In this document: piece by piece, positions 1-64,000 of the stretch
Layout of the letters: the number at the start of each line of letters is the position of its first letter
Position numbering within the stretch: the first letter of the stretch is position 1
Assembly: GCA_902573235.1 (NCBI GenBank)
Contig: CACGIZ010000002.1
Coordinates: 62,001 to 126,000, forward strand
Origin: an uncultured Pelagibacteraceae bacterium
GTDB taxonomy: Bacteria > Pseudomonadota > Alphaproteobacteria > Pelagibacterales > Pelagibacteraceae
DNA: 64,000 nt
Direction of reading: 5' to 3'
Position numbers and translations under genes: made by a program
The notes under the pieces: model-generated
Told to the model about the DNA's origin: nothing
The model's input: the letters and a program-made list of their open reading frames with translations, nothing else
The model's database searches: none

Positions 1-1265
1 TAGCAAAAAAATTAGGAGCTACAGAAGCAAGTGTAATTGTGAGCAATTCTATTTCTGAAACTGTAAATTTTAGAAATAAAAAATTAGACGAATCTAACAG
101 GTCAGACAATCTAAGTATTAATATAACAACCTATGTTGGTAAAAAAAAATCATCCATATCATCCTCAAATTTATTAAATGAAAATTTAAATATTTTGTTA
201 GAAAAATGTATTGAAACAACAAAAAATACACCTGAAGATGAATTTAATTCCCTTCCAGATAGGGATTTATTAGCTAAAGAAGTAAAAGATTTAAATTTAT
301 ATGATGATACTAATTTAAAAAATGATCATAAAATAGATTATCTCAAAAAATTAGAGGCTTCTGCCGCATTTAATAAAAAAATTATTAATACTGAGTCTAG
401 TTTCACTCAAAATAAATCAAATTTTATTTTGGCTAATAGTGAGGGTTTTTGTGATGGTTATAAAACATCTTCATTTACTGCATCAAGTGTTACTGTTGCT
501 AAGGATGAAAATAGCATGGAAAGAGACTATGAGTACTCAAGTAAATGTCATCTTGAAGACTTGGAAGACGCAGAAAAATTAGGTAAATTAGCTGCAGATC
601 AAACTATAAGAAAATTAAGTCCAAAAAAAATTGGTAGTGAAAAAATTTCGATAATTTTTGATAAAAGAATTGCAAAAGGAATGCTCAGTGCTTTTGCAAG
701 CGCCATTTCTTCTTCAGCAATTAGTAGAGGGACATCATTTTTGAAAGACAAAATAAATCAAAAAATATTTGCAGATAGTATCAATGTATTTGATAAACCA
801 GATATTTTAAAAGGATTAGGTTCAAGAAGTTTTGATAACGAAGGAGTAAAGACTGATACACTAAAATTAGTGGATAATGGAATCTTAAAAAATTACCTTA
901 TAGATACTTACAATGGAAAAAAATTAAGTCTTAAATCCAATGGAAGATGTGGAGGAGCAAGTAATCTTTATTTTGAAAATGGTAGGATGAGTTATAAAGA
1001 TTTATTGAATTCTAGCTCCAAAAGTCTTTACATTACAGAAACCATAGGTCATGGAAGTAATATTGTGACTGGTGATTATTCAGTAGGTGCAACGGGATTT
1101 TTAGTTGAAAATGGAGAATTTAAATATCCAATTAATGAAATTACAATCGCTGGTAATTTTAAAGATATGTTTCAAAATATTACTTTAGCAAATGATTTAG
1201 ATTTTAAATATTCAACTAATTCACCAACCATGATGATTGAGGGGATGGTTGTAGCAGGTAAATGA
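1..1265 (+). CDS. pmbA: TldD/PmbA (TldE) family metalloprotease-like protein, 5' truncated by the window
   Basis: The frame is open from the first bases of the window. Residues before the GTG at 39 (AKKLGATEASVIVSN) match the start of the PmbA/TldE family, so the true start lies upstream and the GTG at 39 is probably internal. Family members form the TldD/TldE complex, which degrades or matures small peptides in the cytoplasm. Visible family features are the C-terminal beta-rich region with a GRCGGASNLYFENG stretch, a TGDYSVGATGF motif and the ending SPTMMIEGMVVAGK. TldE subunits usually lack the HExxxH zinc site of TldD, and I see none here, which fits TldE rather than TldD. The stop overlaps the next start by four bases (ATGA), so the two genes are probably cotranslated. 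Confidence 0.88.
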   Translation, partial: AKKLGATEASVIVSNSISETVNFRNKKLDESNRSDNLSINITTYVGKKKSSISSSNLLNENLNILLEKCIETTKNTPEDEFNSLPDRDLLAKEVKDLNLYDDTNLKNDHKIDYLKKLEASAAFNKKIINTESSFTQNKSNFILANSEGFCDGYKTSSFTASSVTVAKDENSMERDYEYSSKCHLEDLEDAEKLGKLAADQTIRKLSPKKIGSEKISIIFDKRIAKGMLSAFASAISSSAISRGTSFLKDKINQKIFADSINVFDKPDILKGLGSRSFDNEGVKTDTLKLVDNGILKNYLIDTYNGKKLSLKSNGRCGGASNLYFENGRMSYKDLLNSSSKSLYITETIGHGSNIVTGDYSVGATGFLVENGEFKYPINEITIAGNFKDMFQNITLANDLDFKYSTNSPTMMIEGMVVAGK

Positions 1266-2233
1266 GTAAATTTTGTGTAATTGGCTCAGGTATATCTGGC
1301 GCAACAATTGCAAATCTTTTAAGTAAAAAACACTCAGTAATATTATTTGATAAAGCGAGAGGACCAGGAGGCCGTGCATCTTTTAAAAGAATAAAAGGTA
1401 AAACAGGCTTTGATCATGGTACTCAATATATTTCTCCAAAAACCAAAGAATTTAAAAGATTTACAAATAATTTAATCAAAAAAAAGGTCTTAAAAGTTTG
1501 GGGTGGAAAACATATTTTTCTTAATTCTAAGAAAAAAGAGGATAAAAAACATATCAAGATAATTGGTAGAAGTGGAAATAATGATATTAGCAAGTATTTG
1601 TTAAAAAAAATTAACTGCAATTATCAATGTGAGCTGAAGAAAATTTATTTTAAAAATAAATTATGGCACTTATTATTTAATGATGGAAAATTAAGATCCT
1701 TCCAAGGCATTATTTTAACTTGTCCTTTTCCACAACTAAAAAAACTTTCAAAAAAATTCATTAAAAATTCTTTTTTAGATAAGTCCATAAAAATGGACGC
1801 AAATATTACAACTATGATTGCCATAAAAAAAGATAACAGTTCTAAAAGTAGTTACTTTTTTGAGGATCCTGTTCTGGGTTGGGCTGGAAATGAAAATTCA
1901 AAAAAAAGGTTTAAATCGAAACATGATTTGTGGACTCTCCAAAGTACTTTTATATGGGCTAATAAAAAAATAAATCAAAATAAGAAAAAGAAAAAAGAAA
2001 ATTCAGATATAATGATAGATAAATTTTTTAAACTCTCCAATATCAAAAAAACAAAAATAAATTATTCTTTTAATCACGGGTGGAAATATTCATCTAATTC
2101 AAAACCTTTTAGAATCAAAAGTTACTGGGATTCAAAAAAAAAATTAGGTGTTTGTGCCGATTGGTTTGTTGGACCCAGATTAGAGTCTGGATGGATAAGT
2201 GCCAATGATTTATTTAAAAAAATTTCAAAATGA
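1262..2233 (+). CDS. FAD/NAD(P)-binding oxidoreductase, renalase-like (COG3380 type)
   Basis: The N-terminus carries a Rossmann dinucleotide-binding motif (VIGSGISGATIANLL) followed by the GPGGRAS segment typical of flavin amine-oxidase-like proteins. The C-terminus (CADWFVGPRLESGWISAND) matches the end of the renalase-like group, where a GD.....R.E.A.LSG pattern contacts FAD. The 323-residue length is usual for this group. Substrate is unknown; bacterial relatives have been linked to oxidation of aberrant dihydronicotinamides, but nothing here proves that. Translation is probably coupled to the upstream TldE gene through the ATGA overlap. Its stop lies one base from the stop of the convergent gene on the other strand. 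The middle of the protein is very lysine-rich, as expected in an AT-rich genome. Confidence 0.8.
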   Translation: MSKFCVIGSGISGATIANLLSKKHSVILFDKARGPGGRASFKRIKGKTGFDHGTQYISPKTKEFKRFTNNLIKKKVLKVWGGKHIFLNSKKKEDKKHIKIIGRSGNNDISKYLLKKINCNYQCELKKIYFKNKLWHLLFNDGKLRSFQGIILTCPFPQLKKLSKKFIKNSFLDKSIKMDANITTMIAIKKDNSSKSSYFFEDPVLGWAGNENSKKRFKSKHDLWTLQSTFIWANKKINQNKKKKKENSDIMIDKFFKLSNIKKTKINYSFNHGWKYSSNSKPFRIKSYWDSKKKLGVCADWFVGPRLESGWISANDLFKKISK

Positions 2234-2234
2234 A

Positions 2235-2915
2235 TTATTCAAAATTTTTTAATCTATACTCCCAATTACCCATTCTTGAATAAGATACTTTTAAAATTCT
2301 TGAATTTTTTTGATCAAACCAGATATCAAAATTTAATCTTTTATCTTTTGCAATAGTCATATCTTTAGATTTGAGTGTAAAACGACTTACCTCGTATGTT
2401 TTTCCATAAAGATCAATTTTTTCTTTACCAACAAAAGTTACAATTTGTTCTTTTACACTTCCTGAAATTGGACTTATTTGACTATTTGTTTGTAAAATTT
2501 TATGGTTCCACCAGTTTCCAACCACATTATTAGTTGAGGCTTCTCCACTATAAGAAGAACCTTTAATATCAAATTTTTTACTATTTTTATTGAATTTAAG
2601 ACTCACAAACTTTTTTTTATCATTCTGTAAAGTTTTGGATTCAAATGAAATCATTTGATCTTTCAGGTATTTTTCTTCACCATATGACTCGACCTCAAAA
2701 ATTGTGGTGCCCAAAAGATCAACAGAAAATTTAAATTGATTTGTGATAATTGTTTCTTCTCCTTGTCTCTCAAAAAAATAATAATTATATCCAATTAGTT
2801 TGCCATTTCTAAAAATTTCCATTTCAATCTTGTTATATTTATTGTAGTGACCCATATGTGCTATAGAATTAATTGGAAAAATTAAAAGAAATAAAATGAC
2901 TGTAAATTTTTTCAT
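2235..2915 (-). CDS. Secreted DUF6134-like protein of unknown function
   Basis: A 226-residue protein with an N-terminal signal peptide (MKKFTVILFLLIFPINSIAH, likely cleaved near residue 20), so it probably acts in the periplasm. The rest is predicted beta-rich: repeated alternating polar/hydrophobic segments and a lipocalin-like run such as KIEMEIFRNGKLIGYNYY. This resembles DUF6134 proteins, which have no firm function. No catalytic motif was recognised. It is a single-gene unit: convergent with the flavoprotein gene (one-base gap) and divergent from the YczE-like gene with 50 bases between the starts. The family call is from the look of the sequence and is only moderately sure. Confidence 0.65.
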   Translation of the reverse strand: MKKFTVILFLLIFPINSIAHMGHYNKYNKIEMEIFRNGKLIGYNYYFFERQGEETIITNQFKFSVDLLGTTIFEVESYGEEKYLKDQMISFESKTLQNDKKKFVSLKFNKNSKKFDIKGSSYSGEASTNNVVGNWWNHKILQTNSQISPISGSVKEQIVTFVGKEKIDLYGKTYEVSRFTLKSKDMTIAKDKRLNFDIWFDQKNSRILKVSYSRMGNWEYRLKNFE

Positions 2916-2965
2916 TTAGGAATTACTTTAGTAGACTTTAAAGATAATAGAAATAACTTATTAAA

Positions 2966-3613
2966 ATGTTTTTAAAAATAAAGAAAATACCTAAAGTCAA
3001 GTGGAGTTCTGAAAAACCATATAATTTTAAACCAAAATTTTCTACATTTTTTTTCTTATGTTTTGGTTTGATGTTGTTTGGTCTTGGTGAGGGACTATTG
3101 ATTGTCTCATTTACAGGGGCTTCTCCTTGGAGCGTTTTAGCACAAGGTATCTCTTTAAATGTAAATTTAAGTATTGGAACAATAACTTTATTGATAAGTA
3201 TTATGGTCTTAATTTTATGGATACCATTAGGTCAAAAACCAGGAATGGGAACAATATTTAACGCTCTTATAATTGCTCTAATGATTGATCTATGTATTAA
3301 ATTTGTTCCAACTCCATCAAATTATTTTTATCAATTGATTTTAGCCATTGCTTCAGTAGTAATGGTTGGAATAGGAGGAGGAATTTATCTAGTTTCAAAT
3401 TTGGGAGCTGGACCAAGAGATGGATTGATGATTGGTTTACAAAAATTAACCAATTTACCTGTAGCGGCTGTTAGAGCGTTTTTAGAAATATCTGTTGTAA
3501 GTATTGGTTGGTACTTGGGTGGAACTGTAGGTGTAGGAACTTTATTATTTGCTTTTGGTATTGGTCCTTGCGTTGCCTTAGGTTTATTTTTGGTTGATAA
3601 GATTTTTGATTAG
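2966..3613 (+). CDS. YczE/YyaS-type integral membrane protein
   Basis: A 215-residue inner-membrane protein with about five to six hydrophobic helices. The family signs are the FTGASPWSVLAQG segment near residue 50 and the later NLGAGPRDGLMIGLQ segment near residue 150, an internal repeat of a Gly-Ala-x-Pro motif between membrane helices that is typical of the YitT/YczE group. Function in the family is unproven; some members sit beside transporters or regulators. It is monocistronic here. Its TAG stop interlocks with the TAA stop of typA on the other strand over four bases (TTAG). Confidence 0.8.
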   Translation: MFLKIKKIPKVKWSSEKPYNFKPKFSTFFFLCFGLMLFGLGEGLLIVSFTGASPWSVLAQGISLNVNLSIGTITLLISIMVLILWIPLGQKPGMGTIFNALIIALMIDLCIKFVPTPSNYFYQLILAIASVVMVGIGGGIYLVSNLGAGPRDGLMIGLQKLTNLPVAAVRAFLEISVVSIGWYLGGTVGVGTLLFAFGIGPCVALGLFLVDKIFD

Positions 3614-5436
3614 GCAGCAGCGCCCGATTTTTCACTTCTTTTTCTTTCATGAGGGTCAAGAATAGCTTTTCTTAATCTACATGACTCAGGAGTAATCTCC
3701 AAAGCTTCATCAGTATTTAACATGCTTAGCTGTTCTGCAATAGACATTTTTCTAACTGGAGTTAAAACAACATTCTCATCAGTGCCTTGTGTTCTCATGT
3801 TAGTTAATTTTTTACCTTTCATTACATTAATAATCATATCGCCTGGTTTTGGGGATAAACCAACAATCATTCCAGGATATACAGGATCATTATGAGTTAC
3901 GAACATCTCACCTCTGGCCTGTAGATTAAATATTGCAAAAGCCACTGCTTTTCCTTGTTCCATAGAAATTAAGGCACCGTTTCTTCTACCTTCCATTTCA
4001 CCTTCAAATGGCCCATAAGTATGAAAAATTCTATTGATAACACCATTTCCTTTTGTAAGTGTTAAAAATCTACTTGTGTATCCCATTAAGCCTCTAGTTG
4101 GGGCATGAAAAATAAGTCTTTTTTTATTTTTACCAGTGTCCTTAAGCTCAATCAGTTTACCTTTTCTTCTATTCATTGAGTCTATTATTTTTGACGAATA
4201 TTCTTCATCAAGATCCATTGTAATTTCTTCTATTGGTTCAAGCTTGTTACCATTTTCATCTTTTTTATAAAGAACCTTAGGAGGGCTTACAGTCATTTCA
4301 AAACCTTCTCTTCTCATTTGAGTAAGTAAAATTTCTAACATTAGTTCACCTCGTCCACTAACTACAAATGAATCATTTCCCTCATTTTCAGTAAATGTAA
4401 TTCCAACATTATTCTGTGCCTCTTGTACTAGTCTATCTCTTATTTGTGTACTTGTAAGTTTTCTACCCTCTGTACCTGCTAAAGGAGATGTATTCACTGT
4501 TATTGTAATTGACATTGTTGGAGGATCAATTGGAGTAGCTTCTATCGGTTCATTAACTTCGAGATCACAAATTGTATCTGCAACATTAGCTTTTTCTAAC
4601 CCGGCAACCACGACAATGTCTCCAGCCTCACCAACTTCGATTGGAACTTTTTTAGTTCCCTCATATCTGAAAATTTTAGTTAATCTACCTTCGTCAACTT
4701 TTTCTCCATTTAAGTTGATTGCTTTGATTGCTTGATTTGCTTTAGCAGTTCCCTGAGAAATTCTACCTACTAAACTTCTACCTAGAAAACTATCTGCGTA
4801 AAGAAGAGTAGATAGCATAGCAAATGGTTTTGACTTATCTAATTCTGCAGGTTTTACATGTTCTATAATTTTATCTAAAAGAGGATTAAGATTTTCTCTT
4901 GTACCATCAATTTCAAGGTCAGCCCATCCAGATCTACCACTAGCGTATAAAACTGGAAAATCTAATTGTTCCTCATTAGCATCTAAACTTACGAATAAAT
5001 CAAATGTTTCATTTAAAACTTCATCAGCTCTTTGGTCTGCTTTATCAAGTTTGTTAATAACGACAATAGGTTTAAGTCCTTGTTTCAATGCTTTTGCTAA
5101 AACGAACTTAGTTTGAGGCATCACACCCTCAGCAGAATCTATTAATAATAAGGCCCCATCAGCCATACTAAGAACTCTTTCAACTTCAGCAGCAAAATCT
5201 CTATGACCTGGTGTATCGATTATATTTATCCTTGAATTTTTCCAATTAATTGATGCAGGTTTAGCTAAGATTGTTATTCCTCTCTCTTTTTCTAACTCTC
5301 CAGAGTCCATCAATCTTTCATCTACAATTTCATTTTCTCTAAATGATCCACTTTGTTTCATCAGATTGTCAATTAATGTTGTTTTGCCATGGTCTACATG
5401 GGCTATGATGGTGATGTTTCGAATAGTATTATTCAT
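3610..5436 (-). CDS. typA: Ribosome-associated GTPase TypA/BipA
   Basis: A 608-residue translational GTPase, the normal length for TypA/BipA. The G-domain motifs are AHVDHGKTTL (G1, residues 11-20), the switch II motif DTPGH and NKLDKAD (G4). They are followed by EF-Tu domain-2-like, EF-G domain III/V-like and TypA-specific C-terminal regions, including HAPTRGLMGYTSRFL and RTQGTDENVVLTP. TypA binds the 70S ribosome near the EF-G site and supports ribosome assembly and stress or cold adaptation. The protein ends in a short KSGAAA tail. It is the last gene of a leftward group after groESL and a small ORF, with an 85-base leader that may hold its own promoter. No clear promoter was assigned. Confidence 0.97.
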   Translation of the reverse strand: MNNTIRNITIIAHVDHGKTTLIDNLMKQSGSFRENEIVDERLMDSGELEKERGITILAKPASINWKNSRINIIDTPGHRDFAAEVERVLSMADGALLLIDSAEGVMPQTKFVLAKALKQGLKPIVVINKLDKADQRADEVLNETFDLFVSLDANEEQLDFPVLYASGRSGWADLEIDGTRENLNPLLDKIIEHVKPAELDKSKPFAMLSTLLYADSFLGRSLVGRISQGTAKANQAIKAINLNGEKVDEGRLTKIFRYEGTKKVPIEVGEAGDIVVVAGLEKANVADTICDLEVNEPIEATPIDPPTMSITITVNTSPLAGTEGRKLTSTQIRDRLVQEAQNNVGITFTENEGNDSFVVSGRGELMLEILLTQMRREGFEMTVSPPKVLYKKDENGNKLEPIEEITMDLDEEYSSKIIDSMNRRKGKLIELKDTGKNKKRLIFHAPTRGLMGYTSRFLTLTKGNGVINRIFHTYGPFEGEMEGRRNGALISMEQGKAVAFAIFNLQARGEMFVTHNDPVYPGMIVGLSPKPGDMIINVMKGKKLTNMRTQGTDENVVLTPVRKMSIAEQLSMLNTDEALEITPESCRLRKAILDPHERKRSEKSGAAA

Positions 5437-5521
5437 AAATTGGTGCTCTTATACATATTTAAAGGCTTTTGGAAACTTAAAAAAACTCTTGCTGTAATTG
5501 AATAAATTTAGCATTTTTAAT

Positions 5522-5638
5522 TTAATTCCCTTTTTTTCGCTTTTCACGTTTAATTTTTCTTTTTTCTTTTAAGCTAAATTTTGGTTTTTTCTTAACACTT
5601 GAGTCTTTGAAAGATTTTCCACTGTATCGTTTTGACAT
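5522..5638 (-). CDS. Small basic 38-residue hypothetical protein
   Basis: A short ORF between groEL and typA on the same strand. It begins MSKRYSGKSFKD and ends KREKRKKGN, with a stop at 5522-5524. More than a third of its residues are Lys or Arg, so a nucleic-acid or ribosome contact is possible, but no family was recognised. The ATG at 5636-5638 is the only start because an in-frame stop lies four codons upstream, and no Shine-Dalgarno sequence is visible. It starts only about 15 bases beyond the groEL terminator hairpin, so it would need terminator read-through or its own promoter. It could be chance coding in AT-rich DNA. Conservation in relatives would decide. Confidence 0.4.
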   Translation of the reverse strand: MSKRYSGKSFKDSSVKKKPKFSLKEKRKIKREKRKKGN

Positions 5639-5652
5639 ATCATTTTTTTAGT

Positions 5653-5682
5653 TAAAAAAAAGGCCATCATAAGATGGCCTTT
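5653..5682 (-). terminator. Intrinsic terminator of groESL
   Basis: On the minus strand, 26 bases after the groEL stop, a perfect 9-bp stem (AAGGCCATC / GATGGCCTT) with a 4-base loop is followed directly by a run of eight T. This is a textbook Rho-independent terminator and the only strong one seen in the window. Confidence 0.85.
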
Positions 5683-5707
5683 AAATTCTATTTGAAGAGA
5701 GTTGGGT

Positions 5708-7393
<1,686 letters not shown>

Positions 7394-7684
7394 TTATTTA
7401 CTTGAGATACCCATAATGTCTGACTCTTTCATTATGCTGTATTCTTTCCCATCAATTTTGACTTCTGTGCCTGACCATTTTCCAAATAAAACTTTATCTC
7501 CAATTTTAACATCCATTGGGATTATTTTTCCATCTTCAGTTTTTGCACCTCCACCTACCGCAACAACTTTACCCTCTTGCGGTTTTTCTTGTGCTGTGTC
7601 TGGAATGATTATTCCACCAGCAGTTTTTTCACTGCTATCTAAAACTTCTATTAAAACTCTATCATGTAACGGTCTAAATTTCAT
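7394..7684 (-). CDS. groES: 10-kDa co-chaperonin GroES
   Basis: A 96-residue co-chaperonin beginning [16 protein letters not shown]. It contains the mobile-loop region ([15 protein letters not shown]) and the [19 protein letters not shown] barrel segment, so it is full length. It caps the GroEL ring. It is the first gene of the groES-groEL pair and has a strong AAGGAG site (7690-7695) five bases before the ATG. A heat-shock-type promoter lies about 26 to 54 bases upstream of the start codon. Confidence 0.99.
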
Positions 7685-7689
7685 AAATT

Positions 7690-7695
7690 CTCCTT
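7690..7695 (-). promoter_or_regulatory. Shine-Dalgarno site of groES
   Basis: AAGGAG on the minus strand, five bases before the groES ATG. Strong Shine-Dalgarno sites are uncommon in this window, so this one suggests high translation. A similar AAGGAG precedes groEL at 7378-7383, eight bases from its ATG. Confidence 0.8.
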
Positions 7696-7709
7696 ATTAG
7701 TATGAACTT

Positions 7710-7738
7710 CATATAGAGATTGGCCTTACTATTTCAAG
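7710..7738 (-). promoter_or_regulatory. Probable RpoH (sigma-32 type) heat-shock promoter of groESL
   Basis: Read on the minus strand, CTTG (7735-7738, in the context CTTGAAA) is followed by 17 bases and then TCTATATG (7710-7717). The alphaproteobacterial heat-shock consensus is CTTG-N17/18-CYTATNT, so only the first base of the -10 box differs. It sits in the only intergenic space in front of groES. The match is seen in sequence; use by RpoH is inferred. Confidence 0.7.
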
Positions 7739-7807
7739 ATATAGTTCAAAATAAGTTGATGAAAAAACATAGGAATTTAGGGGTTTTATGGTTTATAGAT
7801 TAATTTA

Positions 7808-8626
7808 ATGACTAAAAATTTAGACAAAGAAGGACTTAAATCAATAGTAGACAATTATCAACTATTCTACGTAGATTTATGGGGAGTAGTTCATAATGGA
7901 ATTAAATTACACTTAGAGGCAATCAAAACTTTAAAAGAAATTGCGAAGAAGAGAAAAGACTACGTTTTGCTTACAAATGCACCAAGACCAAATTTTGTAG
8001 TTAAATCTTTTTTAGAAAAACTGGGAATGGAAAAGGAAATTAGAGAACATGTTTTTACTTCTGGGGAGGCAGCTTTACTTTATTTAAAAAAAAACTTTTC
8101 ACTAAAAACTTTTTTTCATGTTGGTCCTCCTAGGGATTTTGACTTATTTAAAGATTTCGAAAAATTAAAATCTAAGAGTATAGAAAAAAGTGAATATCTT
8201 TTATGTACCGGATTATTTGATGATCATATCGATGATTTAAAATATTATAAGGATTTATTTGAAAAAAATATTAAAAAAAAGATGATTTGTACAAATCCAG
8301 ATTTAATCGTGGACAGAGGTAATAAAAGAGAATTATGCGCAGGATCTGTTGCCATGGTGTTTGAAAAAATGGGTGGTGAAGTTGTATATTTTGGAAAACC
8401 ATATCCAGAGGTTTATAATCAATCTATTGACAACAAAAATAAAAAAATTCTTTCAATAGGGGATAATTTAAATACGGACATTAAAGGCGCAAACTTATTA
8501 GAATATGATTCATTACTAATTTCAAATGGAATTCATAAAAATGAAATTAAAGAAAAAGGAATAGAAAAAGTTTCAAAGTCTTATGAAACAATTTGTAATT
8601 ATATTCAATCGGAATTGAAATGGTAA
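7808..8626 (+). CDS. HAD-superfamily class IIA hydrolase (TIGR01459 type)
   Basis: A 272-residue HAD phosphatase-like protein. The nucleophile motif is YVDLWGVVHNG (Asp23, family form DxWGVxHNG), the second motif is LLTNAPRPN, and the C-terminal motif ILSIGDNLNTDIKGAN supplies the metal-binding aspartates. A class IIA cap lies between. The TIGR01459 group is common in alphaproteobacteria and resembles nitrophenyl- and nucleotide phosphatases, but the physiological substrate is unknown. It is the first gene of a rightward run (this gene, ribF, ileS, lspA, lipoprotein, pgi) and is divergent from groES with about 120 bases between starts. Confidence 0.85.
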   Translation: MTKNLDKEGLKSIVDNYQLFYVDLWGVVHNGIKLHLEAIKTLKEIAKKRKDYVLLTNAPRPNFVVKSFLEKLGMEKEIREHVFTSGEAALLYLKKNFSLKTFFHVGPPRDFDLFKDFEKLKSKSIEKSEYLLCTGLFDDHIDDLKYYKDLFEKNIKKKMICTNPDLIVDRGNKRELCAGSVAMVFEKMGGEVVYFGKPYPEVYNQSIDNKNKKILSIGDNLNTDIKGANLLEYDSLLISNGIHKNEIKEKGIEKVSKSYETICNYIQSELKW

Positions 8627-8630
8627 ATCA

Positions 8631-9545
8631 ATGAAAATTTATAAAAACTTCTTAATTCATTCCCAACATAAAAATTCAATTATTTTAATTGGTAACTTTG
8701 ATGGTATTCATTTAGGACATCAAAAACTATTCTCATTAGCAAAAAAATACAAAAAAAAATATTCTTTAAATGTTGGAGTTTTAACTTTTGAACCAATACC
8801 AAAATTTTTTTTTAATAAAGATTTAAAAAATTTTAAAATATCAAATTTAGAGCAAAAAATAGATAATTTGAAGCGTTTAAATGTTGATTTTATTATTATT
8901 AAAAATTTCAATAAAAAATTTTCAAAAACAAAATCAACAATCTTTATAAAAGAAATATTAGGAAAAAAACTTAGACCGAAATTTATTTTTGTTAGTAATA
9001 ATTTTAGGTTTGGAAATAAAAGAGAAGGCAATGTAAAACAACTAAAAAAATTTGAGAAATTATGTGGTTTTAAGGTTGTGAAACCCCAACCGTTAACAAT
9101 TAACAAAAGAATAGCCTCTTCTTCTTCAATTAGAAATTATTTAACAAAGGGTAATTTGAAGAAAGCAAATAAAATGTTGAATAGAAACTGGTCTATTCAT
9201 GGAAAAGTTCAAAAAGGAAAACAATTAGGTAAAAAAATAGGGTTTCCCACAGCAAACATTGATATTAAAGATTATGTTTTGGCTTGCCCTGGTGTTTATG
9301 CGGTTAGAGCTAAAAAAATTAGAGAAAATGGTTATTTTAAAGGTATCGCAAATTTGGGTTATAGACCAACATTTAATGGAAAAAAAATATTACTGGAAGT
9401 TCATCTATTTAATTTTTCAGGAAATCTCTATAATAAGTACTTAACAGTAGAATTTAAAAAATTTATAAGAAAAGAAAAAAAATTTAAAAATATAAATCAA
9501 CTTAAAAAACAAATAAAAATTGATCTTATAAAAGCAAAAAAATAA
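8631..9545 (+). CDS. ribF: Bifunctional riboflavin kinase / FAD synthetase
   Basis: A 304-residue enzyme that phosphorylates riboflavin to FMN and adenylylates FMN to FAD. The N-terminal nucleotidyltransferase domain shows GNFDGIHLGHQKLF (the HxGH motif) and SSSIRNYL near residue 165. The C-terminal kinase domain shows GKKIGFPTANI and the PGVYAVRA segment. It supplies FAD for the many flavoenzymes of the genome. It starts four bases after the HAD gene and ends one base before ileS. The gap before ileS is too short for a promoter, so they are probably cotranscribed. The coding sequence is very lysine-rich. Confidence 0.95.
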   Translation: MKIYKNFLIHSQHKNSIILIGNFDGIHLGHQKLFSLAKKYKKKYSLNVGVLTFEPIPKFFFNKDLKNFKISNLEQKIDNLKRLNVDFIIIKNFNKKFSKTKSTIFIKEILGKKLRPKFIFVSNNFRFGNKREGNVKQLKKFEKLCGFKVVKPQPLTINKRIASSSSIRNYLTKGNLKKANKMLNRNWSIHGKVQKGKQLGKKIGFPTANIDIKDYVLACPGVYAVRAKKIRENGYFKGIANLGYRPTFNGKKILLEVHLFNFSGNLYNKYLTVEFKKFIRKEKKFKNINQLKKQIKIDLIKAKK

Positions 9546-9546
9546 A

Positions 9547-12264
9547 ATGAGTAAATCCCAAATCAATCTTCCCAAAACGGCTTTTTCTATGAAAGCTAAT
9601 TTACCAACAAAAGAACCAGAAATTTTAAAATTTTGGCAAAATATCAATCTTTATGATCAGTTAAGAAAATCAAGAAAAGGTGAAGAAAAATTTGTTCTTC
9701 ATGATGGTCCGCCATATGCAAATGGCAATATACATATGGGCACTGCCTTAAATAAAATTTTAAAAGATATAATAGTGAAATTTCATCAAATGGACGGTAA
9801 AGACTCAGTTTATGTTCCAGGTTGGGATTGTCATGGCTTACCGATCGAGTGGAAAATTGAAGAGCTATATAAAAAAAATAAAAAAAATAAGAACGAAATT
9901 CCAATAGTTGAATTCAGAAAAGAATGTCGAGCTTTTGCTGAAAAATGGATAGGCATTCATAAAGATCAATTTAAGAGGTTGGGGGTAATAGGTGATTGGG
10001 AAAATTATTATTCTACAATGAGTTATGATGCTGAAGCTCAAATTGTTAGAGAGCTTGGAAAGTTTTTAAAAGAGGGAAGTTTATATAGAGGTTTTAAACC
10101 AGTTTTATGGTCCACGGTTGAAAAAACTGCTTTAGCTGATGCAGAAGTAGAATATCAAGATCACAAGTCTGATACTATTTATGCATCTTTTCCTGTTAAA
10201 TCATCGAATATTGAGGAACTGAAAGACAGTGAAGTAATTATTTGGACAACTACTCCTTGGACAATTCCAGCCAACAGAGCATTGGCATATAACGAAAGTT
10301 TAAATTATCTCTTAATAAAAATTAAGGATCATAAAGTTTTTAAAAATAAAAAAATTGTGATTGCTGAGGCCTTATTAGAGTCAGTAACAAAAGAATGTGA
10401 AATTAAAGATTTTAAAAAGATTAATAACTTTAAGGGAAAAAATTTGAAAGGAACTATATGCAAACATCCTTTTTTTGATTTAGGTTATGATTATGATATT
10501 CCAATGTTAAGCGCTCAATTCGTTACCACCGAACAAGGTACTGGTATTGTTCATTGTGCTCCAAGTCATGGACCTGATGATTTTAATTTATGTTTGAATA
10601 ATGGAATTAAAGCTATCGAAACTGTAGATGGTGATGGCAAGTATACAAATTACGTAAAATTATTTGAAGGTATGCATATATTTAAAGCTAACCCAACAGT
10701 AATCGAGAAACTTAAAGAACAAAAAAAACTTTTATCAAATGGAGAGCTAGTCCACTCTTACCCCCATTCTTGGAGATCAAAAGCTCCCTTAGTTCATAGG
10801 GCAACACCTCAGTGGTTTATTTCGATGGAGAGTCATGAATTAAGAAAAAAAGCTCTCAAAGCTATAGAGGATACAAATTTTTATCCAAGCAAAGGTAAAG
10901 AACGATTAAAATCAATGATAGAAACCAGGCCTGACTGGTGTGTATCTAGACAACGAGTTTGGGGAGTTCCTTTACCAATCTTCCTAAATAAAAAAACGAA
11001 AAAAATTTTAATTGATGAGGATGTTTTTGAAAATATTGCAAAAATTTATGAAAAGGAAGGTTCAGATTGTTGGTTTTCGGATGATCCTCAAAAATTTTTA
11101 GGAAAAAATTATAAATCTGAAGATTTTGAAAAGTTAAGCGACATTGTTGAGGTATGGTTTGACAGTGGATCAACACACACATTTGTTTTAGAAAAAAGAG
11201 AAGATTTAAAGTGGCCTGCATCCATGTATTTAGAAGGATCGGATCAACATAGAGGTTGGTTTCATTCATCATTGTTGGAATCATGTGGAACTAGAGGAAG
11301 AGCACCTTTTGAGTCTATTCTTTCGCATGGATTTGTTGTTGACGGGAAGGGTTTAAAAATGTCAAAGTCACTTGGTAATGTAATAGCACCTGAAGATATA
11401 TTAAAAAAATATGGTGCTGATATTTTAAGAATTTGGGTTGCATCATCAAATTATGCTGAAGATTTAAGGATTGATTATTCGATATTGGATCAACATGCAG
11501 ACTCATACAGAAAAATTAGAAATACATTTAGATATTTGCTTGGTAATTTGAATGATGACTTTAATGAAATTAAACTAGAAAATTTAGATATAGAAAAACT
11601 ACCAGAGTTAGAACAATATATGCTTCATAGAATTTATACCTTAAATGAAAATTTTAATAAATATTTTAAAAATTATGATTTTCATAATTTGTACAAAGAA
11701 TTATTAAATTTTTGCACTGTAGATTTGTCGGCCTTCTATTTTGATATAAGAAAAGATACATTATATTGTGACCCAAAAGATTCCAATAAAAGAAAATCGA
11801 CATTAACATTATTGAATGTAATTTTAGATGCATTATTAAAATGGTTTGCTCCAATCCTTTCATTCACAACAGAAGAGATCTATCAGCTGATTTCAAAGAA
11901 AAATAAAAGTATCCATTTACAGAAATTTATTCAGATGCCCAAAAATTTTCAGAATTTAAGTTTAAATAAAAAATGGCTTGAATTAATAAAGATAAGAAAT
12001 TTTAGCAATGTAAGTATTGAAGAAAAAAGAAGCTCGAAAGAAATTGGTTCCAGTCTTGAGGCAAATCTTAAAATAAAACTAAATGATAAATATAGAGATA
12101 TGGTAAAAAATATTGATTTTTCCGAGCTATGCATAACTTCGAATGCTGAAATTACATTTAGCGAAAAAATTGAAATAGAGGTTGATACAAGCAAGGCAAA
12201 AGGAGTGAAGTGTCCTGTTTGCTGGAAAATAAATCCAAATTCATGTGTTAGACACCCAACATGA
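9547..12264 (+). CDS. ileS: Isoleucyl-tRNA synthetase
   Basis: A 905-residue class I synthetase that charges tRNA-Ile. The HIGH-type motif is PPYANGNIHMGTALNKIL (near residue 60) and the KMSKS motif is GLKMSKSLGN (near residue 605). The editing domain includes TTPWTIPANRAL and GTGIVHCAPSHGPDDF. The C-terminal zinc finger is compressed, reading CPVCWK then CVRH, and the protein stops right after it. Usual bacterial IleS proteins end with a second CxxC, so this one is slightly short. The stop overlaps the lspA start by four bases (ATGA), which argues against an artificial truncation. Confidence 0.97.
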   Translation: MSKSQINLPKTAFSMKANLPTKEPEILKFWQNINLYDQLRKSRKGEEKFVLHDGPPYANGNIHMGTALNKILKDIIVKFHQMDGKDSVYVPGWDCHGLPIEWKIEELYKKNKKNKNEIPIVEFRKECRAFAEKWIGIHKDQFKRLGVIGDWENYYSTMSYDAEAQIVRELGKFLKEGSLYRGFKPVLWSTVEKTALADAEVEYQDHKSDTIYASFPVKSSNIEELKDSEVIIWTTTPWTIPANRALAYNESLNYLLIKIKDHKVFKNKKIVIAEALLESVTKECEIKDFKKINNFKGKNLKGTICKHPFFDLGYDYDIPMLSAQFVTTEQGTGIVHCAPSHGPDDFNLCLNNGIKAIETVDGDGKYTNYVKLFEGMHIFKANPTVIEKLKEQKKLLSNGELVHSYPHSWRSKAPLVHRATPQWFISMESHELRKKALKAIEDTNFYPSKGKERLKSMIETRPDWCVSRQRVWGVPLPIFLNKKTKKILIDEDVFENIAKIYEKEGSDCWFSDDPQKFLGKNYKSEDFEKLSDIVEVWFDSGSTHTFVLEKREDLKWPASMYLEGSDQHRGWFHSSLLESCGTRGRAPFESILSHGFVVDGKGLKMSKSLGNVIAPEDILKKYGADILRIWVASSNYAEDLRIDYSILDQHADSYRKIRNTFRYLLGNLNDDFNEIKLENLDIEKLPELEQYMLHRIYTLNENFNKYFKNYDFHNLYKELLNFCTVDLSAFYFDIRKDTLYCDPKDSNKRKSTLTLLNVILDALLKWFAPILSFTTEEIYQLISKKNKSIHLQKFIQMPKNFQNLSLNKKWLELIKIRNFSNVSIEEKRSSKEIGSSLEANLKIKLNDKYRDMVKNIDFSELCITSNAEITFSEKIEIEVDTSKAKGVKCPVCWKINPNSCVRHPT

Positions 12265-12746
12265 GTTTGAAAAATAAATTTAATATAAGTTTATTTTTAA
12301 TTATTATTATTTTCTTAGTTGATAGAATTTCAAAATTTTACATCATTACACTAAGTAAAAAAAATTTTGACCAAGAAATTTTTCAATCAGAATATTTAAA
12401 TTTAGTTTTGATTTGGAATGATGGTATAGCTTTTGGACTCTTATCTTTACAAGAAAGTTATTTATATAATCTTATAACATTGCTAATAGGATTTATAATC
12501 TTAATTTTAATTTATTTAATTTATAAATCTCAAAACTTTAAAAAGTTTTCTTATATTTTAGTTACAGGAGGTGCTCTAGGAAATATATTTGATAGAATTG
12601 TCTATAAATCAGTCCCTGATTTTATTGACTTTCATATTAATGGATTCCATTGGTTTATTTTTAATATTGCAGATATATTCATCACCATTGGAGTGATTTG
12701 CCTTATTTATGATGAAATTTTTATAGAGAAAAAGGAAAATGTATAA
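12261..12746 (+). CDS. lspA: Lipoprotein signal peptidase (SPase II)
   Basis: A 161-residue inner-membrane aspartyl protease that cleaves prolipoproteins before the lipid-modified cysteine. Four hydrophobic helices are visible. The two catalytic aspartates lie in GGALGNIFDRIVY and FNIADIFITIG, the conserved family motifs. It overlaps ileS by four bases, and its last eight bases overlap the next gene, which itself encodes a lipoprotein. The ileS-lspA order is widespread in bacteria. Confidence 0.95.
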   Translation: MSLKNKFNISLFLIIIIFLVDRISKFYIITLSKKNFDQEIFQSEYLNLVLIWNDGIAFGLLSLQESYLYNLITLLIGFIILILIYLIYKSQNFKKFSYILVTGGALGNIFDRIVYKSVPDFIDFHINGFHWFIFNIADIFITIGVICLIYDEIFIEKKENV

Positions 12747-13047
12747 AAAACTTATTTTTTTATTTCTATTAATGGGCCTTTTTTCAGGATGTCAGTCTTT
12801 AAGGGAAGGTTTAGAAGGAAATAAAAAGTCAAAAAGTGCAGAAGAATTTCTTATTGAAAAAAAAAATCCGTTAGTATTACCTCCTGATTATTCAAAGCTA
12901 CCTGAACCATCTGAAAAAAATGTTGAGGAAAATAATGAGTTTGATTTGCAAAAGATTTTAGAAACATCTGATAGCAACACTCCTTCGGAAAATTCAGTTA
13001 ATCAATCATTAAAAAAATCAATAATAGATAAAATAAAGAAAAATTAA
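12739..13047 (+). CDS. Small lipoprotein, DUF3035-like
   Basis: A 102-residue protein with a lipoprotein signal (MYKKLIFLFLLMGLFSGC), where LFSGC fits a lipobox and Cys18 would be lipidated. The mature part has EEFLIEKKNPLVLPPDYSKLPEP, which resembles the DEF...PL..PPDF..LP pattern of DUF3035. That family usually follows lspA in alphaproteobacteria, so context agrees. The remaining 50 residues are acidic and Asn/Ser-rich with no motif. It overlaps lspA by eight bases, and the A of its TAA stop is the first base of the pgi start codon. Function is unknown; an outer-membrane anchor role is only a guess. Confidence 0.72.
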   Translation: MYKKLIFLFLLMGLFSGCQSLREGLEGNKKSKSAEEFLIEKKNPLVLPPDYSKLPEPSEKNVEENNEFDLQKILETSDSNTPSENSVNQSLKKSIIDKIKKN

Positions 13048-14195
13048 TGTTTTCAAAATCTATTAATTTAAAAAGTTTTAAAATCAATAAAAATAAAAAA
13101 AAAATTCAGAGTAAACTCAAAATTCTTTTAAGTGAGAAAAATCAATTAATTAAATCTTTAAGCAAAAACTATAAAGATAATTATGATTTTAAAAAGATAA
13201 AAGGAAAAAAGAATTTCAGACTAATTGGTATGGGAGGTTCTATTTTAGGTTCTCAGGCAATCTATAATTTTCTTAAAAGTAAAGTAAAAAAAAATTTTTT
13301 ATTTTTTAATAATTTGAATTCATTTCAAAAAATAAATAAAAAAGAAAAATTTACTAATCTAATAATTTCAAAATCAGGAAATACCTTAGAAACTATTTCA
13401 AATGCAAATATTTTGATTAACAGAAAAGATGAAAATATATTTATTACTGAAAATAAGCCTAGCTATCTTTTCAATCTTGCATCAAAACTTAAGTCAGAAG
13501 TAGTACATCATAATAACTTTATTGGTGGTAGGTATTCTGTTTTGTCTGAAGTTGGAATGTTACCAGCAAAATTGATGGGCCTTAATCCTAAAAAATTTAG
13601 ACAATTTGATAATCTTATTAAAGATAGAAAATTTCTTAATTTATTAATTCATAATACTGGTGGAATTTTGTTTTTTGCAAAAAATAAGAAATTCAATTCA
13701 ATAATAATAAATTATGACGAAAAATCTGACTTTTTTTTTCAATGGTACCAACAGCTAGTTGCAGAAAGTCTTGGTAAAAAAGGAAAGGGAATCTTGCCAA
13801 TTATTTCAACAATGCCAAAAGATAATCATAGTGTGATGCAACTATTTTTAGATGGGTTTAAAAATAATTTTTATACTTTTTTTTCATGTAAAGAAAAAAT
13901 TTCAAACAAATTAGAAAAAAAAAATTTATTGTTAAGTCACAAATATTTAGGCAAATATACACTTAATGAAATAATTTTAAGACAAAAAAAAGCAACTGAA
14001 AATGTTTTTTCAAAAAAGAATATTCCATTTAGAAGTTTTGAGGTTAAAAAAAGAAATGAAAAAACTTTAGGTGAATTATTTTGTTATTTTATTTTTGAAA
14101 CAATCTTATTAGGGAGAGCACTTAATATAAATCCTTTCGACCAACCATCTGTAGAATTGATTAAAACAGAAACAAAAAAACAATTTAAAGTCTAA
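13047..14195 (+). CDS. pgi: Glucose-6-phosphate isomerase, compact form
   Basis: Interconverts glucose 6-phosphate and fructose 6-phosphate. Only 382 residues, against about 550 for the E. coli type and 440-450 for the Bacillus type. Catalytic landmarks remain: the SIS-domain sugar-phosphate segment GMGGSILGSQA, SKSGNTLET, GGRYSVLSEVGMLP with the active-site arginine, the general base in QQLVAESLGKKGKG, a His in PKDNHSVMQLF, and the C-terminal FDQPSVELIKTETKK with the conserved lysine. So it looks functional but shortened. It starts on the last base of the lipoprotein stop codon. Its stop interlocks with the rsmD stop on the other strand (CTAA). Confidence 0.88.
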   Translation: MFSKSINLKSFKINKNKKKIQSKLKILLSEKNQLIKSLSKNYKDNYDFKKIKGKKNFRLIGMGGSILGSQAIYNFLKSKVKKNFLFFNNLNSFQKINKKEKFTNLIISKSGNTLETISNANILINRKDENIFITENKPSYLFNLASKLKSEVVHHNNFIGGRYSVLSEVGMLPAKLMGLNPKKFRQFDNLIKDRKFLNLLIHNTGGILFFAKNKKFNSIIINYDEKSDFFFQWYQQLVAESLGKKGKGILPIISTMPKDNHSVMQLFLDGFKNNFYTFFSCKEKISNKLEKKNLLLSHKYLGKYTLNEIILRQKKATENVFSKKNIPFRSFEVKKRNEKTLGELFCYFIFETILLGRALNINPFDQPSVELIKTETKKQFKV

Positions 14196-14749
14196 AATTT
14201 GCAAAATAATATTTTAGAAAGTCCATATTTTTTTTCCTCTACAATTTTTAACTCTGGAAATGATTCATTTTCTTTAAAATTTCGGTGAATGATAATAATT
14301 CCATTTTTATCTAAAATTTCAGCTTCTTTAATTTTAGACAATATAAGAGAAATATTTTTTTCTTTAAATGGTGGATCTAAAAAAATTATATTAATTTTTT
14401 TCTTTAAAGTTTTAAAATTAAAATCATTGAAAATATCTGCATCAAATATTTTACATTTCTCTTCAAGTTTAAAATTTTTAACATTTTTTTTTAAAATTGA
14501 TAAAGAAACTAGGTAATTTTCAACAAATATTACATTACTAGCTTCCCTAGATAGTGCTTCAAGACCAAATGAACCTACCCCAGAGAATAGATCCAGTACA
14601 TTAGAATTCTTTAAAATTAAATCAAATTTTTTTGAATGATTAATAATATTAAAAATTGACTCTTTTACTAAATCTTTTAAAGGTCGTGTTTTCTTGTCAG
14701 TTGGTTCTAAGATTTTTCTACCTTTAAATTGACCTGCAATAATCCTCAT
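14192..14749 (-). CDS. rsmD: 16S rRNA (guanine966-N2)-methyltransferase RsmD
   Basis: A 185-residue SAM-dependent methyltransferase that modifies G966 of 16S rRNA in the small subunit. It begins with the family signature MRIIAGQFKGRKI and has the SAM-binding motif VLDLFSGVGSFGLEALSR. The catalytic motif is LDPPF, the normal form in RsmD. The start overlaps the end of purD by four bases, so it is probably translated from the purD message. Confidence 0.93.
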   Translation of the reverse strand: MRIIAGQFKGRKILEPTDKKTRPLKDLVKESIFNIINHSKKFDLILKNSNVLDLFSGVGSFGLEALSREASNVIFVENYLVSLSILKKNVKNFKLEEKCKIFDADIFNDFNFKTLKKKINIIFLDPPFKEKNISLILSKIKEAEILDKNGIIIIHRNFKENESFPELKIVEEKKYGLSKILFCKF

Positions 14750-16011
14750 AGGTCTATAACTTTGTATCCAATATCTTTTCTAAAAAACCCATGATCCCAA
14801 TTTAAAATTTTAAGGTTATTAAAAATTTTCTCTCTAGCACTTAAGAAGCTACTTGATAACGATACAAAATTTAAGACTCTTCCCCCTATAGCTAAAATTT
14901 GATTATCTTTTGAAACAGTGCCTGCATGAAAACATAAATTTTTATTATCTAAATTAATTTTATCTAAATTATTAATTAAAATATTCTTTTTATATTCATC
15001 AGGATAACCATTAGAACAGACAACTACACATATGCTTTTTTCATTACTCCATTCAATATCAATTTTATCCAATGTCTTATTTGTACATGATAATAAAATA
15101 TCTAAAAGTTGAGTTTCCAATTTAGGTAAAATAGTTTGACATTCGGGATCTCCCATTCTCACGTTGTATTCAATCAAATAAGGCTCATTATCTTTAATCA
15201 TTAGCCCAGCATAGAGAAATCCAACGTATTCTATTTTTCTATCTTTAAGACCTTGAAGAGTTGGATTTATAATTTTTTCAATAATCTTTTTTTCTAATGG
15301 ATCATTTATTAATCTAGATGGTGAGTACGCTCCCATCCCTCCAGTATTTTTACCTTTATCACCTTCAAAGACCCTTTTATGGTCCTGCGCAGTTTCAAAT
15401 TTTTTGATTGTTTTGCCATCAGTGATGATAAAAAAACTCATTTCCTCTCCATCTAGAAATTCCTCGATTAATACGTTTTTTGCTAAACCAAATTTTCCAT
15501 TAAATATTTCTTTGACTGCTTGAACTGCATTACTAATATTCTCACAAATATAAACTCCTTTTCCAGCGGCCAATCCATCTGCTTTAATTACTATTGGATA
15601 ATTAGATTTTTCTAAAAATATTTTAGCCTCTGATGGATTTTGAAAAATTCCAAAATTAGCTGTTGGAATGTTAAATTCTTTACAAAGATTTTTAGTAAAA
15701 ATTTTTGATCCTTCAAGTTGCGAAGCTGCTTTGTTAGGCCCAAATACTTTGACTTTTGTATCTTTCAAAAAATCTACTAATCCATCAACCAATGGTTTTT
15801 CTGGTCCAATAATTAAAAATTCAATATTCTTTTCAATAATCAAATTTTTAATTTGATCAAAGTCTTTTAAATCAATGTCTATATTTATTGCTATTTCTTT
15901 AGTTCCTGCGTTACCAGGTATGCAGTAAATTGTATTTACTTTTTTGGAATTTTTTAAACTATGGCTAATTGCATGCTCACGACCGCCACTTCCTATTATT
16001 CCAATATTCAT
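14746..16011 (-). CDS. purD: Phosphoribosylamine-glycine ligase (GAR synthetase)
   Basis: A 421-residue ATP-grasp enzyme joining glycine to 5-phosphoribosylamine in purine synthesis. The N-terminal domain has GSGGREHAI, the ATP-grasp core has IKADGLAAGKGVYI and EEFLDGEEMSFF, and the later motifs include DKGKNTGGMGAYSP and EYNVRMGDPECQ. All are typical, and length is normal. It leads a two-gene leftward unit with rsmD. The start is 21 bases from the divergent DUF2093 gene, so its promoter must be very compact or overlap that gene. Confidence 0.97.
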   Translation of the reverse strand: MNIGIIGSGGREHAISHSLKNSKKVNTIYCIPGNAGTKEIAINIDIDLKDFDQIKNLIIEKNIEFLIIGPEKPLVDGLVDFLKDTKVKVFGPNKAASQLEGSKIFTKNLCKEFNIPTANFGIFQNPSEAKIFLEKSNYPIVIKADGLAAGKGVYICENISNAVQAVKEIFNGKFGLAKNVLIEEFLDGEEMSFFIITDGKTIKKFETAQDHKRVFEGDKGKNTGGMGAYSPSRLINDPLEKKIIEKIINPTLQGLKDRKIEYVGFLYAGLMIKDNEPYLIEYNVRMGDPECQTILPKLETQLLDILLSCTNKTLDKIDIEWSNEKSICVVVCSNGYPDEYKKNILINNLDKINLDNKNLCFHAGTVSKDNQILAIGGRVLNFVSLSSSFLSAREKIFNNLKILNWDHGFFRKDIGYKVIDL

Positions 16012-16032
16012 GTATAGATATATAAACTAAAA

Positions 16033-16221
16033 ATGTACAAAAAATTAGCTAAAATAAAATATTTACCAAATAATTTCCAAATTTTAGAAAAAGGTGATCA
16101 TGTGATATGTGCAGTCTCTGGTAAGCAAATTAAACTTGAAGACTTGCAATACTGGAATGTTGATCTTCAAGAGCCTTACTTCTCATATGTTGAGGCTGCA
16201 AAAAAAAGAGAAACTCAATAA
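16033..16221 (+). CDS. DUF2093 protein
   Basis: A 62-residue protein with the DUF2093 pattern: AKIKYLPNNFQILEKGDHVICAVSGKQIKLEDLQYWNV, where V.CAV....I.L..L.YW.V is the conserved core, followed by QEPY. The family is nearly confined to alphaproteobacteria and has no known function. A single CxVSG cysteine is present, not enough for a metal site. It is a single gene between two leftward groups, with its stop two bases from the stop of the acyltransferase gene. Confidence 0.85.
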   Translation: MYKKLAKIKYLPNNFQILEKGDHVICAVSGKQIKLEDLQYWNVDLQEPYFSYVEAAKKRETQ

Positions 16222-16223
16222 TT

Positions 16224-17090
16224 TTACTTCCAACGATTATGTGACCATATCCATTTAGAAGGACTCTTTTTTATAATTTTTTCGAGCCATTTATTGAGTT
16301 CAAGCGTTATTTCATCAATCGATACGTTTTCTTTAAATTCAAAAGGCTCAAAGATTTGTATCTTAAAGTCAATATCATTAATTCTAACGATATCAATTGG
16401 AATAACTTTACAATTAAATTTTTTAACAAATTGTCCTGGTATAGTAGTTGTATAAGCCTCTTTATTAAAAAACTTAATTTTAGAACCTTCACTTACTCTT
16501 TGATCAATCATTAAAGCAACAGAATAACCTTCATTGAACAATTTCAAGGAGTCTCGTATTCCAACTCGTCCTTTTTTAATTTGTATTTTACAAATATATT
16601 TTTTTCTAAGTCTTTCCATAATTAAATTCATAAAGATATTGTTAAGTGGACGATAAACTGCTGAAAGTTTAATTCCAGATTTTTCAAGATACATAGCCAT
16701 CAATTCAAAATTATCAAAGTGACCAGAAACAAATATTACACTTTCATTATTTTCTTTAAGTTTATTTAGAATATCAGTTCCATTTATTTGAATATTTCCT
16801 TTTTGATTCTTTCTAAGATCATTCAAAAAAATATATTCTGCAAATACTTTTCCATAATAATTCCACATTTCTGATATATGTTCTTTTATCTCGATGTTTG
16901 TTAAATTAGGGAACGCAATTTTTAAATTATTCTCAATTTTTTTTTGTGATCTAAAAAATTTGCCAAAAAATAAAAAAATTTTTCCAGATAGATATGATGA
17001 TTTTTTTAATCCAATTATCTTAAATATAAAAAAAAAGAAAATTATAATTATCGTTTCAATTAGATACCTTAAAAATTTAAATACTTTCAT
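16224..17090 (-). CDS. LpxL/HtrB-family lipid A acyltransferase
   Basis: A 288-residue inner-membrane acyltransferase of the lysophospholipid/lipid A acyltransferase superfamily. It has an N-terminal membrane anchor (about residues 8-28), the catalytic HxxxxE motif in SGHFDNFELM, and the family segments GRVGIRDSLK and ALMIDQRVSEG. The end PSKWIWSHNRWK is the usual terminus (W.H.RWK). It should add a secondary acyl chain to the lipid A precursor. Which position and chain cannot be read from sequence. It overlaps lpxK by 14 bases and ends the envelope cluster ubiA-msbA-waaA-lpxK-lpxL. Confidence 0.88.
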   Translation of the reverse strand: MKVFKFLRYLIETIIIIFFFFIFKIIGLKKSSYLSGKIFLFFGKFFRSQKKIENNLKIAFPNLTNIEIKEHISEMWNYYGKVFAEYIFLNDLRKNQKGNIQINGTDILNKLKENNESVIFVSGHFDNFELMAMYLEKSGIKLSAVYRPLNNIFMNLIMERLRKKYICKIQIKKGRVGIRDSLKLFNEGYSVALMIDQRVSEGSKIKFFNKEAYTTTIPGQFVKKFNCKVIPIDIVRINDIDFKIQIFEPFEFKENVSIDEITLELNKWLEKIIKKSPSKWIWSHNRWK

Positions 17091-18024
17091 ATAACTTTTT
17101 TATTTTATTATTTATCTCGTCTAATTGATCTATTTTCAGACTGATCTTAAAACAATTTATTTCTTTTTGAAAATTTTCTCCTATACGCATATAATCTTTT
17201 TCTGTCGTTAATATTTCTGCATTCAAAGATTTTGCTAACTCAAGAATCTTTTTAATATCTCTTTTTGAATAACTATAATGATCTGGGTATTCTAAATCTT
17301 TTACAATTTTAAACTTATTTTGAGTGAGCATTTCTAAAAAAGTATTATGGTTTCCTATACCAGAAAAAACTAGATAAGTTTTTTCTAAGTTAAAATTATT
17401 TAAATTAATTGGTTGATAAGAGGAATTAAATAAATTTAATTTTCCAAAGTTTTCAGAAAAAAAACTCTTTATTGATAATTGATTATTTTGATTACCGCTT
17501 ATTAAAACATTTTTGTATTTTGTTAAATTATCTAAACTTTCTCTCAATGGTCCAGAGGGAATTATTCTTCTGTTACCAAACATATTTTTTTCATTAAAAC
17601 AAACAAATGAAATATCATAAAGAATACTTTTATCTTGAAGACCATCATCAAAGATTGCAATTTTAAATCCATTTTTAGCCGCTTCATCCAGAGCTTTTGA
17701 TCTAGATTTGTTGATAAAAGTTTTACCGAATTTTTCTAATAATTTTTGTTCATCTATTTGATCTGAATAAAATTTTTTAATAAAACAAGCTTTTATTTGC
17801 ATTTTATCGCAAAGCTTCATTAATTCAATTGAGAATGAAGTTTTGCCGGTACCACCAATATAAATGTTACCTACACAAATTGTTTTGATGCTATTTATTT
17901 TTTTTATATTTTTAGTTGGTTGAAATTTTAAAACTAATTCATAGAATTTTGAAATTGGAAATAAAAAATTTGATAAAAAGTTTGGTTTTTTATAATCCCA
18001 AAATTTAGGTTTTTTTAATTTCAT
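17077..18024 (-). CDS. lpxK: Tetraacyldisaccharide 4'-kinase
   Basis: A 315-residue lipid A kinase that adds the 4'-phosphate. An N-terminal membrane-associated segment precedes the P-loop NIYIGGTGKTSFSIEL. Further motifs are the IFDDGLQDKS segment, RRIIPSGPLRE, and LVFSGIGNHNTF near residue 215, then ILTTEKDYMR. All are characteristic of LpxK. It acts at the inner membrane after the disaccharide is formed and before Kdo transfer by WaaA, which the next gene upstream encodes. It overlaps waaA by 20 bases and the acyltransferase by 14. Confidence 0.94.
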   Translation of the reverse strand: MKLKKPKFWDYKKPNFLSNFLFPISKFYELVLKFQPTKNIKKINSIKTICVGNIYIGGTGKTSFSIELMKLCDKMQIKACFIKKFYSDQIDEQKLLEKFGKTFINKSRSKALDEAAKNGFKIAIFDDGLQDKSILYDISFVCFNEKNMFGNRRIIPSGPLRESLDNLTKYKNVLISGNQNNQLSIKSFFSENFGKLNLFNSSYQPINLNNFNLEKTYLVFSGIGNHNTFLEMLTQNKFKIVKDLEYPDHYSYSKRDIKKILELAKSLNAEILTTEKDYMRIGENFQKEINCFKISLKIDQLDEINNKIKKLYESI

Positions 18025-19261
18025 TTACAAAGATTTGATTAATTTCTAACACACTTTTTTTTAATATATTTTTTCCAATTTTTTTTAAATCAATTGTTTT
18101 CGTCTTCTTTTTTTTTAATAATTTATGAGAAATAGCTGTTAATTGATTTTGATTTTTAATCTTAAAAGCCAATTTCTTTTCCTTAAAAAATTTAAAGATA
18201 TCTTTGAAATTTCTTACATTCGGTCCGTGAACAATACTCAAACCATATCTTGCTGGCTCTATAGGATTTTGACCACCATGGTTGACTATAGAACCTCCTA
18301 TAAAAATCATTTTAGCTATTTTAAAAAATTTTTTTGTTTCTCCATATGTGTCGACTAAGTAAATATCCGTATTAAAATCAATCTTTTGTTTGGATGATCT
18401 AGTTATTGTATTTAAACCAATAGTTGTCAAATCATCTTTAATTTCAGAAACTCTATTAACATGTCTTGGAATTATTATTGTTAACAATTTTTTAAATCTT
18501 TTACTTAATTCTAAATGTGTTTTGCCAACAATAACCTCTTCACTTGGGTGTGTGCTTGATGCTACCCAAATCAATCTTTTTTTAAGTTTTAACAAAAAAG
18601 ATTTAGTTAATGTGTCTTTACTGGAGTCTTTATCATCAGTAAACTTTAAATTTCCAATATTCTTGATTTTTTTTACATTAAATTTTTTTAAATATTTTAG
18701 TGTTTCTGTATTTGCAGGATATGCAATATCAATTTTTGCAAATGTATCTTTTGAAAAATTTTTAAAAAAACTCCACTTGGTAAATGATTTATTAGTAATT
18801 CTTGCATTCATTAATAAAAGAGGGATTGAATTTTTCTTAATTTCTCTGAACATGCAGGGCCATATCTCTGAGTCTATAAATATTGCAACTCTAGGTTTCC
18901 AATAATTGATAAATTTTGATGTAAAATAGAAGTAGTCAATGGGAAAAAATTGATGAATAGTTTTTTTTAATTTAAAATTTTCAAAAATTTTTGATGAGCT
19001 AAGAGTAGATGTAGTAACTAAAATATTTTTGATATCTTTTCTTTTTTCCAATTCTTTAACTAAAGGAACTATACTTAAAAACTCACCAACACTCGCAGCA
19101 TGAAACCATATTAGATTACCTGGCTTTCTTTTTTTTAAATTTATAGTAAATTTTTCTAAAAATCTTTTTTTATCTTCTTTATTTTTTAATAATCTAATTA
19201 GTATAATTAAAGGAGAAAATAATATTACAATTAAAAATAAAATTTGATAAAAAAAAAACAT
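18005..19261 (-). CDS. waaA: 3-deoxy-D-manno-octulosonic acid transferase
   Basis: A 418-residue GT30 glycosyltransferase that adds Kdo to lipid IVA. The N-terminal hydrophobic anchor is followed by LIWFHAASVGEFLSIVPL, whose glutamate is the catalytic base in this family. Later motifs are DSEIWPCMFREI, NARITNKSF, the RHVNRV segment, and FIGGSIVNHGGQNPIEPA near the C-terminus. Length is normal. It shares one base with the ABC exporter gene upstream and overlaps lpxK downstream by 20 bases. It shows that the organism makes a Kdo-containing lipopolysaccharide core. Confidence 0.95.
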   Translation of the reverse strand: MFFFYQILFLIVILFSPLIILIRLLKNKEDKKRFLEKFTINLKKRKPGNLIWFHAASVGEFLSIVPLVKELEKRKDIKNILVTTSTLSSSKIFENFKLKKTIHQFFPIDYFYFTSKFINYWKPRVAIFIDSEIWPCMFREIKKNSIPLLLMNARITNKSFTKWSFFKNFSKDTFAKIDIAYPANTETLKYLKKFNVKKIKNIGNLKFTDDKDSSKDTLTKSFLLKLKKRLIWVASSTHPSEEVIVGKTHLELSKRFKKLLTIIIPRHVNRVSEIKDDLTTIGLNTITRSSKQKIDFNTDIYLVDTYGETKKFFKIAKMIFIGGSIVNHGGQNPIEPARYGLSIVHGPNVRNFKDIFKFFKEKKLAFKIKNQNQLTAISHKLLKKKKTKTIDLKKIGKNILKKSVLEINQIFVNEIKKT

Positions 19262-21000
19262 TATTCTTTTCTAATTTGTTTATCATAAAAATTTTTATAC
19301 TGTTTAGAATTTTGCAATAATTCCTCATGTTTTCCTGATGATAATATTTTACCATTCTCTACCACGAATATTTTATTTGCATTAAGAACAGTTGAGAGTC
19401 TGTGAGCTATTACAACAGTAGTTTTATTTTTAGTAAGGATATTAATTGCAGATCTAATTTTTTCCTCTGTCTCAGAGTCTAAAGAAGAAGTTGCTTCATC
19501 TAGTAAAATAATTTGGCTTTTTTTTAACATAGCCCTTGCTATTGATATTCTTTGTTTTTCACCACCTGATAACCTAATACCATTTTCACCAATAATAGTG
19601 TCATATTTTTGTGGGAGTTCTTTAATGAATTCATCACAATAAGAAAGTTTAGCTGCCTCAGTTATTTCATTTTCAGAAGCATCGAGATTTGCATAAGCAA
19701 TATTATTTTTAATTGTATCATCAAATAAAGTTGTGTCTTGGCTTACTAATGAAATTTTATCTCTTAATGATTTAATTTTAATATTGTAAATAGATTGGTC
19801 ATCAATCTCAATATCCCCAGATTTTGCATTATAAAATCTTGGTATCAAATTCATTATTGTAGACTTTCCAGAACCACTTAGACCTACTAAAGCAGACATC
19901 TTTCCTCCCTCAAAATCTAAATTTATTCCATTTAAAACAATTGGATTGTTTTCATCATATTCAAAAAAAACATCTTTAAATTTTACATTAGCGTTATTAA
20001 TTTTAAGTTCAGTTGCATCACTTTTATCTTTAACTTCATTTTTGTTATCTATAATTGGTAATATTCTAGATGCTGCTGATAATCCTTGACTAATAGACAT
20101 ATTCACAGTCGCTAGAGATCTTACAGGTTGATAAGCGAGCATCATTGCAGCTAAAAACGAAAAAAAATTATTTATATCTATTTCATTTTTAATTATTAAT
20201 TTTCCTGAGTAGAAAATCAAAATAGCAATCATTATACCTGTGAATGTTTCCATTACTGGTGATACACGCACATAAACTGTTCTAATTTTTGCATTTTTAT
20301 TTTTTAAAATTTCCAAGTGTTCATCTGAACGTTTAATTTCGTATTTTTCTTTTTGAAATATCTTTATTAATTTGTGGTTTTTAAATATTTCAATTAAATA
20401 AGAATTTAAAAACCCAGATCTTTCTTGAGCTTCAGTCGCTACTTTTCCAACTCTTTTTCCTAAACTTTTTGCTGCAGTGCTTGCAAGTGGTATCATAATT
20501 ATTGCAATTAAAGATAACTTCCAATTTTGGTAAAACATCACTATTAAAAGCCCCATCAAAGTTAAAGTATCTTTAAAAATTGCTAAAATAGCATCACTTA
20601 GCATATTTGTAATATGAGTGACATCGTAAGTGAGATTTGAAATAAATTTCCCAGAATGTTTAGCATCTATTAGTTTGGTATCAGCTTTAATTAATGATGA
20701 AACCATGTCAAATTGTAGAAGTTTTTTTATCTCTTCACCCACGCTAATCATAGTAGCTTTAGCCAAATAAAGTGAAATTCCTTTAGCTGAGAATGTGATT
20801 ACAATTAGAGCAGGAATCAAAAATATAAGTTTTTCATCTTTATCAATAAATATTTTTTTGATAGCTGGATCTAGTAGCCAAGCAATTGATGAGGTCGCAC
20901 CGGCTACCATGATTGAAAAAAATGCTGCTAAAAAAATTTTTCCTAAAAAGTTTTTTGAATAATCGTGGTATAATCTTTTTATTATTTCACTAGATTTCAT
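19261..21000 (-). CDS. msbA: MsbA-like ABC exporter (lipid A flippase candidate)
   Basis: A 579-residue half-transporter: six membrane helices (about residues 20-300) fused to an ATPase domain. Walker A is GLSGSGKST, the Q-loop is SLVSQDTTLFDD, the signature is LSGGEKQR, Walker B is IILLDEATSSLD, and the switch histidine is in VIAHRLS. It probably flips lipid A or another lipid to the periplasmic face. Assignment to MsbA rests on its place between ubiA and waaA-lpxK-lpxL; the sequence alone shows only the exporter class. It overlaps ubiA by four bases and shares one base with waaA. Confidence 0.85.
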   Translation of the reverse strand: MKSSEIIKRLYHDYSKNFLGKIFLAAFFSIMVAGATSSIAWLLDPAIKKIFIDKDEKLIFLIPALIVITFSAKGISLYLAKATMISVGEEIKKLLQFDMVSSLIKADTKLIDAKHSGKFISNLTYDVTHITNMLSDAILAIFKDTLTLMGLLIVMFYQNWKLSLIAIIMIPLASTAAKSLGKRVGKVATEAQERSGFLNSYLIEIFKNHKLIKIFQKEKYEIKRSDEHLEILKNKNAKIRTVYVRVSPVMETFTGIMIAILIFYSGKLIIKNEIDINNFFSFLAAMMLAYQPVRSLATVNMSISQGLSAASRILPIIDNKNEVKDKSDATELKINNANVKFKDVFFEYDENNPIVLNGINLDFEGGKMSALVGLSGSGKSTIMNLIPRFYNAKSGDIEIDDQSIYNIKIKSLRDKISLVSQDTTLFDDTIKNNIAYANLDASENEITEAAKLSYCDEFIKELPQKYDTIIGENGIRLSGGEKQRISIARAMLKKSQIILLDEATSSLDSETEEKIRSAINILTKNKTTVVIAHRLSTVLNANKIFVVENGKILSSGKHEELLQNSKQYKNFYDKQIRKE

Positions 21001-21866
21001 AAATTTATTTTTCCTAGGAAAATAAAAATTAAAACTAATAAACCAAAAGAATTATTACTCTTAAATAATTTCAAACAATTTTCAACATCTTTGGAGTCAA
21101 ATAATCTAATTTGATAAATAAATAGATGTGCGATCATAAAAAAAACGCCAACATAAAACAAATTATTAAAATTCATGAGTTGACCTAAAATTAAATAAGA
21201 TGAAATTGTAAAAAAGTAGCATATAAAAAGTAGTTTTTTTGGACTTTTCTTAAACTTTATTGATGTAGATTTTACTCCTATAATTTCATCATCAGTGATG
21301 TCTTGATATCCATATATAGTGTCGTATCCAAGTGTCCAAAATATGGCTCCGAGATACATAATAACAGGAATTATTGAAATTTCATTTTCAATTGAAGTCC
21401 AACCTAAGATTAAACCATAATTAAATGTTATACCTAAAAATAATTGAGGCCAGTAAGTGAATCTTTTCATTAATGGATAGGTAAATGCTAAAGGCATTGA
21501 ACACAAAGCTAATATTATTGTTAGTTTATTAAAATTAATCAATACAAATAAAGCCAACAAGCATAAAGTTGAGGCATATATCAAACCAAGCTTAATTGAA
21601 ATACTACCAGACGCGATTGGTCTATTCTTTGTTCTTGAGACTTTTTTATCAAATTCTTTATCCACAATATCATTAACGATACATCCTGCAGATCTCATTA
21701 ATACAGAACCTAAAAAAAATAAAAGAAGATAAAAGAAATATAAGCCATGGTCTGAATTGAAGTCGAAAGCTAAAGTAAGACCCCAAGCACAAGGCCAAAA
21801 TAGCAACATGTATCCAATAGGTCTTTTCAATCTAGTAAGCTCTAAAAATAAGTTTATTTGATGCAT
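20997..21866 (-). CDS. ubiA: 4-hydroxybenzoate polyprenyltransferase
   Basis: A 289-residue membrane prenyltransferase with about eight or nine helices that joins the polyprenyl tail to 4-hydroxybenzoate in ubiquinone synthesis. The first aspartate motif is NDIVDKEFD, in RSAGCIVNDIVDKEFD near residue 64. The second is YDTIYGYQDITDDEIIG. Both are needed to bind the prenyl diphosphate via magnesium. It is the promoter-proximal gene of the envelope cluster and provides quinone for the bc1 complex encoded farther on in the window. The start is 51 bases from the preferred start of the divergent DUF2721 gene. Confidence 0.95.
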   Translation of the reverse strand: MHQINLFLELTRLKRPIGYMLLFWPCAWGLTLAFDFNSDHGLYFFYLLLFFLGSVLMRSAGCIVNDIVDKEFDKKVSRTKNRPIASGSISIKLGLIYASTLCLLALFVLINFNKLTIILALCSMPLAFTYPLMKRFTYWPQLFLGITFNYGLILGWTSIENEISIIPVIMYLGAIFWTLGYDTIYGYQDITDDEIIGVKSTSIKFKKSPKKLLFICYFFTISSYLILGQLMNFNNLFYVGVFFMIAHLFIYQIRLFDSKDVENCLKLFKSNNSFGLLVLIFIFLGKINL

Positions 21867-21917
21867 AAAATTTACTTGTAAATAACAAAGGCAAGATTGA
21901 TAATCAAACTGATTCGT

Positions 21918-22322
21918 ATGAATATAGATTACACAGTTACAGCTTTGATGTTTCCAGCCATTCCTTTAATAATGGGAGTATATAGTAATAGGTTTCATTC
22001 TTTAAGTGCATTAATAAGAGAATTACATGACGAGCATGTTTATGAAAAACATGTGCCTCCCGAATGGAAAAAACAATTTCTTAATTTAAGTGGTAGAATA
22101 ACACTACTTAGATGGTCAATAATGTTTGGAGCCTTTGGTTTTTTGTTTAATATGCTTACAGTTTTAGGTCTTTATTTAAATGAAATTTTTATAGCAAGAG
22201 TAATTTTTGGATCATGTTGTTTATCAATGATGATTTCTATACTTTTTTTCATAAGAGAAATTCATATTTCTACTAATGCACTTAGATTGCACATGTCAGA
22301 CATGGATGTAAAAGTAGATTAG
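21918..22322 (+). CDS. DUF2721 membrane protein
   Basis: I chose the ATG at 21918 (MNIDYTVTALMFPAIPLIMG) over an in-frame TTG at 21897, because family members begin at this hydrophobic segment. The protein is then 134 residues. It has a first helix ending in a P-A-I-P-L motif, a central SNRFHSLSALIRELHDEH stretch typical of DUF2721, and two more helices toward the C-terminus. Function is unknown; it is an inner-membrane protein. It is a lone rightward gene between two leftward groups, and its TAG stop interlocks with the stop of the quinone oxidoreductase gene. Confidence 0.8.
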   Translation: MNIDYTVTALMFPAIPLIMGVYSNRFHSLSALIRELHDEHVYEKHVPPEWKKQFLNLSGRITLLRWSIMFGAFGFLFNMLTVLGLYLNEIFIARVIFGSCCLSMMISILFFIREIHISTNALRLHMSDMDVKVD

Positions 22323-23290
22323 GGAATTATTACAGCCGGACCTAAAATTTTTCTGTTTTCTAAATCTTGGTGAGCTTTTACTATTTCATTCAATGAATAT
22401 TTCTTGAAAATTTTGAGATTGAATTTTTTTGTTTTGTACATTTCAAAAACTTTTTGTGCAGCTTCATCTAATTCTTCTCTCGTTGATGTATAATGAGCAA
22501 TACTGGGTCTAGTTAAATATAAACCTTTTGGGGCAAGCGATTTTGTTACGTTACATGGATCTAATGGACCTGAAGCATTACCAAAAGAAACCATCATACC
22601 TCTTACTTTCAAACACTCAATTGAACCGTCAAATGTTTTTTTTCCAACACCATCGTAAACTACAGGAACCCCAACGCCATTAGTTATTTCCTTGACTTTT
22701 TTTGAAAAATTTTCTTTGGTATAATTTATAATATGATCACAACCATTTGCTTTCGCAATTTCGATTTTTTCATCCGATCCAACTGTTCCAATAACTGTAC
22801 ATCCCAAACTTTTAGCCCACTGACAAAAAATTTGTCCAACACCCCCAGCAGCTGCGTGAAACAATATAGTCTCTCCAGATTTAACTGGATATGTTTTATG
22901 TAGAAGATAGAAAACAGTAAAACCTTTTGTCATTAAGGTAACTACATTTTCTAATTCTATTTCGTTTGGAACTTTGACCAGTTTTTTTGTTGGAAAAATT
23001 CTGTGAGTTGCATAAGATCCGATTGGCATGGCAGCGTAAGCAACTCTATCTCCAACCTTGAAATCATTCACATTTGGACCAATTTTTTTAATTATGCCAG
23101 CCCCCTCAATTCCAATATTTGACGGAAGCTCAACAGGGTAAAGACCTGACCTATGGTAGGTATCTATGTAATTAAGACCAATAGCCTCGTTTTTAATCAA
23201 AACTTCATCAGAATTGGGATTATCTAATTTAATATCTTTAAGCTCTAAAACTTCTGGACCACCATTTTTAGATATTGTAACAGCTTTCAT
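22319..23290 (-). CDS. NADPH:quinone oxidoreductase, zinc-free MDR family
   Basis: A 323-residue medium-chain dehydrogenase/reductase. The family motifs are GLNYIDTYHRSGLYP, the IEGAGIIKKIG turn and the nucleotide-binding AAAGGVGQIFCQWAKSLG. The structural and catalytic zinc ligands of alcohol dehydrogenases are absent, which fits the quinone oxidoreductase (Qor) branch. Likely role: one-electron reduction of quinones or detoxification of enals using NADPH. Actual substrate unknown. It overlaps the pirin gene by four bases and is the distal gene of that pair. Confidence 0.88.
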   Translation of the reverse strand: MKAVTISKNGGPEVLELKDIKLDNPNSDEVLIKNEAIGLNYIDTYHRSGLYPVELPSNIGIEGAGIIKKIGPNVNDFKVGDRVAYAAMPIGSYATHRIFPTKKLVKVPNEIELENVVTLMTKGFTVFYLLHKTYPVKSGETILFHAAAGGVGQIFCQWAKSLGCTVIGTVGSDEKIEIAKANGCDHIINYTKENFSKKVKEITNGVGVPVVYDGVGKKTFDGSIECLKVRGMMVSFGNASGPLDPCNVTKSLAPKGLYLTRPSIAHYTSTREELDEAAQKVFEMYKTKKFNLKIFKKYSLNEIVKAHQDLENRKILGPAVIIP

Positions 23291-24123
23291 TTTACAAATG
23301 TACCACTATGATAATCTTCAACAGCTTGTAAGATTTCTGCTTTGGTGTTCATTACAAAAGGACCACCTCTTGCAATTACTTCATTAATAGGTTTACCAGA
23401 TATTACTAAAAATTTTGCCTTTGATTTTGCCTTTACTTTTAATGCTTCACCATTAGTTAGAAGTATTAAAGTACTATCCTTTACATTGTCATGTTTTTTA
23501 CTGCCAATTTCTATCTCTCCATTAATTAAATAAACAAAAGTATTATGTGAGGATGGTATTTTAAATTTGAATTCTTTACCTTTATTCAATTCAACATCAA
23601 AATAAACAGGTTCAATATTATGTCCTTTAACTGGACCCTCCACATTTTCAAATTTACCAGCTATAACTTTGATTTGTTTATCCTTATCTTTATGAACACA
23701 CATTTTATTTGCATCAATATAAATGTACTCTGGCTTACTCATTTTTAATTTAGCAGGCATATTAATCCATAATTGAAAACCATGAAGTTTACCTTCTTTC
23801 ATAGCTGGCATTTCTGAATGAATGATACCACTTCCTGTTTTCATCCATTGTACATCTCCAGCAGTCATTCTGCCTTCACCTCCAGTACTATCTTTGTGTT
23901 CAAAATCACCTGCAAGCATGTAAGTAACTGTTTCAATACCTCTATGAGGATGAGGAGGAAAACCCGCAATATAATCTTCGCTGTTTTCAGAGCCAAATTC
24001 ATCTAGCATTAAAAATGGATCAAAGTAATTAGGCTCAACACCAATACTTCTTTTCAACTTTACGCCTGCACCATCAGAGGCGGGTATAGGATCTATAATT
24101 TGTTTTACTTCAATATTTTTCAT
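23287..24123 (-). CDS. Pirin family protein
   Basis: A 278-residue bicupin. The N-terminal cupin has the metal-binding set FPPHPHRGIETVTYML with two histidines, the later HSEMP motif with His and Glu, and the family segment DVQWMKTGSGI. Bacterial pirins bind iron; some act as quercetin dioxygenases or redox sensors, and the role here is unknown. It lies upstream of a quinone oxidoreductase with a four-base overlap. A redox or quinone-related role is therefore inferred from context. Confidence 0.92.
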   Translation of the reverse strand: MKNIEVKQIIDPIPASDGAGVKLKRSIGVEPNYFDPFLMLDEFGSENSEDYIAGFPPHPHRGIETVTYMLAGDFEHKDSTGGEGRMTAGDVQWMKTGSGIIHSEMPAMKEGKLHGFQLWINMPAKLKMSKPEYIYIDANKMCVHKDKDKQIKVIAGKFENVEGPVKGHNIEPVYFDVELNKGKEFKFKIPSSHNTFVYLINGEIEIGSKKHDNVKDSTLILLTNGEALKVKAKSKAKFLVISGKPINEVIARGGPFVMNTKAEILQAVEDYHSGTFVK

Positions 24124-24160
24124 TGCTCTGAAATTAATTATTATAATGATTAATTCAAGA

Positions 24161-24529
24161 TTACTTTTTATCTAAACAATAGCCTTTAGCACCATTAATC
24201 ACTAAAAATAAAAAACCACCTGCTAAAGCAATGTTTTTTAAGAAAGCGGTAAGTTGCATTTGATCACTAAAATCATTATGAAATATTATTGCAGTAGCAA
24301 TACAAAATAAGCTCAAACTGGCTGCAGCAATTCTAGTTTGATAACCAATAATAATTAAAATTGGTCCAACAATTTCAAGAATTATAGCTGGAATAATTAA
24401 AATACCGGGCAAACCAAAGCTTTCCATCCAACCCACAGTTCCCTCGTAATTATTGATTTTAAAAATACCATTCAAAAGAAATAAAGTAGAAATTGAAATT
24501 CTTGCGATTACATCAAAAATTTTTGCCAT
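24161..24529 (-). CDS. DoxX family membrane protein
   Basis: A 122-residue protein with four hydrophobic helices and the DoxX-family N-terminal pattern IARISISTLFLLNGIFKINNYEG. It contains GLPGILIIPAIILEIVGPILII in the second helix, and an FHND motif in the loop before the last helices. DoxX proteins are often found with oxidoreductases and may help membrane redox homeostasis, but function is not established. It sits between a haloacid dehalogenase-like gene (16 bases upstream) and the pirin gene (37 bases downstream), all leftward. Confidence 0.85.
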   Translation of the reverse strand: MAKIFDVIARISISTLFLLNGIFKINNYEGTVGWMESFGLPGILIIPAIILEIVGPILIIIGYQTRIAAASLSLFCIATAIIFHNDFSDQMQLTAFLKNIALAGGFLFLVINGAKGYCLDKK

Positions 24530-24545
24530 AATTATTATTTATATA

Positions 24546-25208
24546 TTAAAATCTATTTAATAATCCAGATAAATCTTTTATTTCAAAGTTAGGCTTAAAG
24601 TCTAAATTATCAAAAATATTATTATTCCTATTTACCCAAATTGATTGATAGCCATAATTTCCTCCACCAGAAACATCCCATGTGTTTGCACTTAAGAAAG
24701 CAATTTCATTTTTTTTTATTTCATATTTTTTTACAGGCATGTCATAAACTTTTGAATTAGGTTTATAAACTCCTACCTCTTCGATAGAAAAAATATCATC
24801 GAATAAATTTTCTAAATTATTACTTTTAACTAATTCATTAAGTAAGGATGGGGTTCCATTAGAAAGAATAGCTAGTTTAAATTTTTTTTCTTTAAGAATT
24901 TTTAATGTTTTATGAACTTCTTTAAAAGGAGAAAGAACTTTATAAAGACTTAGCAGTTCATCTTTCATCGAGGAATGTATTTGAAAAGCTTTCATAGATT
25001 TATCTAAGCTATCTTCAGTAATCTTCCAAAAATCTTTATGTCTACCCATTAAACTTCGAAGCCAAGTGTATTCTAACTGAGTAGTTCTCCAGAAATTTGC
25101 AAAAGGCTCCCATTTATCTCCAATTTTATCTTTACATTTTTCAGCAGCAGAATTGACATCAAACAACGTACCGTAAGCATCAAAAATTATTGCTTTAATA
25201 TTTTTCAT
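24546..25208 (-). CDS. Haloacid dehalogenase type II
   Basis: A 220-residue HAD hydrolase closely fitting L-2-haloacid dehalogenases. The nucleophile motif is IFDAYGTLFDV (Asp10), the second motif is ILSNGTPSLL, the lysine motif lies near VGVYKPNSKVYD, and the C-terminal FLSANTWDVSGGGNYGY is the family's signature. The family hydrolyses 2-haloacids to 2-hydroxyacids. In marine bacteria this may use natural organohalogens, but other small substrates are possible. It is the first gene of the leftward group toward the quinone oxidoreductase. The start lies 17 bases from the divergent rsmE gene. Confidence 0.87.
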   Translation of the reverse strand: MKNIKAIIFDAYGTLFDVNSAAEKCKDKIGDKWEPFANFWRTTQLEYTWLRSLMGRHKDFWKITEDSLDKSMKAFQIHSSMKDELLSLYKVLSPFKEVHKTLKILKEKKFKLAILSNGTPSLLNELVKSNNLENLFDDIFSIEEVGVYKPNSKVYDMPVKKYEIKKNEIAFLSANTWDVSGGGNYGYQSIWVNRNNNIFDNLDFKPNFEIKDLSGLLNRF

Positions 25209-25225
25209 AAATTAACTTAACACAA

Positions 25226-25927
25226 ATGAGTAATATTAGATTATTTTTTTCAAATACATTATCAGCAAAAATGACTGATAAATTAGATAAGCCCCAATCA
25301 CATTATTTAGTGAAAGTAATGAGAGTCAAAAAAAATGAATTTTTTTCTTTGTTTAATAGTTATGGAGAATGGGAAGCAAAGGTTTTGGGAATATTAAATG
25401 GGATTGTTCAATTTAAGATAATAAAACAAATAAGGAGCAAAGAAAGTTCAAAAGAAATCTGGTTAGCATTCTCTCCAATCAAGTCAAACTATCAAAATTT
25501 TATGATACAAAAAGCTACTGAATTAGGGGTAACAAAGTTTATCCCTATCATTTTTAATAGAACAATCGTTAGAAAGATTAATAAAGAACGGTTAGAAAAA
25601 ATAGTTATCGAAGCAAGTGAACAATCAAATCGTCTTCATGTACCTCTCATTGAGAAGGCTCAAAATTTAACAAATTTTTTAAAATTAAATTCAATGGATT
25701 TAATTTTTACTGATTTGAATTCAGATAATAAAAAAATTGATAAATCAAAGTTAACAAATAAACCTATTTGTATTATAATAGGACCAGAGGGCGATTTTTC
25801 AGAGACTGAGAGAGAAGAGATTCTCTCTTTTAAGAATGTTCAGGCTCTAAAAATTAATGAGAATATTTTAAGATCAGAAACAGCAGTGATATCAGCTATT
25901 TCGATCTTAAATTATGTGGTTAATTGA
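25226..25927 (+). CDS. rsmE: 16S rRNA (uracil1498-N3)-methyltransferase RsmE
   Basis: A 233-residue SPOUT-class methyltransferase that methylates U1498 of 16S rRNA. The N-terminal PUA-like part has HYLVKVMRVKKNEFFSLF. The knotted C-terminal domain has KATELGVTKFIPI, EASEQSNRLHVP, the SAM-binding loop IIGPEGDFSETE, and the terminal ILRSETAVISAIS. All are standard for RsmE. It is followed by a 60-base gap before the cytochrome oxidase operon. Confidence 0.95.
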   Translation: MSNIRLFFSNTLSAKMTDKLDKPQSHYLVKVMRVKKNEFFSLFNSYGEWEAKVLGILNGIVQFKIIKQIRSKESSKEIWLAFSPIKSNYQNFMIQKATELGVTKFIPIIFNRTIVRKINKERLEKIVIEASEQSNRLHVPLIEKAQNLTNFLKLNSMDLIFTDLNSDNKKIDKSKLTNKPICIIIGPEGDFSETEREEILSFKNVQALKINENILRSETAVISAISILNYVVN

Positions 25928-25987
25928 TAAATTGTCGCGAAAACTAAAGTGTAATTTTTATAAAAGAGCTTTATATAGCTATTAAAA

Positions 25988-26800
25988 ATGAAAAATTTTT
26001 TATACATATTTTCAAGTATTTTTGTATCTCAAAGTGCTTATGCAAATCAGCCAGTTGATTGGCAACTTGGTTTTCAAAAAGCAGCTTCAGAGTCCATGAG
26101 AGATATAGTTGCATTCCATGATAATCTTTTATTGCCAATAATAATTGCGATAAGTGTATTTGTTTTATTTTTAATGCTCTATGCTTGTGTGAGATTTAGA
26201 GCTTCAGCTAACCCAAATCCTTCAAAAAGAACACATAATGTAACTGTGGAAGTTTTATGGACTTTAATTCCATGTTTAATCCTGATTGTGATGGCAGTTC
26301 CATCATTTAAGATATTATATAAACAAGATGCAATTCCAAAAGCAGATTTGACAATTAAGGCTATAGGTTACCAATGGTATTGGGGATATGAATATCCAGA
26401 TGAAAATTTAGTGTTTGACTCTTATATGATTGAGGAGAAAGACTTAAAAGCTGATCAACCTAGATTACTTGCAGTAGACAATGAAGTTGTTGTCCCAGTA
26501 GGAAAAGTTGTAAAAGTTTTAATTACTGCTAACGATGTTTTGCACGCTTGGGCTTTACCTTCATTTGGAGTTAAAAGAGATGCAGTGCCAGGAAGAATTA
26601 ACGAAACATGGTTCAAAGCAGAAAAAGTTGGAACTTACTATGGGCAATGTTCTGAACTTTGTGGTATAAAACATGCTTTTATGCCAATAGCAGTTAAGGT
26701 TGTAAGTGAAGACGAATACCAAGAATGGCTGTCTGAGGCACGTGTAAAATTTGCAAAAGAAGAAATTGATAATGATAAACTTAAATTAGCGAGTAAATAA
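25988..26800 (+). CDS. coxB: Cytochrome c oxidase subunit II
   Basis: A 270-residue subunit of the aa3-type terminal oxidase. A signal sequence (MKNFLYIFSSIFVSQSAYA) is followed by two membrane helices and a periplasmic cupredoxin domain with the binuclear CuA site. The CuA ligands lie in DVLHAWALPSFG and GQCSELCGIKHAFMPI (two Cys, two His, one Met), and the electron-entry motif is GYQWYWGYEYP. It receives electrons from cytochrome c. It is the first gene of the cox operon, after a 60-base leader region that should hold its promoter. That region is AT-rich and no box pair was certain. Confidence 0.97.
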   Translation: MKNFLYIFSSIFVSQSAYANQPVDWQLGFQKAASESMRDIVAFHDNLLLPIIIAISVFVLFLMLYACVRFRASANPNPSKRTHNVTVEVLWTLIPCLILIVMAVPSFKILYKQDAIPKADLTIKAIGYQWYWGYEYPDENLVFDSYMIEEKDLKADQPRLLAVDNEVVVPVGKVVKVLITANDVLHAWALPSFGVKRDAVPGRINETWFKAEKVGTYYGQCSELCGIKHAFMPIAVKVVSEDEYQEWLSEARVKFAKEEIDNDKLKLASK

Positions 26801-28438
<1,638 letters not shown>

Positions 28439-28458
28439 AAAAAGAGCTGATAAAACTA

Positions 28459-29370
28459 ATGAGTAACTATAGGCTAAAAAAAAGAAGTTTAAGCCAAGAG
28501 GACCTATTTAACTTTTCAGAGCTTTTTAAATTAATGAAGCCAAGAGTAATGTCTTTGGTAATCTTTACTTGTGCAGTAGGTCTATTAACAGCTCCAAATC
28601 TTGTTTCGACAAAAGATGCAATTATTGGTATTTTGTTGGTTTCATTAGGTGCTGGAGCTGCAGGCGCATTAAACATGTGGTATGAGTCTGATCTTGATGC
28701 TTTAATGACCAGAACTTGTTTACGACCAATTCCAACAGGAAAAGTTAATAGGAATCAGGCACTAATTTTTGGCGTTACATTATCAATGATTTCAGTTTTA
28801 GCATTAGATTATTTTACAAATAGAGTTTCAGCATCAATTTTACTTTTAACAATTTTGTTTTACGTGTTTGTTTACACAATTTGGTTAAAAAGAAGAACAC
28901 CACAAAATATTGTTATTGGTGGAGCAGCTGGTGCTTTTCCTCCAGTCATTGGATGGACAATCGCGACAGGCTCTATATCAATCGAGCCCCTTGCATTTTT
29001 TTTAATAATATTTTTTTGGACACCATCACATTTTTGGGCATTAAGCTTATATAAGTCTGATGATTATAAAAAAGCAAACATACCTATGCTCCCACTTACC
29101 AATGGAGTGGAAAGTACTAAAATCAATATTTTTGTTTATTCGTTATTAATGTTACCTGTTATAATATTTCCATATCTCATTAGTTTTGTAGGATTAGTTT
29201 TTTTAATTCCATCACTATTGCTAACTCTTTATTATAACTTTTTGTGTTATGAGCTTTATAATTATAAAAAGAACAAATTTGACCCCAAAAAAGCCAAATC
29301 TATATTTGGATATTCGATATTATATTTATTTTTAATTTTTGTACTTTTTCTGATAGATAAAATTTTATGA
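28459..29370 (+). CDS. ctaB: Protoheme IX farnesyltransferase (heme O synthase)
   Basis: A 303-residue UbiA-superfamily membrane enzyme that farnesylates protoheme for the oxidase. It has the first aspartate-containing motif NMWYESDLDALMTRT and the family segment RPIPTGKVNRNQAL. Also present are the second motif region with IGGAAGAFPPVIGW and the WTPSHFWALSLYKSDDYKKANIPMLP... region. It lies 20 bases after coxA. Its stop codon overlaps the start of a 41-residue ORF by four bases (ATGA), so the cox operon continues without a break. Confidence 0.96.
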   Translation: MSNYRLKKRSLSQEDLFNFSELFKLMKPRVMSLVIFTCAVGLLTAPNLVSTKDAIIGILLVSLGAGAAGALNMWYESDLDALMTRTCLRPIPTGKVNRNQALIFGVTLSMISVLALDYFTNRVSASILLLTILFYVFVYTIWLKRRTPQNIVIGGAAGAFPPVIGWTIATGSISIEPLAFFLIIFFWTPSHFWALSLYKSDDYKKANIPMLPLTNGVESTKINIFVYSLLMLPVIIFPYLISFVGLVFLIPSLLLTLYYNFLCYELYNYKKNKFDPKKAKSIFGYSILYLFLIFVLFLIDKIL

Positions 29371-29492
29371 TTACACCTGATAAAAAAACAAAAAAGAAAA
29401 ATGTAATTACTGCAATAGCAATTATTGCTTTTATGATTTTTCTATTTTTCTTTACTTTGTACAATACTGGAGTTTTTGACAGAGCTATATGA
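29367..29492 (+). CDS. Small single-helix membrane protein in the cox operon (CoxF-like position)
   Basis: A 41-residue ORF: a basic N-terminus (MITPDKKTKKKN), one hydrophobic helix (about residues 13-34) and the tail YNTGVFDRAI. It overlaps ctaB by four bases at its start and ctaG by four bases at its end (ATGA both times), so it looks like a real, translationally coupled gene. In many alphaproteobacteria a small hypothetical gene (coxF) holds exactly this slot between ctaB and ctaG. The role, probably in oxidase assembly or stability, is inferred from position only. Confidence 0.75.
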   Translation: MITPDKKTKKKNVITAIAIIAFMIFLFFFTLYNTGVFDRAI

Positions 29493-30022
29493 TTGAAAAA
29501 AAAAAATTAACCCCTTTATTATTAGCAGGAATTTTTGTCTTAATGTTAGGCTTATCATATGCTGCTGTTCCTCTCTATGATCTCTTTTGTCGAGTAACTG
29601 GTTTTGGAGGAACTACTCAAGTAGCAAATAATGCTCCAAAAATAGTATTAGACAAAGTGGTGAGTGTTAGATTTGATACCAATGTGAACAACTTGCCTTG
29701 GGATTTTAAAGCTAAGTCAAATGTTATGGATGTAAAAGTAGGGCAAGTTAATAAGATTGAGTTTGAGGTGGTTAATTACAGTAATGAGCCCACAGCTGGT
29801 GTAGCAAGTTTTAATGTTTCACCTTCAAGTTTTGGAAAATATTATAGTAAATTAGGATGTTTCTGTTTTGAAAAACAAGAATTAAAAGCTGGTGAAAAAG
29901 CTACTTATGTAATGACTTTCTACTTAGACCCTGAAATGGTCAATGATCCGACTGTGCAAAATCTAGAAGATGTAACTATGTCATATACTTTTTTCTCGAC
30001 AGATTACTATAAACAATCATAA
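29489..30022 (+). CDS. ctaG: Cytochrome c oxidase assembly protein CtaG/Cox11
   Basis: A 177-residue copper chaperone that delivers copper to the CuB site of subunit I. It has one N-terminal membrane anchor (about residues 10-30) ending in the family motif AAVPLYDLFCRVTGFGGTTQVA. The periplasmic domain carries the copper-binding KLGCFCFEKQEL (CFCF motif). Both are hallmarks of Cox11. Its length is typical. It begins inside the stop codon of the small ORF upstream. Confidence 0.96.
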   Translation: MIEKKKLTPLLLAGIFVLMLGLSYAAVPLYDLFCRVTGFGGTTQVANNAPKIVLDKVVSVRFDTNVNNLPWDFKAKSNVMDVKVGQVNKIEFEVVNYSNEPTAGVASFNVSPSSFGKYYSKLGCFCFEKQELKAGEKATYVMTFYLDPEMVNDPTVQNLEDVTMSYTFFSTDYYKQS

Positions 30023-30030
30023 TCCAAAAA

Positions 30031-30819
30031 ATGTCAGCTGAAAAAAAACACGATTACCATTTAGTAGACCCAAGTCCTTGGCCAATCTATGTTTCATTTT
30101 CTTGTTTAGTTTTGGCGTTAGGTGCAGTTTATTACATGCACTCAGATATTTCATGGGGCATGTACCTTGGCTTAGCTTTGTTAATCTATGGAGCGTATAT
30201 GTGGTTCAGAGATGTAGTTATTGAAGCTGAACATCAAGGACATCACACACCAGTTGTACAAATTCACCATAGATATGGAATGACTTTGTTTATTGCATCT
30301 GAGGTAATGTTTTTTGTTGCTTGGTTCTGGGCTTATTTTGATGTAAGTCTTTTCCCTAATGAGTTTGTAGGTAATGTTTGGCCACCAAAAGATATTGAAA
30401 CTTTTGATCCATGGGACATTCCTTTAATCAATACATTGATTTTATTATTATCAGGAACAACAGTTACCTGGTCACATCATGCACTTCTTGAGGATGATAG
30501 AAAAAGTTTTATTAATGGTTTGATATTAACAGTAATTCTGGGAGTTTGTTTTACAGCTTTACAAGCATACGAGTATCATCATGCAACATTTGCATTCTCT
30601 GATCACATATATGGATCTGTATTTTATATGGCTACAGGATTTCATGGATTTCACGTCATAGTTGGAACTATTTTCTTGGCAGTGTGCTTGTGGAGAGGAA
30701 AATTGGGTCATTTTAATAAAGATCATCATTTTGGCTTTGAAGCTGCTGCCTGGTATTGGCATTTTGTCGACGTGGTGTGGCTATTTTTGTTTGCTGCTAT
30801 CTATATTTGGGGAAGTTAA
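30031..30819 (+). CDS. coxC: Cytochrome c oxidase subunit III
   Basis: A 262-residue membrane subunit with seven helices. Typical segments are HDYHLVDPSPWPIYVSF at the N-terminus, GMTLFIASEVMFFVAWFWAYF, SGTTVTWSHHAL, and the C-terminal GFEAAAWYWHFVDVVWLFLF. Subunit III stabilises the oxidase and protects its active site during turnover. It is eight bases downstream of ctaG. Confidence 0.97.
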   Translation: MSAEKKHDYHLVDPSPWPIYVSFSCLVLALGAVYYMHSDISWGMYLGLALLIYGAYMWFRDVVIEAEHQGHHTPVVQIHHRYGMTLFIASEVMFFVAWFWAYFDVSLFPNEFVGNVWPPKDIETFDPWDIPLINTLILLLSGTTVTWSHHALLEDDRKSFINGLILTVILGVCFTALQAYEYHHATFAFSDHIYGSVFYMATGFHGFHVIVGTIFLAVCLWRGKLGHFNKDHHFGFEAAAWYWHFVDVVWLFLFAAIYIWGS

Positions 30820-30827
30820 TTTGATCC

Positions 30828-31481
30828 TTGAAACATAAATTCTTATTCTCGGTTTTTGTTATTTTCTTTATTTTAGTTTTTGTTTCCCTTGGAACTTGGC
30901 AGATCATCCGTTTGAACTGGAAAAATAATCTTATTTTTGAGATAGAAAACTCCCTTAAAAACCCCCCGGTTGAATTATCAAATATTAATCATGAAAACTA
31001 TCTCAGAGTTAAAACTTCAGGAGACATAGATTTTGAAAAACAAATATATTTATATAATTTAAATGAAAATGGAACACCTGGTTTCGAAGTAATAAATCCT
31101 TTGTCAGTAAATCAAAAAAACTATTTAGTAAATAGGGGTTGGATCCCCTTTGAAAAAAAGGGTATGCAGGAAATTAATGAATTTGATGAAAAAAATATAG
31201 TTGGTACATTAAAGCTACAAGGAAGAAAAAATATTTTTAAACCTGATAATGATATTGAAAAAAACTATTGGTTTAGTCTAGATAGAGAAGATGTCATGAA
31301 ATTTACCGGTAAAGAGTTTTCTAAATATATAATTTATTTAAATGGGGACTATAAATTTCCAAAACCAAAAAAAATTACTGCTAATATTTCTAATAATCAT
31401 AAAAAATATGCTATTACCTGGTTTTCATTAGCGATTTCAATTCTTTTGCTATATCTATATTTTAGAAAAAAGAATTATTAA
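30828..31481 (+). CDS. SURF1 family oxidase assembly protein
   Basis: A 217-residue SURF1/Shy1 homologue that assists heme a insertion or early assembly of subunit I. A helix at each end (about residues 5-25 and 190-212) frames a periplasmic domain. Family motifs are LGTWQIIRLNWKN, the GTPGFEVINPL segment, YLVNRGWIPFE and YAITWFSLAISILLLY. The start is a TTG, because a stop lies two codons upstream in frame and no ATG is near. It is eight bases after coxC and is followed immediately by thrC. Confidence 0.9.
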   Translation: MKHKFLFSVFVIFFILVFVSLGTWQIIRLNWKNNLIFEIENSLKNPPVELSNINHENYLRVKTSGDIDFEKQIYLYNLNENGTPGFEVINPLSVNQKNYLVNRGWIPFEKKGMQEINEFDEKNIVGTLKLQGRKNIFKPDNDIEKNYWFSLDREDVMKFTGKEFSKYIIYLNGDYKFPKPKKITANISNNHKKYAITWFSLAISILLLYLYFRKKNY

Positions 31482-32855
31482 ATGAATTATATTAGTACAA
31501 GAAATAATCAGAAAACCTTTTCTTTTAAAGATGTTTTCCTCAAAGGTTTGGCAGATGATGGGGGGCTATTCGTACCCAAATCAATTAAGCCATTTAAAGA
31601 GGAGGAATTAGATAATCTAAAAAACCTTAGTTACAATGATCTAGCGACTGAAATAATTTATCCTTTCATTGGAGATTTCATGTCTAAAGATGACCTAAGT
31701 TCAATGATTTCAAAATCATATTCAAATTTCAGATCTGACGATGTTGTTAAAATCTCAGATTTGGGAGATTTAAAAGTACTAGAACTATATCATGGACCCA
31801 CACTTGCTTTTAAAGATATTGCCATGCAACTTATAGGAAATCTTTATCAACATCATTTAAAACAGGATCAAAAAAAAATTAATATAATAGTAGCAACCTC
31901 GGGTGATACTGGTGCAGCTGCTATTGATGCGCTGAAAGGAAAAAATAATTTAAATGTTTTTGTACTACACCCAAATAACAAGATTTCGCCAGTGCAAAGA
32001 AGACTAATGACGATACATGAAGAGAGCAATGTATTTAATATTGCAGTGGAGGGTAATTTTGATGACTGCCAAAATTTAGTTAAGGCAATGTTTAATGATG
32101 AAAAATTTTCTAAAGCAATAAATATGTCGGGTGTAAATTCAATTAATTGGGCAAGAATAGTTGCTCAATCGGTGTATTATTTTTACGCCTACTTTAGAGT
32201 TGGAAATGCCCAACCTCTATGTTTTTCTGTTCCAACAGGAAATTTCGGTGATATTTATGCTGGTTACTTAGCAAAAAAACTAGGTCTTCCAATTGATAAA
32301 CTAGTAGTAGCTACTAATAAAAATGACATACTCCACAGAGCAATATCAGATGGTGACTATACTCAAAAGAAAGTTGAAGAAACAAATACCCCAAGTATGG
32401 ATATACAAATAGCAAGTAATTTTGAAAGGCTTTTATATGATGTAAAAGATTGTAACTCAGAAGTTACAAAAAAAGTAATGGATGAAATAAAAAATAATAC
32501 TTATAAAATTGATAAAGATGATCTAGATAAAATAAAAAAAAATTTTATATCAGAAATGCTTGATGAAAATGAAACTGTTGAAATGATAAAGACCATTAAT
32601 GATGAACATCAGATTGTAGTTGATCCGCATACTGCAGTGGGTATTGGTGCTGTGAGGAAATTAGGATTCAAAAGAAATTGTGTTGTATTATCAACTGCAC
32701 ACCCATGTAAATTTCCAAAAGCGATTGAAGATGCCATTTCAAAAACTGAAAATTTACCAGAAAGTCTTGAATATGTTAATGACAGAAAAGAAAAATTTGA
32801 ACTTCTTTCAAATGATATTGAAAAAGTAAAAAAATATGTAATGAATTCGATATGA
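31482..32855 (+). CDS. thrC: Threonine synthase
   Basis: A 457-residue PLP enzyme that converts O-phosphohomoserine to threonine. It belongs to the longer fold-type II branch. The PLP lysine lies in HGPTLAFKDIAMQL, phosphate binding in VATSGDTGAAAIDAL, and PTGNFGDIYAGY is a further signature. It starts directly after the SURF1 stop with no gap, so it shares the cox transcript, a conserved alphaproteobacterial arrangement. Its substrate is made by ThrB, encoded in the leftward group at 35.6-36.6 kb. Confidence 0.97.
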   Translation: MNYISTRNNQKTFSFKDVFLKGLADDGGLFVPKSIKPFKEEELDNLKNLSYNDLATEIIYPFIGDFMSKDDLSSMISKSYSNFRSDDVVKISDLGDLKVLELYHGPTLAFKDIAMQLIGNLYQHHLKQDQKKINIIVATSGDTGAAAIDALKGKNNLNVFVLHPNNKISPVQRRLMTIHEESNVFNIAVEGNFDDCQNLVKAMFNDEKFSKAINMSGVNSINWARIVAQSVYYFYAYFRVGNAQPLCFSVPTGNFGDIYAGYLAKKLGLPIDKLVVATNKNDILHRAISDGDYTQKKVEETNTPSMDIQIASNFERLLYDVKDCNSEVTKKVMDEIKNNTYKIDKDDLDKIKKNFISEMLDENETVEMIKTINDEHQIVVDPHTAVGIGAVRKLGFKRNCVVLSTAHPCKFPKAIEDAISKTENLPESLEYVNDRKEKFELLSNDIEKVKKYVMNSI

Positions 32856-33340
32856 AACTTAAAATAAAAGATCAAATTCCAGATACAGAGATTTTTCAAC
32901 TTGTTGATGGAGAACCTCAAAAAAAAAACTTAAGAGAAATCATAGGTAATGGAAAAATTGTTTTATTTGGTTTACCTGGGGCATTTACATCAACTTGCTC
33001 CAAGCTTCATCTACCAGGTTTTGTAGCAAATGCAGATAAAATCAAAGCAAAAGGAATAGAAAATATATTTTGTTTATCAGTAAATGATCCTTATGTGATG
33101 GATGGCTGGGGAGAGGTCAATAACACTGGAAATAAAATAAAAATGTTATCTGATCCATATTTGTTATTTACGAAAGCAATTGGAGCAGAAGTTGATCGTA
33201 ATGCAAAAGGTATGGGAATTAGATCAAATCGTTATTTAATGGTGATTGAAAATTTTACAATTGTTAATATTCATGTCGAGAAAGAAACTAAAGAATGTGG
33301 TTTAACTTCAGCAGAGAACTTATTGAATAATCTAATATAG
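32852..33340 (+). CDS. Peroxiredoxin, PrxII/Prx5-type
   Basis: A 162-residue thiol peroxidase. The peroxidatic site is PGAFTSTCSKLHLPGF with Cys49 (family form PGAFTPTCS..H.P). Other family parts are FCLSVNDPYVMDGWG and the conserved Arg in GIRSNRYLMVIE. Cys76-like and the C-terminal KECG cysteine could resolve the sulfenic acid; which one cannot be said. It removes hydrogen peroxide or alkyl peroxides using glutaredoxin or thioredoxin. It overlaps thrC by four bases and closes the cox operon. No terminator hairpin follows. Confidence 0.93.
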   Translation: MKLKIKDQIPDTEIFQLVDGEPQKKNLREIIGNGKIVLFGLPGAFTSTCSKLHLPGFVANADKIKAKGIENIFCLSVNDPYVMDGWGEVNNTGNKIKMLSDPYLLFTKAIGAEVDRNAKGMGIRSNRYLMVIENFTIVNIHVEKETKECGLTSAENLLNNLI

Positions 33341-33412
33341 GTGGAGCAGTTTTTTTAACGTCATTAGTATTATTGTTATTTTATAAAAATAACATATAAT
33401 TCTATTTTTCAA

Positions 33413-33505
33413 ATGTTTATTTGGTCTTTTCTATCGCAATTAATTTTATTTGCTATTTTTTGCTTTGGGCTTTTCTATATTGCTAAATTGTTTTTTGGTT
33501 TTTAA
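33413..33505 (+). CDS. Possible 30-residue single-helix membrane peptide
   Basis: An ATG-started ORF in the gap after the peroxiredoxin gene. It encodes a peptide that is nearly all hydrophobic (begins MFIWSFLSQL, ends KLFFGF). It could be a small membrane protein, but T-rich DNA gives such ORFs by chance, and no ribosome-binding site is visible. The rest of the 176-base gap (33341-33516) holds no recognisable gene or hairpin. Confidence 0.22.
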   Translation: MFIWSFLSQLILFAIFCFGLFYIAKLFFGF

Positions 33506-33516
33506 AAATAATTTTT

Positions 33517-33969
33517 TTATTTTTCAGTCATATCTTCACTTATTATCATTTTACCTTCATCATCAACAACTAGAGTTATATAATTGTTTCGTTTGAAGTC
33601 ACCACCATCAGAGTTGTAACGATAGGGTACGTTTTGATATCCAGATAAAGTCGAGTGTAGATTTTTTTCATTCAACCAATTCATCCAAAATTTCCACTTG
33701 TCAACTGTATCAGGTATCAAAAGTGGGCTTCCATTATTACTAATTAGGGGCACTTCAAACTCAACTGATTTTATATATTTTTCGGCCTCCTCTTTTGTTT
33801 CAAAATGATCAGCTCGTGTGGCAACAAGATTTATATTATTTCTGTAAGTGACTAATACAAATTTAGGTTTTTTTTTTGAATTAATATCCAATAATCCATT
33901 TGAAAGATTCATTACAAACATTCGATCATCTCTGTAAGTATCTCCTTGAAATTTTACTTCTTTAGGCAT
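33517..33969 (-). CDS. Hypothetical protein, 150 residues
   Basis: No family recognised. The protein is soluble, without signal peptide or membrane helix, and of mixed charge. Visible parts are PKFVLVTYRNNINLVATRADHF, then an ETKEEAEKYIKSVE helix of a type often seen in small two-layer alpha/beta domains, then DTVDKWKFWMNWL and a C-terminal beta hairpin (YITLVVDDEGKMIISED). It lies 31 bases after the 349-residue orphan gene on the same strand, so the two are probably cotranscribed. It ends the long leftward run that starts at 47.7 kb. Confidence 0.7.
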   Translation of the reverse strand: MPKEVKFQGDTYRDDRMFVMNLSNGLLDINSKKKPKFVLVTYRNNINLVATRADHFETKEEAEKYIKSVEFEVPLISNNGSPLLIPDTVDKWKFWMNWLNEKNLHSTLSGYQNVPYRYNSDGGDFKRNNYITLVVDDEGKMIISEDMTEK

Positions 33970-34000
33970 TAATTACTTATACGTTAAATAAAAGTTACAT

Positions 34001-35050
34001 TTAATTATTAATTTTTTTAAGTTTAAAAACATCTTTTGTATTTATATTTTCTATTTCGATTATATCATTAGCTTCATTAATTAATTTTAATCCAAAAGAA
34101 TTTAATATATTTTTCTTGTTTTTGTTAAATTCATTACTGTAGAATATATATATATTTATTATAATTTCTTTTAAAATATGAAGATTGCTTAATAAACTCA
34201 TGCAAAGATTAATGGATTCAATTTTTCCCATTAAATCACCATCAAAGTTAAACTTTTTTAAATCTATAAAATTTAACTCGTTATTTTTCTTTGGATCAAA
34301 TGAGGACAATTTATCAACTAAGAAGAAAGCTGTTGGGTGAACAATTTCACTTATAGATCCATAGTGGTTTATTGTTTTTTGCCAATTTGAATTATCTATC
34401 ATGCTTCCTTTCTCAACAATTCCCTTTGTTTTATATAGAATTTTATCGTGTTCAAATAGAAATGAATTTTTATTTAAAATTTCAAAAACTTTGTCTTTAA
34501 AACTTTTTATATTTTGATTGCTTAAATATTTAATGACATCATTAATATGAATTTTCTTATCAATATTTGAAAACTCTTCTCTAAATACTGTTTTTAACAT
34601 ATCTACCAGCCTGTTATCAAAACCAGAGTTTTTGGATTTTCCCATATCAATTCTTATTATTAATTTTGTAAAATCTATCCAATTTTTATTTTTTAGATAA
34701 TCGAGTGATTTAATTATTAGATAATAGTAAAAGTATGTAAGTTCTAAATCTGATCTTATCAATATAGGTGAACTTATATAATCATTTTCGTCAATACACC
34801 TGAGATAATTTTTTTTCAAAATTATGCTTTTTTTTTCAATATTATCAGCAAGTTCAACTAACATTTCCAAAGGATATATAAACCTAAATACAAAATTATT
34901 TTTTAATTGATCATACTCATTTTTGTACAATTCATTGATAGATTCAATTAATTCTATATCGTGTTCGATTGTTTTTTTTGTAGCTAAAAATAATTTTTTT
35001 TGAACATTTTCATAATAATTTAATTTTCTAAGATTTTCAGCGCTAGTCAT
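34001..35050 (-). CDS. Hypothetical protein, 349 residues, predicted all-helical
   Basis: No family recognised with confidence. The protein is predicted almost wholly helical and rich in Lys, Asn, Ile and Leu. It has no signal peptide and no clear membrane helix. Segments such as SPILIRSDLELTYFYYYLI and HYGSISEIVHPTAFF recall the helix-plus-conserved-His pattern of DUF5677/HEPN-like proteins, but that is a weak likeness. Its start is 142 bases downstream of the rnhA stop, the largest gap in the leftward run, and it is followed by another orphan gene. It could be a locally acquired gene; base composition does not look different by eye. Confidence 0.7.
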   Translation of the reverse strand: MTSAENLRKLNYYENVQKKLFLATKKTIEHDIELIESINELYKNEYDQLKNNFVFRFIYPLEMLVELADNIEKKSIILKKNYLRCIDENDYISSPILIRSDLELTYFYYYLIIKSLDYLKNKNWIDFTKLIIRIDMGKSKNSGFDNRLVDMLKTVFREEFSNIDKKIHINDVIKYLSNQNIKSFKDKVFEILNKNSFLFEHDKILYKTKGIVEKGSMIDNSNWQKTINHYGSISEIVHPTAFFLVDKLSSFDPKKNNELNFIDLKKFNFDGDLMGKIESINLCMSLLSNLHILKEIIINIYIFYSNEFNKNKKNILNSFGLKLINEANDIIEIENINTKDVFKLKKINN

Positions 35051-35136
35051 ATTTCTATTTATACCAACCTTTTCAACAAAATATATCTACGATTATATTT
35101 AAATTTTTTTAAAAATTAATAAATAAAACAAGTTTG

Positions 35137-35170
35137 CAGTAAAATTTTAACAAACACATTTGATTTACTG
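35137..35170. repeat. Inverted repeat in the rnhA to orphan-gene gap
   Basis: CAGTAAA and TTTACTG are complementary arms 20 bases apart, with an inner CAAA/TTTG pair that could extend the fold. It lies downstream of rnhA (leftward) in the 142-base gap 35051-35192. It may be a weak terminator or chance; there is no T-run directly after it. Nothing else was recognised in this gap apart from an isolated GGGTACCC palindrome. Confidence 0.3.
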
Positions 35171-35192
35171 GAAGAATGCACGGGTACCCCAA

Positions 35193-35615
35193 TTAAAAGT
35201 CGGCAGCATCTTTAGCGAGTAAATCTACTTCATTATTTAATTCATCGGTTGAATGGGCTTTTACCCAGTTCCAACTTATTTCAAACTCACTATTAAGTAG
35301 ATCTAATTCTGTCCATAGTGCTTTGTTACTTACTTCTTTTTTGTTTGCAGTTTTCCATCCATTCTTTTTCCAATTAAATATCCATTCTGTTATTCCAGAC
35401 TTAACGTATTTAGAGTCTGTAAAAATTTGAACTTTACTACCTTTTGGAATTTCTTTAAGAGCTTTAATAGGCGCTAATAATTCCATCTGATTATTTGTAG
35501 TGTCGTTTTTACTTCCCTTTATTTCAGTTTTTTTCCCATTATTAATTATAATTGCTGCCCAACCACCTTTGCCTGGATTGCCAAGACATGAACCATCAGT
35601 GTAAATTTTAATCAT
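35193..35615 (-). CDS. rnhA: Ribonuclease HI
   Basis: A 140-residue RNase H that cleaves RNA in RNA-DNA hybrids. The catalytic carboxylates are seen in IYTDGSCLGNPGKGGWAAI (Asp), TTNNQMELLAPI (Glu), IFTDSKYVKSG (Asp) and the C-terminal NNEVDLLAKDAA (Asp), with the flexible His in VKAHSTDE. Length is close to the usual 150. It shares one base with thrB upstream; the ispH-thrB-rnhA order is common in alphaproteobacteria. Confidence 0.96.
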   Translation of the reverse strand: MIKIYTDGSCLGNPGKGGWAAIIINNGKKTEIKGSKNDTTNNQMELLAPIKALKEIPKGSKVQIFTDSKYVKSGITEWIFNWKKNGWKTANKKEVSNKALWTELDLLNSEFEISWNWVKAHSTDELNNEVDLLAKDAADF

Positions 35616-36580
35616 TAAACTAAATAATCGTTATATTTTTTTAAATTGTTATGAATTATCAGTTTTTGATAATATTCTCTTGGATCTTTAATTTTTATCA
35701 AAGCAGTTTTTGGAGTATTTGTGTAGTCGTAAAGCCTTGTTAGAAAATATCTCATCGCAGCAGCTCGGCATAAAATATTTAATGATTTTTTCTCAATACC
35801 TGAGAACTTTTTAATGCTCTCGTATCCTTTAATTAAATTTTTAACCTTTTTTTTATTTAATTTAAATTGTGATTTTTTCTTATCAAAACAAAGAGCATTG
35901 ATACATATTGCTATTTCATAAATAAAATAATCGTTTGCAGCAAAATAAAAATCAATAATTCCAGAGATTTTATTATTTTTAAAAAATATATTATCTATAA
36001 AAAGATCACCATGTATTATTCCATTTGGTAATTTTTTTGGCCATTTATTTTTAATTTCTATAAAATTACTTTTTAAAAATTTTTCTAAATTAATGAATTT
36101 TTTTGATTTAAATTTAATACTTTTTAACAAAGGATTTAAATTTTTGATATTCATTGAGTTTTTTCTAAATAGTTTAATTTTTTTTGAGGAAGAGTGCATT
36201 TGAGCAACAGTTTTTCCAATATCATAACAATTTTTCAAGCTGAGGTTTTTTTTATCTTTTCCATCAAGAAATGAAACAACACAAGCAACCTTATTCTTTA
36301 TTTTAAATATATATTCTCCATCACGATTTTTTAATGGTTTTGGACATCTTATCTTAAGGTGATTTAGTTGATCCATTAATCTCATAAAAAAAGGTATTTC
36401 ACTTTTTTGAACTCTTTTTTCAAAAATAGTTAATATAAATTTATTGTTTTTTGATTTTAATAGATAATTAGTATTTTCAATTCCTTGTTTTATACCTTTA
36501 AAACTTAAAAATTTTTGGTTCTCAAATTTTTTATTAATATATGAAATATCTTTCTTATTTATCTTTGTATAAACAGCCAT
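35615..36580 (-). CDS. thrB: Homoserine kinase, APH-fold type (ThrB2)
   Basis: A 321-residue kinase with the aminoglycoside phosphotransferase fold. The N-lobe has IKQGIENTNYLL, the catalytic loop is IIHGDLFIDNIFF (HGDLxxxN), and the metal motif is ISGIIDFYFA. This is the alphaproteobacterial and pseudomonad type of homoserine kinase, unrelated to the GHMP-type ThrB of E. coli. It phosphorylates homoserine, giving the substrate for ThrC. It ends one base before ispH starts and shares one base with rnhA. Confidence 0.92.
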   Translation of the reverse strand: MAVYTKINKKDISYINKKFENQKFLSFKGIKQGIENTNYLLKSKNNKFILTIFEKRVQKSEIPFFMRLMDQLNHLKIRCPKPLKNRDGEYIFKIKNKVACVVSFLDGKDKKNLSLKNCYDIGKTVAQMHSSSKKIKLFRKNSMNIKNLNPLLKSIKFKSKKFINLEKFLKSNFIEIKNKWPKKLPNGIIHGDLFIDNIFFKNNKISGIIDFYFAANDYFIYEIAICINALCFDKKKSQFKLNKKKVKNLIKGYESIKKFSGIEKKSLNILCRAAAMRYFLTRLYDYTNTPKTALIKIKDPREYYQKLIIHNNLKKYNDYLV

Positions 36581-37525
36581 TTAATTTAATTTTTTTGGAA
36601 CACGAAAAACAACGTTTTCTTTTATAATTTCCACTTCCTCTATAGTGACTGTAAATTTATTTTTCAATTCTTTAATGAAATTTTCAACAAGTATCTCAGG
36701 GGCAGAAGCACCGGATGAAATTCCTATAATATTTGAATTTTCAATTAAGTTGAATGGAATTTCACTTTGTGAATGGATCAGTACTGAGTTCTCACACCCT
36801 GATTTTTTAGCAACCTCAACAAGTCTTACCGAGTTAGATGAGTTTCGGCTACCGATAACAAAAAATAGATCACACTTTTTTGCAATGTTTTTAACAGCCA
36901 TTTGTCTATTGGTTGTCGCGTAACAAATATCTTCTTTTGCAGGTTCTTTAATATTTGAAAATTTTTCTCTAAGAATTGATATTATTTCTTTCGTGTCATC
37001 AACAGATAAAGTTGTTTGAGTAACGTAGGCAATTTTTTCAAAATTTTTTATATAATAATTCCTTGCTTCATCCTCATTTTGAATAAGGTCTATAGATCCT
37101 TTAGGTAATTGTCCCATTGTTCCAATTACCTCAGGATGATTTTCATGTCCTATTAAGATTAAATGGTATCCAGCCTTATAAAGATTTTCAGCCTCTCTAT
37201 GAACTTTAGAAACTAAGGGACATGTTGCATCAACATAAGTCATGTTGTAGTTTTTTGCATCTTGAGGAATTTTTTTTGGGACACCATGCGCAGAAAAAAT
37301 AACTGGTCTTGATTTATCCTCAATTTCTTCAAGCTCTTCTACAAATATTGCACCTTTATTTTTTAAGTCATCAACAACAAATTTATTATGTACTATTTCA
37401 TGTCTAACATAAACTGGGGAACCGTACTTTTGAATTGACTTTTCAACAATTTCAATTGCCCTTTCAACACCAGCACAAAATCCTCGGGGAGCAGATAACA
37501 ATATTTTAAGTTCTTTGTTTTTCAT
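36581..37525 (-). CDS. ispH: 4-hydroxy-3-methylbut-2-enyl diphosphate reductase
   Basis: A 314-residue iron-sulfur enzyme, the last step of the MEP pathway to IPP and DMAPP. The three cluster cysteines are in SAPRGFCAGVERAI, VDATCPLVSKVH and DICYATTNRQMAV. The substrate-binding His and Thr motifs (HEIVHNKFVV, GHENHPEV) are present. It overlaps blh by 20 bases, so the isoprenoid precursor gene appears to be read together with the carotenoid and retinal genes upstream. IspE of the same pathway is at 54 kb. Confidence 0.97.
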   Translation of the reverse strand: MKNKELKILLSAPRGFCAGVERAIEIVEKSIQKYGSPVYVRHEIVHNKFVVDDLKNKGAIFVEELEEIEDKSRPVIFSAHGVPKKIPQDAKNYNMTYVDATCPLVSKVHREAENLYKAGYHLILIGHENHPEVIGTMGQLPKGSIDLIQNEDEARNYYIKNFEKIAYVTQTTLSVDDTKEIISILREKFSNIKEPAKEDICYATTNRQMAVKNIAKKCDLFFVIGSRNSSNSVRLVEVAKKSGCENSVLIHSQSEIPFNLIENSNIIGISSGASAPEILVENFIKELKNKFTVTIEEVEIIKENVVFRVPKKLN

Positions 37526-38450
37526 TTTTATCTAAAAGATACTCGAGTAATATATGTGGAAATGTTAAAGACGCCAAACCTATAAATATGACTTTAATAA
37601 TTGAGTCGTTAAATTCATATTTAAAATTGAGTAAATAAATACCAATTAAACAAATAACAGCAGTTAATACAGTAAGTGGCATAGCCTTTTTAATAAAAAT
37701 CAACAAACCATTTTTCATATTATTGTTATCTAATTCATAAATTAATGTCATGCTATGTCTTACAGAATGTAAAAAGCAAAAATAAGCAGTAAATGCAATC
37801 AAAGGAGATAGATAGTAATTTAAAATTAATATTGAAAAATAATCAAAAAAAATAGAAAAATTTTTTAAATTAAATTTTTTAATAAACAAAATAATACTCG
37901 AAATAGAGCTTAAGATTACCCCAAAATCTATTAATCTATTATTCTCAATAAAACTTAAACTTGAATAAAAATTTTCATTATCAATTAATAATAATTTAAA
38001 TATTTCAATGGTTTCTTCAAAATGAAAATACAATGGTGCCAAAATAACAAGAGACCCTTTTAGGAAATACAATATACCCATAAAGTTTGAATCATAATTA
38101 TGTAAAAATTGTGTATCCTCTTTACCAAAATGATACGAGGCAACTAATAGAAATATTATTAACAAGATAGATGGTGCTAAAACCCAAAGTGTTATAACAA
38201 TTACAGCTATTAAGATGTATGAAATATAAAATAAAGTCATATTTTCAATTTTAAAAATCTTTATAAGTTTCCCACCTTTGACATGATCCAAAGATCCATG
38301 TGATACACCAATGATTAAAATCAAAAATAAACAAAATAATGGTGATAATATAAAGTTGTTTAATTTAAATAGTATTAAAGAAAAAATGTTACAGAATAAA
38401 AAAAAAATAAAAGAATGATTAAGATTTACTTTTTTTAGGTTCATATTCAT
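37506..38450 (-). CDS. blh: Brp/Blh-type beta-carotene 15,15'-dioxygenase
   Basis: A 314-residue integral membrane protein, with about eight helices, that cleaves beta-carotene into two retinals. The presumed iron-binding histidines lie in GVSHGSLDHVKGG, SYHFGKEDTQF and CFLHSVRHSMTLI, the conserved Brp/Blh pattern. Retinal is the chromophore of proteorhodopsin. It follows crtY after six bases and overlaps ispH by 20. The start could be Met1 or Met3 (MNMNLKK); the choice does not change the domain. No rhodopsin gene lies in this window. Confidence 0.92.
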   Translation of the reverse strand: MNMNLKKVNLNHSFIFFLFCNIFSLILFKLNNFILSPLFCLFLILIIGVSHGSLDHVKGGKLIKIFKIENMTLFYISYILIAVIVITLWVLAPSILLIIFLLVASYHFGKEDTQFLHNYDSNFMGILYFLKGSLVILAPLYFHFEETIEIFKLLLIDNENFYSSLSFIENNRLIDFGVILSSISSIILFIKKFNLKNFSIFFDYFSILILNYYLSPLIAFTAYFCFLHSVRHSMTLIYELDNNNMKNGLLIFIKKAMPLTVLTAVICLIGIYLLNFKYEFNDSIIKVIFIGLASLTFPHILLEYLLDKNEKQRT

Positions 38451-38456
38451 TCGGGT

Positions 38457-39524
38457 TTAATAAAATAAAGCTTTAATAAAAATCCATTTTGGCATTTTTA
38501 AAATTATAGTCAAATCTTCAAGAAAATTACTCTTATTGGACAAAAATTTGATAATTGTTTTAGGTGAGTTTTGAAACATTTTAAAAAAAATTTCTGACAT
38601 TTTCTTTGGGTGTTTTTCAAGAACACGTAAAAATATTTCATCCAAAAATTGATATTTTTTATTTATTTCAAATTTTTTAGTATTATGAATACTTTCAATA
38701 TTTTTTCTAATATATTTACTATGTTCTTGTATATTTAAAAAAGTATATCCAGTGCTTAGTCTTGTCATACCACCAGCAGTTCCAATATTTATCTTATTTT
38801 TTTCTTTTTCATACAATGGATAGAAGAGGGGAATTGCACCTTCCTCTCTGTATGTGATTTCGTAATCTTTAATTTTAAGATGCTTATCAATGTAATCTTT
38901 AATTTGTTTATCATAGTCTTTTTGAGAGTTGTCATTCATTTTTGAAAGCCAAGTAGTCTCAACTAGAGCCTTATTTTTTGAGTAGGGAAGTGTATAAAAA
39001 AAATGAACACTATCTCTTTGTTCGCAATCAAAGTCCATCAAATTAAAAATTTCATTGTCAAAATAATTCGTTTTGGTTTCAATTTCTACACCACAAAAAT
39101 GTTGCCAAAGATTAAGATGATTTTTTTTTATATTCGATACGCTATTGAAGATAAATGAATTTCTTGTATTGATCTCTTTTGTATCTTTATAGAAATAAAT
39201 ATTTTTATTCTTTTTAAGTTTATTATTTATTTTTTCATAAAATAAACCACTATCAATACTTTGGTATGGATAATCTTTACATTCTAAATGATTGGTTTTA
39301 CCTGGAATGTTGATTGAAAAATTTTGCCAATTTTTTTTAACGCAATCATCAAAATTGTGGGGCACTACTTTCCAGAAAGACCATGTTTTATCCCTTTTAT
39401 ATTCTAGTCTTGGTTCAACAATAGCCAAAGTTTTATCTTTTAATTTTTCATTGATTTCTAATTCATATGCAAGTGATAAACCGGCACAACCACCACCAAT
39501 AATAATATAATCAAATTCTTTCAT
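38457..39524 (-). CDS. crtY: Lycopene beta-cyclase (CrtY type)
   Basis: A 355-residue FAD-dependent cyclase that turns lycopene into beta-carotene. It has the N-terminal dinucleotide-binding motif YIIIGGGCAGLSLAYEL, the CrtY motif RDKTWSFWK, and the later GTAGGMTRLSTGYTF segment that matches the conserved G.aGG...p.tGY motif. It overlaps crtB by 14 bases and precedes blh, giving the order crtI-crtB-crtY-blh. The organism can therefore go from phytoene to retinal with genes in one block, given geranylgeranyl diphosphate from elsewhere. Confidence 0.93.
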   Translation of the reverse strand: MKEFDYIIIGGGCAGLSLAYELEINEKLKDKTLAIVEPRLEYKRDKTWSFWKVVPHNFDDCVKKNWQNFSINIPGKTNHLECKDYPYQSIDSGLFYEKINNKLKKNKNIYFYKDTKEINTRNSFIFNSVSNIKKNHLNLWQHFCGVEIETKTNYFDNEIFNLMDFDCEQRDSVHFFYTLPYSKNKALVETTWLSKMNDNSQKDYDKQIKDYIDKHLKIKDYEITYREEGAIPLFYPLYEKEKNKINIGTAGGMTRLSTGYTFLNIQEHSKYIRKNIESIHNTKKFEINKKYQFLDEIFLRVLEKHPKKMSEIFFKMFQNSPKTIIKFLSNKSNFLEDLTIILKMPKWIFIKALFY

Positions 39525-40362
39525 CTAAATTAATTTCTTCATTTATCAAATTATGATCGTGTTTTATTTGTTCATCTTTTTTATAAACGAATGATAGTTT
39601 AATTAAGTCAATAATTGAAAGGAAAGTCTCCAAGACCTTTTCTGCATTAGAAACATATATTTTTCCTGAATTTTGATAGTCACTTAAGTTTTTTTTATTA
39701 AGAATTTTATGTCCTATTTTTCTATAGACTCTTCTTGCAACTAAAATTGAAAAACGAAAACTTATTGGTATATCCTTAATTGAATAAAAAGAATTTTCAT
39801 AGAAAGTTTCAGCCAAATTAACAGTTGATGAAATTTCTTCGAAATTTTTGTCTATGTAAGAACGATTATTTTTAAAATCCTCTATCACATCTCTTGATAT
39901 ATTTGTAAGTTGCATAGCTATTCCAAGATCGATAGCTGATTTTAGTGAACTTTTTTTGCTTACTCTTAAAATTTTTGCCATCATTAACCCAACTGTTCCA
40001 GCCACTCTGTATGAATAAATTAGCAAATCTTTTCTTGAATTTAATTTAACACTTTCTTTTATGTCTGATTTAATCCCAATCAATAAATCGTGAACAATCT
40101 TTGAAGATATATTGAATTCCTCAATGAGATCCCACATATTTTTGATAATAGGATTATCAAAGTTTTTTTGATTAAAATCTTTCTCAAATTGATTAAATTT
40201 TTTTTCTTTATTTTCAATCTTCTCTTCATCATCAGCTAAGTTGTCTGCAACTCTGCAAAAATCGTATAAAGCTGAGCATTTATTAAGTGTTTTTTTTGGT
40301 AAAAAAAAACCAGCCCAACTAAATGATTTAGCATAAACAGACAAGTAACTATTGTTAGACAT
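39511..40362 (-). CDS. crtB: Phytoene synthase
   Basis: A 283-residue head-to-head prenyl synthase that condenses two geranylgeranyl diphosphates. The first aspartate-rich motif is CRVADNLADDEEK; the second is TNISRDVIEDFKNNRSY. Both bind magnesium-diphosphate and are the family's signature. It begins MSNNSYLSVYAKSFSWAGFFLP, as usual for CrtB. It shares one base with crtI upstream. No GGPP synthase (crtE) gene is in the window. Confidence 0.94.
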   Translation of the reverse strand: MSNNSYLSVYAKSFSWAGFFLPKKTLNKCSALYDFCRVADNLADDEEKIENKEKKFNQFEKDFNQKNFDNPIIKNMWDLIEEFNISSKIVHDLLIGIKSDIKESVKLNSRKDLLIYSYRVAGTVGLMMAKILRVSKKSSLKSAIDLGIAMQLTNISRDVIEDFKNNRSYIDKNFEEISSTVNLAETFYENSFYSIKDIPISFRFSILVARRVYRKIGHKILNKKNLSDYQNSGKIYVSNAEKVLETFLSIIDLIKLSFVYKKDEQIKHDHNLINEEINLDERI

Positions 40363-41822
40363 TATAAGATTTTATCTAAAACTTTTGCTGATGAAAGAAC
40401 GCCGGGGACACCAGCGCCTGGGTGAGTACCTGCACCTACAAAATAAAGCCCTTTATAAATCTCAGATTTGTTATGGAATCTAAAATAAGCTGATTGAGAA
40501 AATTTTGGTTGAACTGAAAAACCCGAACCATACTTGGTGTTTAAATCTTTTTCAAAGTAATCCGGGGTTAAATAAAAGTCCTCAACAATATTTTCTTTAA
40601 GATTAGGCATTAAATCATTTTGCATTTTATTGATTACTAAATTTTTCATTTTTTCTCCCTCTACAGACCAATTAATTTTTGATTGATTATTTGGAACAGG
40701 CACAAGAACATAAAAACAATCGTTTCCTTCAGGTGCCATAGATTTATCAGTTGAAGATGGTCTGTGTAAATAATAACTAATATCATCATTTAACTTTTTA
40801 TTATTAAATATATCATCTAGATGTTCTTTGTATTTGTTGCCAAACTTAATTGTATGATGCTCTACATTTTCATATTTTACTTTAGTACCAAAGTAATAAA
40901 CAAATAATCCCATTGAATATTCCATTCGATTTTTTTTCCATTTAAAAAGAAAAGAGTTATTTGTGTTTCCATTTAACATTTTTTCATAAACAGCAGGTGG
41001 GTCTGCATTACAAATGACATAATTAGATTGTAATATAGTTTGATCGCTAAGTTGAACACCAGTTATTCTTTTTTTATCTGAAATTATTTTTGTTACTTCA
41101 TGACCTTTGATTATTTTTATTCCTTCCTCATCCATTAATCTCTCAAACCCTTTTATGATATTTCCAGTTCCTCCCATCGAATAATGTATTCCCCATTTTT
41201 TTTCTAAATATAAAATTAATCCATAAATTGATGTTGTTGTAAAAGGATTGCCCCCAACAAGTAATGGGTGCATACTTAACATTCTTCTCAATTTTTCATT
41301 TTTTACATATGATGAAACCAATGAATAAACTGACTTGTAGCTTTTTAGTTTTAAAAGAGCTGGTAATTGTTGCGCCATTACTAATGGTCTATCGAATGGC
41401 ACATCAGCTAGTTCAGTAAAACCTTTATCAAAAATTTTTTTAGTAAAATTTACTAATTTTTCGTAGCCCTCAACATCATTCTTATTTAGTTTCTCAATTT
41501 GTCTTTTCATTTCTTGCTCATCGCCTGAATAATTAAACTTAGTTTTGTCCTCAAAGATAAACTGGTACCAAACTTTAAGAGGTGTTAGCTCAATGTAATT
41601 TTTTGGGTCTTTTTTAAATAGTTCAAATAATTCATTAATAAGATATGGAGCAGTAATTACTGTTGGGCCACCATCATATATAAACCCATTCTTCTTAAAA
41701 ACACGTGCTCTCCCACCGAGGTCTGGATGTTTCTCGATTAATGTAACTTTGTGCCCTTTAGCTTTTAGCCGGAGTGCCGCTGCTATACCACCAAATCCAG
41801 ACCCAATTACAATAGAGTTCAT
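40362..41822 (-). CDS. crtI: Phytoene desaturase (CrtI type)
   Basis: A 486-residue FAD enzyme that converts phytoene to lycopene in four desaturations. The N-terminal FAD motif is VIGSGFGGIAAALRLKAKG, followed by KHPDLGGRARVF and YDGGPTVITAPYL. The C-terminal signature is YFVGAGTHPGAGVPGVLSSAK, typical of bacterial CrtI. It starts 39 bases after the atpF stop on the same strand. That gap has no hairpin terminator; a weak promoter is possible but not clear. Confidence 0.95.
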   Translation of the reverse strand: MNSIVIGSGFGGIAAALRLKAKGHKVTLIEKHPDLGGRARVFKKNGFIYDGGPTVITAPYLINELFELFKKDPKNYIELTPLKVWYQFIFEDKTKFNYSGDEQEMKRQIEKLNKNDVEGYEKLVNFTKKIFDKGFTELADVPFDRPLVMAQQLPALLKLKSYKSVYSLVSSYVKNEKLRRMLSMHPLLVGGNPFTTTSIYGLILYLEKKWGIHYSMGGTGNIIKGFERLMDEEGIKIIKGHEVTKIISDKKRITGVQLSDQTILQSNYVICNADPPAVYEKMLNGNTNNSFLFKWKKNRMEYSMGLFVYYFGTKVKYENVEHHTIKFGNKYKEHLDDIFNNKKLNDDISYYLHRPSSTDKSMAPEGNDCFYVLVPVPNNQSKINWSVEGEKMKNLVINKMQNDLMPNLKENIVEDFYLTPDYFEKDLNTKYGSGFSVQPKFSQSAYFRFHNKSEIYKGLYFVGAGTHPGAGVPGVLSSAKVLDKIL

Positions 41823-41861
41823 TATGATAATCTATAGTTTTTTTGGAAAATTGTAAGAGTA

Positions 41862-42359
41862 TTATGAATTAATTTTTTTTAACTCTTCTTTTGTTTCATC
41901 TAAATTTTTTTGAAACAATGTATCAAGTTTTGATTTATCTACCGATGTAGTAATAATTTTTTTTACAGAGTCCATTGCTATTTTGATTGAGGCTTTTTTA
42001 ATATCCTTAATAGCTGCTTCCTTCATTTGACTAATTTTATTTTCAGCTAAATTCTTTTTTAATTCTGAAGATTTATGAAATTTATCATTGAGTTCGATTA
42101 TCATTATATCACTATCTTTTTTTGCTTGTTCAAGTATCTCGTTACTTACCGATTGAGCAGTATCTAATTTGCTTTGAGCATTATCTAATAACTTCTTTGC
42201 TTCAGTTCTAAGTTTTTCACTTTCATCAATTTCATTTTTGATGTCTGAAATTAGCTTGTTTAGGGTTTCGTTAACTTTTTGAGGAACTTTTAAGTATATA
42301 AGTGCTCCAAAAAAAATAAAAAATGAAACTGCTACCCAGAAAGTTGAATCAATTTCCAT
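41862..42359 (-). CDS. atpF: ATP synthase Fo subunit b
   Basis: I prefer the ATG at 42359 (MEIDSTFWVAVSFFIFFGALIY) over one 11 codons upstream, because subunit b begins at this membrane helix and the shorter form overlaps the b' gene by only 11 bases. That gives 165 residues. One N-terminal helix is followed by a long charged coiled coil that forms the peripheral stalk with b'. It is the last gene of the Fo group atpI-atpB-atpE-atpF'-atpF. The F1 genes are not in this window. Confidence 0.9.
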   Translation of the reverse strand: MEIDSTFWVAVSFFIFFGALIYLKVPQKVNETLNKLISDIKNEIDESEKLRTEAKKLLDNAQSKLDTAQSVSNEILEQAKKDSDIMIIELNDKFHKSSELKKNLAENKISQMKEAAIKDIKKASIKIAMDSVKKIITTSVDKSKLDTLFQKNLDETKEELKKINS

Positions 42360-42942
42360 AGTATTTATCTCCACCCTTTTTTGATAAATCATCTACAATA
42401 GCAGAGATACTACTATTGTTGACATCAGCTCCAATTAATTTTTTTAATATTTCAGAGGAAGCTTCAATCGCAATTTTATTGATTTTTTCTGGAGCATTCT
42501 TTTTTAGCAAGTCTATTTCTTTTTCTGCTTTTTTTATTTCTTCATCTATTTGTTGATCTAAGGTTTTCCTTTTAGAATTTATATTTTTTAAAGCTTTTTC
42601 TCTAGCATCTTTAAAAATATTTTTTGCTTCTATTTTACTCTTTGCCACTATTTCTTCATATTCTTTAAGTTTCGTTTCGCTACTTTGCCTTTGTTTTTCT
42701 GCAGCTTCAATATTTTCTTGTATTTGAGATTTTCTTAATTCTAAATTGGCACTTATCTTAGGTAAAATTAATTTTGATAAGACAATATACAAAATACCAA
42801 AAGTAAGTGAGAGCCAGAAAATTTGTGAAATCCAAAATTCAGGATTTAATTGAGGCATACCTCCGCTTTCAGCTGAAAAAACTTCTTTTAGAAAAAAGAA
42901 ATTGAAAAATATTGACTGAAAAAATATTTTTTTAATCATCAA
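42349..42942 (-). CDS. atpG: ATP synthase Fo subunit b'
   Basis: A 197-residue b' subunit. A short hydrophobic leader (about residues 3-22) precedes SGGMPQLNPEFWISQIFWL, the usual start of the b' membrane helix, and then a long coiled coil with PKISANLELRKSQIQ and many Lys/Glu repeats. Separate b and b' genes are typical of photosynthetic bacteria and alphaproteobacteria. The symbol follows the usage for b' in such genomes and should not be confused with the gamma subunit. It starts one base after the subunit c stop. Confidence 0.9.
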   Translation of the reverse strand: MMIKKIFFQSIFFNFFFLKEVFSAESGGMPQLNPEFWISQIFWLSLTFGILYIVLSKLILPKISANLELRKSQIQENIEAAEKQRQSSETKLKEYEEIVAKSKIEAKNIFKDAREKALKNINSKRKTLDQQIDEEIKKAEKEIDLLKKNAPEKINKIAIEASSEILKKLIGADVNNSSISAIVDDLSKKGGDKYYGN

Positions 42943-42943
42943 A

Positions 42944-43171
42944 TTAAAACGCGAAAAGAATGATTAACGCCACAACCAATCCAAACAATCCTGTAGCTTC
43001 CGCAAGTGCAAAACCTAAAAGCAAATTAGGAAATTGTTTTTGTGCTGCAGATGGATTTCTCATTGCTCCAGACAAATAATTTCCAAAAATTATACCAATA
43101 CCAACACCGGCACCAGCTAAAGCAATTGCTGCCAAACCTGCTCCGATCATTTTTGCTGCTTCTAATTCCAT
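42944..43171 (-). CDS. atpE: ATP synthase Fo subunit c
   Basis: A 75-residue two-helix hairpin protein. The glycine-rich first helix is GAGLAAIALAGAGVGIGIIF, the loop has the conserved RNPSAAQKQ, and the second helix carries the ion-binding carboxylate in FALAEATGLFGLV. The residues around that glutamate fit a proton-binding ring, not a sodium one. A perfect AAGGAGG site precedes the start. That fits the need for many copies of c per complex. Confidence 0.97.
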   Translation of the reverse strand: MELEAAKMIGAGLAAIALAGAGVGIGIIFGNYLSGAMRNPSAAQKQFPNLLLGFALAEATGLFGLVVALIILFAF

Positions 43172-43176
43172 TATAT

Positions 43177-43183
43177 CCTCCTT
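43177..43183 (-). promoter_or_regulatory. Strong Shine-Dalgarno site of atpE
   Basis: AAGGAGG on the minus strand, five bases before the atpE ATG. It fills the 19-base gap after atpB. This is the best ribosome-binding site seen in the window and probably raises translation of the multicopy c subunit above its operon neighbours. Confidence 0.8.
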
Positions 43184-43190
43184 ATGTTAA

Positions 43191-43925
43191 TTAATGGTGT
43201 AAGTTTAATGCATCATTCAAATAGATGCAGGTTAAGATTGCAAAAACATATGCTTGAAGAAAAGCAACTAAGATCTCCAAACCAGTTAAGGCAACCGAAA
43301 AACTCAGTGGAAGCCATCCACCGACTATTCCAAGACTTATTACAAAGCCTCCGAAAACTTTCATCATAGTATGACCAGCCATCATGTTAGCAAAAAGCCT
43401 AACAGATAAACTTATTGGTCTACTTAAATATGATATAATTTCAATAATTACTATAAGTGGTAGAAGTACGACTGGTACTCCACTAGGTACAAATAGTTTC
43501 AAATAACCAAATCCGTGCTTAATAAACCCAATTATTGTTACTCCAATAAAAATAAATGCAGCAAGTACAAAAGTTACGATAATATGACTAGTAACTGTAA
43601 ATGTATATGGAATCATACCAAACATATTGCAAAAAAGAACAAACATAAATAATGAAAAAATGAAAGCGAAATAAGGTTTAGCTTTTGAGCCTGCTGTATC
43701 ACTTATCATTTTGGAAACAAAGGTATAACTTAATTCTGCTAGAAGCTGAATCTTATTAGGCAATAAAGAATTTTTTTTAGATCCTAAATTAAAAATTATC
43801 AAAATTGCCAACGAACTTATAACCATAAACAAACTTGCATTTGTAAATGAAATATCGAAAGATCCTATCTTGATTTCTGGACCAATTCTGTAAACTTCGA
43901 ATTGGGTCATTGGATTAGCTGCCAT
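43191..43925 (-). CDS. atpB: ATP synthase Fo subunit a
   Basis: A 244-residue membrane protein with about six helices that forms the proton half-channels. The essential arginine is in SRPISLSVRLFANMMAGH, and the C-terminal helix has AFLQAYVFAILTCIYLNDAL, the standard ending. It begins ANPMTQFEVYRIGP, a common alphaproteobacterial start. It lies eight bases after atpI and 19 bases before atpE. Confidence 0.97.
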   Translation of the reverse strand: MAANPMTQFEVYRIGPEIKIGSFDISFTNASLFMVISSLAILIIFNLGSKKNSLLPNKIQLLAELSYTFVSKMISDTAGSKAKPYFAFIFSLFMFVLFCNMFGMIPYTFTVTSHIIVTFVLAAFIFIGVTIIGFIKHGFGYLKLFVPSGVPVVLLPLIVIIEIISYLSRPISLSVRLFANMMAGHTMMKVFGGFVISLGIVGGWLPLSFSVALTGLEILVAFLQAYVFAILTCIYLNDALNLHH

Positions 43926-43933
43926 AAAAAATC

Positions 43934-44209
43934 TTATTTTTGCATTTTTTTTGCAGATTTAATTACATTGGTTATTCCAGCAATTACGCCTACAAAAAAA
44001 AATATTAAAATTAACCATGGTTTAGTACCAAAGGTCTTGTCTAAAATAAACCCAATAATTGTCCCTACAGCTACAGCTGACACAAGTTCTGTACTTAGCT
44101 TAAAAGCGGTGCCAATTGGCGATGGATCATGTTTTTTTGTGTCAGGATTTCTTTTTAAAGCTTTTTTTTTTGCAATTTCTAAGCGAGTTTTAAATGTGTC
44201 TTTTGGCAT
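43934..44209 (-). CDS. atpI: ATP synthase assembly protein AtpI/AtpZ-like
   Basis: A 91-residue protein with two hydrophobic helices (about residues 35-55 and 62-82) separated by a short basic turn, and a lysine-rich N-terminus. Family features are GTAFKLSTELVSAVAVGTIIGFILDKTFGTKPWLILIFF, where the GW/GxxxGxxLD..f.t.P pattern is seen. It may help assemble the c-ring or take up magnesium. It heads the Fo genes and follows smc after 15 bases. So smc and atp genes are probably on one transcript. Confidence 0.85.
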   Translation of the reverse strand: MPKDTFKTRLEIAKKKALKRNPDTKKHDPSPIGTAFKLSTELVSAVAVGTIIGFILDKTFGTKPWLILIFFFVGVIAGITNVIKSAKKMQK

Positions 44210-44224
44210 TCCTGATCAGTTCTA

Positions 44225-46621
44225 TTAGGCAACCATACTTTCTGCTTTTTGTAAATCTACAGCAACTAACTGACTAATTCCTTTTTCGGGCATGGTAACA
44301 CCATAAAGTCTATTCATTTTAGACATGGTTAAAGCATGGTGAGTAACAATTATAAATTTTGTATTGGTAATTTTTGTGAGTTCATCTAGCAAGTTACAAA
44401 ATCTAGTAACATTAGCATCATCTAATGGAGCATCTACTTCATCAAGAACACATATAGGTGATGGGTTAGTTAAAAAAACCGCAAAGATTAGAGATAGCGC
44501 CGTTAAAGCTTGCTCTCCACCAGATAACAAAGTAATTGATTGAAGTCTTTTACCAGGAGGACTAACTAACATTTCCAAGCCTGCTTCTAGGGGATCATCA
44601 GAATCTACCAATTCTAATTTTGCGTTACCACCGTTGAATAATTTTGTGTAAACTTCATTAAATTTTCTATTAACTTTTTCAAAAGCATCAATTAATCTCT
44701 CTCTCCCTTTTTGGTTTAATTCATTGATACTATCTTTTAACTTTATTATTGCTGTAACTAAATCTGTTCTGTCTTGCTCCATTTTTCTTATTTCTGTTTC
44801 ATATTTATTTGTTTCTTCATCAGCTTTTAAATTTACAGATCCTAATTTTTCTCTTTCTTGTTTTTTTTTATCGAGTAAATCCTCTTGATTTACTGCATCT
44901 GGAAGTTCTTCTTTTCCAAATAAATTTGAATTTTCTAAAATATTATCCTCGTTTAAATTTAATTCTGAATTAATTCTATCTACTAAATCCATTTTCCTTT
45001 TTTTTAGTCCTTCAATCGTTGCACTCGAGCTTGCTTTTCTTTCACGTATTTGTATCGATTGTTCTTGAATGTTGTTTAATTCAGATCTAAGTGTCTCAAT
45101 TTTTTCATCAGTTTCATTTATGATTAAATCATTGTCATTTTTTTCTTTTTCAGAAATTCTCAACCCCTCAGAAATTTGACCTTTTTTTTCTGCTTGTAAT
45201 TTTGGTTGATTATCCAATTTTTCTAATTGTAGATTTAATTTCTTTTTTCTCTCAGTTAATTCAGAAACCATTTTTTCAGAGCTTGATAATAAATTTTTCC
45301 AACTTTCTATTTCATTATCTATTATATTTATTCTCTCATTCCTTTTGACAGATTCTTTTTTTATATTTTGGTTTTTACTATAGCTGTCGGCATATTCTTC
45401 GATTACAGTTTTAAAATTTTCAAGAACATCAATCGCTTGATTATTTTTTTGTGAATTGATTAATTCTTTAATTTTATCTATTTCTAAATTTAATTGATTT
45501 TTTGATTTATTTAAATCTTCATTAGATTTTTTTTCTGTTTCATAATATTTTGAGTCAACTTCAATTAGATCATTCTTTTCTTCCTTAAGTCTTTTTTCAT
45601 TAGAATTTGCGTCAATTACTATTCCTTTCTCTCTACTAATATCATCTTCTAATGTTTGAATTGAGGATTTTATATCTTTTATCTGATCTTGAATTCTTGT
45701 GTTCTCTTCATCTAAACCCTGGAGTTCTAAATTAAGTCTTTGAATTGTAGACAAATTTTCAATATTTTTTTCTCTTAATGGTGTTACTTTGTCTGTCTCG
45801 GATTTTATCAAACTTTCTATCTCAAAAATTTTATTGTTAAAACCACTTACCTCTCCTTCAGCTTCTGTATTTATTTCGTTTTCAACTCTAATTTCTTTGT
45901 CAATCTCCGTTAATTTTAAGTAATATAAACCAGCCTCAATTTTTTTTATATCATCAGAAATATTTTTATATTTGGTAGCTTCTTCAGCCTGTTTTTGTAA
46001 ATTAGCCAATTGTTTTTCCTGTTGTCTTCTTAGTTCGTCTGCTCTTTTAAGATTATTTTCTGCAGCATTTAATCTTAATTCAGCCTCATGTCTTCTTACG
46101 TGTAGACCAGAAATTCCAGCTGCTTCCTCTAAAATTGCTCTTCTATCAGTTGGTTTCGCTGTAACTAATGCTCCGATACGACCTTGGCTAATCATTGAAG
46201 GAGAGTGAGCTCCTGTAGATAAATCAGCAAAAAACATTTGGGCATCTCTAGCTCTAACTTCTTTGTCATTCATGTAAAATTTTGAACCTTTATCCTTCTC
46301 AATTTTACGTCTTACATTTACCTCACTTTGTTCTCTGAATTGAATTGGACCTTCATTATTTTTATTTTCCACTGTTACAGAAACTTCAGCAATATTTTTA
46401 GATGGTTTATTCGAGGTACCAGAAAAAATAACATCCTCCATGCCAGACCCTCTCATGCTTTTAGCTGAGGTTTCTCCCATTACCCACCTAAGGGACTCAA
46501 CAATGTTTGATTTCCCACAACCATTTGGACCGACTATACCTGTTAAACCTTCCTCAATTAGGAAATTCGTTTTATCAGCAAAAGATTTAAATCCATTAAG
46601 TTGGATTTTTTTAAACTCCAT
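44225..46621 (-). CDS. smc: Chromosome segregation ATPase SMC, short form without a recognisable hinge
   Basis: A 798-residue SMC protein, against about 1,150-1,200 in most bacteria. The N-terminal head has Walker A GPNGCGKSN (residues 31-39). The C-terminal head has the signature LLSGGEQALTAL (from about 698) and Walker B ICVLDEVDAPLDD (from about 723). Between them lie about 470 residues of charged coiled coil. Bacterial SMC normally has a globular hinge of about 150 residues in the middle. Here the midpoint (about residues 390-420, NQAIDVLENFKTVIEEY) shows only helical sequence and no hinge glycines. The frame is continuous and both heads are intact, so it is not a pseudogene. It lies between a DsbA-like gene (8-base gap) and atpI (15-base gap). 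ScpA/ScpB are not in this window. Confidence 0.93.
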   Translation of the reverse strand: MEFKKIQLNGFKSFADKTNFLIEEGLTGIVGPNGCGKSNIVESLRWVMGETSAKSMRGSGMEDVIFSGTSNKPSKNIAEVSVTVENKNNEGPIQFREQSEVNVRRKIEKDKGSKFYMNDKEVRARDAQMFFADLSTGAHSPSMISQGRIGALVTAKPTDRRAILEEAAGISGLHVRRHEAELRLNAAENNLKRADELRRQQEKQLANLQKQAEEATKYKNISDDIKKIEAGLYYLKLTEIDKEIRVENEINTEAEGEVSGFNNKIFEIESLIKSETDKVTPLREKNIENLSTIQRLNLELQGLDEENTRIQDQIKDIKSSIQTLEDDISREKGIVIDANSNEKRLKEEKNDLIEVDSKYYETEKKSNEDLNKSKNQLNLEIDKIKELINSQKNNQAIDVLENFKTVIEEYADSYSKNQNIKKESVKRNERINIIDNEIESWKNLLSSSEKMVSELTERKKKLNLQLEKLDNQPKLQAEKKGQISEGLRISEKEKNDNDLIINETDEKIETLRSELNNIQEQSIQIRERKASSSATIEGLKKRKMDLVDRINSELNLNEDNILENSNLFGKEELPDAVNQEDLLDKKKQEREKLGSVNLKADEETNKYETEIRKMEQDRTDLVTAIIKLKDSINELNQKGRERLIDAFEKVNRKFNEVYTKLFNGGNAKLELVDSDDPLEAGLEMLVSPPGKRLQSITLLSGGEQALTALSLIFAVFLTNPSPICVLDEVDAPLDDANVTRFCNLLDELTKITNTKFIIVTHHALTMSKMNRLYGVTMPEKGISQLVAVDLQKAESMVA

Positions 46622-46629
46622 AAATTAAC

Positions 46630-47205
46630 TTATATCAGTTTTTCTAGAGTTTTTTTTAAATTTTTATAATTTAGTGATTTTTCAAACTTTTCATTATTGA
46701 TTATTATCGTAGGAGTAGCATTCACTTTGAAGTTTTTAGTGCCTTCGACTCGATCATTTAAAATAAAGTCTTCAATAACTTTGTTATTTAAACACTCCTC
46801 AAAGTTTATGTTAAATCCTTGATTTTTTACAAATAATTTTAGATTATTATTTACCTCTTCGATTGTACTACCTTTTACCCAATCTTGTTGATTGAAATAT
46901 AAACTTTCTAAAATTTCTAAACTTTGGTCTTTTTTACATTGGGCAATTTTCGCAGCATTAAGGGCTGCAATATCTAATGGGAAGTGTCTGAATTCTAATT
47001 TTACAAGACCAGTATCAATAAAATCTTTTTTTAGCTTTGGATAAACAATTTTATGGAAATCAGCACAATGACTGCACGTTAAAGACTCATAAGCAATTAT
47101 TGTTATTTTTGCATTTTCATTTCCTGAAAATATACGATTAGTTTCAGCATTTACATTTAAAGTGATACCAGTAAGAATGAGTATTAATAAGTAAATTTTT
47201 TTCAT
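46630..47205 (-). CDS. DsbA-family thiol:disulfide oxidoreductase
   Basis: A 191-residue periplasmic thioredoxin-fold protein. A signal peptide (MKKIYLLILILTGITLNVNA) is followed by YESLTCSHCADF with active-site Cys44 and Cys47, the FRHFPLDIAALNAA helix, and the cis-proline region NATPTIIIN. CSHC with the large helical insert fits the DsbA/BdbD/DsbG-like group used for disulfide formation or related thiol chemistry. It overlaps the DUF721 gene by four bases and smc follows after eight. Confidence 0.9.
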   Translation of the reverse strand: MKKIYLLILILTGITLNVNAETNRIFSGNENAKITIIAYESLTCSHCADFHKIVYPKLKKDFIDTGLVKLEFRHFPLDIAALNAAKIAQCKKDQSLEILESLYFNQQDWVKGSTIEEVNNNLKLFVKNQGFNINFEECLNNKVIEDFILNDRVEGTKNFKVNATPTIIINNEKFEKSLNYKNLKKTLEKLI

Positions 47206-47693
47206 TTTTCTTTAAATACTTTAGTCAATTCTAATAATGATTTTTTTATTTTTTCATTTTTAACATTATTTATTTGATTTTGATGTTTGTTTTTTGTCAC
47301 ATTATTTTTAAAACTTTTTGAAACCTCTGTTGAAATTTTTTGATCTTCTTCAAAGCTAGTAAATTTAATTTTTTCTACGACTGTTTTTCCAAAAAAAATA
47401 TTCATCCTATCCATAATCTCCTTTTTTGAATATTCTAAGTCTACCTCATGACCTCTTTTTACCATTACCAATAATGTGCTTACTCCAAATTTATTTGAAT
47501 TTTTAAATGATTTTGGATAACAAACTTTAAAAAGAGTTTGTCCTGCTATGTGCTTCCAATTGTTTAATGTTTCTGAATAAACTTCACCTCTATTATTTAT
47601 AACTTTTTTGATATTTTTTGGTAAAGTGTCCTTAAGAGATCTTAAACCTTGAATGGTGCCCCATCTCTGCTTAGTATTATTTTTAAATTGCAT
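47202..47693 (-). CDS. DciA-like DUF721 protein
   Basis: A 163-residue DUF721 protein. The conserved N-terminal half has GLRSLKDTLPKNIKKVINN, LNNWKHIAGQTLFKVCYP and a VMVKRGHEVDLEYSKKEIMDRMN segment. The family includes DciA, the replicative-helicase loader used by bacteria that lack DnaC, so a role with DnaB is likely but not shown. The C-terminal third is Lys/Asn-rich and poorly structured. The start codon directly abuts the divergent mutY start (CATATG), leaving no intergenic base between the two genes. Confidence 0.78.
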   Translation of the reverse strand: MQFKNNTKQRWGTIQGLRSLKDTLPKNIKKVINNRGEVYSETLNNWKHIAGQTLFKVCYPKSFKNSNKFGVSTLLVMVKRGHEVDLEYSKKEIMDRMNIFFGKTVVEKIKFTSFEEDQKISTEVSKSFKNNVTKNKHQNQINNVKNEKIKKSLLELTKVFKEK

Positions 47694-48674
47694 ATGAAGG
47701 AAAAGATAATAACAAAAAAAATTCTTAAATGGTATGATTTAAATAAAAGATCTTTACCTTGGCGGAAAAAAGTTTCTGTAGAAAAAAAACAATATTACAC
47801 ATTAATTAGTGAGTTTATGTTACAACAAACCCAAGTTATAACTGTAATTCCTTTTTTTAATAGGTTTATTAAAAATTTACCATCTATAAATTCTCTTGCA
47901 AAAGTTGGTGAGAAAAAACTTATAAAACTTTGGGAAGGTCTTGGATACTATTCTAGAGCAAGAAATTTAAAAAAATCTGCGCAAGTTATTTTAAAAAATT
48001 TTGATGGAAAATTACCTGACAATTTTGAAGATTTAATTACTCTACCTGGTATTGGGAATTATACTGCAAATGCAATTTTAGCTATTGCATTTAACAAACC
48101 ATATATTCCTATGGACGGAAATATTGAAAGAGTTTTAAAAAGATATCTTTATTTAAAGAAAGATAAAGAAATTCAAAAGGATTACTTGTTTCAAAGGAAA
48201 GTTATATTTGGAAAAACTTTAAGATCTAGTGATTATGCTCAAGCTTTAATGGAATTAGGAGCATTGATATGCAAACCAAACAATCCAAAATGTGATCAGT
48301 GTCCAATTATAAAAAATTGTAAATCTTATAAAAAGAAAGATTTTAGTTTAATAAAGAATATTAAGAAAAATAAAGATAAATATTTTGTGCTAAAAGTTTA
48401 CAAAAAAAATCAAAGGTATTTACTGATTAAAAATACAAAATTTAATTTTTTAAAAAATTTGACTATCTTTCCTATGGAAGAATTATCTAATCCTAAAAAT
48501 TTTAAGGAAAATTTAAATTTTAAAATGTCTAATATGAATATGAATATAAAAATTGAGTATTCAAATGATAATAAAAAATTTCCTTATTCATATTGGGTAG
48601 ATGGAACAAAAATGAATAGTTATATGCTACCATCATTTACGAAAAAAATTGTTCAATACTTAGAGAAAAATTGA
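47694..48674 (+). CDS. mutY: A/G-specific adenine DNA glycosylase MutY
   Basis: I chose the ATG at 47694 (MKEKIITKKILKWYDLNKRSLPWR), because family members begin here and an upstream in-frame ATG would lie inside the divergent gene. That gives 326 residues. It removes adenine mispaired with 8-oxoguanine. Motifs are SEFMLQQTQVITVIPFF with the catalytic Glu, the helix-hairpin-helix LPGIGNYTANAIL with its catalytic aspartate in PMDGNIERVLKR, and the cluster cysteines in CKPNNPKCDQCPIIKNC. The C-terminal 8-oxoG-recognition (NUDIX-like) domain is shortened. Its stop overlaps the next start by four bases. Confidence 0.93.
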   Translation: MKEKIITKKILKWYDLNKRSLPWRKKVSVEKKQYYTLISEFMLQQTQVITVIPFFNRFIKNLPSINSLAKVGEKKLIKLWEGLGYYSRARNLKKSAQVILKNFDGKLPDNFEDLITLPGIGNYTANAILAIAFNKPYIPMDGNIERVLKRYLYLKKDKEIQKDYLFQRKVIFGKTLRSSDYAQALMELGALICKPNNPKCDQCPIIKNCKSYKKKDFSLIKNIKKNKDKYFVLKVYKKNQRYLLIKNTKFNFLKNLTIFPMEELSNPKNFKENLNFKMSNMNMNIKIEYSNDNKKFPYSYWVDGTKMNSYMLPSFTKKIVQYLEKN

Positions 48675-49816
48675 TGAAAAAAATTGCTATTATTGGAGCT
48701 GGTATCTCTGGCTTATTTATTGCTAATTTATTTAAAAGAAGTTCAAATTATCAAATTGCACTTTATGAAAAGAGTTACTCAATAGATTTAGATGAGGGTT
48801 ATGGAATTCAATTATCGGTTAATAGTGTAAATCTTTTAAATCAAATTGGGTTTGATAAATTCAAAAATGATCAAAAATTCAATCCCGATATAATAAATTT
48901 TTATTCTATCAAAAGTTCAAATAAGATATGTCATTTAAAAATTTCTGATTTTAATACGGTAGATTGTAAGTATACCACTTTAAAAAGATCTGAATTAGTG
49001 AAATTTTTAAAAACAGATTTAGAAAACTTTATTCAAACTAATCACAACATTTCGAAGGTAGAGCAGCAAAATCAGAAGATCCAACTTACATTTGAAAATA
49101 ATGAAACCTCTGAATGTGATCATTTAATTATTTCTGACGGAGTTTTTTCGAAAAGTAAAAGTCTTATCTTAGAGAGTCAAATTCCTCCAAGATACAATAA
49201 AACAATAGCTATTAGAGGAACATTGCCTTGTTCTCAAAAAATTGATTGTAGAAATATTTCATTATTTTTAGGACCAGATTTTCATTATGTAATTTATCCA
49301 GTAAATCAAAATAGAGATTTAAATTTCATAGCTATTATGAAATATAAACTTAATAAAGAAGAGCAAAAAAACCAATCATTATTTAATGATGGAAATTTTA
49401 TCAAAAGGGTTTTAGATAATGTTCCAATAGAAATGAGAGAATTTTTGGATGAAATTAAGAAATTAAAAATATTCCCAGTATTTGTAAGTGACAGTTTTTC
49501 TCAAACCAAAAATAATAACATGCATTTAATAGGTGATGCCTTTTTTGCCTTTCCTCCGTCATTTGCTCAAGGTGCTTCTCAGTCAATAGAGAGTGCATAC
49601 GAATTATTCCTTAGTATAGAAAATAACACCGAGAGTAATTTTTTAAGAAATAGAGTAAATAAAACAAGAATGGTAAATAACAGATCAAAGTTTAATCAAT
49701 TTGCATTCCATTTATCTAATCCTTTAACTAATTTCTTAAGAAACACTTTTTTAAAGAGATTGGTTAAAAATAAAAAATTTTTAGAAAATTATTTGGGAAA
49801 AATTTACAAAAATTAG
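48671..49816 (+). CDS. FAD-dependent monooxygenase, UbiH/salicylate hydroxylase-like
   Basis: A 381-residue class A flavin monooxygenase. The FAD-binding motif is AIIGAGISGLFIANLF, the DG motif is LIISDGVFSKSK, and the GD motif is LIGDAFFAFPPSFAQGASQSIESAYEL. These three mark aromatic-ring hydroxylases. Candidate roles are a ubiquinone hydroxylation step or oxidation of an aromatic compound; the sequence does not decide. It overlaps mutY by four bases, and its stop interlocks with the ccrM stop on the other strand. Confidence 0.82.
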   Translation: MMKKIAIIGAGISGLFIANLFKRSSNYQIALYEKSYSIDLDEGYGIQLSVNSVNLLNQIGFDKFKNDQKFNPDIINFYSIKSSNKICHLKISDFNTVDCKYTTLKRSELVKFLKTDLENFIQTNHNISKVEQQNQKIQLTFENNETSECDHLIISDGVFSKSKSLILESQIPPRYNKTIAIRGTLPCSQKIDCRNISLFLGPDFHYVIYPVNQNRDLNFIAIMKYKLNKEEQKNQSLFNDGNFIKRVLDNVPIEMREFLDEIKKLKIFPVFVSDSFSQTKNNNMHLIGDAFFAFPPSFAQGASQSIESAYELFLSIENNTESNFLRNRVNKTRMVNNRSKFNQFAFHLSNPLTNFLRNTFLKRLVKNKKFLENYLGKIYKN

Positions 49817-50883
49817 TTATTTGAAATTAATCTTTGTCTTAAATAATCAATGGGAACAGCCCGACCATTTAAATTATAGTGCCAATAAGTCCATCCATTA
49901 CAGCTTTCAGCACCCAAAATTGTAGCTGCTACTTTGTGAATTGAACCTTCTGTTTGATCGTGTTTAATACTGCCATCAGCCATGATTTTTGCGCTAATTT
50001 TCTTCTTATCATCGAAAATTGTTGTGCCTGGTTTAATTATTCCTAATTCAACTAATGAACCAAAAGGTATTCTTGGTTTAGATCTACCATTCTGGAGAGT
50101 GTCTAAATAATGATCTTCAATAGGCTTTGTTTTTTTTAATCTTTGTTCAGCGGCTTTAAAATATGATTTTTCTTTCTCAATACCATAATAATTTCTTCCC
50201 AATTTTTTAGCAACTGTTGCAGTTGTTCCAGATCCTAAAAAAGGATCTAAAACTAAATCATCTTTATTTGATGTTGCTAATAAAATCCTGTGAAGCAGAG
50301 CCTCTGGTTTTTGTGTAGAATGTACTTTTTTACCATTTTTTTTTAGTCTCTCTGGGCCGTTACAAATCGGCAGTTCCCAATTAGATCTCATTTGAAGGTC
50401 ATCATTTAAACACTTTAAGGATTGATAATTAAAAGTGTATTTTGATTTTTCAGATTTTGAGGCCCAAATTAAAGTTTCATGAGCATTGGTAAAACGAGTT
50501 CCTCTAAAATTTGGCATCGGATTTTTTTTATTCCAAATAACATCATTTAAAATCCAATAACCTAAATTTTGAATTGCTGTCCCAACCCTAAAAATATTGT
50601 GATAACTACCAATTACCCAAATAGCTCCATTCTTTTTTAAAATTCTTTTACATTCGCTTAACCATGAGTAAGTAAAATCATCATATTTTTTGAAATTTTC
50701 AAATTGATCCCATTTATCATTCACTGCACTAACTTTAGATCTATCCGGTCTTGTAAGTTCACTCTTAAGTTGTAGATTGTAAGGAGGGTCAGCAAAAATT
50801 AATTCAAAAGTCTCATCAGGGATTTTTTTTAATTCTTTTAAACTATCTCCGTTAATTAATTTATTTTTTAAGTTTAAATTCAT
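49813..50883 (-). CDS. ccrM: CcrM-type adenine DNA methyltransferase (GANTC)
   Basis: I chose the ATG at 50883 (MNLNLKNKLINGDSLKELKKIP), which aligns with the Caulobacter CcrM start; an in-frame ATG 14 codons upstream lacks family residues. The 356-residue protein has motif IV FADPPYNLQL (DPPY at 32-35) before motif I LDPFLGSGTTATVAKKLG, so it is a beta-class N6-adenine methyltransferase. The close match to CcrM through SYHNIFRVG and NAHETLIWASKS predicts GANTC methylation, used in alphaproteobacteria for cell-cycle control and repair. The C-terminal RAMA domain (about 272-350, ending CNGWTYWHY) is intact. No cognate restriction enzyme is nearby, so it is an orphan enzyme. Three GANTC sites lie just upstream. 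Confidence 0.95.
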   Translation of the reverse strand: MNLNLKNKLINGDSLKELKKIPDETFELIFADPPYNLQLKSELTRPDRSKVSAVNDKWDQFENFKKYDDFTYSWLSECKRILKKNGAIWVIGSYHNIFRVGTAIQNLGYWILNDVIWNKKNPMPNFRGTRFTNAHETLIWASKSEKSKYTFNYQSLKCLNDDLQMRSNWELPICNGPERLKKNGKKVHSTQKPEALLHRILLATSNKDDLVLDPFLGSGTTATVAKKLGRNYYGIEKEKSYFKAAEQRLKKTKPIEDHYLDTLQNGRSKPRIPFGSLVELGIIKPGTTIFDDKKKISAKIMADGSIKHDQTEGSIHKVAATILGAESCNGWTYWHYNLNGRAVPIDYLRQRLISNN

Positions 50884-50900
50884 TTTATAAAAACAAATTA

Positions 50901-50949
50901 GACTCCAAAAAGATTCTTGGGTCAACCTACGATTGAATTATTTGGATTC
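50901..50949. promoter_or_regulatory. Cluster of three GANTC sites upstream of ccrM
   Basis: GACTC at 50901-50905, GATTC at 50912-50916 and GATTC at 50945-50949 lie 18 to 66 bases before the ccrM ATG, in the 119-base gap after rnhB. In Caulobacter the ccrM leader has GANTC sites whose methylation lowers ccrM transcription. The sites are seen in sequence; a similar feedback here is inferred. The start at 50883 matters: with a longer start two sites would be in the coding region. Confidence 0.5.
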
Positions 50950-51002
50950 AATTAGTGCAAAGTTTTTTTAAGATAACAATATGTTGTGTTTCTACGTGAA
51001 AC

Positions 51003-51563
51003 CTATTTTTTTTTCTTAAATGGTGAAAAAGTTTTACGATGATGGGGTGAAATTCCCAACCTTTTTATTGCTTTTAAATGTTGTCGTGTTCCATAACCAA
51101 AATTTTGACTCCAATTGTAACCCTTAAATTTTTTTCCTAGTTTAATTATCATCTTATCACGGCTAACTTTAGCAATAATTGATGCTGCAGATATTGACGC
51201 TATCTTTTGGTCTCCCTTAATAACCGATCTTAAATTATAATTTTTCATATCAGGCAATTTATTTCCATCAATTAAAACTAGTTCAGGTTTTTTTTTTAAA
51301 TTTTTAATAGCTCTTTTCATTGCTAATAAACTTGCATTAAGGATATTTATTTTTTCAATTTCTTTAGCTGATGCTTTTCCAACTGCCCATATAGAATTTT
51401 TTTTTATATATGTTGCTAAAATTTCTCTTCTATTTCTTGGTAAAATCTTTGAGTCTTTTAATACTTTTGTATTAATATTCTTGTTTAATATTACAGCTGC
51501 CGCATAAACTGGGCCAATTAAACTTCCACGGCCAACTTCATCAACACCAGCTACTTTTTTCAT
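51003..51563 (-). CDS. rnhB: Ribonuclease HII
   Basis: A 186-residue RNase H2 that removes ribonucleotides from DNA and RNA primers. The catalytic motif is GVDEVGRGSLIGPVYAAAVIL with the DEVGRG carboxylates; others are LVLIDGNKLP, ASISAASIIAKVSRDKMI and NFGYGTRQHLKAIKRLG, all standard. It shares one base with the uracil-DNA-glycosylase-like gene upstream. RNase HI is also encoded in this window (35.2 kb), so the two hybrid nucleases are both kept in this small genome. Confidence 0.96.
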   Translation of the reverse strand: MKKVAGVDEVGRGSLIGPVYAAAVILNKNINTKVLKDSKILPRNRREILATYIKKNSIWAVGKASAKEIEKINILNASLLAMKRAIKNLKKKPELVLIDGNKLPDMKNYNLRSVIKGDQKIASISAASIIAKVSRDKMIIKLGKKFKGYNWSQNFGYGTRQHLKAIKRLGISPHHRKTFSPFKKKK

Positions 51564-52273
51564 TAAATATTAATGTTCAAATCTTGGATTTTTTTTCTTA
51601 TTTTTTTTAAGTCTTCCCATGAATATTTTTTATTGTCGGGGTATCTCATTAAATAAGAGGCACTAAAAGTAATCATAACAGGAAAAGTTTTATCTTTAAT
51701 AATAATTTCTTTCCATTTACCTCTTTCATCAGAGATTTTGCCATTTATTCCTGTGAGACATTCCATTGCAGTACTGCCCATTAATATTATTATTTTAGGG
51801 TTTATAATTGACGAATGTTCAATTAAAAATGATGAATACCTTCTAATTTCTTGGCTTGTTGGCTTTCTATCCTCTGGAGGTCTAAAATTTATTGAATATG
51901 TTGTATAGACTTTTTCTTTATCAATATTGATTGCTAATAGCATCTTATTTAATAATTTTCCAACTTCACCTTGAAAAGGTAATCCGGAATTATCCTCTTC
52001 AATTCCGGGAGCTTCTCCAATTATCATTATTGGACTATTTATATCACCGTCACCCAACACTAGATTCTTTGAATTACTTTTTAAAATACAATTTTCAATT
52101 GAATTTATTTTTTCTTTTAGGTTAGAGAGTTTTTCTTTTTTATTGTCTTTATCATTTTCTTCAAAAACTTTAAATCTATTAAGTGGCTTACTACTAAAAA
52201 TGTAGTCTGGTTCAACACTTTCTATTAAATCCTGAACATATTTGGCATTTTGATTTAAAGTCTTTTTAGCCAT
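51563..52273 (-). CDS. Uracil-DNA glycosylase family 4/5-like protein with altered motifs
   Basis: A 236-residue protein of the uracil-DNA glycosylase superfamily. Motif 1 is IIGEAPGIEEDNSGLPFQG (GEAPG at about 86-90), typical of family 4. The later positions YSINFRPPEDRKPTSQEI and IILMGSTAME also fit. Two key features are missing. Only two cysteines exist (about 62 and 172), so the four-cysteine iron-sulfur site is absent, and the motif-2 TFHPAYLLR of family 4 reads TFSASYLMR (203-210). Base excision may be changed or lost, or the protein may be another member of the superfamily. It is the upstream partner of rnhB, and its start is 11 bases from the divergent TPR gene. Confidence 0.8.
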   Translation of the reverse strand: MAKKTLNQNAKYVQDLIESVEPDYIFSSKPLNRFKVFEENDKDNKKEKLSNLKEKINSIENCILKSNSKNLVLGDGDINSPIMIIGEAPGIEEDNSGLPFQGEVGKLLNKMLLAINIDKEKVYTTYSINFRPPEDRKPTSQEIRRYSSFLIEHSSIINPKIIILMGSTAMECLTGINGKISDERGKWKEIIIKDKTFPVMITFSASYLMRYPDNKKYSWEDLKKIRKKIQDLNINI

Positions 52274-52284
52274 AAAGTACTATT

Positions 52285-53973
52285 ATGTTAGTAAAAAATA
52301 TTAAATTTATCATACTAATTTTTTTATTTTATCAGACACCTGTAAATTCTAAAAGTGTTAGTTTTGATGATTTTAATTCAAAAAATTTATCGAGATATTT
52401 TTCAGGAATAGTGGCTTATGAAAATAAAGATAATTCATCAGCTTTAAATTTTTTTAACTCATCTAAAATTTTACTTGATCAACATGATCCTTTTTTAAAG
52501 AGATATATATACTCTTTAGTTTTAGAAAATAAGATTTCACAAGCAATAAATATAATAAAAAGAAATAAGAATAAAAACAACACTGATTACTTTGATGCAC
52601 ATCTGTTGTTAATTATAGATTATCTAAAAAAAAATGACTTAACTGGAGCTTATTCACATTTGATTGAGATGGAAAACTTTGTCTCTGATGACAGGGTTGA
52701 TGCGGCTATTCTAGAAAGTCTTAAAGACTATATTTTCACCTTTAAAGAAATAAAAATTTTAAAAAATAAAAAAAACTTCGGAAAGTTGTCGAGTATTTCT
52801 GAAGCGTTCCAAAGATGCTACATTCAGGATAATAATACAGATGCTTATTTTTCAAAATTGATAAACAATCCTGAGATAGATTACAGTAGATATATTTTCT
52901 TTTATTTAGCCTATTTAATTGAAAATAACAGAATAATTGAAGCTAAAAAAATCACAGATGATATCCATTACATCAATTCAACACTTTTGTTATCACAAGG
53001 AAAAAGTTGGATTGAGAAAGGAAATTTTGATCAATTTCAAAAAGTTTTTTCTTGTAGAAACCCAAATGACATAATTAGTGAATTTTTATTTTTAATCTCC
53101 AATTTATATTCATCAGAAGATAGCTTTGAAAAGTCTAATTTTTATCTAAATTTATCAAATTTTTTAAATCCTAAATTTATTTTTAATTTATCTTTAGTTG
53201 CTGAAAACCAATATCTTAATAAAGAATATAAAAAAGCTAGAAAAACTTTAAAAAAACTAAACAATAAAAACAACATTTTTTATGACTGGTATCGAATAAA
53301 GAAAGAAGCTCAAATTATAGCTAAAGAAGTTGGTAATAATGAGTCGCTTAACTTTATTAATTCAGAATTTAAAGAAATTGTCTCTCCTAATAAAAAAATA
53401 TTATTTGATATGGCAAATTTTTATAAAAATTTTAAAAAATATGATGAAGCGATTATTTATTATACTCAACTAATTGAAATATTTAATGATAATTCAGAAA
53501 TTAAGCAGGATCTACTTTACAGAAGGGGAGGCACTTATGAAAGAATGAAAGAATATTCAAAATCAGATAAAGACTTGCAAGACTCTCTTAAAATAGATCC
53601 AGATGATGCTTATGTTTTAAATTATTTGGCTTATTCCTGGCTTGAAAGAAATTTTAAAATTGAAGAAGCCATTAAGATGCTTGAAATAGCTTATGAATTA
53701 GAGAGCGATGATCCTTACATAATAGACTCTATTGGTTGGGCTTATTATTTGACTAATGATTATAAAAAAGCTGAAAAATTTTTGAAAAGAGCAGTCGAAT
53801 TAATGCCAGATGACTCCATTGTTAACGATCATTACGGAGATATTCTTTGGAAATTAAATAGAAAAATTCAAGCAAGATATTTTTGGCGTAACGTACTAAA
53901 AATGGAGGATGTAGATGAGGAAATGTTAGATAAAATAAATAAAAAAATTATTGAAGGACTTAAAAACTCATAA
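52285..53973 (+). CDS. Exported TPR-repeat protein
   Basis: A 562-residue protein with a signal peptide (MLVKNIKFIILIFLFYQTPVNS) and many helical repeats. The clearest tetratricopeptide repeats are in the last third: DPDDAYVLNYLAYSWLER, ESDDPYIIDSIGWAYYLTND and MPDDSIVNDHYGDILWKL. The N-terminal part (ARYFSGIVAYENKDNSSALNFF-like) starts a further repeat array. A TPR protein in this place, just before ispE, is common in alphaproteobacteria. It probably scaffolds an envelope complex in the periplasm; partner unknown. It ends one base before ispE. Confidence 0.85.
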   Translation: MLVKNIKFIILIFLFYQTPVNSKSVSFDDFNSKNLSRYFSGIVAYENKDNSSALNFFNSSKILLDQHDPFLKRYIYSLVLENKISQAINIIKRNKNKNNTDYFDAHLLLIIDYLKKNDLTGAYSHLIEMENFVSDDRVDAAILESLKDYIFTFKEIKILKNKKNFGKLSSISEAFQRCYIQDNNTDAYFSKLINNPEIDYSRYIFFYLAYLIENNRIIEAKKITDDIHYINSTLLLSQGKSWIEKGNFDQFQKVFSCRNPNDIISEFLFLISNLYSSEDSFEKSNFYLNLSNFLNPKFIFNLSLVAENQYLNKEYKKARKTLKKLNNKNNIFYDWYRIKKEAQIIAKEVGNNESLNFINSEFKEIVSPNKKILFDMANFYKNFKKYDEAIIYYTQLIEIFNDNSEIKQDLLYRRGGTYERMKEYSKSDKDLQDSLKIDPDDAYVLNYLAYSWLERNFKIEEAIKMLEIAYELESDDPYIIDSIGWAYYLTNDYKKAEKFLKRAVELMPDDSIVNDHYGDILWKLNRKIQARYFWRNVLKMEDVDEEMLDKINKKIIEGLKNS

Positions 53974-53974
53974 T

Positions 53975-54820
53975 ATGTCCTATGACAAAATAAAATCTCA
54001 TGCCAAAATTAATCTAGCCTTAAACATAATAGGCAAAACTCATTTATTACATAAAATAGAGTCTATTATTGCCTTTTTATCTTTACATGATGAAATATTC
54101 ATAAAAAAAATCAATTCTGATAAACATATAATTTCTTTCAGAGGCAAATTTTCTAAAGGGATAGGTAAAAATAATTCAATAGCTAAATTGCTAGAATTGC
54201 TCGAGAAGAAAAAATTTCTCAAAAATAAAAAATTCCTTATAAAAGTAAAAAAAATGGTACCCACTAAAGCTGGCTTGGGAGGTGGATCTATGAATGCCGC
54301 TACACTTTTAAAATATTTTGTAAAAAAAAAGCTTATAAATATTTCTAAAAAAGAAATAATTATGATTTCAAAATTAATTGGATCTGACGTGATTTTAGGC
54401 CAAAGGTTTGTTAACTCAGTTTTAACTTCAAATAATAAAATTAGATATTTCAAAAACACTGAAAAAATTTATACTTTAATTATGAAACCTAATTTTGGAT
54501 GTTCTACTAAGGAAATTTACTCAAAAGTTATAAAATTTGATAAATCAAGTTTAAATCAACCTCATAAAAAGATGTTCAATTTAAATTTCCTATCTAAGAT
54601 GAAAAATTCTTTAGAGCCAATAGCATTTTCTAAACATCCAAAACTAAAAGCTATAAAGACTTATTTAGAATTTTCATCAAAAGCAATTTTTGTAAGAATG
54701 ACTGGATCAGGTTCAGCATTAATTGCTTATTTTAATTCCAAGAAAAAATGTGAAAATGCAAAGAAACTGTTTATTAAAAAGTATAAAAATTACTGGTGTG
54801 TAGCATCAAAAACTATATAA
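53975..54820 (+). CDS. ispE: 4-diphosphocytidyl-2-C-methyl-D-erythritol kinase
   Basis: I chose the ATG at 53975 (MSYDKIKSHAKINLALNIIGK), which aligns with the family start, over an in-frame start eight codons upstream inside the TPR gene. The 281-residue GHMP kinase phosphorylates CDP-methylerythritol in the MEP pathway. The substrate and ATP motifs are SHAKINLALNI, MVPTKAGLGGGSMNAA (P-loop) and MTGSGSALIAYF. It is 11 residues shorter than many homologues but all motifs are present. IspH of the same pathway lies at 36.6 kb. Confidence 0.93.
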   Translation: MSYDKIKSHAKINLALNIIGKTHLLHKIESIIAFLSLHDEIFIKKINSDKHIISFRGKFSKGIGKNNSIAKLLELLEKKKFLKNKKFLIKVKKMVPTKAGLGGGSMNAATLLKYFVKKKLINISKKEIIMISKLIGSDVILGQRFVNSVLTSNNKIRYFKNTEKIYTLIMKPNFGCSTKEIYSKVIKFDKSSLNQPHKKMFNLNFLSKMKNSLEPIAFSKHPKLKAIKTYLEFSSKAIFVRMTGSGSALIAYFNSKKKCENAKKLFIKKYKNYWCVASKTI

Positions 54821-54853
54821 ATTTTATTTTTTTGTGTTATACGAAATTAATAT

Positions 54854-54927
54854 TGGGGCGTAGCCAAGCGGTAAGGCACGGGTTTTTGGTACCTGCATCC
54901 TAGGTTCGAATCCTAGCGCCCCAGCCA
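54854..54927 (+). tRNA. tRNA-Gln (anticodon UUG)
   Basis: A complete 74-base cloverleaf: acceptor stem TGGGGCG/CGCCCCA with U1-A72 as in known tRNA-Gln, discriminator G73 and encoded CCA. The anticodon stem CGGGT/ACCTG encloses the loop TTTTGGT, giving anticodon TTG. The T-arm is CTAGG-TTCGAAT-CCTAG. U1-A72 and G73 are typical glutamine identity features. It ends three bases before the ATG of the CCA-adding enzyme gene. A T-rich 33-base gap separates it from ispE. Confidence 0.95.
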
Positions 54928-54930
54928 AAT

Positions 54931-56205
54931 ATGAGAACCTTTTTAGATAAAATTTTTTTTAGATCAAACAACTTGAATTATTTAAGTAATAAAATAAAAA
55001 ATCTCACAAATAATACGCCCGTAAGAAAAATATTTGATGCAATAAATGAATACTCTGAAGAAAGTGAAATTCGATACGTTGGCGGTTGCGTTAGAAAAAT
55101 CATAAATAACGAAAAAGTTGATGATATTGATTTAGCAACAAATTTGGTGCCAGGACAAGTTTGCGAGACCTTAAAAAAAAAAGAAATAAATTATTATGAG
55201 AGTGGAATTGATCATGGAACAATCACAGCTTTAATTGATAATTATAAATTTGAAATAACAACTTTAAGAAAAGATGTTTTAACAGATGGAAGACATGCCA
55301 AGGTTGAATTTACAAATAATTGGAAAGATGATGCTTCAAGGAGAGATTTTACAATTAACGCAATTTATTCTGATGCTGAAGGAAACTTATTTGATCCGTA
55401 TAATGGTAAAAAAGACTTAGAAGAGGGCTGCATAAATTTTATTGGAGATGTAAACAAAAGAATACAAGAGGATTATCTAAGAATACTAAGGTATATAAGA
55501 TTTTTTTTGAATTATTCAAAACAACCTCATAATTTAGAAATTTTAAGAAAATTGAAAATAAATATTGGTGGAGTTTCAAAACTTTCGAAAGAAAGATTGC
55601 TAGATGAATTAAAAAAAATATTTAAGTTAGGTACTTTAGAAAAATTAATTAATGAAAAATTAAGTTTAGAATTAATTTTAATTATTTTTCCTGAATTAAA
55701 GAATTATAACCTTTTTAATAAACTTAACTCAGAAAAAAGAAATGTTTTGAGAGAAGTTGATTTTATTTTTTTACTATCTCTGATGATAATAGATAACTCT
55801 GATAATGTAGATTATTTTTTATATAAATATAATCTTTCTAAAAAAGATCAAAAAAGAATCAAGATTATTTATGGTTTCTATAAAGATAAGTTTAATTTAA
55901 AAAAATTTACTCAATATAACTTTAATGAATATTTTTATTATGAGGGTAATCAAGCTGTCCTAGATGTTTTGAGATTTAAAGTAATTAAATCAAAAAAAAT
56001 AGATAAATCACTCATTGAACTAATCGAATACTATAAAAATAAGCCAATACCCAAAATGCCTATTGGAGCTGAATTATTAATGCAAAAATATAAAATACCT
56101 GAAGGAAAAGAATTAGGAGTAAAATTAAAAAAGATTGAGGTAGAGTGGGTAAAAAATAATTTTACTATCTCGGATAAACAAGTTGAGAATATAATTGAGA
56201 ATTAA
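54931..56205 (+). CDS. cca: CCA tRNA nucleotidyltransferase / poly(A) polymerase family protein
   Basis: A 424-residue class II nucleotidyltransferase that adds or repairs the tRNA 3' CCA. The catalytic motif is [21 protein letters not shown] (G..VRD-like turn then DxD). The next motif, [12 protein letters not shown], binds the nucleotide, and [14 protein letters not shown]-like QEDYLRILR is in the neck. The alphaproteobacterial branch, including SAR11, uses one such protein for CCA addition. It starts three bases after a tRNA-Gln that already encodes its CCA, so the message may be released by tRNA processing. Its stop interlocks with the greA stop (TTAA). Confidence 0.9.
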
Positions 56206-56678
56206 ATATATTTTACATCCTTAATTTCAAAATTTTTAACACCAGCAGGTGTATTTATCTCAACTAAATCATTTTTATTTTTTCCAATCAAACCTTTACC
56301 TATGGGTGATTGAAAATAAATTAGTTTTTGTTTTAAATCGGCCTCATCTTTTCCAACTATTTTATAGTTTATATTTTCACCGGTGTCTAAATTTTCTAAA
56401 AAAACTGTTGAGCCAAAAATTACTTTTCCATCATTATTTATCTTTGTAACATCAATTACATTGGCTCTTGCAATTATATCATTAATTTCAGTTATTCTTC
56501 CTTCGTTATGTGATTGTTCTTCTTTTGCTGCATGATACTCAGCATTTTCTTTAAGATCACCATGTGATCTTGCTTCAGCAATTGCCGCAACAATTTCCGG
56601 TCTTTTTTTTTCTTTTAAAAAAATTAATTCCTCTTTTAGTTTATTTAAGCCATTTAAAGTAATAGGTTCTTTATCCAT
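56202..56678 (-). CDS. greA: Transcription elongation factor GreA
   Basis: A 158-residue cleavage factor that rescues backtracked RNA polymerase. The N-terminal coiled coil has [21 protein letters not shown] with the two acidic tip residues (D and E), and the C-terminal FKBP-like domain has [18 protein letters not shown]. Length is normal. It is the distal gene of the leftward group trmL-hemF-greA, one base after hemF. Confidence 0.97.
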
Positions 56679-56679
56679 A

Positions 56680-57507
56680 TTATTTCCATTTTGCTAAAGG
56701 AGGTAAGGACATCAATATACCTTCAATGTTTCCTCCTGTTTGTAATCCAAATTTTGTTCCTCTGTCATACAATAAGTTAAATTCTGTGTATCTACCTCTT
56801 TTAATATATTGCAATTCTTTATCATTAAAAGTCCATTTTCTTTTCATTTTTTTTTTTATAATTTTTTGAAAAATATATTGAAATGTAATCCCCACATCTC
56901 GAACGAATTTAAAGTCTTTTTCGAAATTATTTTTTTTATAATCAAAGAAAATTCCTCCTATTCCTCTCGGTTCTTTTCTGTGTGGCAAATAAAAATATTC
57001 ATCACACCATTTTTTATATTTTGAATAGTAGTTTTTATTATGTCTATTACACATATCTTTTAAAATTTTATGAAAATCTTTTTTTTCATTTTGATCGTTT
57101 TTAGATTGAGTTACATCCATTCCTCCACCAAACCAGTCCAGAGTGGTACAAATATATCTAGTATTAAAATGCATAGCTGGAATTTGAGGATTTTTCATGT
57201 GCATAACAACCGAAATTCCAGATGCCCAAAATCTTGGATTTTTTTTTGCTCCAGGAATATTTTTTTGAAGTTTTTTTGGAAATTTTCCGTAAACTTTTGA
57301 GTAGTTTACTCCGACTTTATCAAAAATTTTCCCATTTTTTAAAATCCTATATTCTCCTCCACCTTCATCTTTTTTTAGATTTCTTTTCCAATTTGTAGAT
57401 TTAAATTTTGCATTTTTCTTCTCTAGTTTATTTATTGACTCGCAAATAGAGTCTTGCAACATTTTAAACCAGTTACTTGCTAATTCTTTTTTTATTTCTA
57501 AGTCCAT
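56680..57507 (-). CDS. hemF: Oxygen-dependent coproporphyrinogen III oxidase
   Basis: A 275-residue cytosolic enzyme that converts coproporphyrinogen III to protoporphyrinogen IX using oxygen. Family motifs are [61 protein letters not shown] and [31 protein letters not shown]. It uses no metal cofactor. It follows trmL directly and precedes greA by one base. With CtaB it feeds heme to the cytochrome oxidase and bc1 complex. Confidence 0.97.
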
Positions 57508-57981
57508 TTAGATCAATTTAGTTTGTTTTAAACTTTCTGCCAATATTATTGAAACTGATGAGGCAATATTGAGTGAACGTTTATTATCTTTCATGGGTAT
57601 TTTTAATCTAAATTTAACAAGTTTATGGATATTTTCAGGAACTCCTACACTTTCTCTACCAAATAAAATGGTATCATTTTTGTCAAATTTAAATTTTGTG
57701 TAAGATGTTGATGCTTTAGTAGTCATCAATATAATTCGCTGGTTTTTCTTGGATTCAAAAAAAATTTTTGAGCTTTGATAGAATTTAATTTCTTTCTCGT
57801 CCATATAATCCATAACGACTCGCTTAAACCTTTTATCACTCATCAAAAAACCACAGGGTTCTATAATCTCTAATTTTGCACCTAAACAAGAGCAAGTTCT
57901 GATTATAGCCGCAGTATTCTGAGGAATATCTGGTTCAAATAAAGCAATTTTTGGCCCTTGATTTGTTGAATTCTGTGTCAT
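57508..57981 (-). CDS. trmL: tRNA (cytidine34/uridine34-2'-O)-methyltransferase TrmL
   Basis: A 157-residue SPOUT methyltransferase. It begins IALFEPDIPQNTAAIIRTCSCLGA with the family motif N.(A)xIxRT, and the knotted SAM-binding part is TILFGRESVGVPE and LKIPMKDNKRSLNIASSVSIILAE. TrmL methylates the wobble base of tRNA-Leu. A close TrmJ-like activity on another position cannot be excluded, but the short length fits TrmL. It is the first gene of the leftward trmL-hemF-greA unit, 93 bases from the divergent petA start. Confidence 0.9.
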   Translation of the reverse strand: MTQNSTNQGPKIALFEPDIPQNTAAIIRTCSCLGAKLEIIEPCGFLMSDKRFKRVVMDYMDEKEIKFYQSSKIFFESKKNQRIILMTTKASTSYTKFKFDKNDTILFGRESVGVPENIHKLVKFRLKIPMKDNKRSLNIASSVSIILAESLKQTKLI

Positions 57982-58011
57982 TCTTTCAGTAGAAAATTTA
58001 ATATTTTATAT

Positions 58012-58027
58012 TATATGAAACCATATA
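58012..58027. repeat. Short inverted repeat between trmL and petA
   Basis: TATATG and CATATA are 6-base arms around a 4-base loop (AAAC) in the 93-base gap between the divergent starts of trmL and petA. It could be an operator or chance in AT-rich DNA. No reliable -35/-10 pair was assigned in this gap. Confidence 0.25.
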
Positions 58028-58074
58028 TTTAAGTAGAAATAATTTATATTGAGTATATTTAATTAAGCTAAATA

Positions 58075-58584
58075 ATGTCTGAAAAAAAAACTGATAGAAG
58101 AGATTTTTTATTCACTGCCACATATGCTGTGGGAGCGGTAGGAGTTGCGGCAACAATCTGGCCAATGATTGATCAGATGAATCCTGATGCATCAGTTAAA
58201 GCTCTAGCTAGCACAGAAGTGGATGTTAGTTCTGTCAATCCAGGAAAAACTATAACTGTGTTATGGAGAGGTAAACCTGTTTTTATAAGAAGAAGAACTC
58301 AAGATGAAATTGTAGAAGCAAAATCAGTAAGCTTAAAAGATTTAAAACATCCTGAGAAAGACGAAGATCGAGCTAAAAATCCAGAATGGTTAGTGATGCT
58401 AGGTGTTTGTACTCATTTAGGTTGTGTCCCTTTAGATCAAAAGGGTGATTATAACGGTTGGTTTTGTCCATGTCATGGATCTCATTACGATATTTCTGGA
58501 AGAATTAGAAAAGGTCCTGCACCAACAAACATGGAAATTCCTAAATACGAATTTGTAAATGCGAATACAATTAAGATTGGATAA
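58075..58584 (+). CDS. petA: Ubiquinol-cytochrome c reductase Rieske iron-sulfur subunit
   Basis: A 169-residue subunit of the bc1 complex. A twin-arginine-type signal ([20 protein letters not shown]) serves as its membrane anchor and Tat export signal. The Rieske cluster ligands are CTHLGC (Cys112, His114) and CPCHG (Cys131, His134), with the disulfide cysteines Cys117 and Cys133 in the same motifs. It passes electrons from ubiquinol to cytochrome c1 on the periplasmic side. It is the first gene of petABC; petB follows after five bases. Confidence 0.97.
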
Positions 58585-58589
58585 TTATT

Positions 58590-59855
58590 ATGAGTGAACA
58601 TCAGTATACACCTAAATCAAAATTTGGAAAATGGTTCAATGACCGTTTACCGCTACTGACACTTGCAAATCATTTAACTGATTATCCAACTCCTAAAAAT
58701 TTAAACTATTGGTGGACATTTGGTGGAATACTAACTTTCTGTTTAATTACACAAATAGTAACAGGCTTGGTATTAGCAATGCACTATATTGCACATGCTG
58801 ACATGGCTTTCGATAGTGTTGAACATATAATGAGAGATGTCAACTACGGATGGCTAATAAGATACATTCATGCAAACGGTGCATCTATGTTTTTTTTAGC
58901 TGTTTACATTCATATATTTAGATCTCTATTTTATGGATCTTATAAAGCTCCAAGGGAAATAATTTGGATCATTGGAATTATAATTTATCTTTTAATGATG
59001 GCTGCAGCATTCATGGGATATGTTCTTCCATGGGGACAAATGAGTTTCTGGGGAGCAACTGTAATAACAAATTTATTTAGTGCAATACCTCTAGTAGGTG
59101 AAGGGATTGTTACTTGGTTATGGGGAGGTTATTCAGTGGATAATCCAACATTAACAAGATTTTTTACACTACATTATTTAATACCTTTTTTAATTTTAGG
59201 TTTAGTTGTTCTTCATATTTGGGCATTACATGTTCCTGGTAACAATAACCCTGTGGGAATAGATATACAAAAACCCTCAAAGGATACAGTGCCTTTTCAT
59301 CCATACATTGTAATAAAAGATGGATTTGCATTGTTGATGTTTATGATTGTTTTTGCGTTTTTTGTTTTCTATACGCCAAATATATTAGGTCATGCAGATA
59401 ATTACATTGAAGCAAATCCCTTGGTGACACCTGCACATATAGTCCCAGAGTGGTATCTTTTACCTTTTTATGCAATCTTAAGATCTGTTCCTGATAAACT
59501 TTTGGGTGTTATTGCGATGCTTTCAGCAATTTTTATTTTGGCGGCCCTTCCTTGGCTAGATACATCTAAGATAAGATCAGCAGTATTCAGACCTTTATAT
59601 AGACAATTTTATTGGATACTTGTTGCTGATGTTTTGATTTTGGGTTATGTCGGAGCAATGCCTGCAGAGGGATTATATTTGTTGATAGCTAGAGTAGCTA
59701 CTGCATATTATTTTTTACATTTTTTAGTAGTATTGCCGATTTTAGGTTTCAAAGAAAAAACTTTACCAATACCGCTTAGTATTACTGAACCTATTTTAGG
59801 GGGATCTCCTAATTTAGCTGCAGCAAAAAATAAAGAAAGTTTAAACATTAAGTGA
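58590..59855 (+). CDS. petB: Cytochrome b of the bc1 complex
   Basis: A 421-residue membrane protein with eight helices carrying hemes bL and bH. Features are [29 protein letters not shown], the quinol-site [17 protein letters not shown], the heme His pairs in [16 protein letters not shown] and [20 protein letters not shown], and the Qo motif [12 protein letters not shown]. It is the catalytic core for the Q cycle. Its TGA overlaps the GTG start of petC. Confidence 0.98.
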
Positions 59856-60631
59856 AAAATTTTTTAGGAATATTCACCTTAACAGCGCTCCTACTTGGAT
59901 TTCAATTAAACTCTTATGCTGCGGAAAAAGTGGAATACTTAAAAACTGATTGGAGTTTTAAAGGTCTTTTTGGAAAATTTGATCGAGCTGCACTACAAAG
60001 AGGATATCAGGTTTATACTGAAGTATGCTCATCTTGCCATTCCATGAAATATCTTAGTTATAGAAATTTAGCGGAAAAGGGTGGACCTGAATTTTCAGAA
60101 GCACAAGCAAAGGCTATAGCTGCGTCCTTTGAGGTAAAAGACGGCCCGAATGCAGATGGTGATATGTTTACAAGACCAGGAAAATTATCTGATAAATTTG
60201 TTATGCCATATGAAAATGTTAAAGCTGCACAAGCAGCCAATGGTGGTGCTTATCCTCCAGATATGTCAGTTTTAGTAAAAGCTCGAGGGGGAGGAGTAGA
60301 CTATATTTATTCGCTCCTTCAAGGGTATGAGGATCCTCCAGCAGGTGTAAAGTTAGATGAGGGTGTTTATTACAACAAGTATATGTATGGGAATAAAATT
60401 AAAATGTCTAACCAGCTTTCTGATGGATTGGTTGAATATGGTGATGGAACAAATGCAACTGTCGAACAAATGTCTAAAGACGTAACGACTTTTTTGATGT
60501 GGGCGGCGGAGCCTCATTTAGAGTCACGACATCGAATGGGATTCAAAGCTATAGTGTATTTGATAATTCTCACAATTTTAGTCTATTTTAGTATGAAAAG
60601 AATTTGGTCACGTATTGAAACGAAAGTTTAA
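59852..60631 (+). CDS. petC: Cytochrome c1
   Basis: A 259-residue membrane-anchored heme protein. It starts at GTG, because this overlaps the petB stop and gives a clean signal peptide ([23 protein letters not shown]). The heme-binding motif is [16 protein letters not shown] (Cys59, Cys62, His63). The C-terminal helix ([16 protein letters not shown]) anchors the protein in the inner membrane. It accepts electrons from the Rieske subunit and reduces cytochrome c. Its last 24 bases overlap the end of ychF on the opposite strand, and no terminator is seen. Confidence 0.96.
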
Positions 60632-61681
60632 AACGTCACCATCTTTTACAATGTAATCTTTACCTTCCAGTCTCATTTTACCATTTGTTTTTGAGTTTAA
60701 CCAACCATCGTTACTAATGAAATCATCATAAGAGACTGTTTCGGCTCTAATAAAACCTTTTTCAAAATCAGAGTGAATTTCACCCGCAGCTTTTGGTGCT
60801 GTACAATTTTTTTGAATAGTCCATGCTCTTGTTTCCTCTGGTCCTGAGGTAAAAAAAGTATCTAACTCAAGAATTTTATAACCATTTTGAATTAGTAAAT
60901 TTAATCCAGTTTCTTTTAAATCAATCATGTCCATATAATTTTTCTTTTCATTAGTATCCAATTCATTTATTTGATTTTCGATATCTGCTGAAACAATTAA
61001 GGTGTTATCATCACCATATTTATCTAAGAATTTTTTAGTATAATCGTTTCCTTTTTGAATACTCTGTTCATCAACATTACAAACAAATATTTTAGGTTTT
61101 AGAGATAATAATCCGCTCTGATTAAGCAATTTCTTTTCAAATTTAGATTTTAGAATAGAAATATCTTTATCTTGATTGATACAATCCAATGCCATTTCAA
61201 GAATTTTTAATTGTTCTTCATCAACATTCTTTTTATTGCTTTTTTCAAGTCTCTTTTGAATTGACTCTAGATCAGCTAGCATCATTTCTGTTTCAATAAT
61301 TTCAAGGTCTCTAATTGGATCAACAGTAGGGTTTACGTTTTGAATATCGTCAGAGTCAAAACACCTTATCATATGTATTATTGCATCAACTTCTCTAATA
61401 TGTGATAAAAATTTATTTCCTAAACCTTCTCCTTTAGATGCTCCTTTTACTAAACCTGCAATATCTACAAAAGAAATAGTTGTATTAATAATTTTTTTTG
61501 ACTTTGAAATTTTTGCTAGATTTTCTAATCTTTCATCTGGAACTGGGACGACACCTATATTTGGATCAATAGTACAAAATGGAAAGTTAGCAGCCTGAGC
61601 TTTGCTAGAGTTTGTTAAAGCATTAAAAAGAGTAGACTTACCAACATTTGGTAATCCAACTATTCCACATTTAAAACTCAT
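60608..61681 (-). CDS. ychF: Redox-regulated ATPase/GTPase YchF
   Basis: A 357-residue Obg-like P-loop protein. G1 is GLPNVGKSTLFNALTNSS, G3 is VDIAGLVKGASKGEGLGN, and the G4 position reads CNVDE, the form typical of YchF/OLA1, which prefers ATP over GTP. The C-terminal TGS domain is FTSGPEETRAWTIQKNCTAPKAAGEIHSDFEKGFIRAE. It binds the ribosome and is linked to stress control. It shares one base with pth upstream. The 3' end overlaps petC by 24 bases in the opposite direction. Confidence 0.96.
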   Translation of the reverse strand: MSFKCGIVGLPNVGKSTLFNALTNSSKAQAANFPFCTIDPNIGVVPVPDERLENLAKISKSKKIINTTISFVDIAGLVKGASKGEGLGNKFLSHIREVDAIIHMIRCFDSDDIQNVNPTVDPIRDLEIIETEMMLADLESIQKRLEKSNKKNVDEEQLKILEMALDCINQDKDISILKSKFEKKLLNQSGLLSLKPKIFVCNVDEQSIQKGNDYTKKFLDKYGDDNTLIVSADIENQINELDTNEKKNYMDMIDLKETGLNLLIQNGYKILELDTFFTSGPEETRAWTIQKNCTAPKAAGEIHSDFEKGFIRAETVSYDDFISNDGWLNSKTNGKMRLEGKDYIVKDGDVLNFRFNT

Positions 61682-62241
61682 TATTTATTATTTACAGTGC
61701 TAGAAAATAGATCTAATTTTTTTTCTATTAAAATAGACATTGAGTCTGTTATATTTTTTGTAATCTTTTCAATGCTTAAAAACTCTTCCTCATCAAAATT
61801 TTGTAGAACATAGTCTGCAACTTCAATGTCTCCTTTTGGCTTTCCTATTCCTATCCTTACTCTAGAATAGTCTTTGCCAATAAACTTATCTATAGATGCT
61901 ATACCGTTGTGACCTGCATCAGATCCACCGAATTTGGCTTTAATCTTTCCAAACTCTATATCCAAATCATCATGAAAAACTATTACATCTTCAGCATCAA
62001 TTTTGAAATATTCAATTAATTCTCTAATACAAATCCCTGAGTTATTCATAAATGTTAAAGGTTTAATTGCATAGATTTTTTTATCCGCAATATTTCCAGT
62101 CGTTAAAAGTCCTTTAAATTTAGGTTTTTGTTTTGAAAGGTTAAATTTTTTATTGATTGAGTCAATAATTTTAAACCCAACATTATGACGATTGTTTTCA
62201 CTATCTGGGGTTGGATTGCCTAATCCTACAAATAAAAGCAT
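61681..62241 (-). CDS. pth: Peptidyl-tRNA hydrolase
   Basis: A 186-residue enzyme that releases tRNA from dropped-off peptidyl-tRNA. Motifs are VGLGNPTPDSENNRHNVGF with the catalytic His, KPLTFMNNSGICIREL, VFHDDLDIEFGKIK with the catalytic Asp, and GGSDAGHNGIASIDKF. All are typical. It follows the L25 gene after 33 bases and precedes ychF by a one-base overlap, in the widespread prs-rplY-pth-ychF order. Confidence 0.97.
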   Translation of the reverse strand: MLLFVGLGNPTPDSENNRHNVGFKIIDSINKKFNLSKQKPKFKGLLTTGNIADKKIYAIKPLTFMNNSGICIRELIEYFKIDAEDVIVFHDDLDIEFGKIKAKFGGSDAGHNGIASIDKFIGKDYSRVRIGIGKPKGDIEVADYVLQNFDEEEFLSIEKITKNITDSMSILIEKKLDLFSSTVNNK

Positions 62242-62274
62242 AAGTAAATGAAATTAGATTTTCAATTGGATAGA

Positions 62275-63012
62275 TTATTTTTTTTCTTCAGCTGGTTTCT
62301 TGTCTGGAGATTTTTTTTCATCACCTTCTTTTTTATCACCCTTGGTTGCCTCAGATGGTGCTTTATCTCCATCAGCTGCTGAGGCTTCTGCTCCTTCTGC
62401 TCCCTCTTCACCTTCAGTTGCCTCAGCCTCTGCAGGTTTTTCAGGTTCTTTCATAACAGTTGGAGCTGCTAAGGTAGCAATAACAAAGTCTCTTCCTTGA
62501 ATAGTTGGTGTTACTTCAGGATCTAATTTGACTGATGAAATTTTGAAACTTTCTCCAATATCTATACCATCAAGGTCCAGTGTTAAATTTTCAGGGATTT
62601 TTTCACTAGGACATTTTAATTCGACTTTTCTTCTAACAATATTTAAAACACCACCTCTTTTTAAACCTGGTGATTTCTCCTGATTAATAAAGTTTACTGG
62701 GACTTCAATTTTAATTTTGACACCTGGTAGTACTCTCAAAAAATCAACATGGGTAGGTTCATCACTCAAGATGTGATACTTAATTTCTCTAGGTAAAACA
62801 TTCTGAGGTTTTCCAGCAATATTTAAAGTGATGATGTTGGATAAAAAATTTTCTTTTTCGATAAGCATTTTAAGAGATTTTTTTGAGATTGAGATTTTTT
62901 GATTTTGATCTTTTCCACCATATATGATTGCAGGAACATTGCCATTATTTCTAAGAGCATTTAATTGTCCTTTGGTAGAATTTTCTCTAATGTTTGCATC
63001 TAAAGAATTCAT
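62275..63012 (-). CDS. rplY: 50S ribosomal protein L25 (TL5/Ctc type) with long charged tail
   Basis: A 245-residue L25/TL5 protein that binds 5S rRNA. The N-terminal 5S-binding domain has GQLNALRNNGNVPAIIYG, and the C-terminal TL5 domain has VNFINQEKSPGLKRGGVLNIVRR and DLDGIDIGESFKISSVKL. After about residue 185 a low-complexity tail of roughly 55 residues follows, made almost only of Glu, Ala, Lys, Pro, Gly, Asp and Ser. It is first acidic and then lysine-rich. Such tails occur in alphaproteobacterial L25. The gene lies 42 bases after prs. Confidence 0.95.
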   Translation of the reverse strand: MNSLDANIRENSTKGQLNALRNNGNVPAIIYGGKDQNQKISISKKSLKMLIEKENFLSNIITLNIAGKPQNVLPREIKYHILSDEPTHVDFLRVLPGVKIKIEVPVNFINQEKSPGLKRGGVLNIVRRKVELKCPSEKIPENLTLDLDGIDIGESFKISSVKLDPEVTPTIQGRDFVIATLAAPTVMKEPEKPAEAEATEGEEGAEGAEASAADGDKAPSEATKGDKKEGDEKKSPDKKPAEEKK

Positions 63013-63054
63013 AAAACAAAGTTTTTTAACCCATGTTTGTAAATAATCAAGCGA

Positions 63055-63987
63055 TTATTTAAATAAATCTGATACTGACGTTGAATTTGATATTCTTTTA
63101 ATCGCTTCAGCCATAAGTGCTGAAATTGATAAAACCTCTATATTTTTAACATTTTTAGTTTTTGAAATATTATCAATGGTGTCTGTGATAACCAAATTTT
63201 TTATTACTGAATTTTTAATTCTTTTAACAGCATCTCCGCTTAAAACTCCATGAGTAATATAAACATACACTTCTTTTGCACCTCGTTGTTTTAATGCTTT
63301 AGCTGCATTGACGATAGTACCGCCTGAATCAATGATATCATCTACAATTATACAAGTGTGATTCTTTACATCACCAATTACATTCATCACTTGTGATTGT
63401 CCTGGCTTGGGTCTTCTTTTATCAACTATTGCAAGACCCACTCCCAGTAGTTTTCCAAGTGCTCTCGCTCTTTCTGTTCCTCCCACATCTGGAGCTATAC
63501 AAACGATTTTTTTACTTTTAATCTTTTTTCTTGCGTGTCTTGCAAAGATTGGTGTAGCAAAAAGGTTATCAACTGGGATATCAAAAAAACCTTGAATTTG
63601 TCCTGCATGCAAATCAACTGTTACAACTCTATCAGCTCCAGCTTTTGTTATTAAATTTGAAACTAATTTTGCTGAGATAGATGTTCTTGGAACAACTTTT
63701 CTATCTTGTCTAGCATAACCAAAATATGGGATAACGGCAGTAATGTTTTTAGCAGACGATCTTTTTAATGCATCTATGCAAAGCAAAAGCTCCATTAAAT
63801 TATCATTAGCAGGAGATGAAATGGATTGAACAATAAAAATACTATTTCCTCTTATATTTTCATTTATTTCAACATAGATTTCTCCATCTGCAAATTTTCT
63901 AATACTTGAATTGACGAGTTTCGTTTTTAAATATTTTGCAATATTTTTACTTAAAACTTTATTACTATTTCCTGTTAATAATTTCAT
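63055..63987 (-). CDS. prs: Ribose-phosphate pyrophosphokinase
   Basis: A 310-residue enzyme that makes PRPP from ribose 5-phosphate and ATP for purine, pyrimidine, His, Trp and NAD synthesis. It begins [21 protein letters not shown]. The catalytic segments are [40 protein letters not shown] and the PRPP loop [21 protein letters not shown]. It is complete; only 13 bases remain beyond its start in the window. It leads the leftward prs-rplY-pth-ychF group. The purD product needs PRPP made here. Confidence 0.97.
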
Positions 63988-64000
63988 TGAAAAGTTTAAT

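Follow-up and report, generated by a model that had tools for sequence, protein, structure and literature searches.

An order-wide hinge-less SMC in SAR11 (Pelagibacterales), with a predicted helical hairpin in place of upper arms and hinge

What joins two SMC proteins if the hinge between them appears to be missing? The question is raised by a gene in the window, i.e., the whole analysed stretch of 64,000 nucleotides from an uncultured Pelagibacteraceae bacterium. The initial annotation described the product as an SMC protein with complete Walker A, signature and Walker B motifs in a continuous frame, short arms and no recognisable hinge, and proposed a lineage-specific design, perhaps with a coiled-coil tip like that of MukB-like or Rad50-like proteins. 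The motif positions and the open reading frame (Table 1) confirm the first of these points. Against SMC_prok_B (TIGR02168), the protein scores 673.8 bits (cut-off 567.35) in two stretches, one of which relates protein residues 290-790 to profile positions 692-1181, and Pfam reports SMC_N. Within its own genome (1.05 Mb in 35 contigs, 75% complete), it is the sole match at E<=0.01; close sequence relatives are records named Pelagibacteraceae with 89% identity. For the comparisons below, we collected 80 related loci and left out L146, L147, L151, L161 and L167, in which the two ATPase motifs were not found together in one frame; L120 is clipped by a contig end (760 aa).

Table 1. Features of the smc gene and of its upstream neighbours in the window (residues refer to the 798-aa protein).
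Feature	Position	Strand	Basis or remark
smc, 798 aa + stop	44225..46621	-	continuous ORF
N-terminal half-head, residues 1-170	46112..46621	-	motifs + AlphaFold2
Walker A, residues 31-38	46508-46531	-	motif
Q-loop SQG, from residue 145	N-terminal half-head	-	motif
lower N-arm, residues 171-358	45548..46111	-	AlphaFold2 + arm homology
replacement apex, residues 359-410	45392..45547	-	AlphaFold2, arm homology, 11-sequence alignment
predicted apex turn, residues 390-392	45446-45454	-	AlphaFold2
lower C-arm + joint region, residues 411-640	44702..45391	-	AlphaFold2 + arm homology
C-terminal half-head, residues 641-798	44228..44701	-	motifs + AlphaFold2
signature LSGGE, residues 699-703	44513-44527	-	motif
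Walker B CVLDEVD, residues 724-730	44432-44452	-	motif
H-loop, from residue 760	C-terminal half-head	-	motif
Thioredoxin_4 gene	46630..47205	-	directly upstream of smc
DciA gene	47202..47693	-	upstream of smc
HhH-GPD glycosylase gene	47649..48674	+	upstream of smc

With regard to the hinge, the Pfam search gave no SMC_hinge (PF06470) match in the window SMC at E<=1, and none above the cut-off in any of 147 genomes of the order. The same model exceeds its cut-off in 10/14 control genomes (Caulobacter is not among the 10) and in only 71/190 genomes of the class. Given this weakness within the class, we rejected PF06470 alone as a hinge test and replaced it by profiles of alphaproteobacterial hinges. 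The first profile was built from 49 full-length alphaproteobacterial SMCs. Its score is at least 75 bits for 58/58 proteins longer than 1000 aa (49 of these are its training rows); two proteins of 960 and 983 aa reach 154 and 164 bits, respectively, and four of 864-865 aa reach 74-80 bits. With filters switched off, it scores above 0 bits in none of 104 hingeless proteins, i.e., 100 from Pelagibacterales and 4 from a group labelled f25, taken from two collections with same-genome repeats included. The second profile, based on a 22-row hinge alignment, finds a hinge in 113/181 class genomes at E<=0.001 and in 0/197 Pelagibacterales genomes at E<0.05. Two minor matches were taken as chance, namely a profile match in G011 (13.1 bits, E 0.083, 217-aa frame) and a PF06470 match below the cut-off at G000:C9:36845-37072 (17 bits, 239-aa frame).

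Could the missing hinge reflect a damaged gene? The state of the window's own genome assembly would allow for an assembly deletion, a frameshift or a decaying gene. On the other hand, the short form aligns over residues 1-798 without stops and at equal length in at least 26 genomes of the window's genus (own genome included), one of which is a single contig (G003). Decay is also hard to reconcile with dN being below dS in every segment with computable dS (ratio at most about 0.5) and with Walker A, signature and Walker B being present in 103/103 hingeless proteins. Neither a frameshift nor a full-length SMC in close relatives was found. An assembly error is excluded for the 798-aa smc gene, and the probability of any such fault or decay is next to nil. 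A hinge that is kept but has diverged beyond sequence detection is very improbable as well. The long tips (857-881 aa forms and those of a group labelled f2) do carry 60-90 extra residues and thus space for a small domain. Yet only 52 residues are left in the window SMC, these are predicted helical, and so is the tip of the 857-aa form. Furthermore, profile-profile comparison of six tip groups with the hinge profiles yields probabilities of 0.05-0.31%, while the divergent 864-865 aa hinges, used as positive control, reach 99.5%. By eye, a W..GYDD.. stretch in the f2 tip had looked like a hinge remnant; it was rejected, since the 0.31% comparison aligned another part. Finally, the distal link might be provided by another protein, such as a hinge encoded as a subunit of its own or a clamp of unrelated origin. 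Nothing positive speaks for this apart from the incompleteness of the own genome, and the lack of a hinge-like gene at E<0.05 in the 197 order genomes (149 of them with a completeness of 90% or more) implies no visible transfer of the hinge to a different gene. We consider such a link very unlikely. The absence of a hinge, as initially annotated, therefore holds up: hinge HMM searches give no match, no hinge-like fold is predicted, and close relatives are alike.

To locate what was replaced, we compared SAR11 arm profiles with canonical SMCs (25 proteins shown). Residues 270-358 of the SAR11 SMC correspond to about 270-357 of the canonical alphaproteobacterial SMC, and residues 410-560 to about 760-912. 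That is, about 400 canonical residues (~358-760), comprising the upper N-arm, the hinge (about 507-631) and the upper C-arm, are represented by 52 residues. The arm profiles gave no meaningful match for L104 and only about 12 bits for the f25 N-arms. AlphaFold2 models of the 798-aa form (40-row alignment) show a helix over 258-389, the apex turn and a second helix over 393-470, with block pLDDT values of 82-89 over residues 351-450; the model has a mean of 75.9 and a pTM of 0.47, and values in parts of the heads fall under 60. For the 857-aa form, the tip is all-helical with a turn at 419-421 and an interruption at 445-447 (60-77 in the tip blocks, mean 73.0, pTM 0.40). The best 50 hits of a PDB fold search included chains of SMC, Smc5/6, Rad50 and MukB, which adds nothing about the tip. 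The apex is thus predicted to be a bare alpha-helical hairpin. Two antiparallel coiled-coil arms are present but short, as follows from arm homology and predicted helices, which agrees with the short arms of the initial annotation; its coiled-coil tip likewise fits the models of both forms, i.e., at the level of prediction. A Rad50-like zinc hook, in contrast, finds no counterpart, since a CxxC near the tip occurs in 0/40 short and 0/26 long forms. Nor is the likening to MukB apt, since MukB carries its own dimerising hinge.

The complete proteins collected from the window's genus come in two lengths only, 798 aa (n=40) and 857 aa (n=26). The constant tip length in 40/40 and 26/26 proteins follows from our having picked proteins of these two lengths, but no third length was seen among complete genus proteins. 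In an 11-sequence alignment, 29 residues on the N-terminal side of a conserved apex and 30 on its C-terminal side are missing from the short form, and such a paired difference is what an antiparallel hairpin demands. Tip length stays fixed while tip sequence varies: over 780 short-form pairs, the mean divergence is 50% in the tip compared to 23% in the arms. This is also seen for nonsynonymous changes in eight pairs (dN of 0.15-0.43 for tips, 0.06-0.20 for arms and 0.02-0.08 for heads, with synonymous sites near saturation), although the pair L001-L021 shows a dN of the tip below that of the arms. Short and long forms alternate on a quick tip-free tree with four changes, at least three of them by starred branches; its long branches are flagged. 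The most extreme pair, L109-L127, differs by 16% in the tip but by 36% in the arms, for which tip exchange by recombination is a likely reason. The alternating lengths and the similar tips of some distant pairs suggest tip swapping by recombination among the smc genes of the window's genus.

Two features of the apex were considered with regard to function. A lone apical cysteine, about 12 residues past the apex, is found at position 432 in 26/26 long forms (e.g., L112), being the only cysteine outside the heads that all of these share, and at position 403 in 23/40 short forms. The window SMC carries F at this position and other short forms I, L or S; given these replacements, we rejected a redox or zinc role, and the site is more likely a packing position, judging from the residues it accepts. 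As a second feature, apical hydrophobic enrichment in the 857-aa form exceeds that of all windows off the apex, for widths 28 and 36 only, while in the 798-aa form 6-38 of 154-182 off-apex windows match it. As proof of a tip dimer, the enrichment is too weak in the 798-aa form and was not accepted.

The hinge-less protein is an order-wide trait. In Pelagibacterales, 136/147 genomes match the window SMC at E<=1e-20 (100/105 of good quality); 11 genomes, 5 of them of good quality, show no SMC match. Among the matches listed, complete open frames range from 799 to 891 aa and, for the window's genus, the short form is found in 26 genomes and the long form in 45 (857-864 aa frames), besides one truncated frame and four genomes without match. 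For other families, we compared by eye, and not exhaustively, the lists of genomes with SMC matches and with hinge matches. Those noted with a complete smc gene and no hinge match are the f25 genomes G169 and G300. G162, G190, G210 and G282 were rejected as hingeless because their SMC matches are partial and in small frames (274-541 aa), those of G162 and G190 being split over two contigs.

On a tree of the heads only (44 rows), Pelagibacterales form one clade (100/100), while f25 clusters with records named SP38 and MarineAlpha6 in a separate one (100/100); f25/SP38/MarineAlpha6 is a small-genome alphaproteobacterial group. Hinge status needs two changes on this tree, and the number is the same if trust is limited to the starred branches. 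The best reading of these sequences is that the hinge was lost twice, separately, in Pelagibacterales and in f25. It is not proof, since long branches meet (f25 with the HIMB59-like group, L104 with L106) and the bootstrap is not quite settled. Of the lineage specificity originally proposed, the order-wide trait remains, while exclusiveness does not, given the second hingeless alphaproteobacterial group and a published actinobacterial cluster (see below). Further variation was observed among the collected proteins. The hingeless SMCs of f25 (L098, L099, L153, L156; 803-817 aa) have an unrelated-looking tip. Those of f2 (L089-L094, L149, L150, L165) have a different, tryptophan-bearing tip that is hinge-unlike by profile comparison. 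Very long frames of 1523 and 1531 aa are found in L106 (G172) and G303, whose hinge matches are weaker (75-89 bits); a long-armed SMC with a channel-less hinge is mentioned for Acetobacter in PMC12647877.

We also looked for the partners of an SMC complex. ScpA matches are found in 81/97 order genomes and ScpB above the cut-off in 83/97; in the own genome both genes are present, the look-up having been proposed in the initial annotation, and they are adjacent (G000:C12). ParB is found in 33/41 relatives and parS-like sites (at most 2 mismatches) in 36/41, a control pattern also occurring in 8/41; the own ParB gene and a one-mismatch parS site are about 1.4 kb apart. In the gene neighbourhood, the Thioredoxin_4 gene is also directly upstream of smc in the hinge-bearing L171 and L157, and L157 has an HhH-GPD gene in the place matching that of the window's, which we take to be MutY-like. 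For three further neighbours, two from L171 and one from L157, Pfam gave no family match. Given the conserved neighbourhood, the smc gene of the window most likely sits at the orthologous locus. On its other side, smc lies next to ATP synthase genes, which are in turn adjoined by a carotenoid/retinal cluster (37506-41822, minus strand) of beta-carotene dioxygenase, lycopene cyclase, phytoene synthase and an amine-oxidase-type desaturase. Another gene near smc (49813-50925, minus strand), only a few genes away, encodes an N6/N4 DNA methylase that carries a RAMA domain and is presumably CcrM-like.

How might such a protein work? We favour, with moderate confidence, that the housekeeping SMC of SAR11 is a natural core-only Smc-ScpAB motor that dimerises by its hairpin tips, its arms and the kleisin. 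The protein would descend from a normal alphaproteobacterial SMC that lost the upper arms and the hinge (canonical about 358-760), and a short alpha-helical hairpin, as modelled, would now join both lower arms. It presumably still acts as Smc-ScpAB and is loaded by ParB at parS; ATP at the heads and a ScpA bridge would hold two SMCs together. At the distal end, hairpin tips and arms would pack against each other and so take over from the hinge. Dimerisation would then work differently from that of canonical SMC, as the initial annotation proposed. By analogy, it may be the natural counterpart of an engineered core-only SMC motor, such that loop extrusion would be possible and the hinge gate absent. 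The apical hydrophobic positions count for a tip interface, clearly only in the 857-aa form. We counted against it that the tip is the fastest-evolving part, unlike a conserved interface, and against the core-only reading that the Wadjet core ring needed an artificial crosslink (PMC12647877).

In the chief rival to the core-only motor, the tip never dimerises: the hairpin merely caps the arms, and ATP-engaged heads together with the ScpA-ScpB bridge alone hold an open V rather than a ring. The high variability of the tip compared to the arms, the plain hairpin predicted by AlphaFold2 and the unremarkable apical enrichment of the 798-aa form all fit this picture. What makes us judge it rather unlikely is the strictly kept tip length of both forms, the conserved hydrophobic apical positions of the 857-aa form, and the closed ring that the engineered Wadjet core required (PMC12647877). 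More tentatively, the SAR11 motor might never stably dimerise distally, such that tips and arms meet transiently while heads and ScpAB close the ring. We think this rather unlikely as well; if true, it would mean that a natural bacterial condensin needs neither a permanent SMC dimer nor a hinge gate and that a streamlined genome can afford to lose hinge bypass. A recruitment to repair, i.e., a Rad50/SbcC-like ATPase that no longer acts as condensin, would account for the overall shape of a head with a hinge-free antiparallel coil. It is extremely improbable given the score for SMC_prok_B compared to at most 52.5 bits for Rad50 models, the missing CxxC near the tip, the presence of ScpA, ScpB and ParB, and the kept smc neighbourhood.

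The core-only reading touches a current question: engineered proteins are being used to find out if loop extrusion needs the hinge, or if the hinge serves only to dimerise and to bypass obstacles (PMC12647877, PMC5344682). In SAR11, an order of bacteria very abundant in the ocean, evolution seems to have run the hinge-removal experiment itself, while the loader (ParB, parS) and the kleisin subunits are kept. Neighbouring lineages add a short-armed, hinge-bearing form and an apparently separate hinge loss. Together, they offer natural, expressible proteins for asking what joins two hinge-free SMCs and what the loss of hinge bypass costs. Our literature search, to which most subscription journals are outside, found no paper on a hinge-less SMC of SAR11. 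A 2017 arm-length survey began from hinge alignments, so hinge-less proteins would be missed there. A hinge-less SMC as such is already in print (PMC12153180).

Finally, we compare the protein with known systems. By its sequence, the SAR11 protein is an SMC by descent, sharing with canonical alphaproteobacterial Smc (TIGR02168) the head motifs, the lower arms, ScpA/ScpB and the Thioredoxin_4 gene beside smc. Canonical Smc keeps the roughly 400 residues of upper arms and hinge for which SAR11 has 52, and since no hinge was found when tested for, we file the protein as a hinge-less variant rather than as a canonical SMC. Similar in layout is the 864-865 aa group (L097, L157-L159), which we take to be HIMB59-like and which combines very short arms with a divergent hinge. 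Its arms are shortened at similar points (the N-arm match ends at about 355-360 and the C-arm match starts at 493), but in contrast to SAR11 it keeps a recognisable hinge at about 369-481. The MukB family is not matched by the window SMC in Pfam at E<=1, and PF04310 matches 1/37 aligned relatives at E 0.063.

Sussfeld et al. (2025, PMC12153180) describe a hinge-less SMC from an ocean cluster near the base of the actinobacterial sequences, assigned to Actinomycetes. It likewise combines an SMC head, an antiparallel coil, no hinge, no CxxC and a marine origin, and we liken the two by description; that cluster is assigned to Actinomycetes while the SAR11 SMC belongs to Pelagibacterales, and neither 'SAR11' nor 'Pelagibacter' occurs in the main text of PMC12153180. 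In B. subtilis, a Rad50 zinc hook replaces the hinge in a functional Smc chimera, and arms of 253-267 aa function (PMC5344682). This chimera resembles the SAR11 SMC in its non-hinge apex, but its mode of dimerisation is known, while the SAR11 tips have no CxxC. In the core-only JetC of Wadjet, the segment from elbow to hinge (aa 348-686) is replaced by a 9-residue linker, and with a crosslink-closed ring the core still cleaves plasmid DNA while it cannot bypass obstacles (PMC12647877). JetC belongs to another SMC family, and this construct is artificial, with a flexible linker and an engineered disulfide closure; as in the SAR11 SMC, the outer arm and the hinge are gone and the heads and lower arms remain.
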